Shown: positions 1-64,000 of the stretch, piece after piece
Numbering within the stretch: position 1 is the first letter of the stretch
Layout of the letters: each line of letters starts with the position of its first letter
Source: Thermonema rossianum DSM 10300
GTDB lineage: Bacteria > Bacteroidota > Bacteroidia > Cytophagales > Thermonemataceae
Direction of reading: 5' to 3'
Assembly: GCF_000426825.1 (NCBI RefSeq)
Contig: NZ_AUGC01000010.1
Span: forward strand, 62,001 to 126,000
Length of the DNA: 64,000 bases
Program-made: the position numbers and the translations under genes
Notes under the pieces: generated by a model
Seen by the model: only the letters and a program-made list of their open reading frames with translations
Database searches by the model: none
Told to the model about the DNA's origin: nothing

Positions 1-1251
1 CTTGCCGGTGGCAAGGCAGCAGCTCAAATAGTAGATGTGTATCCGCAGCCCATTGAGAACCGCCGCTTCTTTGTGAAATACGAGCGTTTGTTTACCCTCT
101 TGGGCATAGAGATTCCCAAAGAAGAAGTGCGGCGCATACTAACCGGCCTCGACATTCTCATAGAAGAAGAAACAGAAGAAGGCATGGCGCTGAGTGTACC
201 GCCCTACCGTGTGGATGTAACCGGCACTGCCGACATTGCCGAAGAAGTGCTTCGTATCTATGGCTTCGACCGCGTGCCTCTGTCAGAGCATTTGCATACG
301 TCGTTTATTTCGCCATTTCCGGCGCCTGCCCAAGACAAAAAGCACCTGCAAGATACTATAGCAGACTTCCTGGCATCGCAAGGGCTGTACGAAGTCATTA
401 CCAACTCACTCACCAAGCCTGCTTATGCCGGGCGGCTCAGCGAATCGGCATGGGGGCAGCCTGTTCGCATGCTCAATTATACCAGCGAAGAAATTAGTGT
501 GCTGCGCAGTTCCCTGCTGTTTTCCGGACTGGAAGTCATAGCGCACAACCTGAACCGGCAGCGCAAATATCAAAAGATATTTGAGTTTGGTAGAGTATAT
601 TTCCAAACTACCGATGGAGCCTATGGCGAGAAAGAGCGGCTGGGTATATGGATAACCGGTAATCGCCACCCAGAACACTGGTCACAGGCCACGCAAGCTA
701 CTCAATATCACGACTTGGCCACCATCGTTGAGCGCCTGTTGAAGCGCATGCGTGTAAATAAATTTACCAAAGCGGCGGCACCCGCCGATCAGTGGGGCTA
801 TGGCATCCGCTATTTGGTAGAGGGGCATGCCGTGGCAACCGCCGGCTTGGTACAACCCAAGATAACCCGCATGCTTGACATCAAACAAGAAGTGTGGTTT
901 GCCGATGTGGATTGGGATTGGCTCACCGCCCACTACCATGATGATTACACTGCCCGGGAGCTGCCCAAATTCCCGTTTGTGCGCCGCGACCTCTCGCTCG
1001 TCCTCGATAAACAAGTCACTTGGCAAGAAGTAGAAGCCCTTGCTTGGCGTACCGAAAACAAACTTCTGAAACACATCAACCTGTTTAGCGTATATGAAGG
1101 CAATAATATTGGCGAAGGTAAAAAATCCTATGCCATCAGCTTTATTCTGCAAGATGAAACCAAAACATTGACAGATAAGGTTATAGACAAAACCATGCAG
1201 AAGCTGATGGACGCTTACAAAAAAGAGCTGGGAGCCGTTATTCGCGAATAG
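1..1251 (+). CDS. pheT: phenylalanyl-tRNA synthetase beta subunit, C-terminal part
   Basis: Beta subunit of the tetrameric enzyme that charges tRNA-Phe. The reading frame is open from base 1, so the N-terminal part lies outside the window and about 416 residues are visible. The segment starts in the B5 region (VPPYRVDVTGTADIAEEVLR), continues through the catalytic-like core, and ends in a roughly 95-residue FDX-ACB anticodon-binding domain (LPKFPFVRRDLSLVLDK onward). The stop lies 14 bases before the start of the next small gene, so it probably leads an operon with the zapB-like gene and zapA. Identity is secure; only the true start is missing. Confidence 0.96.
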   Translation, partial: LAGGKAAAQIVDVYPQPIENRRFFVKYERLFTLLGIEIPKEEVRRILTGLDILIEEETEEGMALSVPPYRVDVTGTADIAEEVLRIYGFDRVPLSEHLHTSFISPFPAPAQDKKHLQDTIADFLASQGLYEVITNSLTKPAYAGRLSESAWGQPVRMLNYTSEEISVLRSSLLFSGLEVIAHNLNRQRKYQKIFEFGRVYFQTTDGAYGEKERLGIWITGNRHPEHWSQATQATQYHDLATIVERLLKRMRVNKFTKAAAPADQWGYGIRYLVEGHAVATAGLVQPKITRMLDIKQEVWFADVDWDWLTAHYHDDYTARELPKFPFVRRDLSLVLDKQVTWQEVEALAWRTENKLLKHINLFSVYEGNNIGEGKKSYAISFILQDETKTLTDKVIDKTMQKLMDAYKKELGAVIRE

Positions 1252-1265
1252 TGCATAAGAAATGA

Positions 1266-1562
1266 ATGGAAAATTACGATAAAATATTACAGCGAATCGA
1301 ACTGTTCGAAGAAAAAGTGCTGCAATTGGTAGCAGCACATGAAATATTATTGGAAGAAAATAAGCAGCTCAAAGAAGAAAATAATAAGTTGAAAGACTTA
1401 GTCAAACGATTAAATACGGAACTAATTAACTTTCAAAATCAATATAAAATTAGTAAAATTGTTGCTTCAATAGCGCCTGATGCAAAGGATGCGGAGGAGC
1501 TAAAAGCGAAGATTGACGAATATATCGCGGAAATAGATAAATGTATCAAGTTGTTGTCTTAA
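1266..1562 (+). CDS. small coiled-coil protein, ZapB-like
   Basis: A 98-residue, highly charged protein. Residues about 5-60 form a heptad-like coiled coil (EENKQLKEENNKLKDLVK), followed by a short acidic tail. It sits between pheT and zapA with 14- and 15-base gaps. Small coiled-coil genes next to zapA in this phylum are usually described as ZapB-like or hypothetical, so a role with ZapA at the division ring is plausible but inferred from position and shape only. Codon use is more AT-rich than in its neighbours. No enzyme motif is visible. Confidence 0.75.
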   Translation: MENYDKILQRIELFEEKVLQLVAAHEILLEENKQLKEENNKLKDLVKRLNTELINFQNQYKISKIVASIAPDAKDAEELKAKIDEYIAEIDKCIKLLS

Positions 1563-1577
1563 AATAAAATATTGACT

Positions 1578-1889
1578 ATGAGTCAAAAATTACCCATCAC
1601 CCTGCGTATTGCCGAGCGGTCTTATCCTATGGAGGTGGACCGCGAGGATGAAGCACGCTTACGGGCGGTGGGCAAAAAAATAAACCAACAACTGAAGCAC
1701 TATAAGGACGTTTACGGGGTGACCGACTCGCAGGACCTGCTGGCTATTTATGCCGTGGACTGCTCTATGGAAAAAGAAAACTTGAAAGAAGCTTTAGAAG
1801 CCTGTGAAGACCTGATTCTATCAAAAATTAATTCCTTAGAAGAAATCGTTGACCTCACCCTGCAGCGTTCCGAAAAAGCCATCCGCTGA
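1578..1889 (+). CDS. zapA: cell division protein ZapA
   Basis: A 103-residue ZapA-family protein that in other bacteria bundles FtsZ filaments at the division site. The N-terminal half carries the family pattern (ITLRIAERSYPMEVDREDE, then LRAVGKKINQQL), and the C-terminal half is a helix suited to dimerisation. I chose the ATG at 1578; an upstream TTG at 1572 would add two residues and looks less likely. It follows the coiled-coil gene closely and precedes rny by 77 bases, the common Bacteroidota order zapA-rny. Confidence 0.9.
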   Translation: MSQKLPITLRIAERSYPMEVDREDEARLRAVGKKINQQLKHYKDVYGVTDSQDLLAIYAVDCSMEKENLKEALEACEDLILSKINSLEEIVDLTLQRSEKAIR

Positions 1890-1966
1890 CAGTCAATCCC
1901 TCCCATTCCCACGCATTGCGCTATTGAAGGGCATTATATGGTAGAACCTTCAAAAGTAGTAATGTT

Positions 1967-3526
1967 ATGGAATGGCTATATTGGATGTTGATACCGCTGT
2001 CATTGGGCGGTGGAGTCCTTATCGGGAGGGCTATTTTCAAAAAAGCCTCTCAAAAGTTAGAAGAAGAAGCACAAGCACGTGCCGAGCAAATCCTGCGTGA
2101 GGCAGAAACCAAAGCCGAAAACATACGCAAGGAAAAAGAATTGGCTGCCAAAGAGAAGTTCTTGCAGTTGAAAGCAGAATTTGACGAGGAGGTAGCCAAA
2201 AAGAAAAACATATTGCTCAACAATGAGGCAAAGCTCAAACAAAAAGAGCAAAACCTGAATAAAGTAATTGAGCAAATCAAAGCCAAAGAAGCCGAGCTCA
2301 AAGCACTCGAAAGCTCTTTGAGCCAGCAAACCGAGGTGATCGCCAAAAAACGCGAGGAAGCCGAGCGCTTGCTGCAACAGCAAATTAAAAGCTTGGAAAA
2401 AATTGCCGGCATGACTGCCGAGGAGGCAAAAGCGCAGCTTCTGGAATCATTGAAAGCCGAAGCACAAACCAAAGCTTCTTCCTACATCAAAGACATCTTG
2501 GAAGAAGCCAAAATTACCGCCAACAAGAAAGCCAAGAAAATCATACTGGAAGCCATTCAGCGCACGGCTACCGACCATACCATTGAAAACTGCGTGTCGG
2601 TATTTCCTTTGGAGTCCGATGAGCTCAAGGGCAAAATCATTGGACGCGAAGGACGCAACATCCGCGCGCTGGAAGCAGCCACCGGCGTGGAAATCATCGT
2701 GGACGACACCCCCGAAGCAGTCATTATTTCGGGCTTCGACCCCGTACGGCGCGAAATAGCCCGCCTGTCTTTGCACCGTTTGGTACAAGACGGACGCATA
2801 CACCCCGCCCGCATTGAAGAAGTGGTGGCCAAAGTAGAAAAACACATAGAAGAAGAAATCATAGAAATAGGGGAACGCACGGCCATCGAATTAGGCATCC
2901 ATGGCTTGCACCCCGAGCTCATCAAGTTGGTAGGGCGCATGCGCTTCCGTTCGTCGTATGGGCAAAACCTGTTGCAGCACTCAAAAGAGGTGGCTCAACT
3001 CTGTGGCATCATGGCTGCCGAACTGGGCTTGAACGCCAAGATGGCAAAACGTGCCGGCTTGCTGCACGACATAGGCAAAGTGTATCCCGAAGAAAGCGAC
3101 TTGCCACATGCTATCTTGGGCATGGAACTTGCCAAGAAATACAAAGAGCATCCCGATGTGTGCAATGCCATTGGGGCACACCACGACGAAATAGAAATGA
3201 CTACCATGATAGCCCCCATCGTGCAGGCTTGCGATGCCATTTCCGGCTCACGCCCCGGGGCGCGTCGCGAAGTGATGGAGTCTTACTTGCAGCGCCTCAA
3301 AGACCTGGAAGCCTTGGCGCTTTCTTTCGATGGTGTGTACAAGTGCTACGCCTTGCAGGCCGGCCGCGAGCTGCGCGTCATGGTCGATGCCGAAAACATA
3401 TCGGACGAGCAGGCAAGCATGCTGTCTTTCGAAATAGCACAAAAGATAGAGCAAGAAATGCAGTACCCCGGGCAAATAAAAGTAACCGTGATTCGCGAAA
3501 CCCGGGCTATCAACTATGCAAAGTAA
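1967..3526 (+). CDS. rny: ribonuclease Y
   Basis: Membrane-anchored endoribonuclease that starts mRNA decay. The 519 residues show the full family architecture: an N-terminal membrane helix (about residues 3-24, [18 protein letters not shown]), a long charged coiled coil to about residue 190, a KH RNA-binding domain ([15 protein letters not shown]), and an HD metal-dependent phosphodiesterase domain with the HD pair in LLHDIGK near residue 367 and the following GAHHDEIE. Length is normal for the family. An intrinsic terminator follows at 3559. Confidence 0.97.
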
Positions 3527-3558
3527 GTTCTTTGAAGTGTTTTGCTTTCCATATCTCG

Positions 3559-3583
3559 GGGCTGCCGCAAGGCAGTCCTTTTT
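3559..3583 (+). terminator. rho-independent terminator after rny
   Basis: An 8-base stem with one G-U pair (GGGCTGCC / GGCAGTCC), a GCAA tetraloop, and a run of T directly after it (3579-3583), 33 bases past the rny stop. Confidence 0.75.
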
Positions 3584-3624
3584 CTTTTGCTCATTTTGGT
3601 GTAACTTGAAACAAATATCAGTTT

Positions 3625-4302
3625 ATGTTGCTACAAGCCATCGACATACACAAATCTTACGGCAATGTGCAGGTGCTCAAAGGCGTGCATCTGGAGTTGC
3701 AAGAAGCCGAAGTGCTTTCGGTAATGGGTGCTTCCGGCGCAGGCAAAAGCACCTTGTTGCATATTTTGGGCACCCTCGACACCCCGGACCGCGGGCAGTT
3801 GCTGCTCGACGGTAAGCCCTTGCACCGGGCTTCTGCCAAGCAGCTCAATAAAATCAGGAATCAGGACCTGGGCTTTGTGTTTCAGTTTCATAACCTGCTG
3901 CCCGAATTTACGGCGCTGGAAAATGCTGCCATGCCTGCCCTGATTCAAGGCATGGACAAAACGGAAGCCTATGAACGGGCAGCCCATCTGCTTGAATACT
4001 TAGGCGTGGCACATAGAGCACACCACGAACCCGGGCGGCTTTCGGGGGGCGAAGCGCAACGCGTGGCAGTAGCACGGGCGTTGGTCAACCGGCCCCGTCT
4101 TGTGTTGGCAGATGAGCCCAGCGGCAACCTCGACGAAGCCAATGCCGTTCATCTGCATGAACTCTTTTTGAAGTTGCGCGATGACTTTCGCACCGCTTTT
4201 ATTATCGTAACACACCACAAAGAGCTCGCAAAAATGGCAGACCGGGGCGTATGGCTCAATGAAGGACAAATTGCCGAAGAGTGGCAGCGCCGTTTTGCGT
4301 AG
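3625..4302 (+). CDS. lolD: ABC transporter ATP-binding protein, LolD type
   Basis: A 225-residue ATPase subunit of the LolD/MacB type, which powers membrane proteins that extract lipoproteins or export substrates. Visible motifs are Walker A (GASGAGKST, about residue 36), the Q-loop region (GFVFQFHNLLPEFTALEN), the signature LSGGEAQRVAVARAL (about 139), Walker B with LVLADEPSGNLD, and the switch histidine in FIIVTHHKEL. The hydrophobic signature stretch and FQFHNLLPEF fit LolD best. The permease genes (lolC/E) are not nearby. It stands alone between terminated rny and recA, so LolD rather than a general MacB-like ATPase is a family-level inference. Confidence 0.88.
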   Translation: MLLQAIDIHKSYGNVQVLKGVHLELQEAEVLSVMGASGAGKSTLLHILGTLDTPDRGQLLLDGKPLHRASAKQLNKIRNQDLGFVFQFHNLLPEFTALENAAMPALIQGMDKTEAYERAAHLLEYLGVAHRAHHEPGRLSGGEAQRVAVARALVNRPRLVLADEPSGNLDEANAVHLHELFLKLRDDFRTAFIIVTHHKELAKMADRGVWLNEGQIAEEWQRRFA

Positions 4303-4330
4303 TCCGCATAAAAAAGAAGGAGTAAGCCCT

Positions 4331-4338
4331 TATATTTG
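4331..4338 (+). promoter_or_regulatory. candidate recA promoter -7 element
   Basis: TATATTTG matches the Bacteroidota -7 pattern TAnnTTTG, 38 bases upstream of the recA ATG. I see no good -33 TTG at the right distance and no obvious SOS box. Confidence 0.45.
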
Positions 4339-4376
4339 TTTTATTAACTGAAAACCAAGGATAAATACATACAACC

Positions 4377-5480
4377 ATGGCAAAGAAAAAAGACGAACAA
4401 ACCAACGACCCCAAATTAGCCAGCTTGCAAAATGCCATAGCGCAACTGGAAAAAGCCTATGGCAAAGGGGTAGTGATGCGCCTGAGCGATAACCAAAAAA
4501 TGGATATACCGGTTATCTCTACCGGCTCGCTTATGGTCGATATTGCCTTAGGCGTGGGCGGTTTCCCCCGTGGTCGCGTTATTGAAATCTACGGACCGGA
4601 GTCTTCGGGTAAAACCACCTTGGCCCTGCAAGCCATTGCCGAAGCCCAAAAACAAGGCGGCATTGCAGCATTCATAGATGCCGAGCACGCTTTTGATCCC
4701 ATTTATGCTCAAAAATTGGGCATCGATACCGAACGCCTGCTGATTTCACAGCCCGACAGCGGCGAGCAGGCACTCGAAATCACGGAGCATCTGATTCGTT
4801 CAGGTGCCGTTGATATTATTGTGGTGGACTCGGTGGCGGCTTTGGTGCCCAAAGCCGAGTTGGAGGGCGAAATGGGCGACAGCAAAATGGGTTTGCAAGC
4901 CCGCTTGATGTCCCAAGCCTTGCGTAAACTTACCGGTGTCATCAGCAAAACCAGCTGCTGCTGTATCTTCATCAACCAGCTGCGCGAGAAAATAGGCGTG
5001 ATGTTTGGCAACCCTGAAACCACAACCGGGGGCAATGCCTTGAAATTCTATGCCAGTGTGCGGATTGACATTCGCCGTATAGGCTCTATCAAAAAGGACA
5101 AAGAGATAGTGGGCAACCGCACGCGTGTAAAAGTAGTGAAAAACAAGGTGGCGCCCCCCTTTAAAACCGTTGAGTTCGATATTATGTATGGCGAAGGAGT
5201 GTCGAAGCTGGGCGAAATTATCGACTTGGCAGAGCAGCTTGGCATCGTGAAAAAGTCCGGCTCTTGGTATTCTTATGGCGACACCAAGCTGGCACAAGGG
5301 CGCGAAAAAGTGATTGAATTGCTGCGCGACAACCCCGAACTCGCCGACGAGCTGGAACAACAAATTCGTGCAGAACTGCTGCAAGGCCGGGAGCTGCCTA
5401 TCGATATCAAAGCCGGCGAGGATGAAAACCTTGTGATAGATGATGGCGACGACAGCACCGTCGTCACTGATGATGAATAA
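4377..5480 (+). CDS. recA: recombinase RecA
   Basis: ATP-dependent strand-exchange protein for homologous recombination and SOS signalling. The 367 residues include Walker A (GPESSGKTT, about residue 73), Walker B ([20 protein letters not shown]), the L1/L2 DNA-binding loops ([20 protein letters not shown]), and an acidic C-terminal tail ([13 protein letters not shown]), all standard. The start ATG at 4377 gives [13 protein letters not shown]. It is a monocistronic unit: a candidate promoter lies upstream and a strong hairpin terminator downstream. Confidence 0.98.
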
Positions 5481-5511
5481 AAAAACAATACACAGCCGGT
5501 GAATGTAAGAG

Positions 5512-5546
5512 AGAGAGGCAGGAAGTCCTGCTTCTCTTTGCTTTTT
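5512..5546. terminator. bidirectional terminator between recA and a convergent gene
   Basis: A 12-base stem with one G-U pair (AGAGAGGCAGGA / TCCTGCTTCTCT) is followed by TTTGCTTTTTT. It lies between the ends of recA (+) and the lipoprotein gene (-), so it probably serves recA and may also stop the opposite transcript. Confidence 0.7.
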
Positions 5547-6082
5547 TATTTGAAAAGCTGCACCAGGCGAAAGTAATCTCTATAGACCAGACGTACCGTT
5601 TTGCGCATGTCTTTATCGTTCAGAAAGCTATGGCAGCGGCTCTGCACACATATTTGCAGCGGCAAGTCTTCTACAATGGCGTTGTAAAGCGCCTGTGCAA
5701 AACGGTAGTGGGCTTCATGAGTGCGCAAATCCAACGAAAGCGTATCGCCTGCAGGATTGCCCACAAGCAAAAAGGCGCCACTTTGGCGCAGCGAGTCGGC
5801 CATTTCATGCACAATGTAGGCTTCATCATACATGTAGTTGTTGGCAATTACGGGATAAAGCGGCAAAGGTGCATCTAAAAAATCCTTATGCCGGCATAGT
5901 TGCATGCGGTCTTTCCCAATTTCTTCTATGTGGTAGCGAATAGAACGCACATTGTGAAAATACAAACGGCTGGCGTCGGTGGTTTTAAAGCGCATGCTCT
6001 CTTGTTCTACTTTCCGGCTACTGTCTGCACAACCGGCAAGCAAGCTCATACAAAACAAGCAAAGCAATAGTTGGCGTATCAT
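5546..6082 (-). CDS. hypothetical lipoprotein
   Basis: A 178-residue protein with a clear lipoprotein signal: hydrophobic residues 4-16, then the lipobox LLAGC with the lipidated cysteine near residue 18. The rest has no motif I recognise; it looks like a small mixed alpha/beta domain with two cysteines near residues 145-150. Its start overlaps the stop of the MerR/B12 regulator by four bases (ATGA), so the two are translationally coupled. That suggests expression with the regulator; the function is unknown. Confidence 0.75.
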   Translation of the reverse strand: MIRQLLLCLFCMSLLAGCADSSRKVEQESMRFKTTDASRLYFHNVRSIRYHIEEIGKDRMQLCRHKDFLDAPLPLYPVIANNYMYDEAYIVHEMADSLRQSGAFLLVGNPAGDTLSLDLRTHEAHYRFAQALYNAIVEDLPLQICVQSRCHSFLNDKDMRKTVRLVYRDYFRLVQLFK

Positions 6083-6963
6083 GCAATGGATTCCAGAAAA
6101 TAAACCAAGTCTTCTATTTTATTGAGCAAATGAAGGTTGTCGGGCATGTCCCAACCTTGTCCTACGACATTATGTCCCGTGATAAGCATTTTTGATTTCG
6201 AAAAAGTTTCGGAAAGTTCATAAAGAAAAGCCTGCATTTCTTTGATGGGGGGATGTGTCGTGATGACTGTCAGAAGGTATTCGGGCTGCCATTGGCGGTA
6301 AGCTTCCACGGCGTCGTTCATAGGCACCGACTGCCCCAAATAAAGCACCGGAAAGCCCTGTTTTTTGATGAGGTAATGAGAAAAAAGCAAAGTAAGTTCA
6401 TGCCATTCGCCTTCGGGAAGGAACAACAAAAAACGGGCTTTGTCAGAGCGGGGATTGACCGCCTGTGCATCTATGGCCACTATCAGTTTTTGCCGGATAA
6501 GGCAGGAAATAAAGTGTTCGTGGGCAGGGCAGATAGCCGACGTCTGCCATAAAAGCCCTACGCGCTTCATGAAAGGATGCACAATTTCAAGAAAGGTTTT
6601 GTCGAAGCCATGTTTTACAATAGCGGTGGAGAGCACCTTCTCGAAGCGGTATTCGTCGAGTTCCAACATGGCCAGTGCCAGTGCATTGATGGTCTCTTCT
6701 TGCCCGTTGTTCTGTGCTTCCAATTGTAGAACGGCTTCTTGTAATTCCTCATCGCTCATTTTGGCCACTTTCGATATGCGCATGCCGTGTTTGGTAAGCA
6801 GGGCTATGTTCATCAGGCGGCGCAGGTCTGCATCATCATAATAACGTATGTTGGTGCCGGTGCGCTTGGGCTGCACTATGCCGTAACGCTGTTCCCACAT
6901 ACGCAGCGTGTGCGCTTTGATGCCCGAAAGGTGTTCCACTTCTTTAATACTGTACTTTCCCAT
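6079..6963 (-). CDS. MerR-family regulator with a CarH-like cobalamin-binding domain
   Basis: A 294-residue regulator. Residues 1-70 are a MerR winged helix (YSIKEVEHLSGIKAHTLRMW, EQRYGIVQPKRT, IRYYDDADLRRLM). The middle is a four-helix bundle carrying W-x9-E-H (WQTSAICPAHEH), the signature that caps adenosylcobalamin in CarH/LitR. The C-terminal B12-binding fold has a histidine in the lower-ligand position (EGEWHELTLLF), with Thr where DxHxxG proteins have Gly. Proteins of this type are light-sensing repressors, usually of carotenoid genes. No carotenoid gene is in this window. The start at 6963 (MGKYSIKEVE) is preferred over an upstream ATG at 7008, which adds 15 atypical residues. Confidence 0.88.
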   Translation of the reverse strand: MGKYSIKEVEHLSGIKAHTLRMWEQRYGIVQPKRTGTNIRYYDDADLRRLMNIALLTKHGMRISKVAKMSDEELQEAVLQLEAQNNGQEETINALALAMLELDEYRFEKVLSTAIVKHGFDKTFLEIVHPFMKRVGLLWQTSAICPAHEHFISCLIRQKLIVAIDAQAVNPRSDKARFLLFLPEGEWHELTLLFSHYLIKKQGFPVLYLGQSVPMNDAVEAYRQWQPEYLLTVITTHPPIKEMQAFLYELSETFSKSKMLITGHNVVGQGWDMPDNLHLLNKIEDLVYFLESIA

Positions 6964-7017
6964 GACTGCTTGTTGTCTTGTTACTTTAAAAAGCACCTGT
7001 GCAGGCAAATTGTTTGC

Positions 7018-7959
7018 TTAAAAGGCAAGATAAGGTATCAAACGTTCTATTTCTTCCGGGCTGAATGCTTTGATTTTCTTCAAGTCACCGGCGTGTTGAA
7101 AAGCACCGTGTTGGGTGCGGTAGGCTACAATCGCTTGTGCCTGTCTTCGGTTGAGGTAGGGGTGGCGGGCAAGTGTTTCTGCATCGGCTTGGTTAATGGG
7201 AATCAGGCGCAGGTGAGTGGTGTCGATGGTAAGGTGAGGCAAAATGCTTTGGTAAGTCTCCTCCGGCAAACCATACACTTCTTTTAGTTGCTCTACGGTG
7301 TAAAAGCCGCCCAGCAAGTCGCGATAGCGCACAATGCGCCGGGCGTAGGCACTGCCTATGCCCCGCAGTTGTTTCAAAGAGGCCGTGTCGGCTGTGTTGA
7401 GCTCAATAAGCAGCGGTTTTGAATACGCTTTCCGTTTAGATTGAATGGTTCCGGATGTTTGCGTTTGTTTGGGAAAAGCATATTGGGAGACATGAGCTGT
7501 GGTATCTATCCGTACATAGGGCGCCAAGGCTTGGTAAAGCTCTTGCGGAAAGCCGTATATCTTTTGCAGGTCTTCAGGCTTGCGAAAGCGTCCCCCTTTG
7601 GCACAATATGCCCGGATGCGCTTGGCCAGCCATTGGGGGGCACCTAAGCGCTGCCAGTCGGTAAGGGTAGCCGTGTTGGGGTCGAAAAAGAACAACTCTT
7701 TTGCCGTGTACCTTTGTTTTTTGTGCGCCTTGCTTACAGGCGCACCGTCATCGGGTAGTTTGCTTGCCAGGCTGTCGAGCTGAGGGGGCGGAAGAGGCAG
7801 TGCCCTTGAGCTAAAATAGTGGGCAGCCAAGTGGGCGCTGCCCAGCCACAATCCCAAAAGAACCGTTAACACAAGCATGCCATACAGCTCACGACGGCTC
7901 ATCAGAAAATGGCGGCGAAAGAAGCGGAGCATAGCGCGCATGACAGCCCGGTTTTTCAA
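7018..7959 (-). CDS. membrane-anchored helix-hairpin-helix protein, ComEA-like
   Basis: A 313-residue protein with a cytoplasmic basic N-terminus, one membrane helix (about residues 26-45, YGMLVLTVLLGLWLGS) and three tandem HhH modules of the ComEA type. These are NTATLTDWQRLGAPQW..., ELNTADTASLKQLRGIG... and PINQADAETLARHPYLN..., each ending in a LxxIYGxxxE-like or LKKIKAF segment. Such modules bind DNA without sequence specificity, and ComEA proteins take up DNA. This protein is longer than ComEA and has repeated modules, so an uptake role is an inference. It overlaps the upstream reductase gene by four bases. Confidence 0.85.
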   Translation of the reverse strand: MKNRAVMRAMLRFFRRHFLMSRRELYGMLVLTVLLGLWLGSAHLAAHYFSSRALPLPPPQLDSLASKLPDDGAPVSKAHKKQRYTAKELFFFDPNTATLTDWQRLGAPQWLAKRIRAYCAKGGRFRKPEDLQKIYGFPQELYQALAPYVRIDTTAHVSQYAFPKQTQTSGTIQSKRKAYSKPLLIELNTADTASLKQLRGIGSAYARRIVRYRDLLGGFYTVEQLKEVYGLPEETYQSILPHLTIDTTHLRLIPINQADAETLARHPYLNRRQAQAIVAYRTQHGAFQHAGDLKKIKAFSPEEIERLIPYLAF

Positions 7960-8888
7960 GTGTTTTTACTCACTGTTTCTGTCTGCATCTGTTTTCGAAT
8001 GAGTGCCAAACCTTCTTCGAAGCTATGCGGCTGATAGCCCAGGTGCTTCTTGGCTTTGTCTATAATGAAGCCGGTTTTGGGCGGACGTTTGGCTGGTTGT
8101 GTGAACGAAGAGGCATCGGCACGCTCTACTCTTTCGGTAGAATAGCCATAGTAACGTGCGATGCGCATCACCATCTCGTAAGGTGTCATCAGCTCTTCGC
8201 CCGATAGATGCCATATGCCCGTTGCCTGTTGTTTGACTATGCGCACGCAGCCGTCTGCCAAGTCCTCTGCCAGGGTGGGGGTGCGCCACTGATCATCAAC
8301 CACCTTGATGGGCTTTTGTTGCTCGAGCGCGTCGATTGCCCACAATACTATATTGCTCCGGCTGAGCGTTGGCGAATAGCCATATACCAGCACCGTGCGG
8401 GCTATTGCCCACCGGAGATTGTCCATTGATTGAATCAATTGCTCGGCACGGAGTTTACTTTCCCCGTAAATGCTGATGGGGTGGGGGGTGTCTTCTTCTT
8501 TGTAAGGTCCGGCCTGGCCGTCAAAAATGAAGTCGGTGGAGAGATGAAGCAAAAAAGCATTGTATTGAGCAGCGGCTTCTGCTATATGACGCACGGCTTC
8601 TACATTTTGCAGAAAGCAGTCTGCCGGGTCTTGTTCGCACTCATCTACCTGTGTCTTTGCTGCGGTATGAATGATGGCATCGGGGCGGTGCAGGCGCACT
8701 ACTTTTTCCACTTCTTCTTTCCGGCTTACATCCATGCTGATGTACACCGCATTGGCAGGCAAAGTAGCACGGGGGGTGCCACGCGAAGTAGCAATGATTT
8801 GCAACTGCTCATCTTGTCCTAAAAGAGCCAACAGCTTTTGCCCCAACAGCCCGTTGGAGCCGGTTATTAAGATTTTCTGTGTACTCAT
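7956..8888 (-). CDS. NAD(P)-dependent sugar epimerase/reductase, RmlD-like
   Basis: A 310-residue extended short-chain dehydrogenase of the RmlD substrate-binding family. It has the dinucleotide-binding start (ILITGSNGLLGQKLL), the STDFIFDG motif, and catalytic YGESK (Y-x3-K). RmlD reduces dTDP-4-dehydrorhamnose, but single RmlD-like genes outside a rhamnose operon often have other or unknown substrates, and no rmlABC genes are present here. It lies in a tightly overlapping set (8885-8888 and 7956-7959 overlaps) with a lipocalin-like gene upstream and the HhH gene downstream. Confidence 0.87.
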   Translation of the reverse strand: MSTQKILITGSNGLLGQKLLALLGQDEQLQIIATSRGTPRATLPANAVYISMDVSRKEEVEKVVRLHRPDAIIHTAAKTQVDECEQDPADCFLQNVEAVRHIAEAAAQYNAFLLHLSTDFIFDGQAGPYKEEDTPHPISIYGESKLRAEQLIQSMDNLRWAIARTVLVYGYSPTLSRSNIVLWAIDALEQQKPIKVVDDQWRTPTLAEDLADGCVRIVKQQATGIWHLSGEELMTPYEMVMRIARYYGYSTERVERADASSFTQPAKRPPKTGFIIDKAKKHLGYQPHSFEEGLALIRKQMQTETVSKNT

Positions 8889-9337
8889 TTTTTCAGATGT
8901 TTGAGCTTCATGCGTATAATCTCGCCCGATTCGTAATCGTTGAGCAAAACCATTTCGTTCTTTTCCAGACGTTCAATGGCAATAAAAGTTTCTTCGGCAA
9001 AAGAGCCGTCGGCTTCTTTGCGTCGAATCCACAGTTTGGAGAGCGAAGGGTCGAGGCGCCAAGTGCCTTCTTCACGGCTGCCTGCAAAGTAGATGGCATA
9101 GGTACCATCCGGGCGAAACTCAAAAGAAGAGTAGCGAATAAGTGTAGCTATTTCATTGCGGTACTGCTGTTTTTGTTCAGGCGGGGCGTTGCGAATCAAC
9201 TCTTCATAAGTAGGGATTTCGAGCGCCACCAACTGCCATTGTCCGGCAATAAGGCTATCTGCTTTTTTTTGTGCCACAGCCGCATGCGACATGTACAGCA
9301 GCACACAGCTCAACAAAGCATAGAAATGTTTTTTCAT
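8885..9337 (-). CDS. exported lipocalin-like hypothetical protein
   Basis: A 150-residue protein with a signal peptide (about residues 1-22, ending AAVAQ). The mature part opens with a GQWQLVALEIPT segment and continues with beta-rich stretches (FEFRPDGTYAIYFAG, EEGTWRLD), resembling the small lipocalin-like domains common in Bacteroidota. That is a resemblance by pattern only. It is the first gene of a four-base-overlap cluster with the RmlD-like and HhH genes, preceded by a candidate -7 element. Confidence 0.75.
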   Translation of the reverse strand: MKKHFYALLSCVLLYMSHAAVAQKKADSLIAGQWQLVALEIPTYEELIRNAPPEQKQQYRNEIATLIRYSSFEFRPDGTYAIYFAGSREEGTWRLDPSLSKLWIRRKEADGSFAEETFIAIERLEKNEMVLLNDYESGEIIRMKLKHLKK

Positions 9338-9358
9338 AGATGCATCGGATTATGTATG

Positions 9359-9366
9359 CAAAGTTA
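9359..9366 (-). promoter_or_regulatory. candidate -7 element for the 9337 gene cluster
   Basis: TAACTTTG on the minus strand matches TAnnTTTG, 22 bases upstream of the ATG at 9337 and overlapping the end of the leucine-rich-repeat gene. No -33 TTG is found at the ideal distance. Confidence 0.4.
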
Positions 9367-10335
9367 TGATTTTTTATCGCTGTAGTCTTCATTTTCAATT
9401 TGCAGCTCGGCTGTTTCCATGGCTATTTCCACCACTTTGCAGCGGGGGTGCTCTTCTTTGAAGCGCTCTATTTCTTCTTGGGGCACTTGGGTATGATAGC
9501 AATAGAGGGTCCGCAGACTGCGCAGGTTCCAGATGGGGGCCAGTGTCTTTACAGGGGTATGGCTGATGCCAAGCTCTTGCAAATAGGGTTTGCCCCGCAG
9601 GGGTTCCAGGTCGGCCACTTGTGTGCCTTGAATGTAGAGCTCTTCGATATTGCGCAGCTTCTTCAAAGGTAAAATATCACTGACCGGAGTGTATTTTAAA
9701 TTGAGTACTTCCAGCTTTTCGCAATATTGCAGGGGTGTCAGGTCTTTCACCTGACAGCGGGCGGCAAACAGTTTCTGCAGGCGGCGTGTGTGTGCCAGTG
9801 CACCGATGTCTTCTATTTCCGTTTCACCGATAGCCAATATTTGCAGTTGTGGCATTTGTGTCAAAGGGCTAAGGTCTTTGACTCGTGTATGGTGGAGGTA
9901 AAGCTCATGCAAGCCCCGCAGGTTACGCAAAGGCTCAATGGATTCCACGCGGGTATGCATCAAATCCAGATGGTAAAGATGAGGCAGGTTGCTTAGTGGT
10001 GAAAGGTCGGTTATCGCTGTGTGGGCAATAATCAAGTCTTCAAGTTCTTCAAGTACAGCTACGGGACGCAAGTCGTCCATGTCGGGGTAGGTAAGGCGCA
10101 AAGAGCGCAAGCCGGCGATGGTCATCAGGTCTTGCACTGAAGGCTCGTCTTCATCCAGCCGGATGGCTTCGCGCAAGGTGGCTTTCCAATAGCGGTCGAG
10201 CTCTTGCCACCACTTCATCAAAATCCATTGAAAATAAAATTCATCCCACAGGTCACGGTGTTTATTCAGGTCTATTTGCACCGCCACCCGTTTCCCCTGA
10301 TTGTTCACCACAAAGTGAATGCCTTCAATGTGCAT
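9364..10335 (-). CDS. leucine-rich repeat protein
   Basis: A 323-residue cytoplasmic protein (no signal peptide). After about 85 N-terminal residues it carries roughly nine tandem 22-23-residue leucine-rich repeats of the SDS22-like type, with the recurring pattern L-x2-L-x-L-x2-T-x-V-x-D-L-x-P-L (for example LHELYLHHTRVKDLSPL and LEVLNLKYTPVSDILPL). The last repeat leads into a capping segment with VPQEEIERFKEEHP. Such repeats form a curved binding surface; the partner is unknown. The uniform repeat spacing suggests an intact, recently homogenised array. Confidence 0.88.
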   Translation of the reverse strand: MHIEGIHFVVNNQGKRVAVQIDLNKHRDLWDEFYFQWILMKWWQELDRYWKATLREAIRLDEDEPSVQDLMTIAGLRSLRLTYPDMDDLRPVAVLEELEDLIIAHTAITDLSPLSNLPHLYHLDLMHTRVESIEPLRNLRGLHELYLHHTRVKDLSPLTQMPQLQILAIGETEIEDIGALAHTRRLQKLFAARCQVKDLTPLQYCEKLEVLNLKYTPVSDILPLKKLRNIEELYIQGTQVADLEPLRGKPYLQELGISHTPVKTLAPIWNLRSLRTLYCYHTQVPQEEIERFKEEHPRCKVVEIAMETAELQIENEDYSDKKS

Positions 10336-10371
10336 AGTCTTAATTTTAGTTGCAAAAAGAGCAAAATAATA

Positions 10372-10400
10372 AAGTAGGCAGAGAAACCGTCTGCCTACTT
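10372..10400 (-). terminator. rho-independent terminator after rocD
   Basis: A perfect 11-base stem (AAGTAGGCAGA / TCTGCCTACTT, 7-base loop). On the minus strand it is followed by ATTATTTTGC, 44 bases beyond the rocD stop. Confidence 0.75.
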
Positions 10401-10443
10401 AAGGTACAAAAAAAGAAGTGAAAACTCAAAACAAAGAGAGGCA

Positions 10444-11718
10444 TTAGAAGCGCTCGAAGGCTTGTGCTATGATGTTGCAAGCTTCTTCGAGCTCTTCATC
10501 ACTGATTACCAGCGGCGGGGTGAAGCGAATTTTATCGCCGTGGGTAGGCTTGGCAAGCAAGCCCAAGTCTTTCAATATCAAGCAGAGGTCCCAGGCAGTG
10601 CGCCCTTCTTTCTCGTGCACTTCGATGGCATTCATCAACCCACGCCCACGCACTTCTTTGATTTTATCGGGGAAACGCTTTTGCAAATCGCGCATACGTT
10701 CACGGAAGCGTTCGCCTTGCTTACGCGCGTTTTGTGCCAGCTGTTCATCGCGCACCACCTCTAAGGCACTGATGGCCACACGGCAAGCCAAAGGGTTGCC
10801 GCCAAAGGTAGAGCCATGTTGGCCCGGACGAATCACTTCCATAATATGGTTATCTGCCAATACGGCGGAAACCGGATAAGCACCGCCGGATAAAGCCTTG
10901 CCTAAAATAAGGATGTCGGGACGCGTGTAGCTGCCGGCTTGGCGTTCGCAATGCCCTTGACAGCTACAATTGCCGCATACAGCCAATAAGCTGCCGGTAC
11001 GGGCAATGCCGGTTTGTATTTCATCGGCAATGAACAACACATTGTGTTGACGGCAAAGCGCTGCTGCTTTGGCTATATAGTCATCGTCAGGGACAAACAC
11101 ACCTGCCTCGCCTTGTATGGGTTCCACCAGGAAGCCGGCTACGTCGGGGTCTTGAAGTGCCTTTTCGAGTGCATCCAGGTCATTATAAGGAATGCTTACG
11201 AAGCCGGGGGTGTAAGGCCCGAAATGGTTCTTGGCATCGGGGTCAGAAGAAAAAGAGATGATGGTGGTAGTGCGCCCGTGAAAGTTGTGCTCACAAACAA
11301 TAATTTTGGCTTTGCCGTCGGCAATCCCCTTTTTCTCATAAGCCCATTTTCGGCAGAGCTTGATGGCGGTTTCCACTGCCTCGGCACCTGTGTTCATGGG
11401 CAGTACTTTATCGAAGCCGAAGTATTGTGTTACGAACTGCTCATATTCGCCAAGGGCATCATTGTAAAAAGCACGAGAAGTGAGCGTAAGCTTTTGCGCT
11501 TGCTCTATAAGCGTTTGTATGATTTTAGGATGGCAGTGCCCCTGATTGACGGCACTGTAGGCTGCCAGAAAGTCGAAATAACGCTTGCCCTCTACATCCC
11601 ACACATAAACACCTTCGCCTTTGCTTAACACTACCGGCAGAGGGTGGTAGTTGTGAGCCCCGTAGCGCTCTTCCAGTTCAAGGTATTCTTGCGTGCTGCG
11701 TTTGGTTTGCGTTGCCAT
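10444..11718 (-). CDS. rocD: ornithine aminotransferase
   Basis: PLP-dependent class III aminotransferase that converts ornithine and 2-oxoglutarate to glutamate semialdehyde and glutamate. The 424 residues show the family start ([19 protein letters not shown]), [29 protein letters not shown], and the PLP lysine K274 in [10 protein letters not shown]. Unusual is a cysteine-rich insert just before that lysine, C-x2-C-x-C-x3-C at residues 248-257. It replaces the short loop of better-known enzymes and could be a metal site. It is a single-gene unit with its own terminator. Confidence 0.95.
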
Positions 11719-11820
11719 GATGATTGGTATTTTTTTAAGAAAGATAGACGAAGAAGAAAATGCCGTTTTGATAAAAGTAGTACTTTACCGTTCAAAAATA
11801 AGAAAAAACCACGAGACTGC

Positions 11821-12795
11821 CTATATGCTCAGGATGCGCACCAAGTCAATCAACTCTTGTCTGATGGGTTTTTCTTTATGAATGGCATCTTCAAACGGAA
11901 CATGGGTGATTTCATCGTTGACGATGCCCACCATGATATTTTGCTTTCCGCTGAGCAGAGCTTCTACGGCAGCCACACCCAAGCGGCTTGCCAAAATGCG
12001 GTCGCGGGCAGTAGGTGAGCCCCCCCTTTGGATATGCCCCAAGGTGGACACACGTATGTCGTACTTGCCTTCCAGCTGACCGGCTACTTTTGCCGCAATT
12101 TCGTGGGCATTGCCTTCCTCGTCGCCTTCGGCTACTATCACAATTGAAGAGGTTTTGGAGCGCCGCCAGCCTTGATTGATGGTTTGCACCAATTCATCGA
12201 TGGTGGTAAGCGTTTCGGGTACCATGACCAGCTCGGCGCCGCCGGCTATGCCGCAGGCAATGGCAATATAGCCGGAGTCGCGCCCCATGACCTCTATAAA
12301 AAACAAACGGTCGTGTGAGTCGGCAGTATCCCGTATTTTGTCGATGGCATCCAGCGCCGTGTTGATGGCCGTATCGTACCCGATGGTGTAGTCGGTACCA
12401 TAAAGGTCGTTGTCTATGGTGCCGGGAATGCCCACGGTAGGAATGCCAAACTCTTCATAAAAGACCTTGGCACCGGTAAAAGTGCCGTCGCCACCGATGG
12501 CAATAAGCCCTTCGATGCCGGCTTTTTGCAGCTGCTCAAAGGCTTTCTTGCGCCCCTCGTAGGTCATAAACTCTTTGCTGCGTGCCGACTTCAATATGGT
12601 GCCCCCTCTTTGTATGATATTGCTTACGCTGTGCGATTGCATAGGTACGAAGTGGCCGCCAATCATACCATTGTATCCACGCAGGATGCCCACCACTTCT
12701 ATTTCTTTATAAATGGCTGTGCGGACCACTGCCCGTATGGCTGCATTCATGCCGGGGGCGTCGCCACCGGAAGTAAAAACACCTATTTTTTTCAT
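11821..12795 (-). CDS. pfkA: ATP-dependent 6-phosphofructokinase
   Basis: Glycolytic enzyme converting fructose 6-phosphate to fructose 1,6-bisphosphate. At 324 residues it has bacterial PfkA length. It carries the ATP-binding start (TSGGDAPGMNAAIRAVVR), GGDGTFTGA, PGTIDNDLYGTDYTIGYDTA with the catalytic TID, and VMGRDSGYIA. Gly rather than Lys after GGD (GGDGT) and the TIDND pattern mark an ATP-type rather than a pyrophosphate-type enzyme. It is divergent from the oxygenase gene. Confidence 0.97.
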   Translation of the reverse strand: MKKIGVFTSGGDAPGMNAAIRAVVRTAIYKEIEVVGILRGYNGMIGGHFVPMQSHSVSNIIQRGGTILKSARSKEFMTYEGRKKAFEQLQKAGIEGLIAIGGDGTFTGAKVFYEEFGIPTVGIPGTIDNDLYGTDYTIGYDTAINTALDAIDKIRDTADSHDRLFFIEVMGRDSGYIAIACGIAGGAELVMVPETLTTIDELVQTINQGWRRSKTSSIVIVAEGDEEGNAHEIAAKVAGQLEGKYDIRVSTLGHIQRGGSPTARDRILASRLGVAAVEALLSGKQNIMVGIVNDEITHVPFEDAIHKEKPIRQELIDLVRILSI

Positions 12796-12844
12796 ACGTT
12801 TTCAGGTTTAAAATGGAATGAACTATAAGAAAAGAAAAAAGCAT

Positions 12845-12852
12845 TACATTTG
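12845..12852 (+). promoter_or_regulatory. candidate -7 promoter element for the oxygenase gene
   Basis: TACATTTG matches TAnnTTTG and lies 25 bases before the ATG at 12878. This placement argues against starting the protein at 12818, which would put the promoter inside the coding region. Confidence 0.5.
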
Positions 12853-12877
12853 CACGCTTTCAAAACTGCTTGTAGTC

Positions 12878-13513
12878 ATGATAAAGCCTTTTTGGGAAGA
12901 TGATGAAGTTTTGGACACCTTAGCACAGCGACGGTGGGTGGTAATTGATGACGCTTTCGATGAGCGCTTCATTGAGGCCATGGAGCAGGCAGTGCCTTGG
13001 CAGGGTGCGGCATCGGACTTGTTTCACCGGGCAGCCATAGGGCGGCAGGCAGAACAACAAGTCATACGTGAAATACGCAGCGACTTCATTCATTGGCTTG
13101 ACCGTGGCGACACAGAAGCCGTCATTCAATACTTTTGGCAACAAGTAGATGCCATGATGGAGGCATTTCGCCGTGCTTTTTTCTTGCCTATCAACTACTA
13201 TGAAGGACATGTAGCGGTGTATCCGCCGGGTGCTTTTTACAAAAAGCATTTAGACCAGTTCGAAAAAACCTCCTATCGTCAAATAACGCTCATTCTTTAC
13301 CTGAACAAAGATTGGCAAGAACAGGACGGAGGGGCTTTGAGGGTGTACGAAGCTGACGGAAGCCACACAGAGGTGCTACCTTTGGCAGGACGGGCAGTGC
13401 TTATGCAAAGTGCAGAAGTGTGGCACGAAGTGCTGCCTGCCCGGCGCACGCGCAAAAGCCTCACCGGTTGGTTTTCTTGCTTGCCCATGGAAGAGCGCTT
13501 TTTGGGTGGTTAG
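12878..13513 (+). CDS. 2-oxoglutarate/Fe(II) oxygenase, prolyl-hydroxylase-like
   Basis: A 211-residue double-stranded-beta-helix dioxygenase. The iron ligands are visible as H-x-D in KKHLDQFEK and the distal histidine in [10 protein letters not shown]; the 2-oxoglutarate arginine follows in [11 protein letters not shown]. The segment [18 protein letters not shown] followed by a YLNKDW turn resembles the SM-20/EGLN branch, whose bacterial members hydroxylate proteins such as EF-Tu. The substrate here is unknown. I start at 12878 because a promoter element sits between it and the upstream ATG at 12818. Its TAG stop overlaps the stop of the convergent Fur-family gene. Confidence 0.86.
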
Positions 13514-14043
13514 TCGTTGGTGTCTTTCGAAGCTTCATCCTGCGAAGGAAGGCTTTGTTTGTACTCGCAATTTTCTTTATTGCAACGTCCATACAATATC
13601 AGGGAGTGGTGCAGGATGTCAAACTGCATGATTTTTCCTACCATGTCTTGAATTTGTTGGATGCGTGGGTCACAAAATTCCAGTACACGGTGGCAGTCGG
13701 TGCAAATGAGATGGTCGTGCTGTTTATAGCCGTAGGCACGCTCATATTGCGCGGTTTGTTGCCCGAACTGATGCTTTATGACCAAGTCGCACTCTTCAAG
13801 CAAATCGAGGGTGTTGTACACCGTGGCACGGCTTACCCGGTATTGTTTGTTCTTCATGCTGATATACAAGGACTCTACGTCGAAATGCCCTTCGCGGGAA
13901 TAAATTTCTTCGAGGATGGCAAAGCGTTCGGGGGTTTTTCGTAGTTGCTTGTTCTCGAGATAGGCACGAAAAATCTTTTTTACCTCTTCTATGATTTGCC
14001 GCTTTTTGTCTTGTTCTTCTATTTTTTGTTTAGCCTTGCTCAT
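13510..14043 (-). CDS. Fur-family metal or peroxide regulator
   Basis: A 177-residue transcription regulator. The N-terminal winged helix includes [20 protein letters not shown] and [17 protein letters not shown]. The C-terminal metal and dimer domain has the HDHLICTDC motif (CxxC) and a second cysteine pair (C-x4-C) near the end, consistent with a structural zinc site. Whether it senses Fe, Zn or peroxide (Fur, Zur or PerR) cannot be decided by eye. The start [11 protein letters not shown] at 14043 is preferred over 14076, since a -7 element covers 14074-14081. It is adjacent to the antiporter gene. Confidence 0.9.
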
Positions 14044-14073
14044 AATCACAGGTTTTGTGTTCTGTTGAAAGAA

Positions 14074-14081
14074 CAAAAATA
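14074..14081 (-). promoter_or_regulatory. candidate -7 element for the Fur-family gene
   Basis: TATTTTTG on the minus strand, 30 bases before the chosen ATG at 14043. A short inverted repeat (GTTCT-n6-AGAAC, 14060-14075) lies at the expected transcription start and could be an autoregulatory site, but it is weak. Confidence 0.4.
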
Positions 14082-14094
14082 TAGAAAAGAAAAG

Positions 14095-16230
14095 TCAATT
14101 TGAGCGCACCTGTGCTTCGTCAACACTGCGTAAGTTGGTGACTTCTTCTTCCACGGTTGTGCGCATTTCCACCAAGCTGCCCGGGGTAGGGGTTTGTTTA
14201 GGATATACCAGTAAGCAGTCTTGTTGTTTGTAATGTTCCAAGACCAAACGGTCGATGTCTTTGAGCTGTGGGTAGTCGGAAATGCTGTTTCGGCGGGCAC
14301 ATACAAACACAAAAAGGTTATTTTCACCTGCCGTCGAAGCAAAATAAGCAATGTCCTGCAAGTTTTCATGAGGTTCTACTTCTACATGCAAGGGCACGGT
14401 GGCCGCCTGTTTGTTGCCTTGTCGAAACTTATCTACCGCAAAACGGGTGGAGTGTGTGCAGTGCATGCGAATGCTCAAATCCAGCTGCTTGGCTAAGTTG
14501 TGCAACAAAGAAAGCCAATGCAAAAAGCCTTCTTCCCATTCGGCATTGGGGGGAATTATCAAGATGAGTTGTTCAAAGGTATTGAGTGCACGTTGCAATT
14601 TGCACACCCAAAGGGTCTGTTCCAAATGCGCTATTAACTCGTCTTCTATGGTGCCAAAAATACGTTCACGGGCAGTGCGCTTTCCGTGCCAGCCAATAAT
14701 GACATCGCTCACCATCAACTCTTGTGAGGCGCGGATAATACCGCCTGCAATGTCTTCATGGATGCGGGTTACTACCTTTATGCTTCCTTCTTGAAGAGAA
14801 AGATATTCAGACAGCTTCCCCAAAATGTCTTCCTGCCGGTCGGCAATGGCAGCGGTTGACACTTCTTGCCGCTGGCTTTGTAAAATAGAAAGGCAGTAAA
14901 CAGGGGCGCTCGATTGCCCGGGTTGTAAATAAAGCGCCAGTTGTATCAGCTTATCGGCAGTTTGAGGGTTGGCTACCGGCACCAACAGCCGCACATGGCT
15001 GTGATTATTGTGCCTTTTCATATCTGCCGGTAAAGCGCCCAGCTCCTCAACCAGCTTTTTGGCGGCCTTTTCAGTGAACAGAGAACTCACAAAGCCCGTA
15101 ACCATAATCATGATGATGGTGGCATTGAGTACCGACTCATTCAGTAGTTGATTTTCAAAACCTACCAAAGCCACCGCCAGGGCTGCCGCCGCACGTGCCG
15201 TGCTTAGCCCAAACATCAGTTGGCGCTCATTGGGCGAAAACCGCAACAATTTTTGAGTGAGCCAGGCGGCCAGCCATTTCGAAGCTATGGCGATGGTCAG
15301 TATAAGCAGCAAAACCAAAACATTGTGCCAGTTGCCAAACAGTCCGCTAAACTTTACCAGCATGCCTACCGACACCAAGAAAAAAGGAATAAACAAAGCA
15401 TTGCCCACAAACTCAATGCGGGTCATCAACACCGAACGGTGAGGGATTTGCGGATTCAGTGCCAAGCCGGCAAGAAAAACACCTATGATGGGCTCCATGC
15501 CGGCAAGCTCTGCCAACACGCCGCCCGAAAAAGCCATGGTGAGTATGAAAATATACTGTGCCACACCGTCTTGGCTGCCGTGATTAAAAAAATAACGGCT
15601 CAAACGCGGCATGCCCCACAGGATAAGGGCGGTGCAGGCTGCAAACAAGCCGCCCAAACGAAGCCAGAACCAATAAGAAGTGTCGCTGCCTTGCCCTTCT
15701 ACGGCTGCCAGCATAAGCAACGACAGCAGTTCGGCGATGACTGTGCCACCAATGATGATGGTAACAATGCGCGACTTGTTGATACCAAAGCGGCTGACAA
15801 TGGGGTAAGCCAAAAGCGTGTGCCCCCCCAAAATGCTGCCCAGCAGTAAAGAAGAAGCCGTAGAATAGCCCAGCAGGTATTTTCCTGCATAAAAACCGGC
15901 CAGTTGAGGTATCAAAAAAGTAATGCTTCCAAAGAAGAGGCTCTTGTTCCGGTTGCGTTTAAACTCGAATATATCGATTTCCAGACCGGCTAAAAACATG
16001 ATATACATAAGCCCTACTTCACCAAACAAGGCAATGCTTCCTTCGCGCTCGAGCAGATGCAGCCCATTGGGACCTACCAGGGCGCCCGTAAGAATGAGCC
16101 CCACCATGCCGGGCAGCCCTAAGCGCCGGAATATCATGGGGGCAAGCAGCATGATGAGCATCATAAGAGCAAATACAGGCACTGCCTCGTGAAGGGGCAG
16201 GTGAAGCTCAAATAAGAACATACCAGGCAT
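14095..16230 (-). CDS. CPA2-family cation:proton antiporter with C-terminal stress-protein domains
   Basis: A 711-residue membrane protein. Residues about 10-400 hold some 12-13 membrane helices of the CPA2 sodium/proton exchanger family (GLPGMVGLILTGALVGPNGL, GLMYIMFLAGLEID). The cytoplasmic remainder resembles paired universal-stress-protein folds (VRLLVPVANPQTADKLIQLA, LILIIPPNAEWEEG). It probably exchanges Na+ or K+ for protons in the inner membrane. In the helix where this family usually has a TD or DD acidic motif, the sequence reads GGTVIAELLSLL, so a glutamate may take the ion-binding role. It lies 51 bases from the Fur-family gene on the same strand. Confidence 0.88.
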   Translation of the reverse strand: MPGMFLFELHLPLHEAVPVFALMMLIMLLAPMIFRRLGLPGMVGLILTGALVGPNGLHLLEREGSIALFGEVGLMYIMFLAGLEIDIFEFKRNRNKSLFFGSITFLIPQLAGFYAGKYLLGYSTASSLLLGSILGGHTLLAYPIVSRFGINKSRIVTIIIGGTVIAELLSLLMLAAVEGQGSDTSYWFWLRLGGLFAACTALILWGMPRLSRYFFNHGSQDGVAQYIFILTMAFSGGVLAELAGMEPIIGVFLAGLALNPQIPHRSVLMTRIEFVGNALFIPFFLVSVGMLVKFSGLFGNWHNVLVLLLILTIAIASKWLAAWLTQKLLRFSPNERQLMFGLSTARAAAALAVALVGFENQLLNESVLNATIIMIMVTGFVSSLFTEKAAKKLVEELGALPADMKRHNNHSHVRLLVPVANPQTADKLIQLALYLQPGQSSAPVYCLSILQSQRQEVSTAAIADRQEDILGKLSEYLSLQEGSIKVVTRIHEDIAGGIIRASQELMVSDVIIGWHGKRTARERIFGTIEDELIAHLEQTLWVCKLQRALNTFEQLILIIPPNAEWEEGFLHWLSLLHNLAKQLDLSIRMHCTHSTRFAVDKFRQGNKQAATVPLHVEVEPHENLQDIAYFASTAGENNLFVFVCARRNSISDYPQLKDIDRLVLEHYKQQDCLLVYPKQTPTPGSLVEMRTTVEEEVTNLRSVDEAQVRSN

Positions 16231-16279
16231 TTATTTAGTGAACTGATGTCAAGCCATAAGATAGCTCAAGGTACGAATT

Positions 16280-17089
16280 TTATTTGTCTGTCAACAAAGG
16301 CAAATTGAGCCACCAGTCAAAAACGGCGTCGGCAATCCACCGGTAGTAGGGCGCATCGGGGTGAATGCCGTCGAGCAGCACTTGATGCAAAGTCAGCTTT
16401 TCGCGCTTCAAATGCTCTTGAAAAGCATGATGCACATCGATGCAGAGCAGGCCGCGCCCGGCACACCAGGCGGGCAATTGTTGCGCATAGGCTGCCACTC
16501 TTTCGGGGGCATACTGCAAAATAGGCGTGGGAGTAAGAAAAACCGGCTCGATGCCGGCTTGCTGCAGCCGCCCCGCCATTTGTTCAAGGTTGTGGGCATA
16601 CCAAGAAAAAGGGTAGTTGCTCACAGCGTCGTTGATTCCAAAGTGAATGAAGCAAAGGTCCGGGTGCAGCTGAAGCACTTCTTCTATATGTGCCAGTGCC
16701 TGTTCGCTGCGCCAGCCGGGGTGCCCCAGGTTGATGACTTCAATAAAAGGATTGCGGTAGCGTTTTTGCCAAGCACGCTGCAACTCTTGCGGATAAGGCA
16801 AATACTTCTGTTCCGGATAGGTAGGCGCAAAACCGTAGGTAATGCTGTTCCCCCAACACACAATACGCACACTGTCACCTATTATCATCTTTTGCAGCAC
16901 GCGATTGATGCCCCGTAGTGAGCTTGGCTCATGGGGCCATACGGCAGCCGGTGGTTGCCATTGCGGTATTTCCGGCGAAGTGGCCGGCGATTGCTTTTCG
17001 GTGTTTGACTTTTTGTTCGGCGAGCAAGAAATCAGCCCGAAACACCAACACAACCAACACAAGCCTATGTAGATTGATGTGCGAGCCAT
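16280..17089 (-). CDS. SGNH/GDSL-type esterase lipoprotein
   Basis: A 269-residue predicted lipoprotein: signal residues 1-21 end in the lipobox LISC. The hydrolase fold shows block I (CWGNSITYGFAP, with Asn where GDS enzymes have Asp), block III (FGINDAVS) and block V (DGIHPDAPYYR) with the Asp-His pair. It probably removes acyl or acetyl groups from a cell-envelope carbohydrate or lipid; the substrate is not predictable. Its start overlaps the end of the ACP phosphodiesterase gene by 25 bases. Confidence 0.85.
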   Translation of the reverse strand: MARTSIYIGLCWLCWCFGLISCSPNKKSNTEKQSPATSPEIPQWQPPAAVWPHEPSSLRGINRVLQKMIIGDSVRIVCWGNSITYGFAPTYPEQKYLPYPQELQRAWQKRYRNPFIEVINLGHPGWRSEQALAHIEEVLQLHPDLCFIHFGINDAVSNYPFSWYAHNLEQMAGRLQQAGIEPVFLTPTPILQYAPERVAAYAQQLPAWCAGRGLLCIDVHHAFQEHLKREKLTLHQVLLDGIHPDAPYYRWIADAVFDWWLNLPLLTDK

Positions 17090-17655
17090 TGTTTGCTGAA
17101 TTGCTGTACTTCGGGAAAGAAAGCGAAAAAGTCATTTTTCAATGCTTCGTAGTGTTGTTCTATGTCGCGGATGGCTACCGACAGGCGGTTGGCATACCGG
17201 CTGCGCCGCCCGATGCCTTCGAGTGCACGGTGCAGCCCTTCGCACCGGCGGTACTCATACAGCCAGTTTTGCTTTTTCATATAGGGAAAAAAGTGCTGCA
17301 CACGGGGCGGCATATAAGCGGCAAATGAATCTATGATTGCATACACTTCTTGGGTATAATGCCACAAAGAGCGCTTGAAGAGTTGTTCGAAGTGCGCCGC
17401 CAGAAAATGGTCATAGACCAAGTCCACGACAACAGCTGCATAATGCTTTTGTGTAGCCCATAGCAACGATTTGCTATGGCGCACCAGCGGATGCGCATCG
17501 GTGTAGGTGTCAATGGCACGGTGTAGCTGAATGCCCCGCAGCATACGGGGAGGATAGCCGGAAGTCGCCCTGCCTCGTACGCTGTCAGCAATGAAGTTAC
17601 CAAATAAAACTTCGGGATCTTTGCCCGAGAGCACACAATGCGCCAAGTAGTTCAT
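17065..17655 (-). CDS. acpH: acyl carrier protein phosphodiesterase-like protein
   Basis: A 196-residue protein of the AcpH (DUF479) family, which removes the 4-phosphopantetheine arm from acyl carrier protein. It has the family N-terminus MNYLAHCVLSGKDPEVLFGN followed by FIADSVRG, the metal-site region GIQLHRAIDTYTDAHPLVR, and VVVDLVYDHFLA. Length fits the E. coli enzyme. Many AcpH-like genes in this phylum have not been tested, so the exact activity is inferred. It leads a minus-strand run with the SGNH lipoprotein and antiporter genes. Confidence 0.85.
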   Translation of the reverse strand: MNYLAHCVLSGKDPEVLFGNFIADSVRGRATSGYPPRMLRGIQLHRAIDTYTDAHPLVRHSKSLLWATQKHYAAVVVDLVYDHFLAAHFEQLFKRSLWHYTQEVYAIIDSFAAYMPPRVQHFFPYMKKQNWLYEYRRCEGLHRALEGIGRRSRYANRLSVAIRDIEQHYEALKNDFFAFFPEVQQFSKQWLAHQST

Positions 17656-17676
17656 AGTGTTGCCTGTAGAATGCGA

Positions 17677-17706
17677 AAAAGATACACATTATTTTTTGCA
17701 TCTCAA
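17677..17706 (-). promoter_or_regulatory. candidate promoter for the acpH gene
   Basis: Minus strand TTG (17706-17704), 19 bases, then TATCTTTT (17684-17677), one mismatch from TAnnTTTG, 22 bases before the acpH ATG. Confidence 0.4.
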
Positions 17707-17722
17707 GGATAGTTTTTGTTGA

Positions 17723-17740
17723 TTAGCGAATATTCGCTAA
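17723..17740 (+). promoter_or_regulatory. perfect 18-base palindrome abutting the serBA start codon
   Basis: TTAGCGAATATTCGCTAA is fully self-complementary with no spacer and ends immediately before the ATG at 17741. A TAGTTTTTG just upstream (17710-17718) resembles a -7 element with one extra base, which would place the palindrome at the transcript start. It looks like a repressor operator; the protein that binds it is unknown. Confidence 0.6.
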
Positions 17741-19636
17741 ATGCTTTGCTTTATGCTTGTCATCATTGATTTCGACAGTACTTTTACGCGGGTGGAAGGC
17801 TTGGATTTGCTTGCCGAAATAGCTTTGCAGGACCATCCTGAAAAAGAAGAGCGCTTGCGCACCATCCGGCAAATTACCGAGCAGGGCATGAATGGCGAGC
17901 TTTCCTTTGCGGCATCTTTGAAAGAACGTTTGGCTTTGATTCGCCCCCATCGTCGCCATATTGAGTGCTTGGTAGAGCGCTTGAAAGAAGAAATAAGTCC
18001 TTCTTTCCGGCGAAATGAGCGTTTTTTTCAAGAATATGGGCAGAACATACGCATTATATCCAGTGGTTTCCGGGAATTCATAGAGCCGGTAGTGGCTACC
18101 TTGGGCATCCGTCCCGAACAGGTCTTTGCCAACCGTTTTCTTTTTGATTCGGAAGGCTATGTTACGGGTTATGACGAAAGCATACCTTTGGCACATGACC
18201 GGGGGAAGGTGAAGCTGTTGCAGTCGTGGCAGCTGCCCGACGAAGAAGTATATGTGATAGGCGACGGTTATACAGACTACGAAATCAAAGCAGCCGGTTT
18301 AGCCAATGCCTTTTATGCCTTTGCCGAGAATGTGCAACGCGAAAAAGTGTTGGCTCATGCCGATGCTGTTTTGCCCGCCTTGGATGAATTTTTATACAGA
18401 CATAAATTACCTATGAAATTTTCATATCCGAAGAATCGTATTAAAGTATTGTTGCTCGAAGGGGTGCATCCCATAGCAGTGGATATCTTTCAGAAAGAAG
18501 GGTATCAGGTGGAGCGCCTTGCCACTGCACTCGATGAACAAGAGCTAAAAGAGCGGATAGGGGATGTCTCTATTTTGGGAATCCGTTCCAAAACGCAACT
18601 GACAGCCGGCGTGCTGGCTCATGCCAAGCGCTTGATGGCCGTGGGGGCTTTTTGTATAGGCACCAACCAAATCGATTTGGACTATTGCACCAAGCGGGGC
18701 ATCGCTGTTTTCAATGCGCCCTACAGCAATACACGCAGCGTGGTGGAGCTGGCTATTGGCGAAATGATTATGCTGATGCGCGGTATTCCTGATAAGGACA
18801 AAGCCGCACATGCCGGACGCTGGATGAAGTCGGCTAAAAACAGCCATGAAATACGGGGCAAAAAGCTGGGCATTGTGGGCTATGGCAACATTGGGGCGCA
18901 GCTGTCGGTGCTTGCCGAAGCCTTGGGAATGGAAGTATATTTCTATGACATTGTGGATAAGTTGGCTTTGGGCAATGCCAAAGCTTGCAGCAGCTTGGAC
19001 GAGCTGCTGGCTGTTGCCGACATTGTAAGTTTGCATGTGGACGGGCGCCCCGAAAACCGGAACATGATAGACGCAGCAGCCATTGCCAAGATGAAAGACG
19101 GCGCTATTTTGTTGAACCTGAGCCGTGGTTTTGTGGTCGATGTCGATGCGTTGGCTGATGCCATACGCACCGGCAAGCTGCGGGGGGCAGCCGTGGATGT
19201 GTTCCACGAAGAGCCTAAGTCGAACGAAGAGCCGTTTGTGTCGGTGCTGCAAGGGCTGCCCAATGTGATTTTGACGCCCCACATAGGCGGAAGCACACAA
19301 GAAGCACAGGAAAATATAGGCAACTTCGTGCCGGGAAAAATCATCGACTATGTGAATACGGGGAGCACCTATGGTAGTGTAAACCTGCCCAATCTACAGC
19401 TGCCTGCCCAACAACAAGCCCACCGTTTGCTACATATTCACCACAATGTGCCCGGTATTTTGGCACAAATCAACAGTATTTTAGCCAAGCACGAAGCCAA
19501 CATTTTGGGACAATATTTAAAAACCAACGAGCAAATTGGCTATGTAATCACCGACATAGACAAAGACTATAACCAGGCACTTATCAATGAGCTGAAAGCC
19601 ATTCCGCAAACCATTCGTTTCCGTGTGCTCTACTAA
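17741..19636 (+). CDS. phosphoserine phosphatase / phosphoglycerate dehydrogenase fusion
   Basis: One 631-residue frame joins two serine-synthesis enzymes. Residues about 1-223 are a HAD phosphatase of the SerB type: motif I DFDSTFT, motif II ISSGF, the motif III lysine in DRGKVKLLQ, motif IV GDGYTDYE. Residues 225-631 are a complete SerA: NAD-binding GIVGYGNIG, catalytic region LTPHIGGSTQEAQENIG, and a C-terminal ACT-like regulatory domain (HHNVPGILAQINSILAKHEA). SerA makes 3-phosphohydroxypyruvate and SerB removes the final phosphate, so the fusion brackets the SerC step. An internal ATG at 18413 begins the SerA part and could give free SerA. The start could also be 17753. Confidence 0.93.
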   Translation: MLCFMLVIIDFDSTFTRVEGLDLLAEIALQDHPEKEERLRTIRQITEQGMNGELSFAASLKERLALIRPHRRHIECLVERLKEEISPSFRRNERFFQEYGQNIRIISSGFREFIEPVVATLGIRPEQVFANRFLFDSEGYVTGYDESIPLAHDRGKVKLLQSWQLPDEEVYVIGDGYTDYEIKAAGLANAFYAFAENVQREKVLAHADAVLPALDEFLYRHKLPMKFSYPKNRIKVLLLEGVHPIAVDIFQKEGYQVERLATALDEQELKERIGDVSILGIRSKTQLTAGVLAHAKRLMAVGAFCIGTNQIDLDYCTKRGIAVFNAPYSNTRSVVELAIGEMIMLMRGIPDKDKAAHAGRWMKSAKNSHEIRGKKLGIVGYGNIGAQLSVLAEALGMEVYFYDIVDKLALGNAKACSSLDELLAVADIVSLHVDGRPENRNMIDAAAIAKMKDGAILLNLSRGFVVDVDALADAIRTGKLRGAAVDVFHEEPKSNEEPFVSVLQGLPNVILTPHIGGSTQEAQENIGNFVPGKIIDYVNTGSTYGSVNLPNLQLPAQQQAHRLLHIHHNVPGILAQINSILAKHEANILGQYLKTNEQIGYVITDIDKDYNQALINELKAIPQTIRFRVLY

Positions 19637-20426
19637 AAAGCGTTCAGTCTTCCGGCGCGAGCTGGCGCTGTATTTTACCGCGCAGATGTTTTACAGCCGC
19701 TTGCCCGTGCCTGCGGGCATGGCAAGCCATGATCCGCTGCTTTTAAGTGAAGCAACGCGCTATTTCCCATTGGTAGGGGCGCTGGTGGCGCTTTTGAGCA
19801 TTGGCACCGGCTGGATGCTTTATTTACTTACTTCGCATGCCGGCGTGGCGGCACTGCTTGCCTTGTTGTTTTCCGTGTGGCTGACGGGCGCTTTTCATGA
19901 AGATGGGCTGGCAGATGCCTGCGACGGCTTCGGCGGGGGATGGCAGGCGCAGCAAATCCTTGAAATTATGAAAGACAGCCGCCTGGGTACCTACGGCGCC
20001 GTGGGCTTATGGGGAGGACTTTCGCTGCGCTGGGTGCTGCTGTGGCAGTTGCTGGAACAAGGCGTGTTGCTGTTTGCCGGAGGGGCGATGGCTGCCTTTG
20101 TGTTGAGCCGTTGGGCTGCCGTGTGCACCATCAAAACAGGCATATATGCCCGGAGGGATGCCACCGGTAAAGTGAAACCGGTAGCCAAAGGACTTAGCAC
20201 AACCGGTTTTTATGTTGCCTGTGTCATTACCTTCATGCTGGCAGTTGCAGGCATGGGGTATATGGCATTGCCCGCCGCCGCTTTGGTTTACCTTACTCAA
20301 CTGTGGATGTACCGTTATTTTAAAAGCAAAATTGGTGGTTATACGGGCGATTGCCTGGGGGCTATTCAGCAAATAAGCGAATGCGTGACGTTACTTTTCT
20401 TTTTGGCTTCTCTGCGTTGCTTGTAG
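19623..20426 (+). CDS. cobS: adenosylcobinamide-GDP ribazoletransferase (cobalamin synthase)
   Basis: Integral membrane enzyme that joins adenosylcobinamide-GDP to alpha-ribazole in the last steps of B12 assembly. The 267 residues carry the CobS start (ELALYFTAQMFYSRLPVP), the acidic signature GAFHEDGLADACDGFGGG, MKDSRLGTYGAVGLWGG, and about six membrane helices. It begins with GTG and overlaps the end of the SerB-SerA gene by 14 bases, so it is probably translated from the same mRNA. No other cob gene is in the window; it may serve salvage of imported corrinoids. Confidence 0.93.
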   Translation: MCSTKKRSVFRRELALYFTAQMFYSRLPVPAGMASHDPLLLSEATRYFPLVGALVALLSIGTGWMLYLLTSHAGVAALLALLFSVWLTGAFHEDGLADACDGFGGGWQAQQILEIMKDSRLGTYGAVGLWGGLSLRWVLLWQLLEQGVLLFAGGAMAAFVLSRWAAVCTIKTGIYARRDATGKVKPVAKGLSTTGFYVACVITFMLAVAGMGYMALPAAALVYLTQLWMYRYFKSKIGGYTGDCLGAIQQISECVTLLFFLASLRCL

Positions 20427-20526
20427 GCTGCGGGCCGGAATCAAGGCCTGTCTTGTGGCTTTTTTGTGGAAAAAATTGAAATATTTTTCTAAATTCAAAG
20501 CATTGATAACCAAACATCTGTTTCCT

Positions 20527-21174
20527 ATGAAAAAACACTTACTCATCCTAAGTTTGACGCTGCTCTTGTGCGGCACTGCTGCCTTTGCACAAGATGTGCC
20601 CTTTTTTGATTTGGGACTTAAATTAGGCGCCAACGGTACCTCTTTTTCGCAGCTGCCCGAAGACGGCTACGACTTTTCGAAGGAAAGCATGAAAATAGGC
20701 GTCACCGGCGGGCTGTGGGCACGCATCAATGTGCCGGCTACCGGCTTGCATATTCAGCCGGAGTTGGTGTATGCACAGTATGCAGCAGCCTTTAAAGACA
20801 AGGTATCGGATGGCAGAGTTACACAAAAGATACAAGCCATCGATTTTGGTTTGTTGGTGGGCTACCGGGTAGGGTTAGGTCCTCTGGGGGCACGCTTGCA
20901 GGTAGGGCCCGTGTTGACCACCCCACTCAGCAGAGAGTTGGAGATAGAAGACCCCAACTTCCCTACTTTTAGTATAGACATAGAAAAGCAGTCGCTTTGG
21001 TCTTTGCAGTTTGGTTTAGGTGCCGACATTAGCCGTTTAAGCCTGGATTTGCGCTACCAACTGGGCTTGACTGAACAACAATTTACCCCCACTGACTCAC
21101 AGGCCACCTTCTCTCCTGACAAACCTTACAAGCAATCCAGTATAGTATTTACTTTAGGCATAAAGCTTTTATAA
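20527..21174 (+). CDS. outer-membrane beta-barrel protein, PorT-like
   Basis: A 215-residue protein with a signal peptide (residues 1-19, ending AAFAQ). Alternating beta strands follow: GLKLGANGTSFSQL, GLWARINVPATGLHIQPEL, GPLGARLQVGPV, LSLDLRYQLGLTEQ. A final strand, IVFTLGIKLL, ends in Leu as barrel proteins often do. This fits the opacity/PorT-like barrels abundant in Bacteroidota. The start at 20527 is preferred over 20455 because it puts the signal peptide at the N-terminus. It has its own downstream terminator. Confidence 0.85.
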   Translation: MKKHLLILSLTLLLCGTAAFAQDVPFFDLGLKLGANGTSFSQLPEDGYDFSKESMKIGVTGGLWARINVPATGLHIQPELVYAQYAAAFKDKVSDGRVTQKIQAIDFGLLVGYRVGLGPLGARLQVGPVLTTPLSRELEIEDPNFPTFSIDIEKQSLWSLQFGLGADISRLSLDLRYQLGLTEQQFTPTDSQATFSPDKPYKQSSIVFTLGIKLL

Positions 21175-21204
21175 GTTTTGTGCGCACCCGGCTGCGGCAA
21201 ACAG

Positions 21205-21238
21205 ATGGGACTTCTGTGCTCAGAAGTCCCATTTTTTA
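21205..21238 (+). terminator. rho-independent terminator after the barrel gene
   Basis: A perfect 12-base stem (ATGGGACTTCTG / CAGAAGTCCCAT), tetraloop TGCT, then a run of T, 30 bases after the stop. Confidence 0.85.
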
Positions 21239-21290
21239 TGCTTGCTGTGAATACCTTGGCTTACTCTTTAACTACTTATTGCTCAATATT

Positions 21291-21322
21291 TTTTGTAATA
21301 ACTAATTATTCACCTAAATTTG
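21291..21322 (+). promoter_or_regulatory. promoter of atpDC
   Basis: TTTG (21292-21295), 19 bases, then TAAATTTG (21315-21322), a full match to the Bacteroidota two-part promoter, 56 bases upstream of the atpD ATG. Confidence 0.65.
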
Positions 21323-21372
21323 CCATCCGAATGCCTAAGGAATTCAAATTTTAATGATAGCTATAATCTTAG

Positions 21373-22890
<1,518 letters not shown>

Positions 22891-22967
22891 AAATCATCAG
22901 TCATCAGAAGCCGGCGGCTTGCCTCACTTGAAGGCAGAGCCGCCCGGTTTTTCAAAAATATAGCCCT

Positions 22968-23222
22968 ATGTTGCACTTAGAAATCATTACTCCTGATAAA
23001 GCCGTTTTCTCAGGTGAAGTGGACACGGTATTTGTGCCCGGCACCAAAGGGGCTTTTCAAGTGCTGAAAAACCACGCACCCATCATTTCTACTTTGGGCA
23101 AGGGTGAGGTGCGCTATCGAGTAGCCTCAAAAGAAGTGGCCTTTCTGGTGGAAGGCGGAGTGGTAGAGGTTGCCCAAAATAAAGTGCGTGTTTTGGTGGA
23201 GCGCATCTTGGAAGAAGCTTAA
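22968..23222 (+). CDS. atpC: F-type ATP synthase epsilon subunit
   Basis: An 84-residue epsilon subunit consisting essentially of the N-terminal beta-sandwich (LEIITPDKAVFSGEVDTVFV, GAFQVLKNHAPIISTLGKGE, FLVEGGVVEVAQNKVRVLVE). The C-terminal two-helix arm that inhibits ATP hydrolysis in E. coli is absent, as in other short Bacteroidota forms. It couples rotation of the central stalk. It follows atpD by 77 bases and precedes a terminator. Confidence 0.95.
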   Translation: MLHLEIITPDKAVFSGEVDTVFVPGTKGAFQVLKNHAPIISTLGKGEVRYRVASKEVAFLVEGGVVEVAQNKVRVLVERILEEA

Positions 23223-23244
23223 TGGCTAAATAATAGACATCCTG

Positions 23245-23278
23245 AAAGTGCCGTCCGGAAGGGTGGCACTTTTTTTAT
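23245..23278 (+). terminator. rho-independent terminator after atpC
   Basis: Stem AAAGTGCC / GGCACTTT (23245-23252 and 23265-23272), extended by G-U and C-G pairs, followed by a T run. Confidence 0.8.
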
Positions 23279-23322
23279 TCCATCACTATGCTTATCTTTC
23301 TTTCTGTTTAAAACTCCAAACT

Positions 23323-23622
23323 ATGCGGCAGCGTTTGCTTTCTTTAGTCCGGAATTTCTATGTGCTTGTAGGGGGAAGCTTCGTTCTGTGGATGCTCTTT
23401 TTCGATAGCAACGACTTGATTACGCAGTGGAAGCGGAAGCGTGAAATAGAGCAATTGGAACGCCAGCGTCAATATTACTTAGAAGCAATAGAGATTATCA
23501 AAGAAGAGCGCCGGGCATTGGAGAGCGACCCTACTTTACTCGAAAAGTTTGCCCGGGAAAAATATTATATGCATCGTCCTCAAGAAGATGTGTTCATTTT
23601 GCAAACAAATGAAGATGAGTAA
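23323..23622 (+). CDS. septum formation initiator, FtsB/DivIC family
   Basis: A 99-residue bitopic membrane protein. A short basic N-terminus precedes one membrane helix (about residues 13-28, YVLVGGSFVLWMLFFD) and then a coiled coil (KRKREIEQLERQRQYYLEAI). The tail motif FAREKYYMHRPQEDVFIL is typical of the family. It acts in the divisome with FtsL- and FtsQ-like partners, none of which is adjacent. I start at 23323 (MRQRLLSLVR). The earlier possible start at 23248 lies within the atpC terminator. Confidence 0.88.
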   Translation: MRQRLLSLVRNFYVLVGGSFVLWMLFFDSNDLITQWKRKREIEQLERQRQYYLEAIEIIKEERRALESDPTLLEKFAREKYYMHRPQEDVFILQTNEDE

Positions 23623-23627
23623 ATAAA

Positions 23628-23656
23628 AAAGCCCCCTTTTGATGAAAGAGGGCTTT
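23628..23656. terminator. bidirectional terminator between the FtsB/DivIC gene and the convergent sugar gene
   Basis: Hairpin AAAGCCC-n-CTTT / AAAG-n-GGGCTTT (23628-23656) with one internal mismatch, between two convergent stop codons. It is T-rich on the minus-strand exit. Confidence 0.65.
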
Positions 23657-23677
23657 CCAACAAGTTTGCTTTTTATG

Positions 23678-24628
23678 TTATGAATGAATGGGCAGCACTT
23701 TGGCTTTGAAGTATTCCAGCGTGCGACGCAGCCCTTCGGAGCGCCCTATTTTAGGTTCCCATCCCAATATTTCACGGGCTTTGGTGATATCGGGGCGACG
23801 TTGCTTGGGGTCATCTTGTGGCAATGGCTGATAGCTGATTTTTGACCGGCTGCCTGTCAATCGAATAATTTCTTCGGCAAACTCCTTGATGGTGATTTCT
23901 TCGGGGTTGCCTATGTTCACGGGATAGGGGTAGTCCGACATCAACAAACGGAATATACCCTCAATCAAATCATCTACATAACAGAACGAGCGGGTTTGTG
24001 AACCGTCGCCAAATACGGTGAGGTCTTCACCACGCAATGCCTGACTCATGAAAGCAGGCAACACACGTCCATCATCTAAGCGCATGCGCGGACCATAGGT
24101 ATTGAAGATACGCACGATGCGTGTTTCCAAGCCATGCACCCGGTGATAAGCCATGGTGATAGCTTCTTGGTAGCGCTTGGCTTCGTCATATACGCCCCGT
24201 GGTCCTATGGGGTTCACATGCCCCCAGTATTCTTCCGATTGCGGATGCACTTCCGGGTCGCCATATACTTCAGAAGTGGAAGCCACCAAAATGCGGGCTT
24301 TTTTGGCTTTTGCCAATCCCAGCAGATTGTGCGTGCCCATGGCACCCACTTTGAGGGTTTGGATGGGCAGCTTTAAATAATCTATTGGACTTGCCGGTGA
24401 GGCAAAGTGGAGAATATAGTGCAATTCACCCGGTACGTGCACAAACTTCGATACGTCGTGGTGGTAAAACTCAAAATGAGGGTTGGGGAAAAGGTGCTCT
24501 ATGTTTTCCAAATTACCGGTCAGCAGGTTGTCCATACCTATGACATGAAAGCCCTCCATCAGGAAGCGGTCGCAGAGGTGAGACCCCAAAAAGCCGGCAG
24601 CGCCGGTAATCAATACGCGTTTTTTCAT
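23678..24628 (-). CDS. UDP-glucuronate decarboxylase (UDP-xylose synthase)
   Basis: A 316-residue extended short-chain dehydrogenase that converts UDP-glucuronate to UDP-xylose. It has the NAD site [18 protein letters not shown], the family motif [20 protein letters not shown], the serine-rich [14 protein letters not shown], and the catalytic YDEAK. It sits directly downstream of ugd, which supplies UDP-glucuronate, so the pair makes UDP-xylose for surface polysaccharide. The start at 24628 ([12 protein letters not shown]) is preferred over an extended start at 24691, because the ugd terminator hairpin (24661-24689) lies in between. Confidence 0.93.
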
Positions 24629-24660
24629 GGTATTTCGAAAGTTTCCGGTGATAAAAAAGA

Positions 24661-24689
24661 GCAGGTACCGTTTTTTTTCCGGCACCTGC
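24661..24689 (-). terminator. hairpin terminator after ugd
   Basis: Ten-base stem (GCAGGTGCCG / CGGTACCTGC, one G-U pair) on the minus strand, followed by TCTTTTTTATC. It lies between ugd and the decarboxylase gene and may only partly stop transcription. Confidence 0.65.
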
Positions 24690-24696
24690 AAGCTGC

Positions 24697-26025
24697 CTAT
24701 GCTTGAATTTCCGGCTGGGTAACTTTTGTTCTGCCTACGCTCACATAGTGGAAGCCCAGCTCTGCCATTTGATAGGGTTCATACAGATTGCGCCCGTCGA
24801 AGATGACTTTGTGTTTCAGAAGCCGTCCTACTACCTCAAAGTCGGGCGTGCGGAACACAGGCCACTCGGTCATAATCATGAGGGCATCGGCATTGACCAA
24901 AGCGCCATAAGGGCTTTCGGCATACTCGATTTGGTTGCCCAGCACCTTTTTTACATTTTCCATGGCTTCCGGGTCATATGCCTTGACGGTAGCGCCTTCC
25001 TGCAACAAAATTTTGATGTTTTCCAGAGCAGGTGCTTCGCGTATATCGTCGGTGTAAGGTTTAAAAGACAGCCCCCACACGGCAATGCGCTTACCTTGCA
25101 AGCTGCCGCCAAAAAACTCTTTCAAGGCAGGGATAAGCTTGGTTTTTTGCTCTTGGTTCACCTGCATGACCGCTTTTAGAATGCGGAAGTCATAATCGTT
25201 TTCTTCTGCTGTTTTTGCCAATGCCTGCACGTCTTTGGGGAAGCAGCTGCCGCCATAGCCAATGCCCGCAAAAAGGAAACGCTTGCCTATGCGGGAGTCG
25301 GTACCTATGCCACGGCGCACGTCATCTACATTGGCACCTACGCGCTCACACAAGTTGGCTATTTCGTTCATGAAGGTAATTTTGGTAGCCAAGAAAGCAT
25401 TGGCAGCATATTTGGTCATTTCTGCCGAGCGCTCATCCATAAACAAAATAGGGTTGCCTTGGCGCACCATGGGGGCATACAGTTGCTCCATGATTTTGCG
25501 TGCGCGTTCCGAGCGGGTACCTACTACCACACGTTCCGGCTTCATAAAGTCTTCTACAGCCACACCTTCGCGCAGGAATTCGGGATTAGAAACCACATCG
25601 AACTCCACCTTGGCATGGCGGGCAATGCGCTCGCGCACCAGCTCGGCAGTACCTACCGGCACGGTGCTTTTATCCACCACTACCGTGTAGTCTTCCAACA
25701 GGGGACCCAACTGCTCGGCTACTTGAAGAATATATTTCAGGTCGGCAGAACCGTCTTCGCCGGGTGGGGTGGGCAGTGCCAAAAAAATGACTTTGGCACC
25801 TTGAATGCCTTCGGCTAAGTCGGTGGTGAACTTCAAGCGTCCTTGTTGAATGTTGCGTTCAAAAAGAACTTCCAAGCCCGGTTCGTAGATGGTGACTATA
25901 CCGCTCTGTAGTTTTTTTACTTTTTCTTCGTCTATATCGACGCAGGTGACGATATAGCCTGTCTCGGCAAAACAGGTGCCTGTAACCAAGCCGACGTAAC
26001 CGGTACCGATAACTGCTATTTTCAT
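24697..26025 (-). CDS. ugd: UDP-glucose 6-dehydrogenase
   Basis: Oxidises UDP-glucose to UDP-glucuronate with two NAD+. The 442 residues contain the NAD site ([20 protein letters not shown]), the VDIDEEKV segment, the STVPVGT motif, NPEFLREG, and the catalytic cysteine in [16 protein letters not shown]. The start at 26025 gives a canonical N-terminus, and a strong promoter sits 66 bases upstream. It is functionally paired with the UDP-xylose synthase gene downstream. Confidence 0.97.
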
Positions 26026-26090
26026 GTGAATATAAGGTTTAAGTTTCAAAATATAATTGAACGGTTTGTTGCTTGAGAACCAGTCAAGTG

Positions 26091-26122
26091 CAAAGATATG
26101 ATTTCTTGCAATATGTATCAAA
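26091..26122 (-). promoter_or_regulatory. promoter of ugd
   Basis: Minus strand TTTG (26122-26119), 20 bases, then TATCTTTG (26098-26091). Both boxes match the Bacteroidota consensus exactly. Confidence 0.65.
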
Positions 26123-26156
26123 TTTTATGCCTTTCCGTAGGATAAAGGAGGTTTTG

Positions 26157-26164
26157 TATCTTTG
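26157..26164 (+). promoter_or_regulatory. candidate promoter -7 element for the 26188 gene
   Basis: TATCTTTG, 23 bases upstream of the ATG. TTTC at 26132-26135 lies 21 bases further up as an imperfect -33 box. Divergent from the ugd promoter. Confidence 0.5.
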
Positions 26165-26187
26165 TAAAACATAAAAAAACAACAACT

Positions 26188-26841
26188 ATGGTTTTAAGAC
26201 AACTGCGGGTAGTAGTTGCTATCTTCGCTTTGAGCTGCCTTGCCTTTGGCGGACAGGCACAAAGCAGCATAAAGCTCAAACGGCGGCAGCTTACACCGGG
26301 TATAAGCATGCTGGTGCCGGTGGACTTTCAGCCAATGTCTGATGATTTTTTGGCGCAGAAGTATGCCTACTTCCGTAAGCCCACAGTGATGCTTTCCGAC
26401 CCCTACGGCAATATAGATTTGGGGGTGAACATTACGGAAAAATATTGGCCACAAGAAGATATTCCCTTGTTGAAGGACATCTACAAAGCCACGCTGGCAG
26501 CCCTTTACACTCAAATTCATTTCCATAAAGAAGCGGTGGAGCAAATCAAGCGCCGCACCTATGTGATTTTGGAATTTGACGCCATACTGGCCGATGAAGA
26601 AGACGAAAAATCAGCCATAGGAGTAAGCAAGCCCCCCGTAAAGCGCTACTACTACATGATGTACACGGTGGTGGATAACCGCATTGTGGTGTTTAATTTC
26701 AATGCCCCCATTCATGAAAAGGTGCGTTGGCAGCCTATTGCCGACAAAATTATGCACTCGGTGAAGCTGAAAAACATTCAGTTGCCGGTAGAAAAAGCGC
26801 CGGAGCCCGATGTACCACCCACTCCCCCGGTAAGCCGATGA
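26188..26841 (+). CDS. exported protein of unknown function
   Basis: A 217-residue protein with a signal peptide (residues 1-24, LSCLAFGGQAQ). The mature part begins IKLKRRQLTPGISMLVPVDF and continues in alternating strands and helices, ending in a proline-rich tail (APEPDVPPTPPVSR). The pattern of an opening statement about a 'pure' beta fold followed by IHEKVRWQPIADKIMHSVKL resembles small periplasmic proteins that act as structural or stress factors, but I do not recognise a family. Its stop overlaps the tadA start, so the two are co-translated. Confidence 0.75.
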   Translation: MVLRQLRVVVAIFALSCLAFGGQAQSSIKLKRRQLTPGISMLVPVDFQPMSDDFLAQKYAYFRKPTVMLSDPYGNIDLGVNITEKYWPQEDIPLLKDIYKATLAALYTQIHFHKEAVEQIKRRTYVILEFDAILADEEDEKSAIGVSKPPVKRYYYMMYTVVDNRIVVFNFNAPIHEKVRWQPIADKIMHSVKLKNIQLPVEKAPEPDVPPTPPVSR

Positions 26842-27278
26842 TGCTTGATGATGCCTATTTCATGCGTATAGCCTTGCAAGAAGCTCAAAAAGCCTATGAG
26901 CAAGGCGAAATCCCTGTGGGCGCTGTGTTGGTGCACGAAAAAAAGTTGATTGCCAAGGCGCATAATCAAACCGAGCGCCTGTTGGATGTAACCGCCCATG
27001 CCGAAATTCTGTGCATTACGGCAGCGGCGCAGGCTTTGGGTGGCAAGTATCTGCCCGATTGCACTTTGTACGTGACCTTGGAGCCCTGTGCCATGTGTGC
27101 AGGCGCACTGGCCTGGGCGCAGCTGGGCAGATTGGTGTTTGCTGCTTCCGATGAGAAGCGGGGATACCGGCGCCATGCCCCCAATATCTTGCATCCTAAA
27201 ACACAAGTAGAAGCAGGATTATTGGCCGAAGAAGCAGTAGCTCTTATAAAGGACTTTTTCAAGAAGCTTAGAAACTAA
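26838..27278 (+). CDS. tadA: tRNA-specific adenosine deaminase
   Basis: A 146-residue zinc deaminase that converts A34 of tRNA-Arg(ACG) to inosine. The catalytic site is complete: HAEILCI with the HAE zinc and proton-transfer motif, and the PCAMCAGAL segment with the C-x2-C ligands. The N-terminal EIPVGAVLVH is typical. I start at 26838, where ATG overlaps the TGA of the exported-protein gene; a second ATG at 26841 is equally possible. The cluster downstream has an 18-base palindrome before sod. Confidence 0.94.
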   Translation: MMLDDAYFMRIALQEAQKAYEQGEIPVGAVLVHEKKLIAKAHNQTERLLDVTAHAEILCITAAAQALGGKYLPDCTLYVTLEPCAMCAGALAWAQLGRLVFAASDEKRGYRRHAPNILHPKTQVEAGLLAEEAVALIKDFFKKLRN

Positions 27279-27290
27279 ATCAAAAAAAGC

Positions 27291-27308
27291 TTGTTATATT
27301 TATAACAA
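27291..27308 (+). promoter_or_regulatory. 18-base inverted repeat upstream of sod
   Basis: TTGTTATA-TT-TATAACAA has perfect 8-base arms, 46 bases upstream of the sod ATG and 12 bases past the tadA stop. It is AT-rich, symmetrical and lacks a T run, so an operator fits better than a terminator. A Fur/PerR-type protein is one candidate. Confidence 0.5.
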
Positions 27309-27354
27309 CTCACTATTTAAAACTTTCATGTTTCACAAAAAAACAGCATAAACT

Positions 27355-27960
27355 ATGGCATTTGAACAAGTAAAACTTCCTTATGCAGAAGATGCTCTGG
27401 AGCCCTACATCGATGCGCAAACCATGAATCTGCACTACACCAAGCACCATGCCGGTTACACCGCCAAGCTGAACGATGCGGTAAAAGGTACTGCCTTAGA
27501 GGGCATGAGCATTGAAGATATTTTCAAAAATGTAAGCAAGCACCCTGTGGCTGTTCGCAACAACGGTGGCGGCTTCTACAACCACAACCTCTATTGGCAA
27601 ATCATGAGCCCGAAAGGTGGTGAATTGAAAGGCAATGTGGTGGAAGCCATCAAGAAAAAATGGGGCAACTTCGATGCCTTCAAAGCAGAATTTAGCCAGG
27701 CAGCTGCCGGCGTATTCGGCTCGGGCTGGGCATGGCTCATCGTAAAAGACGGCGAGCTGTTGATTACTCAAACCCCCAACCAAGACAACCCATTGATGGA
27801 TGTGGCGCCGGTGCAAGGTGTGCCTGTTTTAGGTATTGACGTATGGGAACATGCTTACTATTTGAAGTATCAGAACCGCCGTCCGGAATACATCGAGGCG
27901 TTTTACAATGTGATTAACTGGGAGAAGGTGAACGAATTCTATGAATTGGCTGTTCGCTAA
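27355..27960 (+). CDS. superoxide dismutase, Fe/Mn type
   Basis: A 201-residue cytoplasmic enzyme that converts superoxide to hydrogen peroxide and oxygen. Metal ligands are visible: His in NLHYTKHHAGY, His in GGFYNHNLYW, and Asp and His in GIDVWEHAYY. The DVWEHAYYLKYQNRRPEYIE segment is standard. Gly at the GGGFYNHN position and the residues around it do not separate Fe from Mn forms reliably. No signal peptide. It is followed by a strong terminator. Confidence 0.96.
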   Translation: MAFEQVKLPYAEDALEPYIDAQTMNLHYTKHHAGYTAKLNDAVKGTALEGMSIEDIFKNVSKHPVAVRNNGGGFYNHNLYWQIMSPKGGELKGNVVEAIKKKWGNFDAFKAEFSQAAAGVFGSGWAWLIVKDGELLITQTPNQDNPLMDVAPVQGVPVLGIDVWEHAYYLKYQNRRPEYIEAFYNVINWEKVNEFYELAVR

Positions 27961-27989
27961 CCTCCTTACCTAAAAAAACAAAAAAAGAG

Positions 27990-28021
27990 GCGTGCGGGTG
28001 TTATACCCACACGCTTTTTTT
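27990..28021 (+). terminator. rho-independent terminator after sod
   Basis: Stem GCGTG-n-GGG / CCC-n-CACGC with a 7-base loop (27990-28014), then seven T. It may also act on the convergent esterase gene. Confidence 0.8.
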
Positions 28022-28064
28022 ATGTGTTCCGGATATGCAAAAAGCCTCTGAACAAGAAGAAAGA

Positions 28065-29030
28065 TTAAGCAACGGCTTTGTCGCCTTCGTTTTGATTTTC
28101 CGTAAGTTTCAAGCGGTGCTCAAACTCACCAATTTTCCACACCTTGCGTGCAAAGCGTGCCGCTTCTTCTATAGCCTCTACGGCTTCGGGCAAAAACTTG
28201 CCAAACAGGTGCCACCAGTGAATGAGGTCGTGCCATATTTGAAGCTCCACACGCACACCGGCAGCTTCGGCTTTGTCGCGCAGGCGGGTAGCGTCGCTAT
28301 AGAGCACTTCGCCGTCGCTTGCTTGTATGAGCAGAGGAGGCAAGCCCTCTAAATTGGCAAACAGCGGCGACACCAAGGGGTGGTCCAAAGGATAGGCGCC
28401 GGCATAGTCATCGCCTATTTCATGCAATTCCCACGCTTCCAGTATTTTGTCGTTGTCTTTGTTTTTGAGAATGGATTCACCGCTTAAGGTGAGGTCCACC
28501 CATGGCGAAAAGAGCAGGGCAGCTGCCGGCAAGGGCATCTGCTTGTCACGTAAATTAATCAGCGTAGCCAAAGACAAACCACCACCTGCCGAATCACCGG
28601 CCAATATGATGTTTTTGGGTAAGTAATCTTCACGAAGAAGCCACTCATAGGCTTTGACGGCATCTTCCAATGCAGCAGGAAAGGGGTTTTCCGGTGCTTT
28701 GCGATAATCAATCACCAAGGCATTGGCGCCAATTTCTTTGGCTAAATGCCCTACAAAAGCCCGGTGCGTATTGGGTGAGCCTAAAGCATAGGCGCCGCCG
28801 TGAAGATATAACACTACTTTTTCGGGGCGGGCGTCGGAAGGGGTAATCCATTCAGCATACATGCCGTCGATATCCAGCGTACGGAAGTGTACGCCCCAGG
28901 GCATGTAAGTATAAAGACTCATGAGCTCCAAAAGACTGCGCATTCCCTGTACGCTCGGTTTACTGAAGCTGAAAGCCAAACCGGCAGTTTTTAAAGATAA
29001 TTTTAAGAGATTATGCTGTATAGAGGGCAT
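28065..29030 (-). CDS. alpha/beta hydrolase, hormone-sensitive-lipase family
   Basis: A 321-residue esterase. It has the HSL oxyanion motif (YLHGGAYALGS), the nucleophile motif GDSAGGGLS, the acid in QASDGEVLYSDA and the histidine in HDLIHWWHLFG. It probably hydrolyses short-chain esters; the natural substrate is unknown. No signal peptide is evident for the chosen start MPSIQHNLLKLSL at 29030, preferred over 29117, where the extension is an atypical cysteine- and phenylalanine-rich stretch covering the terminator of the upstream protease gene. Confidence 0.88.
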   Translation of the reverse strand: MPSIQHNLLKLSLKTAGLAFSFSKPSVQGMRSLLELMSLYTYMPWGVHFRTLDIDGMYAEWITPSDARPEKVVLYLHGGAYALGSPNTHRAFVGHLAKEIGANALVIDYRKAPENPFPAALEDAVKAYEWLLREDYLPKNIILAGDSAGGGLSLATLINLRDKQMPLPAAALLFSPWVDLTLSGESILKNKDNDKILEAWELHEIGDDYAGAYPLDHPLVSPLFANLEGLPPLLIQASDGEVLYSDATRLRDKAEAAGVRVELQIWHDLIHWWHLFGKFLPEAVEAIEEAARFARKVWKIGEFEHRLKLTENQNEGDKAVA

Positions 29031-29111
29031 GGTGATTTCTTTTTGTTTTAATAAAAAACGAAATATCAAAACTTTATCGCAATAAAGTCCAAATCTATAG
29101 AAAAAACAAGA

Positions 29112-29138
29112 ACACACCCAAGAAAGTCTTAGGTGTGT
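29112..29138 (-). terminator. rho-independent terminator after the protease gene
   Basis: Stem ACACACC-n-AAGA / TCTT-n-GGTGTGT with one mismatch; on the minus strand it is followed by TTGTTTTTTC, 35 bases beyond the protease stop. Confidence 0.7.
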
Positions 29139-29173
29139 AAGTTTTAACTAAAGATTATGATTGTGTTAATCTT

Positions 29174-30760
29174 TTATTCGGGCAACTGAAGCACTTCCAT
29201 GGCTTTCCGGATAAAGGGGTCTTGTTGATACAAGATGTAATAAAAAGCTTCATATCCCCATAGTTGCCGTGCGATAAGCGCCTTGAGGTCGTGGATAACC
29301 GAGGCTTTGGCTGTGCTATCGGTTTGCAGAAGGGCTGTATCTACCTCTTTCTGTGCAAGTTTGTCAAGGAATGACTGCCACAGAGGGGCGGGCATTTGCC
29401 ATTTTTCGTTGAATGAAGCCGGCGTGTAATCGTTTTTGTTGATTTGGCGGGCATAGTGGATGGCCATTTCCTGCAGCGCACCGCTGGCATATATCTCGCT
29501 TTCGAGTTTTACCAATGCGCCGGTGTCGGCAGGCACAAAGAAGTCCGGCATGATGCCGCCACCGCCATATACGGTGCGTCCTTTACGGGTCTTGAATTTG
29601 AGCGAATCGGCGAATTGAATGCTGTCCGGACGGAACAACTCGCCACTCTCATAGCGTTTCCACAGTTCTTCTTCATAATGGTCTTTGTTGCCATCATAAG
29701 GCTTTTGAATGCATCGCCCGCTGGGTGTGTAATAGCGGGAGATGGTGAGGCGCAGCTCGCTGCCGTCTTGCAAGTCAATGGGCATTTGCACCAGCCCTTT
29801 GCCGAAGGAACGACGCCCTACGAGCCATGCGCGGTCGTTGTCTTGCAGCGCACCGGCTACGATTTCAGACGCAGAAGCAGAGCCTTCGTTAATAAGAACG
29901 ACCACTTTGCCCTTTTCGAACTGCCCCCGGTTGGTGGCTTTTATTTTAGAATCGAAGCGGGTGCCGCGTCCGTCGGTGTACACAATCAGATAGTCATCGG
30001 GCAAGAACTCGTCGGCAATGTCGGTGGCACGGTCAAGATAGCCGCCCGGGTTGTCGCGCAGGTCCAGTATCAGCTCCCGCATGCCCTCCCGCTTAAGTTT
30101 TTTCAGGGCTTCTTGAAATTCATGATGCGTGTTGGCGGCAAAGTTCGATATCTTGATATAGCCTGTGTGTTTATCAAACATAAAGGCATACACACTTTGG
30201 GTATTGATGCGGTCGCGCGTGATGGTAAAAGTAAGTGGGCGGTGAATGCCTTGCCGCTTGACTTCTACGGTTACCTGGCTTCCTTTTTTTCCTCTCAGTC
30301 TTTTAAAAACGCCCAGGTGGTCTATGCCAATGCCGGCTACATTTTCGCCGTCGATGCGTATGATTTTGTCACCGGGAAGCAGCCCCACTTGTTCTGCGGG
30401 TCCACCGGCCAAAGGCGTTACCACTTCTATGGTGTCATTTAACAACATGTACTCAATGCCTATGCCTTCAAATGAACCTTCCAAGTCGGCATTGACAAGG
30501 GCGGTTTCTTCGGCAGGGATATAGGCCGAGTGGGGGTCGAGCTTCTCGAGTAGCTTCTCTATGGAGTAGTCGGTCAGCTCTTCAAGGTTTACGTCATCTA
30601 CATAATACAGCTCGATGTAGGAGAGCACTTCCTCTATTTTGGGGTATCGCTTACGCAGGGTATTTTCCCCTTGAGCTTGGAAAAAGGTAGCCCCAATTAA
30701 GATACCCAGCGAGATAGACAGGGCTATAATTACCGGAATGGCAGCCGCGCGTTTCATCAT
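29174..30760 (-). CDS. C-terminal processing peptidase, S41 family
   Basis: A 528-residue periplasm-facing protease of the CtpA/Prc type. An N-terminal membrane anchor (residues 5-25, AIPVIIALSISLGILIGATF) precedes a PDZ domain (GIGIEYMLLNDTIEVVTPLA, GLLPGDKIIRIDGENV) and the S41 domain. The nucleophile serine lies in NEGSASASEIVAGAL and the catalytic lysine in SFGKGLVQMP. The C-terminal 150 residues are an extra helical region. It trims or removes periplasmic proteins. The start at 30760 puts the anchor at the N-terminus; an extended start at 30913 would add 51 atypical residues. Confidence 0.92.
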   Translation of the reverse strand: MMKRAAAIPVIIALSISLGILIGATFFQAQGENTLRKRYPKIEEVLSYIELYYVDDVNLEELTDYSIEKLLEKLDPHSAYIPAEETALVNADLEGSFEGIGIEYMLLNDTIEVVTPLAGGPAEQVGLLPGDKIIRIDGENVAGIGIDHLGVFKRLRGKKGSQVTVEVKRQGIHRPLTFTITRDRINTQSVYAFMFDKHTGYIKISNFAANTHHEFQEALKKLKREGMRELILDLRDNPGGYLDRATDIADEFLPDDYLIVYTDGRGTRFDSKIKATNRGQFEKGKVVVLINEGSASASEIVAGALQDNDRAWLVGRRSFGKGLVQMPIDLQDGSELRLTISRYYTPSGRCIQKPYDGNKDHYEEELWKRYESGELFRPDSIQFADSLKFKTRKGRTVYGGGGIMPDFFVPADTGALVKLESEIYASGALQEMAIHYARQINKNDYTPASFNEKWQMPAPLWQSFLDKLAQKEVDTALLQTDSTAKASVIHDLKALIARQLWGYEAFYYILYQQDPFIRKAMEVLQLPE

Positions 30761-30794
30761 GATTTTCAACAGGTCATTCAATAAAAGAGCAAAA

Positions 30795-30802
30795 CAAAAG
30801 TA
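30795..30802 (-). promoter_or_regulatory. candidate -7 element for the protease gene
   Basis: TACTTTTG on the minus strand, 34 bases before the ATG at 30760. No clear -33 box. Confidence 0.4.
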
Positions 30803-30897
30803 TAGACAGCAAATAAATAAACAGAAAGGCGTTGAAAAAGCCAAGTTAGCTGTTAAAAAGAAAACAACACAGGCAGGCAGTTGGTTTACAAACAGAA

Positions 30898-30931
30898 CAA
30901 AAGGGACGAACACAAAGTGCGCGCCCCTTTT
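30898..30931 (-). terminator. possible terminator of the btuB-btuG operon
   Basis: Imperfect stem between AAAAGGGGC and GTCCCTTTT on the minus strand, about 40 bases past the btuG-like stop, followed by only a weak T-rich exit (GTTCTG). Tentative. Confidence 0.4.
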
Positions 30932-30970
30932 AAGAGAGTAGTGTAGTACTCCGGTGTGGTAGCTGAATCT

Positions 30971-32008
30971 CTATTGAACGATGAAAGTGTTGGGTGCAAT
31001 ACCGGCCGTGAAGCTTGTAACTTCTTGTCCGTTGGCATCAAACACTTTGACACCGCCATTGCGGGTATAAACGGCTTCGCCTACATAGACATGGCCGGTT
31101 GTTTTATCGGCACCAATGCCATTGAATGCGCTGAACTCGCTCACTTCTGCAAAGGGAGCCGTGGGCACCACCGGGTTGGTGGCGTCCACTTTATAGATCT
31201 TGTTGCCACTGAAGTAGAAAATCGATTCGCCATCACTTGCAATGCGCACCGGGTAGTAGCTCATATCCACGGCAATGGTTTTTTCCACGGTGTTGGTGGC
31301 GGGGTTGAAGCGTATTAAGTAACCGCTGTTGCAAGCAACCCACAGCTTACCCTTCGCGTCTGCTTCGAAGCGTTCGGGGCCGCTCTCTACCACTATTTGC
31401 CCATCGAGTGCATCTGTGTTTGTGTTCAGTATTTCTATGGTGTTGCTGCCTGCTCCGGCAATGAACACTTTACTTTTGCTGTATGCCCAAATGCCTTGCG
31501 GGCGTACGCTCAAGGCTACTTTTTTGATGAATGCGCCGGTGGTGGCATCGTAAACAGCCACAAACGATTCGGGATTGCTGCCAAAGGCTTTGTCTATGGG
31601 GCCCCAGTTGGTAACATAAATTTTACCATTGATGACAGCCACGTCAATGGGGTTGTCCAAGCCTTCTTGAAGGGTGAGTTCCAGCTTGAGAGTGGCTGCA
31701 TTTACTACACGCACAAAGTTTTGGTTGTTGGTTACAATGTAAATGCGCTCGCCGTATTTGCGTGCCGATTGAATGATGCCGCCAACGGGTGTGTTGTTTT
31801 CTGTCTCGAATACATTGTCTTGGGCAGTGTTTTCGCCTTTTTTCAGGAAGCTTACGCTTCCGTTACCTTCGCTGAAGTTGCCTTCGTTGAACACGAGGGT
31901 ACCGTTCACATAAGCGCCGGCAGCTTCATCTTTTTTGTTACAGCCGGTGAGTTGCAGGGCAGTTATGCCCACCAATAGCCACAATAACCAACGATTGATT
32001 TGTTTCAT
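30971..32008 (-). CDS. surface beta-propeller lipoprotein, BtuG-like (YncE/DUF5074 type)
   Basis: A 345-residue lipoprotein with a signal ending in the lipobox LTGC. The residues after the lipidated cysteine read NKKDEA, a K followed by two acidic residues, which fits the lipoprotein surface-export signal known in Bacteroidota. The mature part is a seven-bladed-propeller-like YncE fold with repeated strand motifs (VRVVNAATLKLELTLQEGL, PIDVAVINGKIYVTNWG, NTIEILNTNTDALDGQIVV). It is the second gene of a btuB operon behind a cobalamin riboswitch. In Bacteroides, BtuG propeller lipoproteins in the same position capture B12 for BtuB, so this role is likely. Confidence 0.88.
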   Translation of the reverse strand: MKQINRWLLWLLVGITALQLTGCNKKDEAAGAYVNGTLVFNEGNFSEGNGSVSFLKKGENTAQDNVFETENNTPVGGIIQSARKYGERIYIVTNNQNFVRVVNAATLKLELTLQEGLDNPIDVAVINGKIYVTNWGPIDKAFGSNPESFVAVYDATTGAFIKKVALSVRPQGIWAYSKSKVFIAGAGSNTIEILNTNTDALDGQIVVESGPERFEADAKGKLWVACNSGYLIRFNPATNTVEKTIAVDMSYYPVRIASDGESIFYFSGNKIYKVDATNPVVPTAPFAEVSEFSAFNGIGADKTTGHVYVGEAVYTRNGGVKVFDANGQEVTSFTAGIAPNTFIVQ

Positions 32009-32038
32009 AGCTTCGATTGTTTGAGTTTGACGATTTAT

Positions 32039-33943
32039 TTATTTGTTTGAAAGAAAAGACCACTGCAAAGAAACTTGATATTGCCGCCCGGGTTGTGGTT
32101 GGTTGTCTATTTGTTCATAGGCCTTGTCAAGCATGTTCAGTATGCCGATTTGTAAATTGAGCTGCCCGTCGCGGATTTGCCACTGTTTGCCGGCGTGCAC
32201 ATCCATAGTCCAGAAGGGGGGCAGGCTGCGTTTGTTGTCGGTAGTGGTGTAGCGCGTGCCGGTCCATTGCCCGTTGACGATGACCAGCCATTGGCGATAG
32301 TGCTGCCATTTAAGCAAGCCGCTAAGCCTGTGTGCCGGCACATAGGGCAGCTGCTTGCCTATGCTTGCCCAGTCGGCTGCATCTACCGCTTTTTGATTGG
32401 TGGCACGTGTAAAGGTGTAATGTAGTTGTTGTGAGAAAGTGGCACGGGGCGTACTTAGTTGATGAGATAGTGATGTTTGTAGTCCCCAAGACAAGACTTC
32501 CTTCAGGTTGTCCGGCGCCCAGTACCCTTCCGGTGTGGGCTGCCATAAAATCCAGTCATTAATATGATTGCGGAAGCCTTCTATGTTCAATTGCCAGAGC
32601 TGTTGGTGGTGCCGGTGCCGGAGCTGAAAGTAAATATTGTTGTAAAAGCCCGATTCCGGTCTTATATCAGGATTACCGCCCGGCTGCCAATAGAGGGCAT
32701 TGAGCGATGGCAGTTTATAATTGAATGATGCACTTCCGCCTGTTTTTATGTCGAGCGCAGCTGTAGAAAACAGCAAGTAATCGAAGCCCAGCGAGGGTGA
32801 CAAAGGGGGGGCATAGGCATTGACCCACACTTTTCTCAGGTTAAGGGCTATATGCAGGCGGGTAGAGGCCTCCCATTGGGTAAAAACAAAGGTCTCTAAC
32901 TGCCGCCGTTCGGGCTGCCCTTCGTAGCTGTCCACATCGGTTTGTATGAGCGTGGCGGTCGCACCTGCACGGCTGCTTAGGCTTTGGTTCCAAGCTATTT
33001 CATATTGATACTGCGCCTGCCATTGATGCGTGTTGGTTTGGCTGCTTTCGTTGTATTCCAAAAAATTGCGCACAAAAGAAAGTTGAGCCAGTTGTTTGTG
33101 GTCCCGGTATTGCAACAAGGTACGAAGGTTTTTGTCTATTTGTCGTGCCCTGTTGCTGAGCAAGATACGGTCATGCTCGTGATACCAGCTGTAAAAGTTT
33201 ATTTCTTGCCCTTTCTTTATTTCGTAAAAAAACTCTTGGCGGGTGCCGAAGAAGTGGAAGGGGGCATAATCTATTGTTTGGTAGGGTTTAATCAGGCGGT
33301 TTTCAAAAATATTTTTGGCATAGCTGCCATACAATTGACTAAACCCGCTAAGTTTTGTGCCGGCCTTCCAGCCGGTTTGCAGCCGTGCACTCCATTGTTG
33401 TGTGCTGCGGTAGGCTGTCTGTATGCTCAAGGGCAAAGTGCTGTTTTGCTTGCCGGATTCTAAAAGAATAGCGCCCCCGATGGCATCACTGCCTGCCAAG
33501 GGACTGCTTCCGCCCTGTATGAGCTGCACTTGGTAGCCGCCGGCAAGGGGCAGGGTGGAAAAGTCTGCCTCGCCCAAGGTGGGGGAGTTGATATTGACTC
33601 CGTTCCAGAGCACGGCGGTGTGCCCGGCAGCTGTGCCACGCAAACTAATGCTTTGAAGCATCCCACTGCCGTAAGCTTTTATATAAGCATCGGTGTTTTG
33701 CAGTAGAATATCGCCCAGACTTTGGGCAGGTAAAAAGCCGGCAAGCAGGCTGTCTGTTGTGGTGCTTTGCAGCCCAACCCCATAACGGTTATAGGGCAGT
33801 GCGGTGATGAGTACCTCGCGCAGCTCATAAGCCTGCGTGCTGTCGGACTGTGCCGCAAGCTGCCGGGGCAAGCAACATAACTCACTTATGAAAAGGCAAC
33901 ACAACAAACGCAACATATTCCCGCTACTTTGAATGTTTGACAT
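32039..33943 (-). CDS. btuB: TonB-dependent vitamin B12 receptor, BtuB-like
   Basis: A 634-residue outer-membrane receptor. A signal peptide ends near QLAAQ. A TonB-box-like segment (ELREVLITALP) is followed by the plug domain (LGDILLQNTDAYIKAYG, SISLRGTAAGHTAVLWNGV, VQLIQGGSSPLAGSDAIGGA) and a 22-strand-type barrel ending in YQVSLQWSFLSNK. The start could be the ATG at 33943 or the one at 33916, which gives a more compact signal peptide (MLRLLCCLFISEL). Cobalamin specificity is inferred from the upstream riboswitch and the adjacent BtuG-like gene. A hairpin covers the 33943 start codon. Confidence 0.9.
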   Translation of the reverse strand: MSNIQSSGNMLRLLCCLFISELCCLPRQLAAQSDSTQAYELREVLITALPYNRYGVGLQSTTTDSLLAGFLPAQSLGDILLQNTDAYIKAYGSGMLQSISLRGTAAGHTAVLWNGVNINSPTLGEADFSTLPLAGGYQVQLIQGGSSPLAGSDAIGGAILLESGKQNSTLPLSIQTAYRSTQQWSARLQTGWKAGTKLSGFSQLYGSYAKNIFENRLIKPYQTIDYAPFHFFGTRQEFFYEIKKGQEINFYSWYHEHDRILLSNRARQIDKNLRTLLQYRDHKQLAQLSFVRNFLEYNESSQTNTHQWQAQYQYEIAWNQSLSSRAGATATLIQTDVDSYEGQPERRQLETFVFTQWEASTRLHIALNLRKVWVNAYAPPLSPSLGFDYLLFSTAALDIKTGGSASFNYKLPSLNALYWQPGGNPDIRPESGFYNNIYFQLRHRHHQQLWQLNIEGFRNHINDWILWQPTPEGYWAPDNLKEVLSWGLQTSLSHQLSTPRATFSQQLHYTFTRATNQKAVDAADWASIGKQLPYVPAHRLSGLLKWQHYRQWLVIVNGQWTGTRYTTTDNKRSLPPFWTMDVHAGKQWQIRDGQLNLQIGILNMLDKAYEQIDNQPQPGRQYQVSLQWSFLSNK

Positions 33944-33949
33944 TCAAAG
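33927..33949 (-). promoter_or_regulatory. hairpin enclosing the btuB start region
   Basis: A perfect 9-base stem, CTTTGAATG / CATTCAAAG, with loop TCAAA on the mRNA. The ATG at 33943 is in the 5' arm and the alternative ATG at 33916 lies 10 bases past the 3' arm. No T run follows, so it is not a terminator. It probably controls access of ribosomes and may be the expression platform of the riboswitch. Confidence 0.6.
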
Positions 33950-34033
33950 CCCGGGGGATTCACGAAATGAACAAAGCGCCGGATAAGCCTCTGTCATTTC
34001 AGTGCTTTTACCCCGAAAGCTCTGAAAATGCGA

Positions 34034-34208
34034 AGACAGCAGGCAGGTCTCCTGGCTTGCCTCACATGTACCGCCTTCCCACCCTACACATATAAGGGGC
34101 AGTGGCAGAGAGGGTACATGCCTTTTAAAGAGGCTCACAGTTGCGGGGACAGCTCCGGACTTGCACCGGATTCCCTTTTCAAGCGCTCATGGGCGCTACC
34201 TGCTATCT
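34034..34208 (-). promoter_or_regulatory. cobalamin riboswitch
   Basis: On the minus strand the leader carries the conserved core around AAGTCCGGAGCTGTCCCCGC, then CAACTGTGAGCC, and the B12 box AGCCAGGAGACCTGCC (34057-34042). The ends pair as P1: AGATAGCAGG (34208-34199) with CCTGCTGTCT (34043-34034). The element lies 90 bases upstream of the btuB ATG. A second hairpin follows at about 33985-34030, then the start-codon hairpin. Binding of adenosylcobalamin should reduce expression of btuB-btuG, most likely at translation. Confidence 0.95.
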
Positions 34209-34215
34209 GGCATGG

Positions 34216-34245
34216 CAAAGTTACTTGATTTTTTGATTTTGCCAA
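34216..34245 (-). promoter_or_regulatory. promoter of the btuB-btuG riboswitch leader
   Basis: Minus strand TTG (34245-34243), 19 bases, then TAACTTTG (34223-34216). Transcription would start just before the P1 stem of the riboswitch, which supports both calls. Confidence 0.65.
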
Positions 34246-34254
34246 GTGAAAGAG

Positions 34255-34605
34255 CTATGCCTTCCTCACGAATTCCGACTTAAGTCCCATGGCACCAAAG
34301 CCGTCTATCTTACAATGAATGTTGTGCTCGCCCTCTGTGAGACGTATGTTTTTGACTTTGGTACCCGCTTTGATGGCTTTGGGAGCGCCTTTGACCGGCA
34401 AGTCTTTTACGACAATGACAGTATCGCCGTCGTGCAATTCATTACCATTGGCATCCAATACCCGGGTTGCCTCTTTTTCTGCTGCTTGCTCTGCGGAGGG
34501 GCTCCACTCATGCCCACATTCAGGACAGGCACACAGGCTATCGTTAAGGAAGTAAGCATAAATTGAATGACAAGCAGGACAGGGGGGGATTGAATTTTCG
34601 GACAT
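34255..34605 (-). CDS. PhnA/YjdM-family zinc-ribbon protein
   Basis: A 116-residue protein with an N-terminal zinc ribbon ([15 protein letters not shown], then CPECGHEW) and a C-terminal SH3-like domain ([37 protein letters not shown]). This is the family annotated as PhnA or YjdM; despite the name, a role in alkylphosphonate use is not established. It ends 10 bases upstream of the btuB promoter on the same strand and has no tie to B12. The start [12 protein letters not shown] at 34605 is chosen over an upstream TTG at 34617. Confidence 0.88.
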
Positions 34606-34702
34606 CTTTTTCTGCAAATATACGCTTCTTACAGCGAAAGTTAAACCACGCGCCCGCTTTTTTAGATTATGGTGCTAATAAATAAAAACTATAGTTTAAT
34701 TT

Positions 34703-34720
34703 TTAATGTTGGAACATTAA
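34703..34720 (+). promoter_or_regulatory. 18-base inverted repeat upstream of the pirin gene
   Basis: TTAATGTT-GG-AACATTAA has perfect 8-base arms, 26 bases before the pirin-family ATG. It has no T run in the right place for a terminator, so it is a candidate operator. Confidence 0.5.
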
Positions 34721-34746
34721 CTGTTCTTTTCTTAAAAAAAGCTTTT

Positions 34747-35637
34747 ATGGATACAAAAAATAAAATAAAGCAAATAGAGAGAATTTTGGTACCTCCCGCA
34801 CCCCATATGGTAGGTGATGGTTTTCGTGTATGTAACTTTTTCCCGGGAGGATATAATCTCAAGCAGCGTGTGAGTCCTTTCTTTTTGTTGGATTACAACC
34901 CGCCGCACTATTTCCCGCCTGCATCCCGTCCGCGTGGCGTGGGGGGGCACCCACACCGGGGCTTCGAAACCGTAACGCTTGTATTTCAGGGAGCTGTGGC
35001 ACACCACGACAGCGCCGGCCATGCCGATGTGATTGGTCCGGGCGAGGTGCAGTGGATGACTGCCGGCAGTGGGGTATTGCACAAAGAGTATCACGAGCGT
35101 TCGTTTGCAGAGCAAGGAGGAATTTTCCATGTGGCACAGCTGTGGGTCAATTTGCCGGCGAAATACAAGATGAGTCCGCCACGTTATCAGAGCATCACAC
35201 GCGAAAAGCAGGGCAAGTATATATTGGATGCGCAAGGCAGTGCCGTGTATGTAATTGCCGGTAACTACAAAGGTGCCAAAGGGGCAGTGCACACCTTCAC
35301 GCCCATAGAGTTGTGGAATATAGAGCTGTTGACTGAAGATGCTGCTTTGGACATATCATTACCTGCCGATTATAACACCCTTTTGTTGGTCATAGAAGGC
35401 GAAGTGCTGGTAAATGAACACAAAGTGCCTGCGCATACACTTGCTTTGATGGATAATGAAGGAGAACATTTCGAGGTGCGGGCTAAAACCCCCGTTGCCA
35501 AAGCGGTGTTGATGAGCGGCGCGCCTATTCACGAGCCTATTGCCCACTATGGTCCTTTTTTGATGAATTCTTTTGAGGAAATAAAACAAGCGATTGAAGA
35601 CTTCAATGCCGGAAAATTTGGTTATCTGGAGGATTAA
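34747..35637 (+). CDS. pirin-family protein
   Basis: A 296-residue bicupin. The N-terminal cupin holds the pirin metal motif: His in GGHPHRGFETVTLVFQGAVA, followed by HHDSAGH, GPGEVQWMTAGSG and HKEYHE. The C-terminal cupin ends in a MSGAPIHEPIAHYGPFLMN tail typical of the family. Bacterial pirins are quercetinase-like oxygenases or redox-linked regulators; which applies here is not known. I start at 34747 (MDTKNKIKQIERIL); the upstream 78 bases overlap an inverted repeat and are AT-rich non-coding sequence. The next gene, a rhomboid, follows by 70 bases. Confidence 0.92.
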   Translation: MDTKNKIKQIERILVPPAPHMVGDGFRVCNFFPGGYNLKQRVSPFFLLDYNPPHYFPPASRPRGVGGHPHRGFETVTLVFQGAVAHHDSAGHADVIGPGEVQWMTAGSGVLHKEYHERSFAEQGGIFHVAQLWVNLPAKYKMSPPRYQSITREKQGKYILDAQGSAVYVIAGNYKGAKGAVHTFTPIELWNIELLTEDAALDISLPADYNTLLLVIEGEVLVNEHKVPAHTLALMDNEGEHFEVRAKTPVAKAVLMSGAPIHEPIAHYGPFLMNSFEEIKQAIEDFNAGKFGYLED

Positions 35638-35707
35638 TCGTGCTTTGTTTCCTTGAATATGTAAGGTGCTTTTGTTAGCTTGCTTGCTCTCAAAAAAACA
35701 GCTGCTT

Positions 35708-36442
35708 ATGTTTCCATTGCAGGATACTATCCCTTCCCGGCGTATTCCGTTTGTGAATATGTCAATCATCATTCTGAATACCTTGGTTTTTCTTTATGAG
35801 CTCAAATTATCGCCACAAGAAATAGAGCTTTTTTTCCGGGTTTTTGGTTTGGTGCCGGAGAAATTCACCTACTACAAGGATTTGTTAGGTTGGGAGGATT
35901 ATTATCCTTTCCTTACCAATATGTTTTTACATGGTGGATGGGCGCACTTTGTTGGCAATATGTGGACTTTGTGGATTTTTGGTGACAACGTGGAGGACCG
36001 CATGGGGCATGGGCGTTATTTGCTTTTCTATTTGCTTTGTGGCATAGCGGCAAGTTATACACACTATTTGTTTAATATGCACTCACCGGTGCCTGCTTTA
36101 GGTGCTTCAGGTGCCATCTCGGGCGTCATGGGGGCTTACATGTTTCTGTTTCCCCACAGCCGCATCGTATTCTTGGTACCGTTTTTCTTTATTCCTTACT
36201 TCTTCGAGATACCGGCTTTTGTATATCTGTTGTTCTGGTTTTTAGGTCAGTTGGCCAGCGGCACGCTTTCCATCTTTGCCAACTCTATGGGAGGCGGCAT
36301 TGCTTTCTGGGCTCATATCGGCGGCTTTGTGGCAGGGGCATTGCTTTATCGCCTGTTTACCAATAATCGTTTCCACCGCTATTGTCGTGAGTGCGACGAT
36401 AGCCCGGAGGCCTATTATTACCGTTACCGGAATTATTATTAG
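35708..36442 (+). CDS. rhomboid-family intramembrane serine protease
   Basis: A 244-residue membrane protease with about six membrane helices. The catalytic serine is in GASGAISGVMGAYMFLFP (G-x-S-G), and the histidine in FWAHIGGFVAGALLY. The conserved HGGWAHFVGNMWTLWIFGDN loop of L1/TM2 is present. It cleaves substrates within or near the membrane; substrates here are unknown. The start at 35708 (MFPLQDTIPSRRIPF) is typical of the family. Terminal residues are tyrosine-rich (EAYYYRYRNYY). Confidence 0.92.
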   Translation: MFPLQDTIPSRRIPFVNMSIIILNTLVFLYELKLSPQEIELFFRVFGLVPEKFTYYKDLLGWEDYYPFLTNMFLHGGWAHFVGNMWTLWIFGDNVEDRMGHGRYLLFYLLCGIAASYTHYLFNMHSPVPALGASGAISGVMGAYMFLFPHSRIVFLVPFFFIPYFFEIPAFVYLLFWFLGQLASGTLSIFANSMGGGIAFWAHIGGFVAGALLYRLFTNNRFHRYCRECDDSPEAYYYRYRNYY

Positions 36443-36468
36443 TTTCTTTGAGTGGGGCAGACGTATCA

Positions 36469-36500
36469 TTGTTTGCATGTGGGGATTGAGTTTACTTTTG
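36469..36500 (+). promoter_or_regulatory. candidate promoter of the BI-1 gene
   Basis: TTG (36469-36471) or TTTG (36472-36475), then TACTTTTG (36493-36500), matching TAnnTTTG at 21- or 17-base spacing, 62 bases before the ATG. Confidence 0.5.
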
Positions 36501-36562
36501 GGAATTTTGGCACGCGCTTTGTTTATGGGTGAGATATGTCTCACTTTTTAAACAAAACAGTT

Positions 36563-37297
36563 ATGGAAAAACAAGTACTTTCTCAGGATTCCTACGCAAA
36601 TGCACAAGCGGTAGCCCTCACCAAAGAGCAAATCCGTTTGGAGCAAGCTTCTTTTATTGCCAAAGTATATGGGTGGATGACCATTGCTTTGATTGTAACT
36701 ACTTTGGTGGCTTGGTTGGGTGCTGCTTATGAGCCATTGCCGCAGTTTATTCTTAGCAGCAGGTGGATACTCTTGGGCTTCGCCGGAGCGGGGGTGTTGT
36801 TGGTTCGTTATCTTTCTGTCAACATAAACAATTTATCTGCCGGAAAAGCTACTTTTTTATTTTTGCTTTACGCCGCAAAAGTAGGGTTGATGCTTAGCAT
36901 CGTTGTTTATCTATTTACTACGGACTCTATTGCAGTTACGTTCGCAATTACGGCAGGTACTTTTGGTGTGATGAGCGCTTATGGATATTATACCAAAAAA
37001 GACCTGACTTCCATAGGTAACATTGCGCTCATGGCGCTGGTGGGTTTTCTGATTGCTTCTATTGTGAATATCTTTTTCTTTAACGACATAGTGTACTGGG
37101 TACTCACCTTTTTGGGGATCATCATATTTGTGGCTTTGGTTGCTTATGACACACAAAAAATCAAGGAGGCGAATGTGATAGGCAACGAAGGTACCGAAGA
37201 GGACCATAAAGAGGCCATCATGGGGGCTTTGATTCTGTACCTTGATTTTATTAACCTGTTTTTACTTTTACTGCGTCTTTTCGGGAGAAGAAAATAG
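36563..37297 (+). CDS. Bax inhibitor-1/YccA-family membrane protein
   Basis: A 244-residue protein with seven membrane helices, the BI-1 (TMBIM) family. It shows the family-typical SFIAKVYGWMTIALIVTTLV at the first helix, AITAGTFGVMSAYGYYTKKDL, and near the end LVAYDTQKIKE with the aspartate of the proposed calcium-leak pore. Bacterial relatives (YetJ) act as pH-sensitive calcium leak channels; E. coli YccA modulates FtsH. Start MEKQVLSQDSY at 36563. It is followed by a strong bidirectional terminator. Confidence 0.92.
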   Translation: MEKQVLSQDSYANAQAVALTKEQIRLEQASFIAKVYGWMTIALIVTTLVAWLGAAYEPLPQFILSSRWILLGFAGAGVLLVRYLSVNINNLSAGKATFLFLLYAAKVGLMLSIVVYLFTTDSIAVTFAITAGTFGVMSAYGYYTKKDLTSIGNIALMALVGFLIASIVNIFFFNDIVYWVLTFLGIIIFVALVAYDTQKIKEANVIGNEGTEEDHKEAIMGALILYLDFINLFLLLLRLFGRRK

Positions 37298-37319
37298 GCA
37301 TGCAAAGCAAATAAAAACG

Positions 37320-37355
37320 AAGCCGTATGCCTTCCATTGTGGCATACGGCTTTTA
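37320..37355. terminator. bidirectional terminator between BI-1 and accD
   Basis: A perfect 12-base stem, AAGCCGTATGCC / GGCATACGGCTT, 9-base loop, T-rich on both exits, between convergent genes. Confidence 0.8.
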
Positions 37356-37381
37356 TGTATTCTTAAAAAAGAATTGGTGAC

Positions 37382-38230
37382 TTAGCTTAGCCAGATCATT
37401 TTCAACAAAGCGGTGAGTTGGTCTTTGAGCTCTTTTCTGTCCACGATAAAATCCAGAAAACCATGTTCCAAGACAAACTCGGAGCTTTGGAAGCCTTTGG
37501 GCAGATCTTTGCCAATGGTTTCGCGAATCACGCGCGGACCGGCAAAACCAATCAAGGCTTGGGGTTCGGCTATGTTGAAATCGCCCAACATGGCAAAGGA
37601 GGCAGTCACACCGCCGGTGGTGGGGTCGGTGAGCAAAGAGATATAAGGCACGCCGGCTTCGTCGAGTAAAGCCAACTTGGCAGAAGTCTTTGCCATTTGC
37701 ATCAGAGAGAAGCCTGCTTCCATCATGCGGGCACCGCCCGAACGCGAAATGATAAGCAGCGGGTAACGTTTTTCACGGGCAAAATCGATGGCGCGCGCTA
37801 TTTTTTCGCCTACGACCGAGCCCATAGAGCCGCCAATAAATGAAAAATCCATGCAGGCAATGACAATGTCGATGTCGTTCATCTTGCCATAAGCAGTGCG
37901 CACCGCATCTTTCAAGCCGGTTTTGGCTTGCGCTTCTTTGATGCGCTGCGGGTAAGGCTTGCTATCGACAAACTGCAGCGGGTCGGCCGATTCAAGATTG
38001 GGGTTCAGTTCGGTGAACACGCCCCCATCAAAGAGCAGCTCGAAGTATTCTTTGGAGCCTATACGCTCATGGAAGCCACAATGAAGGCAGGTATAAGCAT
38101 TTTCTCTGAGGTCGGCAGCTAACATTACCTGCTTGCATTCCCCACATTTATGCCACAAGCCGTCGGGCACTTCTTTCTTTTGTTCTGTGGGGGTTTGAAT
38201 GTTTTTTTCTTTTCTGATAAACCAAGACAT
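37382..38230 (-). CDS. accD: acetyl-CoA carboxylase carboxyltransferase beta subunit
   Basis: Transfers CO2 from biotin to acetyl-CoA in fatty-acid synthesis, together with AccA. The 282 residues begin with the C4 zinc finger ([20 protein letters not shown] is the first three of its four cysteines) and continue with the crotonase-like core ([49 protein letters not shown]). Normal length. accA and the biotin subunits are elsewhere. It lies 51 bases downstream of fbaB with a small hairpin between. Confidence 0.97.
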
Positions 38231-38254
38231 AGTCGCAGGTATTTGGTGAAAGAG

Positions 38255-38275
38255 AGAAGGGCACGAAGCCCTTCT
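38255..38275 (-). terminator. hairpin between fbaB and accD
   Basis: An 8-base perfect stem, AGAAGGGC / GCCCTTCT, loop TTCGT on the minus strand, followed by CTCTTTC. It could partly end fbaB transcripts or stabilise their 3' ends; the T run is weak. Confidence 0.5.
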
Positions 38276-38281
38276 TTAAAA

Positions 38282-39340
38282 TTAGGCTAAATCTATTTCT
38301 TTTGCAAGATATACATCCTGCACGGCATGCAACAATTCCACACCCTCATTCATGGGGCGTTGGAATGCCTTGCGGCCCATGATAAGCCCCATGCCGCCGG
38401 CGCGTTTGTTGATAATAGCCGTGCGGATAGCTTCTGCCTTGTCAGACATGCCCTTTGACTCGCCACCTGAGTTGATAAGCCCGATGCGGCCCATGTAGCA
38501 GTTGGCTACCTGGTAGCGGCACAAGTCGATGGGGTGCGAAGAAGTCAGCTCAGAATATACTTTATCGTGTGTTTTGCCAAATTTCAAGGCAGTGAAGCCG
38601 CCGTTGGTGGTGGGTAATTTTTGCTTTACGATATCGGCTTGGATGGTTACGCCCAAATGGTTGGCTTGTCCGGTCAGGTCGGCAGCGGTGTGGTAGTCCA
38701 CGCCATCTTTTTTGAAGTTGCTGTTGCGCAGGTAGCACCACAAGATGGTAGCCATGCCCAGCTCATGAGCGCGCTCAAAAGCTTCGGCTATCTCTTGAAT
38801 CTGACGGGTCGATTCTTCCGAGCCGAAGTAGATGGTGGCACCTACGGCCACAGCGCCCAGATTCCAGGCTTCTTCCACAGAACCAAAAAGCACTTGGTCG
38901 TATTTGTTGGGATAGGTAAGCAGCTCGTTATGGTTGATTTTTACGATGAAGGGGATTTTGTGGGCATATTTGCGTGACATCAATGCCAGATTGCCGAAAG
39001 TAGTGGCTACGGCATTGCAACCACCTTCTATAGCCAGTTTGATGATATTTTCGGGGTCGAAGTAAATAGGGTTAGGCGCAAAAGATGCACCGGCGCTGTG
39101 TTCAATTCCTTGGTCTACAGGCAAAATAGACAGGTAACCGGTGTTGGCCAGGCGGCCATGTCCAAAGAGGGTAGCCAGGCTGCGAAGCACTTGCGGGTTG
39201 CGGTTCGACTGCACAAACACGCGGTCGATGTAGTCCGGTCCCGGGCGGTGAAGCATCTCTTTCGAGATGGTCTTACATTCATGAGAGAGCAGCTCTTCTG
39301 CCTCTTTGCCTAAGATTTCGAGAATAGTGTTGTAAGCCAT
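38282..39340 (-). CDS. fbaB: class I fructose-bisphosphate aldolase, FbaB/DhnA type
   Basis: Cleaves fructose 1,6-bisphosphate in glycolysis or joins trioses in gluconeogenesis through a lysine Schiff base. The 352 residues have the DhnA-family pattern [39 protein letters not shown] (with a candidate active-site lysine), and [14 protein letters not shown]. The C-terminal GGESKG and [10 protein letters not shown]-like phosphate-binding region ([17 protein letters not shown]) is present. With pfkA it supports a complete glycolysis. A -7 element lies 48 bases before the start. Confidence 0.94.
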
Positions 39341-39387
39341 TGTTTATTGCGGTTTTGTACGACATGAAGCGCCTAATGCGACGGGGG

Positions 39388-39395
39388 CAAATATA
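39388..39395 (-). promoter_or_regulatory. candidate -7 element for fbaB
   Basis: TATATTTG on the minus strand, 47 bases upstream of the fbaB ATG. No -33 TTG at the ideal spacing. Confidence 0.45.
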
Positions 39396-39422
39396 GTGAT
39401 TTTTAGAAAAAAAGCGCTTGAG

Positions 39423-40010
39423 CTATGCTTCCCGGGAGGCTTCCGAAAGGAAACAGCGCCGGCAGCGCGGTTCATAGCTGTCGGTTTCGCCCAGCAGGAT
39501 GGTATCGTGGGCTGCCACCTTGCGAAAGGAATAAGAGGCCAGGGCGCCACAGCACACGCAAATGGCATGTACTTTGGTAACGAACTCGGCAATGGCCATG
39601 AGTTCAGGCATGCAGCCGAAAGGCTTGCCTTGATAGTCCATATCCAAGCCGGCAATGATGACACGTTTGCCCTGATTGGCCAGCTCTGTTGCCACTTGAG
39701 GCAGCTTTTCATCGAAAAACTGCGCTTCATCTATGCCTACTACTTCGTATTCCGAAGCCAGTGGAAGGATGTCCTCTGCCCGTGGCACCGGCACCGAAGG
39801 AATGGAGTTGGCATTATGCGAAACTACTTCTTCGTGATGGTAGCGGGTATCGATGGCAGGCTTGAAAATGCCCACCTTTTGCTTGGCTATCTTGGCGCGC
39901 CGGATGCGGCGAATCAGCTCTTCGGTCTTGCCCGAAAACATGGCGCCACAAATCACTTCTATCCAGCCGACGGGGGCAGGGGCTTGGTTCAGATGAGGCT
40001 CAATGAACAT
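39423..40010 (-). CDS. tdk: thymidine kinase
   Basis: A 195-residue type II thymidine kinase for salvage of thymidine. It has the P-loop (VICGAMFSGKTEELIRRIRRA, in part), the Walker B DEAQFFDEKLP, the lasso-like loop, and the zinc site built from CVCCG and RCRRC. The translation could be read upstream in the same frame, but homology starts at MFIEPHLNQAP, so I begin at 40010. folK lies 23 bases upstream on the same strand. Confidence 0.95.
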   Translation of the reverse strand: MFIEPHLNQAPAPVGWIEVICGAMFSGKTEELIRRIRRAKIAKQKVGIFKPAIDTRYHHEEVVSHNANSIPSVPVPRAEDILPLASEYEVVGIDEAQFFDEKLPQVATELANQGKRVIIAGLDMDYQGKPFGCMPELMAIAEFVTKVHAICVCCGALASYSFRKVAAHDTILLGETDSYEPRCRRCFLSEASREA

Positions 40011-40020
40011 TTTTTTGGCG

Positions 40021-40028
40021 CAAAGATA
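40021..40028 (-). promoter_or_regulatory. candidate -7 element between folK and tdk
   Basis: TATCTTTG on the minus strand, 10 bases upstream of the tdk ATG. It would give tdk a very short leader independent of folK. Confidence 0.35.
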
Positions 40029-40033
40029 GTGAT

Positions 40034-40546
40034 TTAAGGCAGAAAAGACAGCGCCGTTTTTTCTACTTTGCCGGTGTCGGGGCAGGCCGCCAACAGCTCG
40101 GTTTGCGTTTTGTGCAGTTGGGGATGCAGCCAATCGGGGGCTATTTCCGTCATTGGCACCAGCACAAAACGCCGTTCGGGAATGCGCGGGTGGGGCAGGT
40201 GCAGTTCTGCCGTGTGGAGGCACAAGCGGTCGTAGTAAAGCAGGTCTATGTCGATGGTGCGGCTGCCCCATCGCACGAGGCGCTTCCTTCCCAGACGCCT
40301 TTCTATGTCCATGGTTTTTTCCAAAAGTGCCAAAGGTGAAAGGGCTGTTTGCACTTCTATGACTTGATTGAGGTAGTCGTGTTGGTTTTCCACGCCCCAA
40401 GCGGCCGTGCGATAGATGGCAGAAGCCCGGCAAATGCGCCCTATCTCTGAAGCAATCAATGCCCGCGCTTGTTGCAAGAAAAGCCGGGAGTCGCCTTCGT
40501 TGCTGCCCAATCCCAAGAAAACATGATGTATGGTTTTCATTTTCAA
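40034..40546 (-). CDS. folK: 6-hydroxymethyl-7,8-dihydropterin pyrophosphokinase
   Basis: Folate-pathway enzyme that moves pyrophosphate from ATP to hydroxymethyl-dihydropterin. The 170 residues show the family start (VFLGLGSNEGDSRLFLQQA), IYRTAAWGVENQHDYLN, and the signature WGSRTIDIDLLYYD with the magnesium-binding aspartates. The following LHLPHPRIPERRFVLVPM is also conserved. It may start at 40546 or at the ATG two codons later. Other folate genes are not nearby. Confidence 0.95.
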   Translation of the reverse strand: MKMKTIHHVFLGLGSNEGDSRLFLQQARALIASEIGRICRASAIYRTAAWGVENQHDYLNQVIEVQTALSPLALLEKTMDIERRLGRKRLVRWGSRTIDIDLLYYDRLCLHTAELHLPHPRIPERRFVLVPMTEIAPDWLHPQLHKTQTELLAACPDTGKVEKTALSFLP

Positions 40547-40600
40547 AATAACTTATGCCGGTAAATCGTTATTATTGTGTATCCCAAAATTATAAGCATT

Positions 40601-42355
40601 ATGAAATCTTTTTTAAAATACACCTTGGCGTCGTTGTTTGCTTTGGTGCTCTTTGCGTTTTTAGGTGTCGTTTTGCTGGGCGGCTTGGCCGGCGCAGCAT
40701 TTGAAGCCGAAGAGGTAACCGTAAAGGAAAAATCGGTATTGGTCGTGCCCTTGGGCGCACGCTTTCAAGAGCGTACGGAGGAAAATCCTTTCGAAGAACT
40801 GAACATGCCCGTGCCCTTCGCAGAGGTGGGCAGCATAGGTTTGTTGGATGCCCTGCGGGCTATTCGCCAAGCCAAAGACGATGACAATATTCAAGCCATC
40901 TGCCTGAAAGGGGGGCTGGCTATGGCGGGCATGGCTACGCTCGAAGAGCTGCAAGACGCTATTCTTGACTTCAAAAAGTCGGGCAAGAAGGTTTATGCCT
41001 ATGGCGATATGTATTCCGAAGGCGCTTATCTGGTGGCTTCGGCTGCCGACAGCATCTTTTTGAATCCTGTTGGGTTGGTCGAATTCAACGGCTTGCGCGC
41101 AGAGGTGGTTTTTCTGAAAAAAATGATGGAGAAAATAGGGGTGAAGCCTTTGGTATTCCGGGTGGGGCAATTTAAAAGCGCCGTGGAGCCTTTCTTGCGC
41201 GACAATATGAGTGAAGAGAACCGCCTGCAGCTGACCGAGTATTTGAACAGTATTTACGAAGTGTACTTGCGTCATATAGCTCAAAACCGCAATAAAAGTG
41301 TGGGAGAGTTGCGTGCCATTGCCGATTCCATGCTGGTGCGCACTGCCGAAGACGCCCGCCGTTTTGGGCTGGTTACGCATGTGGCTTATGCCGATGAGAT
41401 GGAGGCGAGCTTAAAAAAGACGATTGGGGCAGAGGATAAAATCAATTACATTCCTTTACAGAAATACATGAAAGCCAAGCGAAGTGCAGGCAAAGCAAGC
41501 AAAAATCGTATTGCGGTCATAGTAGCCGAAGGCGAAATTGTTGACGGCAAAGGCGGCGACGGTGTCATTAGCGGCGAGGAGATTGCCAAAGAAATTAAAA
41601 AAGCCCGCGAAGATGAGCGCGTGAAAGCCATCGTTTTGCGTATCAACTCGCCGGGAGGGAGTTTCTTTGCTTCCGATAAGATGTGGCGCGAAGTGACACT
41701 GACCAAGGGTGTGAAGCCGATTGTGGCTTCGATGTCTGACTTGGCTGCTTCCGGTGGGTATTACATGGCGATGAATTGCGATACCATTGTGGCGCGCCCC
41801 ACTACCTTGACCGGCTCTATTGGCATTTTTGGGGTGCTTTTCGAAGCCAACCAACTGCTCAACGACAAGCTGGGTATCACTACCGAGCAGGTAACCACCG
41901 GTCCCTATGCTGACTTGGGGAACCCCACACGCCCGATGCGCGAAGATGAAAAGGCCATCATTCAGGCGCAGATAGAGCGAGGTTATGAGATATTTACGAC
42001 CAAAGCGGCAGAAGGACGCGGCATGCCCCGCGAAGAGTTGCTCAAAGTGGCGTCGGGCAGAATATGGAGTGGTGTGCAAGCAAAAGCGCGCGGTTTGGTC
42101 GATGTGTTGGGAAGCTATGATGATGCCGTACGCATTGCCGCTCAGATGGCAGGCATAGGCGATGACTACCGGGTGCGCTTTTATCCGAGACAAAAGCCTT
42201 GGATAGAAAAACTACTGGGGAGTGGCAGTGGCGTTAAAAATGCCATGTTGGAAGCCATGAAAGAATACCGTCTTTTGCTGGCGCCCATAGAAAAAGTAAA
42301 ACGCTGGCAAGGGGTACAGGCACGCCTGCCTTTTGAGCTGCGTTTCTTGTGGTAG
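40601..42355 (+). CDS. sppA: signal peptide peptidase SppA, 67 kDa type
   Basis: A 584-residue membrane-anchored serine protease that degrades leftover signal peptides. The N-terminal helix (LASLFALVLFAFLGVVLLGG) anchors it. Two tandem SppA domains follow: the first with the general-base lysine region YGDMYSEGAYLVASAADSIF, the second with the catalytic serine in MSDLAASGGYYMAMNCD. This is the same two-domain layout as E. coli SppA. The start at 40601 places the anchor at the N-terminus. A terminator follows at 42383. Confidence 0.95.
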   Translation: MKSFLKYTLASLFALVLFAFLGVVLLGGLAGAAFEAEEVTVKEKSVLVVPLGARFQERTEENPFEELNMPVPFAEVGSIGLLDALRAIRQAKDDDNIQAICLKGGLAMAGMATLEELQDAILDFKKSGKKVYAYGDMYSEGAYLVASAADSIFLNPVGLVEFNGLRAEVVFLKKMMEKIGVKPLVFRVGQFKSAVEPFLRDNMSEENRLQLTEYLNSIYEVYLRHIAQNRNKSVGELRAIADSMLVRTAEDARRFGLVTHVAYADEMEASLKKTIGAEDKINYIPLQKYMKAKRSAGKASKNRIAVIVAEGEIVDGKGGDGVISGEEIAKEIKKAREDERVKAIVLRINSPGGSFFASDKMWREVTLTKGVKPIVASMSDLAASGGYYMAMNCDTIVARPTTLTGSIGIFGVLFEANQLLNDKLGITTEQVTTGPYADLGNPTRPMREDEKAIIQAQIERGYEIFTTKAAEGRGMPREELLKVASGRIWSGVQAKARGLVDVLGSYDDAVRIAAQMAGIGDDYRVRFYPRQKPWIEKLLGSGSGVKNAMLEAMKEYRLLLAPIEKVKRWQGVQARLPFELRFLW

Positions 42356-42382
42356 TTTTCAATGGTTGTGAAAGAACAAAGG

Positions 42383-42419
42383 TAGAGGAGCTGTCTGTGG
42401 ACAGCTCCTCTATTTATTT
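42383..42419 (+). terminator. rho-independent terminator after sppA
   Basis: A perfect 13-base stem, TAGAGGAGCTGTC / GACAGCTCCTCTA, tetraloop TGTG, then TTTATTT. Confidence 0.85.
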
Positions 42420-42486
42420 CTTGACTTTCTCCTGTTTTTTTCTATACTACTTGCCCTACATCATCAAACCAAAAGCAGCTAACATT

Positions 42487-43797
42487 ATGAAGTACAAAGC
42501 GTACACACTAAGAAACTTTGAAAGTATTCCTCAAATTCAGCAGTATTTAAGCGAGGAAGAACGTCATGCCATTCGGGTCGTAGGTGAAGTGCTGCCTTTC
42601 AAGGTCAATAATTTTGTCGTAGATGAACTAATCAATTGGGACAATTTCGAAAAGGACCCGATGTTCCTGCTTACTTTTCCTCAAAAAGAAATGTTAAGCG
42701 AGGAAGATTTCGAGGCTGTAAGCAACGCTTTGCTTCGTGGAGCACCTAAACAAGAAATTCAGGAGATTGTACGTCAAATACGCTTCAAGCTGAATCCACA
42801 CCCGGCAGGGCAGCTCAATAAAAATACACCTGAATGGAATGGGGTAAAACTCACCGGAATTCAGCATAAGTATAGAGAAACCGTTTTATTCTTCCCCAGT
42901 CATGGACAAACATGCCATGCTTACTGCACTTTCTGCTTTAGATGGCCGCAGTTCATTGGAGATAAGGAGTTGAAATTTGCCATGCAGGAGGTCGAGCTGC
43001 TTATAGACTACCTCAGAGCACATCCCGAAGTAACTGATGTGCTTTTTACCGGTGGCGACCCTATGGTGATGAACATTAAACGACTCGAGCATTATATAGG
43101 GGCGCTTCTCGATGCCAAACTACCTAATTTGCGCTCTATTCGCATAGGCAGTAAGGCCCTTACTTACTGGCCCTACCGCTTCCTTACTGACGTGGATGCC
43201 GATGCGGTTTTGGCACTGTTTGAGCGTGTGGTGAATAGCGGTGTAGAGCTTGCCTTCATGGCTCACTTCAATCACTATGTTGAAGTGGCACATCCGGACG
43301 TGCAAAAGGCACTCAAACGCATTATTGCTACCGGGGCACAAGTGCGTACACAAGCACCGGTGATGCGTGGCATAAATGATGACCCGGCTATTTGGCGCGA
43401 TATGTGGAAGGAGCAGGTAAAGATTGGGTGTATCCCTTATTACATGTTCGTTGCACGGGATACCGGGGCACAAGATTACTTTGCAGTAACGCTTGCCGAC
43501 GCCTTAGATATTTACCGGAAGGCCTTCCAACAGGTATCCGGTTTGGCACGCACCGTGCGTGGACCAAGCATGAGCGCTACACCGGGAAAAGTACAAATAC
43601 TGGATATTTTGGAGCTGGAAGGCGAAAAAGTGTTTGCTTTGCGTTTCCTGCAAAGTCGTGTGCCTGAGTGGAGCGGTAAATTGTTTTTTGCCAAGTATAA
43701 CCCCAATGCCATTTGGCTGGACGACTTAGAGCCTGCATTCGGAAAGGAGCGTTTCTTTTACGAAGAAGAAGCGCCGCTATCTATTGAGACTGTGTAA
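42487..43797 (+). CDS. KamA-family radical SAM protein (lysine 2,3-aminomutase-like)
   Basis: A 436-residue radical-SAM/PLP-type enzyme. The iron-sulfur motif C-x3-C-x2-C is at residues 143-150 (CHAYCTFCFRWP), followed by VLFTGGDPMVMNIKRLE and the MAHFNHYVE segment. Lysine 2,3-aminomutases bind PLP through a Lys in PGGGGK; here the aligned site reads SATPGKVQI, so the lysine is kept but the glycine loop is changed. It lacks the C-terminal region needed for certainty about lysine. Substrate may be lysine or another amino acid. Start MKYKAYTLRNFES at 42487. Single gene, flanked by terminators. Confidence 0.88.
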   Translation: MKYKAYTLRNFESIPQIQQYLSEEERHAIRVVGEVLPFKVNNFVVDELINWDNFEKDPMFLLTFPQKEMLSEEDFEAVSNALLRGAPKQEIQEIVRQIRFKLNPHPAGQLNKNTPEWNGVKLTGIQHKYRETVLFFPSHGQTCHAYCTFCFRWPQFIGDKELKFAMQEVELLIDYLRAHPEVTDVLFTGGDPMVMNIKRLEHYIGALLDAKLPNLRSIRIGSKALTYWPYRFLTDVDADAVLALFERVVNSGVELAFMAHFNHYVEVAHPDVQKALKRIIATGAQVRTQAPVMRGINDDPAIWRDMWKEQVKIGCIPYYMFVARDTGAQDYFAVTLADALDIYRKAFQQVSGLARTVRGPSMSATPGKVQILDILELEGEKVFALRFLQSRVPEWSGKLFFAKYNPNAIWLDDLEPAFGKERFFYEEEAPLSIETV

Positions 43798-43817
43798 CCT
43801 AAAAGTTTGCAAACACT

Positions 43818-43850
43818 AAAGCCGGAACATATGCTCCGGCTTTTTGTTTT
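43818..43850. terminator. terminator between the KamA-like gene and smpB
   Basis: A 9-base stem, AAAGCCGGA / TCCGGCTTT, loop of 8, then TTTTGTTTT on the plus strand. It sits between convergent genes, three bases from the smpB stop. Confidence 0.8.
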
Positions 43851-43852
43851 CT

Positions 43853-44323
43853 TTACCAGTCTTTTCGAGCCATTTCGCGCTCTTGGTCACGTTTTTTGAT
43901 GGTTTCCCTTTTGTCGTAGAGTTTTTTACCTTTTGCCAAGGCAATTTCCACCTTTGCCCATCCCCGGTTGTTGATATACAGACGGGTAGGAATGATGGTA
44001 AGTCCTTTCTCTTCGAGTTTCTCTTGCAGCTTGCGCAGTTCGCGCTTATGCAACAAGAGCTTGCGGGGGCGCATCGGCTCGTGGTTGTAATGCCCCCCTT
44101 GTTCATAAGGAGCAATGTGCATGTCTTTTATCCACAGCTCGCCCTTGTCGAAGTAACAATAAGCTTGCTGCAACTGCACCTTGCCCAAACGAATGGATTT
44201 GATTTCCGAGCCGGTCAATACAATGCCGGCTTCATAGGTTTCTAAAATGTGGTATTCGAAATAAGCGCGTTTGTTTTTGATATGTACACTCTTCTGAAAT
44301 TCAAGCTTTTTCTTTTTCGACAT
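43853..44323 (-). CDS. smpB: SsrA-binding protein SmpB
   Basis: A 156-residue RNA-binding protein that carries tmRNA to stalled ribosomes. It has the barrel core [39 protein letters not shown], and the basic C-terminal tail ([20 protein letters not shown]) that enters the decoding site. The start at 44323 ([13 protein letters not shown]) is chosen over 44407, which would run through the end of the upstream membrane-protein gene. The tmRNA gene itself is not in the window. Confidence 0.97.
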
Positions 44324-44334
44324 AGTCTTTCCAT

Positions 44335-46860
44335 TTATTCTTTGTGAGAAGTGGTGCGCAGCAGGCGCACAGCGAAGAAAATGCTGCCGGCAATAGCAAG
44401 CAACCATACTATCGAAGCCACCAAGTCTATCTTTTGCCCTTTTTCATAAGAAGCGGGCCGGAACTCGAAACGCACTTCGTGCTTGCCGGCGGGGATACGC
44501 AAGGCACGCAACACATAGTTTGCCCGCAGTATTGGGGCTTCTTTGCCATCGATGGTTGCTTTCCAGCCTTCGGGATAGTAGATTTCCGAAAATACAGCCA
44601 GTCGCTCGCGCTTCGATTGCGTTTCATACACATAGCGATGCGGCTCTTGGTGCACGATGCGTATGTATTCGCTTGAGTCCACGGGGGCAGGCTCCAGTTC
44701 TTCCAAGGCTGTTTGATATTCTTTGCGCAGCACTGCTTCAACGGCAGGTTGCAGCTCTTTAAGTGCACGGAACTCTTCGTCGGCATTGCTTGCCCACCGC
44801 CAGCGCTCTACCCACCAGGCAGCGCCCAGGGCACCGTCGTTGCGTTGCACTTGGGTTTGCCCTTCGGGGGTTTTTACGATAACATACTTGGTGTTGAGCA
44901 TATCGTAGATGTGCCATTGTTGCCGGCTCAGGTAGCCTTCTATCAAATCCTGATAGATGCGCAATTTGGCCCCATGATAGCCGCCCACCGAGTTGTGCCA
45001 ATAAGAAGTAGTGGCATCGTTGAATGGGCTCACCGTCAGGTTCAATACCCGGAAATAGCTTGAGTCTTGCAGTATTTGCTTATCGGCTTCGGTAGGCTGC
45101 CAGAAACGTTCTTTTTCATATTTCGAACGGAAGTCTTCTTTGTTCAAATACTTCTTATCCACTGCCCACAGGTCAATGAGGCAAAGCAGAGCCAAGCCCC
45201 ACCAAACGGCTTGTTGGCGCGGCTGACGTATAAGCCACCACAAGAGGCCGGCTGCTACAGCTATAAAGAAGAAACTACGCCATGCATCGGCTTGCATCAT
45301 GGCTTGGCGGTCTTGGCGCAGCGCTTCCATAATAGCCCATGCCTGCCGTTCGTTGCCGAAGGCTTGGGTAAGATAGCCCATCAGTTGGGTGTCTTGGGGG
45401 GCAGAGAAGTTAAAAAGCAGCCCACCGGCTATTGCCAAAAGCAGTGTCAGTCCGCCAAGCGAACCGGCGGCATAGATGAGCATGCGCCGGTTGTGGTCTT
45501 GCCATCCGGCTTGATTCTGTTGTTCGCGCCACTCTTTCCACCAGAGGGCTATCATGAGTCCCATGGGCAGAGGCAGCAGGGTGAGTGTCATGGTGACTGC
45601 CCGGAACTTGTTGAAAAGCGGAAAATAGCGGAACATCAACTCGTTGAACCATAGCCAGTTTTTCCCCCAAGCAATCATGAGCAACAACAGCACCGATGCC
45701 ATAGCCCACCAGCGCAAGGGATGACGGCTGCTCAAAAACGCAAACAGGAATATCAAAGCAAAAGCCGCCCCCAAGTAAGCCGGTCCGGCAGTGAAGGGCT
45801 GCTCGCCCCAGTACAAAGGCAATTGACGAACAAAGCCGGCCGCCGTGGCAGGGGGAACCCCCAGCTGTACCAGTGCCTTGTAGGTGCCGGACTGTTGGTC
45901 TAAACCGGACATGCTGCCCCCGCCCATGAAGTGGGGGATAAGCAAGGTGAGGCTTTCGGCTTTGCCATAGCTCCATTGGAAGGCGTAGTCCATATCCAAG
46001 CCGTCGCTTTGCGAGGCAGCTGCCTGCAGCGAGTCTTTCTTTTCAGGCTCGAGCACTGCCAAAGGGGTGGTTGACAGCTCCGGTTTTCCGCGAATGGAAT
46101 AGCGGCTATATTCATAAGTAGTAAGCAGGCGGGTACTGTAAGTGCTCAGTGCCAAGCCGGCCGTTGCTACAAGCAACAGCGAAGTGAAAACGAAGGGCTT
46201 CCATGCTTTGGCACGAAACTGCAAATACAATTCAAAAAAGAAATACAGCAGTAGTATCAAAGCCCCGTAGTAGCTGATTTGTATGTGGTTGCTGTAAAGG
46301 TGGATGGCAGTAAAAAACAGTAACAGCGACAATGCCAAGAGGCGGTAAGCACGGCTTTGTTGCCGGTAAGCATAAATAACACTGCCCACCACTGCCGGTA
46401 GCGTGGCAATGGCAATGACTTTTGAGATGTGCCCTGCTTCAATACTGATGATGTTGTAGCTTCCAAACGCATAGGCGAGCGCACACACCACCGCCACTGC
46501 CGGTGAAGCGCCCAGCAGGCAAGCCGCCAAATACATGCACAGCATAGCCCAAAATAAAAAGTTGGCGGGGTTGAGTCCCATGTCGAAGAAGAGCACCCGC
46601 CCCAAGGTGGTGGGAATGCTTGCCGGCGTTTGCATATACACAAAATAGCCGGGCATGCCGCTAAACATATTGTCTGCCCAAAGGGGCTGCTCGCCTGTTT
46701 GCCGGTGAAATACCTCGTTTTGGTGCGAAGCCGCTTCACCTTGCAGTATATCGTGCTGAAGCAATATTTTACCTTGCAGCACTTCCGGCATGTAGGCGAT
46801 GGCTATGAGTAAAAAGAGAAGGGCTACTCCTGCATGAATGCCTATACGTTTCAGATTCAT
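44335..46860 (-). CDS. YfhO-family membrane protein, probable glycosyltransferase-like
   Basis: An 841-residue integral membrane protein. It has about 12 N-terminal helices with a luminal loop carrying acidic residues ([20 protein letters not shown], then [13 protein letters not shown]), another membrane block, and a large C-terminal extracytoplasmic domain ([40 protein letters not shown]) before a final helix. This is the YfhO (DUF6541/GT-C-like) layout, which resembles lipid-linked sugar glycosyltransferases. The sugar and acceptor are unknown. It lies 11 bases upstream of smpB and 22 bases downstream of comB. Confidence 0.85.
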
Positions 46861-46882
46861 ATTGAACTAAGGTTTGTGATGG

Positions 46883-47614
46883 CTATGATGATGAAATAAA
46901 AGCCGGGTGGGCAGTGAATGCAACCAAACGGTCTTCTTGCAAGACAGGTACTACCGGATAAAGGTCTTCTTGCAGACAGAACTCAATATCTTTTTCTATG
47001 CCCAACCGCTTGAGGCGCTGCACATGCGAGCAGTGGCGCATGATTTCCATTTTATTGTGGCGGTGCAAGCGATACAGGTCGGCAGCCATGAGGGCGGCAT
47101 CGTCTTCTATGGTGGCATGAGGCATGCCTGCCACCACAGCACCGGCAAAGAGCGTATCTTCCATGTTGACACGCCCTTTCCAGCCGGCGCACAAAAGCAG
47201 CACGTCCCGGTTGATTTTCCGGAGAGTATCGATGACCGCCTGTTTGTTCAAAAAAGCCCCTGTCAGTATGTGTGCGGCTTTGCCTTTGACCGCTTCAATA
47301 GCCGTGGTGCCATTGGTGGTGGTAACCACCAGCGTTTGCCCTTTGAGCCGCTCTTGCATATAACTGAAAGGCGAGTTGTCCAAATCGAAGCCTTCTACTT
47401 TTTGCCCGTTTCGTTCGGCAGCTGCCAAATAACCTTTTTGCTGCCATTGACGACAACGCTCTACTTCCTTTACCGGTATGATGGCCTTTACGCCGTGGGC
47501 AAAAGCAGTGACCATGCACGAAGTGGCACGCAGTACATCGATAACTACCACACTCTTGCCCCCCACATCATAGCGGGGCAGCAAGTCCGGCGACATGCAT
47601 ACTTCTATTTTCAT
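46883..47614 (-). CDS. comB: 2-phosphosulfolactate phosphatase-like protein
   Basis: A 243-residue ComB-family phosphatase. It carries the family N-terminus (VEVCM-like MKIEVCMSPDLLPRYDVGGK), VVVIDVLRATSCMVTAFAHG, the tail of the catalytic site (VVTTTNGTTAIEAVKGKAA), and LLCAGWKGRVNMEDTLFAGA. ComB makes sulfolactate in coenzyme M synthesis in methanogens. Bacteria without coenzyme M carry homologs of unclear role; sulfolactate or sulfonolipid metabolism is a guess. It sits in a minus-strand run after gcvT. Confidence 0.88.
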   Translation of the reverse strand: MKIEVCMSPDLLPRYDVGGKSVVVIDVLRATSCMVTAFAHGVKAIIPVKEVERCRQWQQKGYLAAAERNGQKVEGFDLDNSPFSYMQERLKGQTLVVTTTNGTTAIEAVKGKAAHILTGAFLNKQAVIDTLRKINRDVLLLCAGWKGRVNMEDTLFAGAVVAGMPHATIEDDAALMAADLYRLHRHNKMEIMRHCSHVQRLKRLGIEKDIEFCLQEDLYPVVPVLQEDRLVAFTAHPAFISSS

Positions 47615-47632
47615 GCTGCAGTGTTGCTCTTT

Positions 47633-48736
47633 TTATTTTTTTATAAAAGGTGGTTTCACCACTTCTATTGCCAGTTGGCGCCCGCGCATATTCAAGAACA
47701 AGCGTGTGCCTTCTGTTGCCAGTTCGGTAGGAAGATACGCCAAACCAATGCCTATATTGAGCGAAGGTGAGAGTGTGCCGGAGGTTACCGTGCCTACGGT
47801 TTCACCTGCTTCGTTTTGAATTTCGAAGCCTTGCCGGGGCACCCCCCTGTCCAACATTTTGAAGCCGGTAAGGCGCCGCTTAATGCCTTCTTCTTTTTGC
47901 TTTTGCAAAAGCTCATCGGCAATGAAACGTTTGCTGAACTTGGTTACCCAGCCCAAACCGGCTTCGAGGGGCGAGGTGTGGTCGTCTATGTCATTACCAT
48001 AGAGGCAATAGCCCATTTCCAGGCGCAGCGTGTCGCGTGCCCCCAAGCCGGCCGGTTGAATATTGAAGGCTTTGCCTGCTTCAAAGATAGCATTCCACAC
48101 TTCTTCGGCGTGTTGGGCAGGTACATACAACTCGAAGCCGCCCGCACCTGTATAACCGGTTGCCGAAATGATGACTTCACCCACACCGGCAAAAGTGCCG
48201 ATTTCAAAATGATAGTAAGGGATATTGTTCAGACTCACGTCGGTAAGGCTTTGCAGGGCGTCGGCAGCACGCGGTCCCTGCACGGCAAACAGCGCCACTT
48301 CTTCCGACACATTGCGCATGTTGGTTTTCGGGAAGCGGCTACGTTGCTGCTCCAGCCAGTTCCAGTCTTTTTCTATGTTCGACGCATTGACCACCAACAT
48401 GTACTCTTGGTCATCGAGCCGGTACACAAGCAGGTCATCTACGATGCCCCCTTGTTCGTTGGGCAGGTAAGAATATTGCGCCTTGCCTATGCTTAGCTTG
48501 GAGGCGTCGTTGGCGCTTACCCACTGAATGAAATCCAGTGCCTGTTCGCCACTTACCAAAAATTCGCCCATATGCGATACGTCGAAAACGCCCACGTTTT
48601 CACGCACATTCAAATGCTCTTGCTTTTCGGAGCCGTAGCGTACGGGCATTAAAAAACCGCCAAACTCTACCATTTTGGCGCCCATGGCTTGGTGCACATG
48701 CTCCAGCGGTATGTGTTTTACTTCTTGTGCTTGCAT
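47633..48736 (-). CDS. gcvT: glycine cleavage system T protein (aminomethyltransferase)
   Basis: Transfers the methylene group from the aminomethyl-lipoyl H protein to tetrahydrofolate. The 367 residues include the start pattern HQAMGAKMVEFGGFLMPVRYG, the catalytic aspartate region FDVSHMGEFLVSG, SATGYTGAGGFELYVPAQ, and the C-terminal barrel (GIGLAYLPTELATEGTRLFL). Length is normal. gcvH and gcvP are not adjacent. It appears to lead the run gcvT-comB-yfhO-like-smpB with gaps of 18, 22 and 11 bases, so these may be transcribed together. Confidence 0.96.
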   Translation of the reverse strand: MQAQEVKHIPLEHVHQAMGAKMVEFGGFLMPVRYGSEKQEHLNVRENVGVFDVSHMGEFLVSGEQALDFIQWVSANDASKLSIGKAQYSYLPNEQGGIVDDLLVYRLDDQEYMLVVNASNIEKDWNWLEQQRSRFPKTNMRNVSEEVALFAVQGPRAADALQSLTDVSLNNIPYYHFEIGTFAGVGEVIISATGYTGAGGFELYVPAQHAEEVWNAIFEAGKAFNIQPAGLGARDTLRLEMGYCLYGNDIDDHTSPLEAGLGWVTKFSKRFIADELLQKQKEEGIKRRLTGFKMLDRGVPRQGFEIQNEAGETVGTVTSGTLSPSLNIGIGLAYLPTELATEGTRLFLNMRGRQLAIEVVKPPFIKK

Positions 48737-48766
48737 AGATGCGTTGTTTTAAGAAAGATAGTTTTT

Positions 48767-48774
48767 CAAAAATA
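48767..48774 (-). promoter_or_regulatory. candidate -7 element for gcvT
   Basis: TATTTTTG on the minus strand, 30 bases before the gcvT ATG. I found no known glycine-riboswitch pattern in the 86-base gap. Confidence 0.4.
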
Positions 48775-48822
48775 GAAATAATCAAACAAAAAGACACGGC
48801 TTGTCTCTTTTCTTGGAATATC

Positions 48823-49431
48823 TTAGCGCCCGGTGGCAGAGGCAGGACGTATTTTAAAGCTCCTGCGGTGCCATATGGTCAGGCCGTACCGGGCAATGGC
48901 TTGCTTGTGGGCAGGTGTAGGATAACCCACATTCTGCGCCCAGCCATATTGCGGGAATTCAGCTGCAAGACTTTTCATCAAATTATCACGATATACTTTT
49001 GCCAATATCGAAGCGGCGGCAATGGAAGCATACCGTCCGTCGCCTTTTACCACGCACCGGTGTGCTACAAAAGGATAAGGCTTGAAACGGTTGCCATCGA
49101 CCAGTATCAAGTTGGGCGGGGGCGAAAGTTGCGCAAACACTTCGTCCAAGGCACGATGCATGGCCAGAAAGGTAGCTTGCAGTATGTTATAGCGGTCTAT
49201 TTCTTCTACCGATGCTTCGGCAACGGCATAAGCCAGTGCCTGCTGGCGAATGGCTTTGGCCAGTTCGATGCGCTCTTTTTCTTTCAGCTGCTTGGAATCG
49301 TTGAGCAAGGGCAGGTCGAAAGTATCGGGCAGCACCACGGCGGCGGCTACCACCGGACCGGCCAGGCAGCCGCGCCCCACTTCATCAACCCCTACCTCTA
49401 TGCATGTTTGAGTATATCGCGGAAGTAACAT
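48823..49431 (-). CDS. rnhB: ribonuclease HII
   Basis: A 202-residue endonuclease that removes ribonucleotides and RNA from RNA-DNA hybrids. It has the core VGVDEVGRGCLAGPVVAAAV with the acidic metal ligands, the LNDSKQLKEKER motif, LILVDGNRF with another aspartate, and AAASILAKVYRD. Normal length. It is divergent from recG, with a near-perfect promoter in the gap. The C-terminus ends in the basic HRRSFKI-containing tail. Confidence 0.97.
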   Translation of the reverse strand: MLLPRYTQTCIEVGVDEVGRGCLAGPVVAAAVVLPDTFDLPLLNDSKQLKEKERIELAKAIRQQALAYAVAEASVEEIDRYNILQATFLAMHRALDEVFAQLSPPPNLILVDGNRFKPYPFVAHRCVVKGDGRYASIAAASILAKVYRDNLMKSLAAEFPQYGWAQNVGYPTPAHKQAIARYGLTIWHRRSFKIRPASATGR

Positions 49432-49458
49432 CTGTCAATGGCTCACTGATTGAACCAA

Positions 49459-49489
49459 CAAAGGTACACAGAATGCCCCGCAGTAGCAA
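49459..49489 (-). promoter_or_regulatory. promoter of rnhB
   Basis: Minus strand TTG (49489-49487), 20 bases, TACCTTTG (49466-49459), matching both boxes of the Bacteroidota promoter, 27 bases upstream of the ATG. Confidence 0.6.
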
Positions 49490-49529
49490 CGCAGGGCAGG
49501 CAGCGGGCAAGCCTGTCCCTGTTTTTGAG

Positions 49530-49537
49530 TATATTTG
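49530..49537 (+). promoter_or_regulatory. candidate -7 element for recG
   Basis: TATATTTG, 23 bases before the recG ATG at 49561. It lies inside the longer frame that starts at 49450, which supports the shorter start. Confidence 0.45.
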
Positions 49538-49560
49538 TTTGCTTGCAAGCTAAAAAACGC

Positions 49561-51660
49561 ATGGAAAAAAACGCAGCTTCTTTTTGGGATACGCCCATTG
49601 CTTATTTGAAAGGTGTGGGACCACAACGGGCGCAGATGCTCAACACCGAATTGGGAATTTTTACTTTCCGTGACTTGCTGGAGTTCCTGCCCTTTCGCTA
49701 TGAAGACCGCACTTCTTTCAGCACGGTGAAGGCGTTGAACGTCGAAGAAGACCGTTATGTGCAGTTGCGCGGATTCCTGCGTGGTATAGAAGAAGCAGGC
49801 AGCGGCAGCAAACGACGTTTGATTGCCTATTTTCATGACGGCACCGGCACCGTGGAGTTGGTTTGGTTCAAAAAAATAGATTGGATAAGAAAGCAGTTGA
49901 AGCCGGGCGTAGAGTATGTGGTGTATGGGCGCGTGCAGGAGTTTCAGAAGGCGTACTCTATGCCACACCCCGAAATAGAACCTTTTTTGGGCGAAGAGCG
50001 GCTGGGCTTGCGCCCTGTGTATCACAGCACCGACAAGCTGAAACGCAAAGGATTGGACAGCCGTGGCATCAGCCGCCTGATTGCCCATTTGCTGCCTATG
50101 GCATTGCCCCACGTGCAAGACCCCTTGCCGCTGTCCATCCGGCAACGCTATGGCCTGTTGCCCAAAGCAGAGGCATTGGCACAGCTGCATTTCCCAAAAA
50201 ACAAACAGCTTCTGGAGCAAGCACAAACCCGCATGAAGTTTGAAGAAATATTTTTCTTTCAGCTGTATTTGGTGCAAGCCAAGATTTACCGGAAACAGCA
50301 TTTTGCAGGGCAAGTATTGAATAAAGTAGAGCTCTCGCGGCGCTTTATCGAGGAAGTCCTGCCTTTCCGCCTGACAAACGCGCAACGCCGTGTGCTGCGC
50401 GAAATTTATGCCGACATGAAGTCGGGCAGGCAAATGAACCGCCTGGTGCAAGGCGATGTAGGCAGTGGTAAAACTGTGGTGGCTTTTATTGCGGCGCTCA
50501 TTGCCATAGACAGCGGGGCACAAGCCTGCTTGATGGCACCAACCGAAATATTGGCAGACCAGCATTATAAAGGCTTTTGTGAGTTTGCCGAAAAACTGTC
50601 GGTCAAAGTAGCTAAGCTCACAGGCTCTACTCCTCAAAGCGAACGGCGTGCCTTGCTTGCCGCGCTACAAGCCGGCGAAATTGATTTACTGGTGGGCACA
50701 CACGCACTTATCGAAGACAGCGTACAATTCAAAAACTTGGGACTTAGCATCATCGACGAGCAGCACCGTTTCGGTGTGGAGCAGCGCTCCAAGTTGTGGC
50801 AAAAGAACGAAGGTGTATATCCGCACGTGCTGGTGATGACGGCAACGCCCATTCCCCGTACGCTGGCCATGACTTTTTACAGCGATTTGGATGTATCAAT
50901 AATTGATGAACTGCCACCGGGGCGCAAGCCGGTACGCACCATTCACCGCTACGACAAGCACCGCCTGAATGTATTCGGTTTTGTGCGCGAAGAGCTGAAA
51001 AAAGGCAGACAGGCTTATTTTGTCTATCCTTTAATTGAAGAATCGGAAACCTTGGACCTGAAAGACCTCATGGATGGCTATGAAAGCATCCGGCGGGCAT
51101 TCCCCGAGTATCATGTGAGCATCGTGCATGGACGCATGCGCCCGCAAGATAAAGACTATGAAATGCAGCGGTTTGCGCGGGGCGAAACACAAATCATGGT
51201 GGCCACCACGGTGATAGAGGTGGGCGTGAATGTGCCCAATGCCAGTGTCATGGTGATTGAAAATGCCGAGCGCTTTGGCTTGGCTCAGTTGCACCAGCTG
51301 CGGGGCAGAGTAGGGCGGGGCGCCGAGCAGTCTTATTGCATCCTGATGACAAGTAACAAGCTAAGCAGTGAAGCCCGACGCCGTATAAAAACCATGGTCG
51401 AAAGCAACGATGGTTTTGAAATTGCCAATGTGGATTTAGAAATACGTGGTCCCGGCGACATTACGGGCACTCGCCAAAGCGGCGTGAGTTTGATGTTCAC
51501 CAATTTGGCTAAAGACTACCCCATCATCGAGAAAGCCAAAAAGGCAGTGGAAGAACTGCTTTCAACCGACCCGGCTTTGCAGGCACCGGAATATGCGCTG
51601 TTGCGCAAGCACGTGGAAAAACAAGCAGCTGAAAAGCTGAATTGGGCGCGCATCAGCTAA
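49561..51660 (+). CDS. recG: ATP-dependent DNA helicase RecG
   Basis: Fork-reversal helicase for replication restart and recombination. The 699 residues contain the N-terminal wedge/OB domain (PIAYLKGVGPQRAQMLNTEL), Walker A (GDVGSGKTVVAFIAALIA), the DEQHRFG box, TATPIPRTLAM, and the C-terminal helicase domain (VHGRMRPQDKDYEM, VIEVGVNVPNASVM, QLHQLRGRVGRG). The final part (GPGDITGTRQSGV) is the RecG tail. Start at 49561 because the homologous N-terminus and a promoter both sit there. Confidence 0.97.
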   Translation: MEKNAASFWDTPIAYLKGVGPQRAQMLNTELGIFTFRDLLEFLPFRYEDRTSFSTVKALNVEEDRYVQLRGFLRGIEEAGSGSKRRLIAYFHDGTGTVELVWFKKIDWIRKQLKPGVEYVVYGRVQEFQKAYSMPHPEIEPFLGEERLGLRPVYHSTDKLKRKGLDSRGISRLIAHLLPMALPHVQDPLPLSIRQRYGLLPKAEALAQLHFPKNKQLLEQAQTRMKFEEIFFFQLYLVQAKIYRKQHFAGQVLNKVELSRRFIEEVLPFRLTNAQRRVLREIYADMKSGRQMNRLVQGDVGSGKTVVAFIAALIAIDSGAQACLMAPTEILADQHYKGFCEFAEKLSVKVAKLTGSTPQSERRALLAALQAGEIDLLVGTHALIEDSVQFKNLGLSIIDEQHRFGVEQRSKLWQKNEGVYPHVLVMTATPIPRTLAMTFYSDLDVSIIDELPPGRKPVRTIHRYDKHRLNVFGFVREELKKGRQAYFVYPLIEESETLDLKDLMDGYESIRRAFPEYHVSIVHGRMRPQDKDYEMQRFARGETQIMVATTVIEVGVNVPNASVMVIENAERFGLAQLHQLRGRVGRGAEQSYCILMTSNKLSSEARRRIKTMVESNDGFEIANVDLEIRGPGDITGTRQSGVSLMFTNLAKDYPIIEKAKKAVEELLSTDPALQAPEYALLRKHVEKQAAEKLNWARIS

Positions 51661-51669
51661 ACACAAGCT

Positions 51670-53727
51670 TCAATACTCTATGCCCACCACAATGACATCG
51701 TCGATTTGTGGAGTTTTGCCACGCCAGCGCTCAAAGGTGGCAAACAAAATGTCTTTTTGCTCTTGCATCTGATAAGACGATATATCCACAAGCAAGCTCT
51801 CGAAGCGTCTTTTGGAGAATTTTTTCCGGCTCATGCCATTAAACTGATCCATGAAGCCATCGCTGAACATATATAACTTGTCACCGGGATGCAGGGCAAT
51901 GGTTACCTCATCAAACGATTTATTCTGCTGGGCATAACCGGCAATGAGGTCGCGGCTGGTTTCCCATTGCTGCAACTGCCGGTTACGAATGAGCCACAGG
52001 GGGCGCTCGGCACCCGCAAAAGTGAGCACATCTTGGCTTTTGTCAATCTTGCATAACGCCAGCACCATGCCGTCATAGCTTTGTCCTTGTTTCCGCTCTG
52101 TATCGTCTTGCCCAAGTTGGGCGCGCAAATAGGCATCCAAGCGTTCCAGTACTTCCTTGGGGCTTTGTGTTTTTTGTTGTATGACCACGCTATCCAGGGC
52201 ATTTTTAGCCAGCAAAGCCATGAAGGCACCCGGCACACCGTGACCGGTGCAATCACCCACTGCAACCCATACGGTACTGTTTTCTTCATATACCCAATAA
52301 AAATCCCCGCTGACTATTGCCTTGGGCAGATAAAGCACGAAGCCATCCCGGAATACCCGTTTCAGCTCTTTTTCCGGCGGAAGCACCGCCGTTTGTATTC
52401 GCTTGGCATAATTCAGGCTGTCCATCATGCTTTGGTTAAGCTGTGTCATGTATTCTTTTTGCATTTGCAGCTCAATGGTACGCTCTTGCACACGCGTTTC
52501 CAAAGTAGCGGAAAGGCGCTCGGCTCTATGAAACGCATCAGAAAAAATTTGTGCAAGGGCTATAGACTGCGTCAGCAAGAAAAGAAACATGCCCATTGAG
52601 GCTGTATTGCCATAGGGCAGTGGCACTACACCAAGGAAAAAGAGCACTTCCAGCCCCACCAAAAGCGCCACCGAAATGTAGCCCAGCATGAGCCAAGAAG
52701 CGCCACTGCGTTTTTTACGCCAGGCTTTGTAGGTAAGTACAATCACATAGGGATACACAAAAACAAGCATCAGATACAAGACCGGCAGCAGGTAGCCGTA
52801 AATGTAAGCAGGCATCAACAAAGTAATCAGCATCATGAGCCCGGAAAGCAATAATACCAGGCGCTCTACCTTACGCCTTCCCTGCATGGGGAAAAGGCTA
52901 TGCACAAACAAGACGGTAAGAGGTGTGCCTAACAACACACTTAGAACTTCCAGCCGGAGTAGCACATGAAATGAAGCAGCAGGAAGCAAATCAAAAACCA
53001 CTTGAGTGCCGGAGTTGACAATGGGGATTCGAATCAAAAAAAGCAAGCAAGCTAAGGCAAGGTAAACCACAGCCCTTTTGTGGTAGGTGGGCATAAAGAA
53101 ATAGAGCACCAGGTGATAAAAAAACATAAAGAAAAGCGCCCCCATGACGAATATTTCCCATTGGCGCCCGCGATTGAACTTTTGCTTCATGGCTGCCCGG
53201 GTGCCTATCATGATAGGCAAATACACCCCCGAGCGGTTGTAATGAAAATTGCTTGCCTGGATGACTATATGCAAGGTGTCGCCCAGCGATTTGGGCAGGC
53301 TGACCCACCGCCGGCGATAGTCAGGCACTTCCTTTTCCCGGCTTGTGGCCGGCATGCCGCCTTTTGCCAAGGTGTCGCCATTGACAAGAAGCAGATAAGC
53401 ACTGCTGATGTTGGGCACTTCCAGCATCCATTCGTCTTGGCAGGCAGGCAAAACCACTTGAAGATAGTAGGTGCCGTACCCAAAGACGCTGTACCCATAA
53501 TCCCCCCAATCGGCAGGTAAGTAAAAAAGCGTATCCGGTTTTTGTTTTGCAAGATCCGGAAAGCCAAGATGGCGCTGCCAAAAGAAAGCCCAAGGACCAT
53601 GAAGCGTTTGTATTTCCAGACTGTCTTTTACATGAAACGTAGCTGTTTTTTGCTGACCGAAAACCGGCAAGCTTGGGCGCATCAAGCATGCACAGAGCAG
53701 CAATATGTATAGCATGCGCTTTTGCAT
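51670..53727 (-). CDS. 7TM-DISM receptor with SpoIIE-type PP2C phosphatase domain
   Basis: A 685-residue signalling protein. After a signal peptide (about residues 1-25, PVFGQ) comes an extracytoplasmic jelly-roll 7TMR-DISMED2-like domain, then seven membrane helices (about residues 185-395), a coiled coil (RVQERTIELQMQKEYMTQLN), and a PP2C/SpoIIE phosphatase (FVLYLPKAIVSGDFYWVYEE, VGDCTGHGVPGAFMALLAKN, GDKLYMFSDGFMDQF). Such proteins sense an outside ligand, probably a carbohydrate, and dephosphorylate an anti-sigma antagonist. Its ATG overlaps the nuoD stop by one base. Confidence 0.9.
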   Translation of the reverse strand: MQKRMLYILLLCACLMRPSLPVFGQQKTATFHVKDSLEIQTLHGPWAFFWQRHLGFPDLAKQKPDTLFYLPADWGDYGYSVFGYGTYYLQVVLPACQDEWMLEVPNISSAYLLLVNGDTLAKGGMPATSREKEVPDYRRRWVSLPKSLGDTLHIVIQASNFHYNRSGVYLPIMIGTRAAMKQKFNRGRQWEIFVMGALFFMFFYHLVLYFFMPTYHKRAVVYLALACLLFLIRIPIVNSGTQVVFDLLPAASFHVLLRLEVLSVLLGTPLTVLFVHSLFPMQGRRKVERLVLLLSGLMMLITLLMPAYIYGYLLPVLYLMLVFVYPYVIVLTYKAWRKKRSGASWLMLGYISVALLVGLEVLFFLGVVPLPYGNTASMGMFLFLLTQSIALAQIFSDAFHRAERLSATLETRVQERTIELQMQKEYMTQLNQSMMDSLNYAKRIQTAVLPPEKELKRVFRDGFVLYLPKAIVSGDFYWVYEENSTVWVAVGDCTGHGVPGAFMALLAKNALDSVVIQQKTQSPKEVLERLDAYLRAQLGQDDTERKQGQSYDGMVLALCKIDKSQDVLTFAGAERPLWLIRNRQLQQWETSRDLIAGYAQQNKSFDEVTIALHPGDKLYMFSDGFMDQFNGMSRKKFSKRRFESLLVDISSYQMQEQKDILFATFERWRGKTPQIDDVIVVGIEY

Positions 53728-54944
53728 CAGCGATCTACTTCGCCCATGACCAAATCCAGGGAGCCGACAATGGCCATCAGGTCTGCCAGCATAACCCCCC
53801 GGCACAACTCAGGCAACACCGATAAGTTCACAAAACAGGCCGAGCGTGCCTTGCAGCGGAAAGGAATATCGCTGCGCCCGTCGCTACGAAAGAAAAAGCC
53901 CAGTTCGCCCTTGGGGTTCTCGGCTCGCACATAGAAATCCATGGCTTTGGGGCGTATTTTTTTAGGCACCATCGCTTGCGGATCAAAGGCGGGGCTTCGT
54001 TTGTGCTCTTTTTCAAGGCGCTCCACACATTGCTCTATGATTTTGATGGACTCATAGCATTCGAGCAAGCGCACATAGGTGCGGTCCCAGCAGTCGCCCG
54101 TGGTGCCCATGAGCCCTTGCCCTATGGGAATATCGAATTCCAATTCAGGATAAACGGAATAGCCCTCTACGCGCCGCAAATCATAGGCAAGCCCCGAGGC
54201 ACGCAGCATAGGACCACTCACGCCATAGTTGATGGCTACCGGCAGTGGCAACACCCCCACGTGGGCCGTGCGTTCAATGAAAATCTTATTTTCAATCAGC
54301 AACTGTTTTACCTCGTCAAGCCTTGGTTTTAAATAATGAACGAACTCCCTGCATTGGGCTTCAAAGCCTACGGGAAGGTCATAAAACAGGCCGCCTACCC
54401 ACAGGTAGTTGTAAAGCATGCGCGCGCCGCTTACCCACTCCAGCAAGCGCAGGATATGTTCCCGGTCGCGCATCAGCCATAGAAAAGGCGTAAAGGCGCC
54501 GATATCCAGCCCGTAGGTACCTATGGCAATAAAATGCGAAGCCAGCCGGTTCAGCTCGGCAACCAACACCCGGATGTATTCCACCCGCTTAGGTATCTGC
54601 TCATGAATACCAAGCATGCGCTCGACACCCATCACAAATGCATGTTCCGAATTCATGGCAGCCACGTAGTCCATGCGGTCAACAAAGGGAATGATTTGGT
54701 TGTAGGGCAGCGATTCGGCATGCTTTTCAAAGCAACGATGCAGGTAGCCAATATGCGGAACGACTTCTTTGACTATTTCGCCATCGGTGAGGACCTCCAA
54801 GCGCAGTACACCATGCGTGGAAGGGTGCTGCGGTCCTATATTCAGTAACATCTCTTCCGTGTGCAGACACTTTTCATCGATTTTATTGGGTTCTGAGGCA
54901 GAGAAGTGACTGTCTTGGTATTGGTATTCAATGCGACGACTCAT
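53727..54944 (-). CDS. nuoD: NADH-quinone oxidoreductase subunit D
   Basis: A 405-residue 49-kDa-type subunit that helps form the quinone site of complex I. It has the motif MLLNIGPQHPSTHGVLRLEV, HIGYLHRCFEKHAESLPYNQ, and the conserved C-terminal ADLMAIVGSLDLVMGEVDR. Start MSRRIEYQYQDS at 54944, preceded by an exceptionally good Shine-Dalgarno. No other nuo gene is adjacent: it is flanked by the DISM phosphatase and, divergently, an NlpC/P60 gene. That isolation is unusual, as nuo genes normally form one operon. Confidence 0.96.
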   Translation of the reverse strand: MSRRIEYQYQDSHFSASEPNKIDEKCLHTEEMLLNIGPQHPSTHGVLRLEVLTDGEIVKEVVPHIGYLHRCFEKHAESLPYNQIIPFVDRMDYVAAMNSEHAFVMGVERMLGIHEQIPKRVEYIRVLVAELNRLASHFIAIGTYGLDIGAFTPFLWLMRDREHILRLLEWVSGARMLYNYLWVGGLFYDLPVGFEAQCREFVHYLKPRLDEVKQLLIENKIFIERTAHVGVLPLPVAINYGVSGPMLRASGLAYDLRRVEGYSVYPELEFDIPIGQGLMGTTGDCWDRTYVRLLECYESIKIIEQCVERLEKEHKRSPAFDPQAMVPKKIRPKAMDFYVRAENPKGELGFFFRSDGRSDIPFRCKARSACFVNLSVLPELCRGVMLADLMAIVGSLDLVMGEVDR

Positions 54945-54950
54945 AAGGTG

Positions 54951-54957
54951 ACCTCCT
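54951..54957 (-). promoter_or_regulatory. strong Shine-Dalgarno of nuoD
   Basis: AGGAGGT on the minus strand, 6 bases before the nuoD ATG. Such a full match to the anti-Shine-Dalgarno is rare in this phylum and fixes the start at 54944. Confidence 0.7.
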
Positions 54958-55037
54958 GTTGTAGATGTATTAAAATAAGAATTTTTTATTAGTTTGTACA
55001 AGTAAAAGGAATGCTATTCGTCAATGAAGTTGGAATT

Positions 55038-55520
55038 ATGACTCAATCACGTATTAGGTACTTGCTGCCGGTCTTGCTTGCTTGCTTCTTGGCAAGCTGT
55101 GCCGCACAGAAAAAGAGCTCCGGCAAATCTACACAAGGAAATGAAGAGGTGGTACGCGAAGCCCAAAAATATTTGGGGCGCCCTTATCAGTATGGCGGCA
55201 CAGGCAACCGGGGGTTCGACTGCTCCGGTTTGGTGTGTACCGTGTATAAAAAGGTAGGTGTGGATTTGCCCCGAACGGCTTCCGAACAGATGAAGGTGGG
55301 CAGGCAAGTGAGTGTACGCGAAGCCCGCCCCGGTGATTTGGCTTTTTTCAAGCCTTCTAAATCCAGCCGGAAAGTAACGCATGTAGGCATTGTAAGTCGT
55401 GTGGAGTCGCCCGATAAGATATGGTTTATTCATGCATCTACCAGCCGGGGCGTTATTGAAAGCAGCATGACAGAAGGTTATTGGAAAAATCTGCTGCTTC
55501 AGCTAAGAAGGATTAGGTAA
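55038..55520 (+). CDS. NlpC/P60-family peptidoglycan hydrolase lipoprotein
   Basis: A 160-residue lipoprotein: signal residues 1-20 end in LASC. The C40 peptidase domain has the catalytic cysteine in GFDCSGLVCTVYKK, the histidine in VTHVGIVSR and the polar third residue in FIHAST. It cuts stem peptides (gamma-D-Glu-diaminopimelate bonds). The start at 55038 (MTQSRIRYLLP) is preferred over 55011 because the signal is then at the N-terminus. Divergent from nuoD. Confidence 0.92.
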   Translation: MTQSRIRYLLPVLLACFLASCAAQKKSSGKSTQGNEEVVREAQKYLGRPYQYGGTGNRGFDCSGLVCTVYKKVGVDLPRTASEQMKVGRQVSVREARPGDLAFFKPSKSSRKVTHVGIVSRVESPDKIWFIHASTSRGVIESSMTEGYWKNLLLQLRRIR

Positions 55521-55591
55521 TTCTTTTACTTTTTGGTATTTTCATGCATACACAAATTCAAAAATTTACTTTACCCTAAACACGCGTACCT

Positions 55592-55870
55592 ATGGAAACA
55601 GTAGAAAGCTTCGTAAAGAAAATGGCAGCAGAGCTGCAAATAGATGAAGAAAAAGCGCATCAGGCTTTTCAGTTGAGCCTGGCTTTTGTGAAAGCGAGAG
55701 TGGGCAATGCCGTCCACGTAAAAATTGACAATGCCGTTACCGGTGAGCCGGAGCCAACATTCAACGATAAAATCGAGGACTTTGCCGAAGAAGCTGCCGA
55801 CACCTTTGAAAAGGTAAAAGAGGCTGCCGGCAAGAAGTTCGAAGAGTTCAAAAAAAGATTTACTTCATAA
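55592..55870 (+). CDS. small acidic helical protein of unknown function
   Basis: A 92-residue protein, METVESFVKKMAAELQIDEE at the start, then a short beta-like segment (VHVKIDNAVTGEPEPTF) and an alanine/lysine-rich helix (AEEAADTFEKVKEAAGKKFE). No signal peptide. The helical tail with repeated Glu/Lys resembles stress-linked YtxH/CsbD-like small proteins in composition only. It is followed by a terminator, so it is a single unit or ends a unit with the NlpC/P60 gene. Function unknown. Confidence 0.7.
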   Translation: METVESFVKKMAAELQIDEEKAHQAFQLSLAFVKARVGNAVHVKIDNAVTGEPEPTFNDKIEDFAEEAADTFEKVKEAAGKKFEEFKKRFTS

Positions 55871-55893
55871 CTTTCCGGTGTGCCTTATCGTAC

Positions 55894-55931
55894 AAGCCTT
55901 GTAGCAATTACACTTGCCTGCAAGGCTTTTT
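55894..55931 (+). terminator. terminator after the 92-residue gene
   Basis: Stem AAGCCTTG / CAAGGCTT (55894-55901 and 55921-55928) followed by five T. Confidence 0.7.
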
Positions 55932-55960
55932 GCTTCCATTTATGATACTCTAAAAAAGAA

Positions 55961-57466
55961 ATGACTGCCATGAAGCAGCTGTGTTTATGTTTGCTTTTGC
56001 TTGCAGGATTGGCCGCCCAAGCACAAGAAATAGAAAAAGAAACGGTCTATACGCTCAGCGAAGGGGAGGTGTTGGCAACCAATGAGAGCAACTTGCATTT
56101 ATACCTCTCAAAGATGGGATATGTGGCCGTAATAGACAACCAATTGCAGAAGAACAGAAAATACATCATCAACCGGGGCATTTATGGTCCTTTCGAGCGG
56201 CGTTCCATCGCTCCGCCTACACTCACCGATAAGCATTGGTGTTTTACCGATACACAAAAAGACAGCAATGTGGTGATTTTCGATGGCTACAAGGTGTATA
56301 AACATCCGTCGAGCCAACGCACCTTTGATGCACGAATTACCGACTACCTGCAGAGTTATATCATGTATAACGAGCGCTTGTCTGAATACAACATACAAGT
56401 CAACGGGCGTTCACAAGGACCATTTCCCAACTTGATTGACTATTATCTCAGTAATTATGGCGACAGCTGGGCAGTGGTTTTTTTCGAGAACGACGGCAAC
56501 CGCTATGAGTACTACGTGCAATTTAGCAATGGCAATTTGATTGGTCCTTTCGAACAGATTTATCAATTCGTTTTTCTCGACATCAATCAATGGATATTGA
56601 TGGCTAAAAAGTTCAACACCGAACCTATTGTAGCCAGCGGTATTGACGAGGCTTCCATGCAAGAAACCGAAGAGTTGGTGGAGCGCTACTCGATTATTAC
56701 CAACAAAGGCGATTTGGGACTTTTCGAGCGTAAGCTGGTTGGTGATTACGACTATGAGCAGTACAACCGCGTGGCTTATACCACCCACAACTATGCCGTG
56801 AATGTTATCAAAGACCAAAAAATTTACTATTTGGTCAATGGGCAGTTGTTTGGTCCCTATGAAGACTTTGTAAAACAGTATGACCTTGGTATTAAACCCG
56901 ATCGCTTCAACTATGTGGTGGGGGCAGACCAGACGCTTTATTTCCGTGGGCGTAAAGGCTTTTCGAGCAATGTGCAGTACTTCAAAGTGAGCGACAGCCG
57001 CAACAGCGTGGCAATTGTAAAGCCCAACCCTGATACCGGCAAAGACTCTTTGGTTATCAACGAGAAATACTATGTGGGCGAATTTTACTCTATTCTTGAC
57101 ATCAAATTTATTCCCAATACCGAAGACTTCTATTTCTGGAGCTTCAGTGAAACGGCTTTCGATACTTACCAGCTAAACGCTTATGTGGATGGCCGGGTGG
57201 AATATATGGGTGAATACTCGCTGATTATCGATGTGTTGACCGGTTATCCTACCGTGTATTTTACCCCCAGTAAAAAGCACTGGGCTTTTATCTATCAAGA
57301 TTTGAATACACAAGAATACAAGATGGTGATTGACGGCATAGAGTATCCGGCCGGCATATTGCCCAAGGTGGTAGTGTATAAAGACAACGACGGATTCGAA
57401 TATGCCGCATGGCTTGATCTTGACGGCAATAAGCTTGTATTAAATAAGTTGAAGTTTCAAGACTAA
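55961..57466 (+). CDS. exported repeat-containing protein of unknown function
   Basis: A 501-residue protein with a signal peptide (residues 1-22, LLLAGLAAQAQ; the start may instead be the ATG at 55970). The mature chain is beta-rich with a recurring motif of the type [N/G]-x2-5-G-P-[F/Y], seen near residues 75 (YGPFER), 152 (QGPFPN), 194 (IGPFEQ) and 297 (FGPYED), each after tyrosine-rich strands. The spacing suggests a repeated blade or WG-like fold, perhaps a propeller. No catalytic motif is recognised. It stands between a terminator and the convergent asnB. Confidence 0.75.
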   Translation: MTAMKQLCLCLLLLAGLAAQAQEIEKETVYTLSEGEVLATNESNLHLYLSKMGYVAVIDNQLQKNRKYIINRGIYGPFERRSIAPPTLTDKHWCFTDTQKDSNVVIFDGYKVYKHPSSQRTFDARITDYLQSYIMYNERLSEYNIQVNGRSQGPFPNLIDYYLSNYGDSWAVVFFENDGNRYEYYVQFSNGNLIGPFEQIYQFVFLDINQWILMAKKFNTEPIVASGIDEASMQETEELVERYSIITNKGDLGLFERKLVGDYDYEQYNRVAYTTHNYAVNVIKDQKIYYLVNGQLFGPYEDFVKQYDLGIKPDRFNYVVGADQTLYFRGRKGFSSNVQYFKVSDSRNSVAIVKPNPDTGKDSLVINEKYYVGEFYSILDIKFIPNTEDFYFWSFSETAFDTYQLNAYVDGRVEYMGEYSLIIDVLTGYPTVYFTPSKKHWAFIYQDLNTQEYKMVIDGIEYPAGILPKVVVYKDNDGFEYAAWLDLDGNKLVLNKLKFQD

Positions 57467-57479
57467 GCGCTTTTTGAAG

Positions 57480-59315
57480 TTATATTCCTGTGCCGCTTTT
57501 TTGCTCTAAGAACAGATGCAGTACCCACAGTGCCCACAAGCGTCTGTAAAGTGAGTGGTTCCCTTTTTCGAAGCTTCGTTTCAGCTTCGTTACGTAAGCA
57601 GCTTGCACTACGCCATGCTTGCGCACAATATTTTCGGACAGGCCATCCCAAAATAAATCTTTCAATTCGCCTTGCATCCAGGCAGCCAAGGGGATGGCAA
57701 AGCCCTTTTTAGGGCGTTCGAACAAAGCGGAAGGCAGGTAGTCATTTAAAAGGCGGCGCAGTAAATACTTTCTTTGTCCTTGCCGGTACTTCAAGTGGTC
57801 GGGCAGCGAAAGGGCGAATTCTGCAATGCGATAGTCAAGCAAAGGCACACGCACCTCCAGGGCTACCTGCATGCTTGCCCTGTCCACTTTGGTGAGCAGG
57901 TCGTCAGGGAGGTAATAATGCAGGTCGAAAAGCGCCTGCCGGCAGGTGGCAGACAGACCGGGTGGCATGGCCATGGAGGGCAGGCCGTAGTTTCCGGGCG
58001 AGGCGCACAGCAGGCTGTCGATTTCTTGCAGGCTGAAAAAACCTTGTTCTTGCGAGAACAAGTGCCATGGTTTTAAATCCTCGCTTTTCCACCGGCTCAT
58101 GGCAGCCAGCTTGCGTAAGCGGCGTTCCGGTATGAAACCAAGCAGCGGAAGCAAGGGGCGTGCCCGGCGAAACCACTTCTTTGCAGTCCGTTCAGCCCAT
58201 TGATACACCCCGTAGCCCCAAAAAAGCTCATCGCCACCATCGCCACCTAAAGCTACGGTTACGGAACGCTTGGCCAAAAGGCTCACCAATAAGGTGGGCA
58301 ATGCCGACTCATCGGCATAGGGTTCGTCATAAATGTCAATGATGCGGGGAATATAGTCGATGGCGCGCCGTGCCGACACGTAATCGGTATGGTGTTCGCT
58401 GCCCAGCGCTTGTGCCACTTGCTCTGCAAAAGGCGCTTCGTTGAATTGTGCTTCTTCGAAGCCAATGGAAAAAGTTTGCAGGCGGTGCTTGCTTTCTTGG
58501 GCGGCCACCGCAGCCACCAAGCCGGAGTCGACACCACCACTAAGTAGCACGCCCACCGGAACATCGCTGATAAGACGGTAGCGTACCGAACTGCTAAGCA
58601 GTTGCTTGAGTGTGTGTTTAGCCTCTGTTTCTGTCCAATGTGTTTGTATTTGCGCAAACTGCCGCGCTTGCCAATAATGCTCGATTTGCAGCTGCTGACC
58701 ATGCCATTGCAGCTTACAGCCGGGGGGCAGCTTGTACACTTGCCGGTAGATGCTCAGGGGTGCAGGTATATAGCCGAGATGCAAAAAAGCCGCTATTGCT
58801 TCTTGACGCAGCGCCAAGGGCAGTTGCATTTGTTCGATGCCCTTCAGCTCGGAAGCAAAAGCCAAAGTATGGCCGTCGAAATAGTAGAAAAGAGGCTTGA
58901 TGCCCAGGCGGTCACGCCAGAGCGTCAGACGTTGTTGGTGCCGGTCATAAATGGCAATGGCAAACATGCCGTTGAGATGCTGCACGAAGTCATCGCCTAA
59001 GCGGGCATACAGCTCAATAAGCACTTCCGTATCACAGTGTGTGCGCAGGTGAAGCCCAAACTGCCGCGCCAGGTCTTGATAGTTGTATATTTCGCCATTG
59101 AAGACGCACACATAGCGCCCGCACCGGCTAAACATAGGCTGGTTGGCTTCGGGGCGCAGGTCTAAAATGCTCAGGCGGCGGTGCCCCAAACAGATGTCAT
59201 GCTCCTGAAAAAAGCCTTCGGCATCGGGTCCCCGGTGTGCCAGGGCATCGAGGGCTTGGGTAAATACTGCTTTTGCCGGCATGTGCTTGCCGGCCAATCC
59301 TATGATTCCGCACAT
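57480..59315 (-). CDS. asnB: asparagine synthetase B, glutamine-hydrolysing
   Basis: A 611-residue enzyme that converts aspartate and glutamine to asparagine. The N-terminal amidotransferase has the nucleophile Cys2 (MCGIIGLAG), the RRLSILD loop and NGEIYNYQDL. The C-terminal synthetase has the ATP site SGGVDSGLVAAVAA and the PYADESALPTLLVSLLAK segment. Some members make other amides in sugar or peptide pathways; length and motifs do not exclude that. It closes a tight minus-strand run after thiL with a two-base gap to the unknown exported gene. Confidence 0.9.
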   Translation of the reverse strand: MCGIIGLAGKHMPAKAVFTQALDALAHRGPDAEGFFQEHDICLGHRRLSILDLRPEANQPMFSRCGRYVCVFNGEIYNYQDLARQFGLHLRTHCDTEVLIELYARLGDDFVQHLNGMFAIAIYDRHQQRLTLWRDRLGIKPLFYYFDGHTLAFASELKGIEQMQLPLALRQEAIAAFLHLGYIPAPLSIYRQVYKLPPGCKLQWHGQQLQIEHYWQARQFAQIQTHWTETEAKHTLKQLLSSSVRYRLISDVPVGVLLSGGVDSGLVAAVAAQESKHRLQTFSIGFEEAQFNEAPFAEQVAQALGSEHHTDYVSARRAIDYIPRIIDIYDEPYADESALPTLLVSLLAKRSVTVALGGDGGDELFWGYGVYQWAERTAKKWFRRARPLLPLLGFIPERRLRKLAAMSRWKSEDLKPWHLFSQEQGFFSLQEIDSLLCASPGNYGLPSMAMPPGLSATCRQALFDLHYYLPDDLLTKVDRASMQVALEVRVPLLDYRIAEFALSLPDHLKYRQGQRKYLLRRLLNDYLPSALFERPKKGFAIPLAAWMQGELKDLFWDGLSENIVRKHGVVQAAYVTKLKRSFEKGNHSLYRRLWALWVLHLFLEQKSGTGI

Positions 59316-59316
59316 G

Positions 59317-59769
59317 TCAGCCTATCCGGTCTCCGGTTTTAAGTTGGCACTCATGGATGCGTCGCCGCAGGCGTTTCTGCCAAAAAAATCCATTTTTAAA
59401 AAAAGCACGCAGGTGGGCGCCGGCATTTTGCCAGAATTGCTCCCAGCGGCTCATGCCATAGCCTATGTCTTTGCCAATCAGTATGTACTCCAGCCCCATG
59501 GCGGCGGCTTGCTCTTCGGCACAGCGGTTGCCATAAAGCACACTGCCGGGGTTTTGAATGTAAACTTGAATATAGTGCGTGCTTGAGTCGCCCACCACTA
59601 CGCGGTCATCACCGGTCATTTTCCACTCCACTTCTTTTCCCGTAACCATGGACTTCTCTTTGACCACCTTGGCAGGCTGCTGCTCCTGTGCCAAAACCTG
59701 TGGTGTGCTGAGGGAAAAGAAGAGAACAACCAATAAACGGCTGCCTATGATTTTTTGAAATGATTCCAT
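59317..59769 (-). CDS. exported protein of unknown function
   Basis: A 150-residue protein with a signal peptide (about residues 1-27, TPQVLAQ). Its mature part has an unmatched domain with IQVYIQNPGSVLYGNRCAEE and a basic, aromatic C-terminus (FFKNGFFWQKRLRRRIHECQ). No family is recognised. It overlaps thiL by 25 bases upstream and abuts asnB (one base between) downstream, so it is almost certainly co-transcribed. Confidence 0.7.
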   Translation of the reverse strand: MESFQKIIGSRLLVVLFFSLSTPQVLAQEQQPAKVVKEKSMVTGKEVEWKMTGDDRVVVGDSSTHYIQVYIQNPGSVLYGNRCAEEQAAAMGLEYILIGKDIGYGMSRWEQFWQNAGAHLRAFFKNGFFWQKRLRRRIHECQLKTGDRIG

Positions 59770-60782
59770 CCTTGCGCTTCTATTTTAACCAGGTTACCAC
59801 CTCTTGTTTGTAAGTACGTACCTTCGCTCGGATGGGTTAGGTATCCAATAGGTACGATATCGGGGTGGTCTTTCACTTTTTCAAAATCAGACGGCGAAAG
59901 GGCGAACAACAGCTCATAGTCTTCACCACCATTCATGGCACAGATAGTGGGGGCTATTTTGAACTCATTCACGGCTACCTCATAGGTCATGCGGTCAATG
60001 GGGATGCGTTCTTCATACACCAGTGCACCGGTATTGGACTGTGTGCACAGGTGCAGGATTTCCGACGCCAAGCCGTCTGAAATATCGATCATGGCAGTGG
60101 GGATTACCTCCCGTTTTCGAAACTCTTCGACCATATCAAGGCGTGCCTCGGGGCGCAGCAAGCGCTCTACTACGTAGTCGTAGGGGGTGAGGTCGGGTTG
60201 CTGCTCCGGATTGGCTAAAAACACCTGCTTCTCGCGCTCCATGATTTGCAAGCCTATGTAGGCAGCGCCCAAGTCGCCGGTTACACAAAGCACGTCATGA
60301 ACACGTGCCGTATGCCGGTAGGCAATGCGTTGGGCACTTACTTCGCCCTCAATGGCTACATTGATGATTAATCCACTGCGGGAAGAGGTAGTATCGCCGC
60401 CTACCAAATCCACACGATAGCGCTCACAGGCTATCTTCATGCCTTCGTACAACTCTTCAATGGCTTCTACCGAAAAACGATTGCTCAGGGCTATGCTCAC
60501 CACGGCCCGCTTGGGGTAGCCGTTCATGGCAACGATATCCGATACATTCACGGCAATGGCTTTATAGCCCAAGTGCTTGAGTGGGGTATAGCCCAAATCA
60601 AAATGAATGCCCTCTGCCAGCAGGTCGGTAGAAAGCAGCCCGTAGCGTTCCTCGTCGATTTTCCAAACTGCCGCGTCATCGCCAATGCCTTTTAGTGTGG
60701 AAGCATGTTGGCGCGTTTCGTATTTTTTCAGACGCTCAATCAATCCAAATTCGCCCAGTTCTGCTATCTCTGTTCTTTTCAT
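59745..60782 (-). CDS. thiL: thiamine-monophosphate kinase
   Basis: Phosphorylates thiamine monophosphate to the diphosphate cofactor. The 345 residues have the family start (LGEFGLIERLKKYE), GIGDDAAVWK, LLAEGIHFDLGYTP, VGGDTTSSRSGLI, and the magnesium-binding MIDISDGLASEIL. Length matches. It overlaps the saccharopine-dehydrogenase-like gene by four bases at its start and the unknown exported gene at its end. No other thiamine gene is near. Confidence 0.94.
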   Translation of the reverse strand: MKRTEIAELGEFGLIERLKKYETRQHASTLKGIGDDAAVWKIDEERYGLLSTDLLAEGIHFDLGYTPLKHLGYKAIAVNVSDIVAMNGYPKRAVVSIALSNRFSVEAIEELYEGMKIACERYRVDLVGGDTTSSRSGLIINVAIEGEVSAQRIAYRHTARVHDVLCVTGDLGAAYIGLQIMEREKQVFLANPEQQPDLTPYDYVVERLLRPEARLDMVEEFRKREVIPTAMIDISDGLASEILHLCTQSNTGALVYEERIPIDRMTYEVAVNEFKIAPTICAMNGGEDYELLFALSPSDFEKVKDHPDIVPIGYLTHPSEGTYLQTRGGNLVKIEAQGWNHFKKS

Positions 60783-62128
60783 AGAGCTGTCGTTTCTTTT
60801 TTCTGTTTAAAATGAATACCGTATGATTGCAGGCGCTTTAAAGCCGGCTCGTAAATTTCGGCATGCACCGGTGCCTGCACGCCACGTAGAGAAAGATTGC
60901 CCTCTATAAGCAGCTCGGCAGCTATGCCCAAGGGCAAGCCCACGGTTTTGGCCATGGCTGTGATGCCATTGGCTTCACCTTCCACTACCAGCTCGCTGAC
61001 CTCGCGTTGCCGCTTGCCATTGAGTTCAAACTCTATGTCGTGTTGCATCACAATCATATCGCGGTCGCCGGCTTGCAATGCCCATTTTTGTTCGAGAAGC
61101 AACTGTAGCAAGGCCGCCGGTGTCATTTGTGCCGAAGGCGCCGGCACCGGCTCTTCTTCGAAGAGTCCCAACCACTGCAGGCAATGCATTTCGTGGCTGC
61201 CGGCAGGGATTTGCAAATAACGCAGCACTTTCTCTTCTACACTCAACTGCGGGTCATAGGGCAGGAAAGCATTGACCAAGGCACGCCAAGTCAGATTTTT
61301 GGTTTCTATCAGCAGGGCATCGTTGGTTAGTCCCAATTGCACCAGGCAGTTCCAAGCACTGCAGAAACCACGGCGCCGGATGGTACCGCGCAGCATGGTA
61401 GCCACATCCTGCAAACCATACAGAGGCATGTAGTGCAACGAATCGCGGTTCGGATACGCCTCAAACTCGCCGTATCCGTCTATATGAATGGGTTGCACTC
61501 TTTTGAACAACTGATGATAAGGCACATATTTGTAATCGCCCTGCTCGCGATACATGGCCGGCGTGCCTTGCCCGGCAAGTACTACATTGCGCGGATTCCA
61601 TGTAAATTTATAATGCCAGGGGTTGTTGTCATAGGCAGGCGCGATAAGCCCACCGGTGTAAGAGCGGAAAGCCGTGATGCGGCCGCCCTCTTTCCGGATA
61701 GCATCCATCATCTGCATGGCAGACATGTGGTCAATGCCAGGGTCAAGCCCCATTTCGTTGAGCAACAACACGCCGGCATCAAGAGCAGCCTGATGCAAGG
61801 CGGCCATCTCAGGCGAGATATAAGAGGCGGTAATCAAGTGCTTACGGTGCTTTACGCACAGCTCTGCCACATAGAAGTGCATGTGAGGCGGCAATAACGA
61901 GATGATGACATCGAAAGACATTAAAAAACGCTCGGGCATTTTATGCGGGTTCCAATCCAGGGCTTCCGCCTGCAGTTCCGGATAGGGTGCCAGCTGCTTA
62001 TCCAAAAAATCTTTGGAAACATCGCTGACAGTCACCTGCCAGTGTGCGGTGCGTACCTTTTCGGCTAAAAAACGGATGAGCGCGGCAGCCGAGCGCCCTG
62101 CACCTATTAATAATACTTTGCCTTTCAT
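60779..62128 (-). CDS. saccharopine dehydrogenase-like oxidoreductase
   Basis: A 449-residue enzyme of the saccharopine dehydrogenase/reductase family. The Rossmann start is KVLLIGAGRSAAALIRFLAE; typical internal motifs are LLPPHMHFYVAELCVKHRKH, MGLDPGIDHMSAMQMMD, and FRSYTGGLIAPAYDNNPWHY. It may act in lysine degradation or an alternative route, but substrate cannot be read from the sequence. Start at 62128 (MKGKVLLIGAG), with a -7 element 54 bases upstream. It heads the operon with thiL, an unknown gene and asnB. Confidence 0.88.
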   Translation of the reverse strand: MKGKVLLIGAGRSAAALIRFLAEKVRTAHWQVTVSDVSKDFLDKQLAPYPELQAEALDWNPHKMPERFLMSFDVIISLLPPHMHFYVAELCVKHRKHLITASYISPEMAALHQAALDAGVLLLNEMGLDPGIDHMSAMQMMDAIRKEGGRITAFRSYTGGLIAPAYDNNPWHYKFTWNPRNVVLAGQGTPAMYREQGDYKYVPYHQLFKRVQPIHIDGYGEFEAYPNRDSLHYMPLYGLQDVATMLRGTIRRRGFCSAWNCLVQLGLTNDALLIETKNLTWRALVNAFLPYDPQLSVEEKVLRYLQIPAGSHEMHCLQWLGLFEEEPVPAPSAQMTPAALLQLLLEQKWALQAGDRDMIVMQHDIEFELNGKRQREVSELVVEGEANGITAMAKTVGLPLGIAAELLIEGNLSLRGVQAPVHAEIYEPALKRLQSYGIHFKQKKETTAL

Positions 62129-62181
62129 TCTTTTATGCGATTTCAACAAATTGCTGTATATTCGTAAAAGAGACTATCGAG

Positions 62182-62189
62182 CAAATGTA
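62182..62189 (-). promoter_or_regulatory. candidate -7 element for the saccharopine dehydrogenase-thiL-asnB operon
   Basis: TACATTTG on the minus strand matches TAnnTTTG; no TTG at 19-21 bases upstream. Confidence 0.4.
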
Positions 62190-62240
62190 CTACATTTCAA
62201 TGAGCCAAGTGGCTTAGGCGCCTCAAATCATGGTCATAAT

Positions 62241-64000
62241 ATGGAAAAAACACGTAAAAAACAGCAACTATATACCGTTTTTACTTTGGTGTTGCTTACC
62301 ATTTTACTTTCGGTGGTGTTCACGGCTGCCTGGTTGTATGTGCGCTTCGACAACTACCGGCAGGCTCAACAGCTTTTGGAAGTAGGGCAGCAGGCAAACA
62401 TCACTTTGCAACAACTCTTCATAGAAGCAGAACAAGTAGCCGGAGGCAACGAAAACCGGCGTCGCAGTTTGCAAGAAGAACTTACCTCTTATGCAGTCCT
62501 GCTGAACGCACTGGACAGGGGCGGCGAACTGGAGGTAGGCAACCAAACCATAAACCTGAAGACCGCCGTGCCGCAAGAGGCACGTCCTTTATTGCTCAAA
62601 ATAAAAGACAAGTGGCAAGCTTATCGCGCATATGCCGACACCTTGGCTTCACAGCCGCTGTATTTGATTGAAAAACAAGAGGCGCCCGAAGAGCTGAGCC
62701 TTGACATAGACCTCGAGCAAGCAATAGAAATTCAAGGCGGTGAAACCAAGCGCCTGAATCCTGCCATCACGCGGTCTATCAATTATTTGCGGGCAGAAAC
62801 TTTTGTGTTGCTGGCATTAAACGCCAAGTTGAATCAACAATTGCAAGCGTCGCTCAACGAAGCGCAAGGGGCTTTTTACTGGAGTATTGTGGGCTTCGTT
62901 GCCATCAATCTTTTGGTGCTCTTGCTGGCTGCATTGTTTGTGCGCAGTCGCTTGGTGCATCCTTTGCAGAGCCTGTTGCGCAAAGCCAAGTCAATCGAAA
63001 GGGGCGATATATCCGGGCAAGCAACACCAATGGACGACGACAACGAACTAAGCGAAATAGCCCGGGCTATTGAGCGCATGGAGCGCAATATCTTGAACAC
63101 CTCTTCGCTTATCAAGGCTTTGGGGCGTAGTCATACGGCTACACAGGTGCCTTACAAGCAGAAAATAGACATGCCCGTGTTGGCAGAAGCAGTAGAGAGT
63201 GTTCAGTTGCGCTTTACAGAAGTACAGGAAGAAGAAGAACACCGCGCATGGGCTTCGCAGGGCTTGTCTGTGTTCGTAGATATATTGCGTGAATATGGAA
63301 ACCAAGATATTCAAACGCTTAGTTATGCTCTTATTTCCCGCTTGGCAGAGTATGTGGGAGCTGCCCAAGGGGCACTCTATGTCATGGAAGAGGATGAAAA
63401 CCGGCGAACCGGTGAAAAAAACATTTACGCCGAGTTGAAAGCCTGCTATGCCTATGGGCGTCAGAAGTTCATAAAAAGCCGGGTATATCCCCGAGAAGGC
63501 GTTTTGGGACAAGCCCTCGCCGACGGTGAAACCATTTACATCACCGATGTGCCCGAAGGGTATTCCGAAATCCACTCAGGCTTGGGGGGGGCCGAGCCCC
63601 GTTCCATTCTGATTGTTCCGCTCAAGCTCAATGAGCTCTTGGTGGGTGCCTTAGAGTTGGCTTCTTTCCATGAGTTCCAGCCTTATCAGATAGAGTTTAT
63701 TGAGCGCATTGCCACCAACATTGCTTCTACCATCAACAACGTAAAAGCAAACGAACGCACGCGCTTGTTGCTGAAACGTCAAGAAGATGTAGTAAACGCA
63801 CTGCGCCAACAGGAAGAAATGCTCACACAAAACATGGAGGAGCTGCGGGCTACACAAGAAGAAATGGAGCGCAATCAGGCAGCATTGGCAGCGCAATCAT
63901 TTGCCATTGGCAGCTCTTTGCTCAATATTGAGTACGACCTTTACGGCAGTGTGTTGAATGCCAACGCTTTGGCTTGCGAAGTGCTTGGATACAGCCTTGC
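62241..64000 (+). CDS. membrane sensor protein with HAMP, GAF and PAS domains (3' end missing)
   Basis: An open frame from the ATG at 62241 runs to the window edge, about 586 residues. Order: membrane helix (about 12-34), extracytoplasmic sensor region (35-210), second helix (about 213-234, WSIVGFVAINLLVLLLAALF), HAMP (236-287, RSRLVHPLQSLLRKAKSIER), a linker, GAF domain (about 350-505, LGQALADGETIYITDVPEGY), a coiled coil (RQQEEMLTQNMEELRATQEE) and the start of a PAS domain (NIEYDLYGSVLNANALACEV). The output domain is past the edge; a histidine kinase is likely in this phylum, though a PP2C or cyclase is possible. Confidence 0.85.
   Translation, partial: MEKTRKKQQLYTVFTLVLLTILLSVVFTAAWLYVRFDNYRQAQQLLEVGQQANITLQQLFIEAEQVAGGNENRRRSLQEELTSYAVLLNALDRGGELEVGNQTINLKTAVPQEARPLLLKIKDKWQAYRAYADTLASQPLYLIEKQEAPEELSLDIDLEQAIEIQGGETKRLNPAITRSINYLRAETFVLLALNAKLNQQLQASLNEAQGAFYWSIVGFVAINLLVLLLAALFVRSRLVHPLQSLLRKAKSIERGDISGQATPMDDDNELSEIARAIERMERNILNTSSLIKALGRSHTATQVPYKQKIDMPVLAEAVESVQLRFTEVQEEEEHRAWASQGLSVFVDILREYGNQDIQTLSYALISRLAEYVGAAQGALYVMEEDENRRTGEKNIYAELKACYAYGRQKFIKSRVYPREGVLGQALADGETIYITDVPEGYSEIHSGLGGAEPRSILIVPLKLNELLVGALELASFHEFQPYQIEFIERIATNIASTINNVKANERTRLLLKRQEDVVNALRQQEEMLTQNMEELRATQEEMERNQAALAAQSFAIGSSLLNIEYDLYGSVLNANALACEVLGYSL

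Follow-up and report, generated by a model that had tools for sequence, protein, structure and literature searches.

A probable minimal BtuBG corrinoid-uptake operon behind a cobalamin riboswitch in Thermonema rossianum

In all probability, the free-living Cytophagales bacterium Thermonema rossianum DSM 10300 carries the two-gene set for B12 uptake that has been described in gut Bacteroides. We are highly confident in reading its locus as a minimal BtuBG corrinoid-uptake operon of the lid-bearing type, working by the mechanism proposed below. It lies on the minus strand of the 64,000-nucleotide stretch of contig NZ_AUGC01000010.1 that was analysed (the window), where a promoter, a cobalamin riboswitch, btuB and the gene of a 345-residue lipoprotein succeed one another over 3.3 kb. 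The original prediction had named these four elements in this order, and all of them are present on this strand at the positions that it gave. The first gene, btuB (32039..33943, minus strand), codes for a predicted TonB-dependent corrinoid transporter of 634 amino acids, and the second, btuG (30971..32008, minus strand), for a lipoprotein of family DUF5074 (PF16819), modelled as a seven-bladed β-propeller; the two are 30 bp apart in the ORF table. The flanking genes, on the same strand, have no relation to the operon: upstream lies one for a YjdM/PhnA-domain protein, downstream one for an S41 peptidase. In a genome-wide search, the riboswitch and the DUF5074 gene each occur as a single copy in a genome that is 97.5% complete.

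Residues 35-333 of the lipoprotein match PF16819 with 78 bits (cut-off 27.2). Its best sequence matches in the PDB are BtuG3 (8p97_B, E 1.6e-15) and BtuG2 (8bmx_D, E 2.1e-14), with an identity to BtuG2 of about 22%. An AlphaFold model, built on an alignment with 44 relatives, reached a pLDDT of 93.4 and a pTM of 0.88. Comparing the predicted fold with BtuG2 had been suggested as a check, and at the fold level the two agree: the model superposes on B12-bound BtuG2 (8bai_A) with a Z of 37.6, at 2.1 Å for 296 residues (VIA-align). The top 16 places of a Foldseek search are all taken by chains of BtuG1, BtuG2 and BtuG3. Family, closest sequence matches, modelled fold and the BtuB2/BtuB3-type neighbour together identify the lipoprotein as BtuG.

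The transporter, judged by sequence and model, is of the BtuB2/BtuB3 type and not of the E. coli type. A phmmer search of the PDB matches it to BtuB3 and BtuB2 with E-values from 7e-54 to 1e-52, and to E. coli BtuB, a weaker match than these lid-bearing Bacteroides proteins, with about 1e-12; its 81.7 bits with TIGR01779, the model of E. coli-type BtuB, fall below the cut-off of 599.7. Its structural model (pLDDT 88) has 8p98, 8p97 and 8bmx as first Foldseek matches, and the BtuB2/3 type fills ranks 1-5. The E. coli protein has the fold of a TonB-dependent B12 transporter in common with it, but works without a lid. Translation might also start at a second methionine (33916), with a signal peptide behind it whose last residues before Q are AA. 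In Bacteroides thetaiotaomicron, the BtuB loop EL8 displaces B12 from BtuG; Tyr538 of BtuB3 touches the ligand, and the aromatic character of this position is conserved (PMC10404256). Its equivalent here is Trp475 (32519..32521, minus strand), where GYWAPDN aligns to GFYSPVN.

We now propose how the operon would work, taking from B. thetaiotaomicron the exposure at the surface, the binding of B12, the movement of the lid and the direction of regulation. When B12 is short, the riboswitch would leave btuB and btuG on. BtuG, a lipid-anchored seven-bladed propeller, would cap BtuB as a lid at the cell surface, capture corrinoids in its central pocket with the clamp loop NEGNF...N and then close on BtuB. 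Loop EL8 with Trp475 would push the corrinoid on into BtuB, to be imported by the action of TonB; plentiful B12 would make the riboswitch shut the operon off.

The pocket in which capture would take place resembles that of BtuG2 in part. In molecular dynamics simulations of BtuG2, B12 is gripped ‘like a pair of pliers’ between the loop Asn54-Thr64 and the β5A loop (Asp236-Pro249), and the cavity of the upper ligand is narrowed by Trp194, Trp272 and Tyr316 (PMC10404256). The original prediction had turned on such corrinoid-binding loops: the first is kept, as NEGNFSEGNGS (residues 41-51; 31856..31888, minus strand), with a role towards the ligand that is probable by analogy, and its NEGN is invariant in 45 homologues; the second, however, is shortened by about 11 residues and lacks the equivalent of Tyr239, and BtuG2-like affinity is therefore not to be assumed. 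Counted between fixed flanks, the homologues have 8 to 26 residues in the β5A stretch. Two aromatic residues of the pocket are replaced, Trp194 by Ala and Tyr316 by Asn, but Trp272 has a Tyr in its place and Tyr335 is kept, with some error on single positions of a mapping made at 22% identity; a tyrosine at the position of Tyr316 is retained in 40 of the 45 homologues. By a simple count, the net charge of the mature chain is about −7, compared with about −16 for residues 46-363 of BtuG2, which may weaken the attraction of the ligand over long distances. The protein may differ from BtuG2 in its affinity and in the corrinoids that it prefers.

These differences lend some weight to a reading in which the two proteins are a BtuBG pair by descent, but BtuG does not capture B12 tightly, acting mainly as a weakly binding lid or gate, or else preferring another corrinoid. 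The shortened β5A loop, the loss of Trp194 and Tyr316 and the less negative charge all fit it, as does the varying length of β5A beside an invariant NEGN jaw. Still, we find it rather unlikely: in BtuG2 it is blades 1-4 that hydrogen-bond the corrin ring (PMC10404256), the N-terminal half of the protein here contains many of its conserved positions, and EL8 retains its displacer aromatic, which one would expect where a ligand is held tightly and must be dislodged.

Capture by a surface lid further supposes that BtuG faces outwards. The lipobox, LTG-Cys23, belongs to the start of the lipoprotein, which reads MKQINRWLLWLLVGITALQLTGC-NKKDEA, and NKKDEA indeed stands right behind the lipidated cysteine, as had been noticed before. 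This cysteine is invariant across 45 homologues at the level of sequence. NKKDEA fits published lipoprotein export signals loosely, which would suit a propeller that faces the periplasm and hands B12 on there, instead of capturing it outside. We regard such an orientation as very improbable, given that all 45 aligned homologues carry one or more acidic residues directly behind the cysteine, as in Bacteroidota export signals, and that BtuG2, with its MKWD, is exposed at the surface and caps BtuB (PMC6143338, PMC10404256). A surface location of the Thermonema protein is predicted by the same analogy.

The association of the two genes holds well beyond this genome. Of 29 relatives, 26 were found to have BtuG and 26 to have riboswitches, and the usual arrangement is riboswitch-btuB-btuG. 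A survey of btuB neighbourhoods in Cytophagales, suggested along with the original prediction, gave a near-perfect co-occurrence: among 194 genomes of the order, 134 have both the lid-type BtuB and BtuG, 2 BtuB alone, 11 BtuG alone and 47 neither. At 87 of 144 BtuBs in the order, btuG lies at most 300 bp downstream, and at another 24 within 5 kb. That an unrelated propeller of YVTN/YncE type should stand behind btuB by chance, with no role in B12 uptake, is hardly credible: propellers of this superfamily are common and many unrelated ones align to our model at Z 27-30, but BtuG chains, at 35-38, stand clearly above the archaeal YVTN propeller (32.0, the best non-BtuG match) and BtuK1 (30.8), and the co-occurrence with the BtuB type in the 194 genomes has an odds ratio of 286 (Fisher p ~8e-32, uncorrected for phylogeny).

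Across the phylum, a sample of 148 genomes contains full-length BtuG (at least 118 bits) in at least 59; its counts are lower bounds, only part of the candidates having been scored. Where a riboswitch is listed, 44 of 47 full-length BtuGs lie on its strand, 0.1-4.2 kb downstream of it. In a set of named genomes from Cytophagales, Flavobacteriales, Saprospiraceae and Bacteroidales, mostly environmental, whose contigs were searched with a 7-member BtuG alignment, btuB precedes btuG by at most 1 kb in 68 of the 72 loci whose upstream sequence extends for 2.3 kb or more. A riboswitch is present in the same stretch for two of the eight loci scanned with Rfam, seven of them from Bacteroidales or other unclassified Bacteroidota and one from a Bacteroidetes lake MAG. 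At the gene level, the original claim that the same capture set exists outside the gut lineage is thus borne out, the order riboswitch-btuB-btuG recurring in environmental members of all four groups. Its extension to the whole phylum stands as far as the system is common, but not as universal: several families (L140-L146, L148, L149) have no BtuG, and there the riboswitch is followed by a lone, distant BtuB. The genes of DUF4465 proteins adjoin btuB in some relatives and are absent from the operon here. Viral contigs yielded no relative.

We also followed the EL8 aromatic through these lineages. It is present in 32 of 33 lid-type BtuBs adjoining btuG, in 18 of 20 lid-type BtuBs for which no adjoining btuG was found, and in neither of the two BtuBs whose next gene encodes a DUF4465 protein, confirmed with Pfam. 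Lone BtuBs from riboswitch loci without BtuG have it in 2 of 9 cases, a comparison confounded by ancestry, since these nine represent a different lineage (15-19% identity). Within the lid lineage, loss of the aromatic may track loss of BtuG, a link that is no more than suggestive because the losses are a handful, most of them from the DUF4465-neighboured lineage, and at least some of the genomes concerned have btuG elsewhere. Taking pocket and loop jointly, we offer tentatively, as one possible reading, that BtuG pockets of Bacteroidota combine a fixed jaw, NEGNF...N, with a freely varying β5A jaw of 8-26 residues (between fixed flanks), and that the partner loop of BtuB keeps its displacer aromatic together with the lid but loses it where the neighbour is a DUF4465 protein. 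Such a tunable capture-and-eject machine would have its affinity and corrinoid preference set by lineage, and the genus studied here would be clamp-poor and possibly faster-releasing. The variation of the second clamp loop, with the lidless and DUF4465-paired relatives, makes a ready set of proteins for work on BtuG affinity and EL8 ejection.

B12-dependent enzymes are encoded in the T. rossianum genome, which has several proteins with B12-binding domains, three of them above 59 bits. It contains one full-length permease of the FecCD type. No CbiC was detectable in the genome, at its 97.5% completeness. Together these features are consistent with dependence on imported corrinoid, although auxotrophy is not proved by the absence of a single biosynthetic gene.

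The closest known systems are BtuB2-BtuG2 and BtuB3-BtuG3 of B. thetaiotaomicron (8bmx, 8p97/8p98, 8bmy; PMC6143338, PMC10404256). They share with the present locus the control by a cobalamin riboswitch, the adjoining BtuB of the same type, the fold of the seven-bladed propeller lipoprotein, the NEGNF...N clamp loop and the aromatic residue of EL8 at the position of Tyr538. Unlike them, the operon here consists of two genes, without btuFCD, btuH or DUF4465, and it is the single locus of its genome, in a non-gut lineage, compared with three in B. thetaiotaomicron. Other B12-binding proteins of Bacteroides are BtuK1 (9s6c), also a propeller but with a lower structural match, and BtuJ/DUF4465, of a different, jellyroll fold (PMC13398666); neither belongs to the operon here.

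The system itself is already known, and the breadth of its distribution is the useful new part. The description of BtuG comes from gut Bacteroides, and a survey covering 313 gut genomes reported it to be exclusive to Bacteroidetes (PMC6143338); small-molecule uptake assisted by lipoproteins has been proposed to be general in Bacteroides (PMC10404256). No publication on BtuG in Bacteroidota from the environment came to light, with most subscription journals lying outside the search. In environmental Cytophagales the lid-assisted transporter is common, and it occurs in environmental Flavobacteriales, Saprospiraceae and Bacteroidales as well; given this spread, it is unlikely to represent an adaptation to gut life in itself or to the theft of B12 from host proteins.

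The leader of the operon starts from a candidate promoter of the Bacteroidota type (34216..34245, minus strand), with TTG at −33, a spacer of 19 nt and TAACTTTG at −7. The motif alone is not significant, with 6 spaced matches in the window and 1.3 in mononucleotide shuffles; the call is supported by position and conservation, the sibling species L033 having TTG-N19-TAAATTTG at the same place between diverged flanks. The aptamer of the cobalamin riboswitch (RF00174; 34025..34218, minus strand) is full length, covering model positions 1-189 with a cmscan score of 122.3 bits (E 3.5e-30), against a gathering threshold of 31.5 bits.

Behind the aptamer, and outside RF00174, lies a small hairpin, GCUUU-CGGGGUA-AAAGC (34004..34020, minus strand). 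The same element, with a loop CGG(G/A)NNA, recurs about 25 nt past the aptamer in the btuB leaders of relatives. In 27 distinct sequences, selected for their loop motif irrespective of the stem, 6 of 6 pairs show two-sided changes and 84.6% of cells pair; none of 500 shuffles reached the covariation score, which kinship among the sequences can inflate. The hairpin is a probable part of the expression platform. No intrinsic terminator was found on the minus strand between the aptamer and btuB, including after this hairpin, so that translational control is more likely, if unproven, and the hairpin would likely belong to a translational expression platform. We considered and rejected a pseudoknot that would pair its loop (CGGG) with the conserved CCCCG in the aptamer: loop variants CGGAGGA co-occur with an unchanged GUCCCCGC, and no covariation therefore backs the pairing. 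Further downstream, a predicted hairpin of 9 bp, CUUUGAAUG/CAUUCAAAG (33927..33949, minus strand), surrounds the first possible start of btuB; in the sibling species its arms are kept and its loop is altered.

A conserved, covarying hairpin with the loop CGG(G/A)NNA follows the cobalamin aptamer of the window (34020..34004, minus strand). Hairpins with this loop, which fall beyond the Rfam model RF00174, occur about 25 nt 3' of the aptamer in Bacteroidota btuB leaders (riboswitch leaders of loci L059-L138), and riboswitches of btuG-less loci also have one downstream (L142, L143, L147-L149). The earliest possible btuB start codon is surrounded by a perfect 9-bp inverted repeat, CTTTGAATG/CATTCAAAG (33949..33927, minus strand); in the sibling species (L033) its arms are unchanged and its loop is different.

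Among the relatives, a gene for a Cys-rich CWC / 4HBT thioesterase separates btuB from btuG in Raineya-family and neighbouring genomes. The Pfam check covers the insert at L034:7223-7798; those at L036:6396-7165, comprising two separate ORFs, and L040:8140-7565 are putative. At two other loci, L150:1813-4603 and L152:4294-7827, the place of btuG after the lid-type btuB is taken by a gene of DUF4465, the family of other Bacteroides B12-binding proteins (BtuJ). Both products bear a type IX secretion tail, and both BtuB partners are missing the EL8 aromatic. Other members of the order have btuB, DUF4465 and btuG in sequence (L052:2671-4293, L056:9339-7957), again with type IX secretion sorting tails on the DUF4465 products.

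Family f2 has two BtuGs per genome (G008, G028, G187, G200, G225, G237, G263, G275, G287), neither of them encoded next to the lid-type btuB. The riboswitch is followed directly by one of the two btuG genes in G008 and G028.

Loci L140-L146, L148 and L149 combine a cobalamin riboswitch with a single distant BtuB (15-19% identity to the window BtuB), without BtuG. At L147 (genome G134), a 778-aa ORF resembling B12-independent methionine synthase, with the MetE-like start MLTHTLGFPRLGAQRDLKK, lies about 150 nt downstream of a cobalamin riboswitch, which could plausibly act as a B12-off switch for this putative B12-independent enzyme. The lone-BtuB riboswitch loci are often adjoined by a gene whose product opens with the motif W(S/T)GGKDS.
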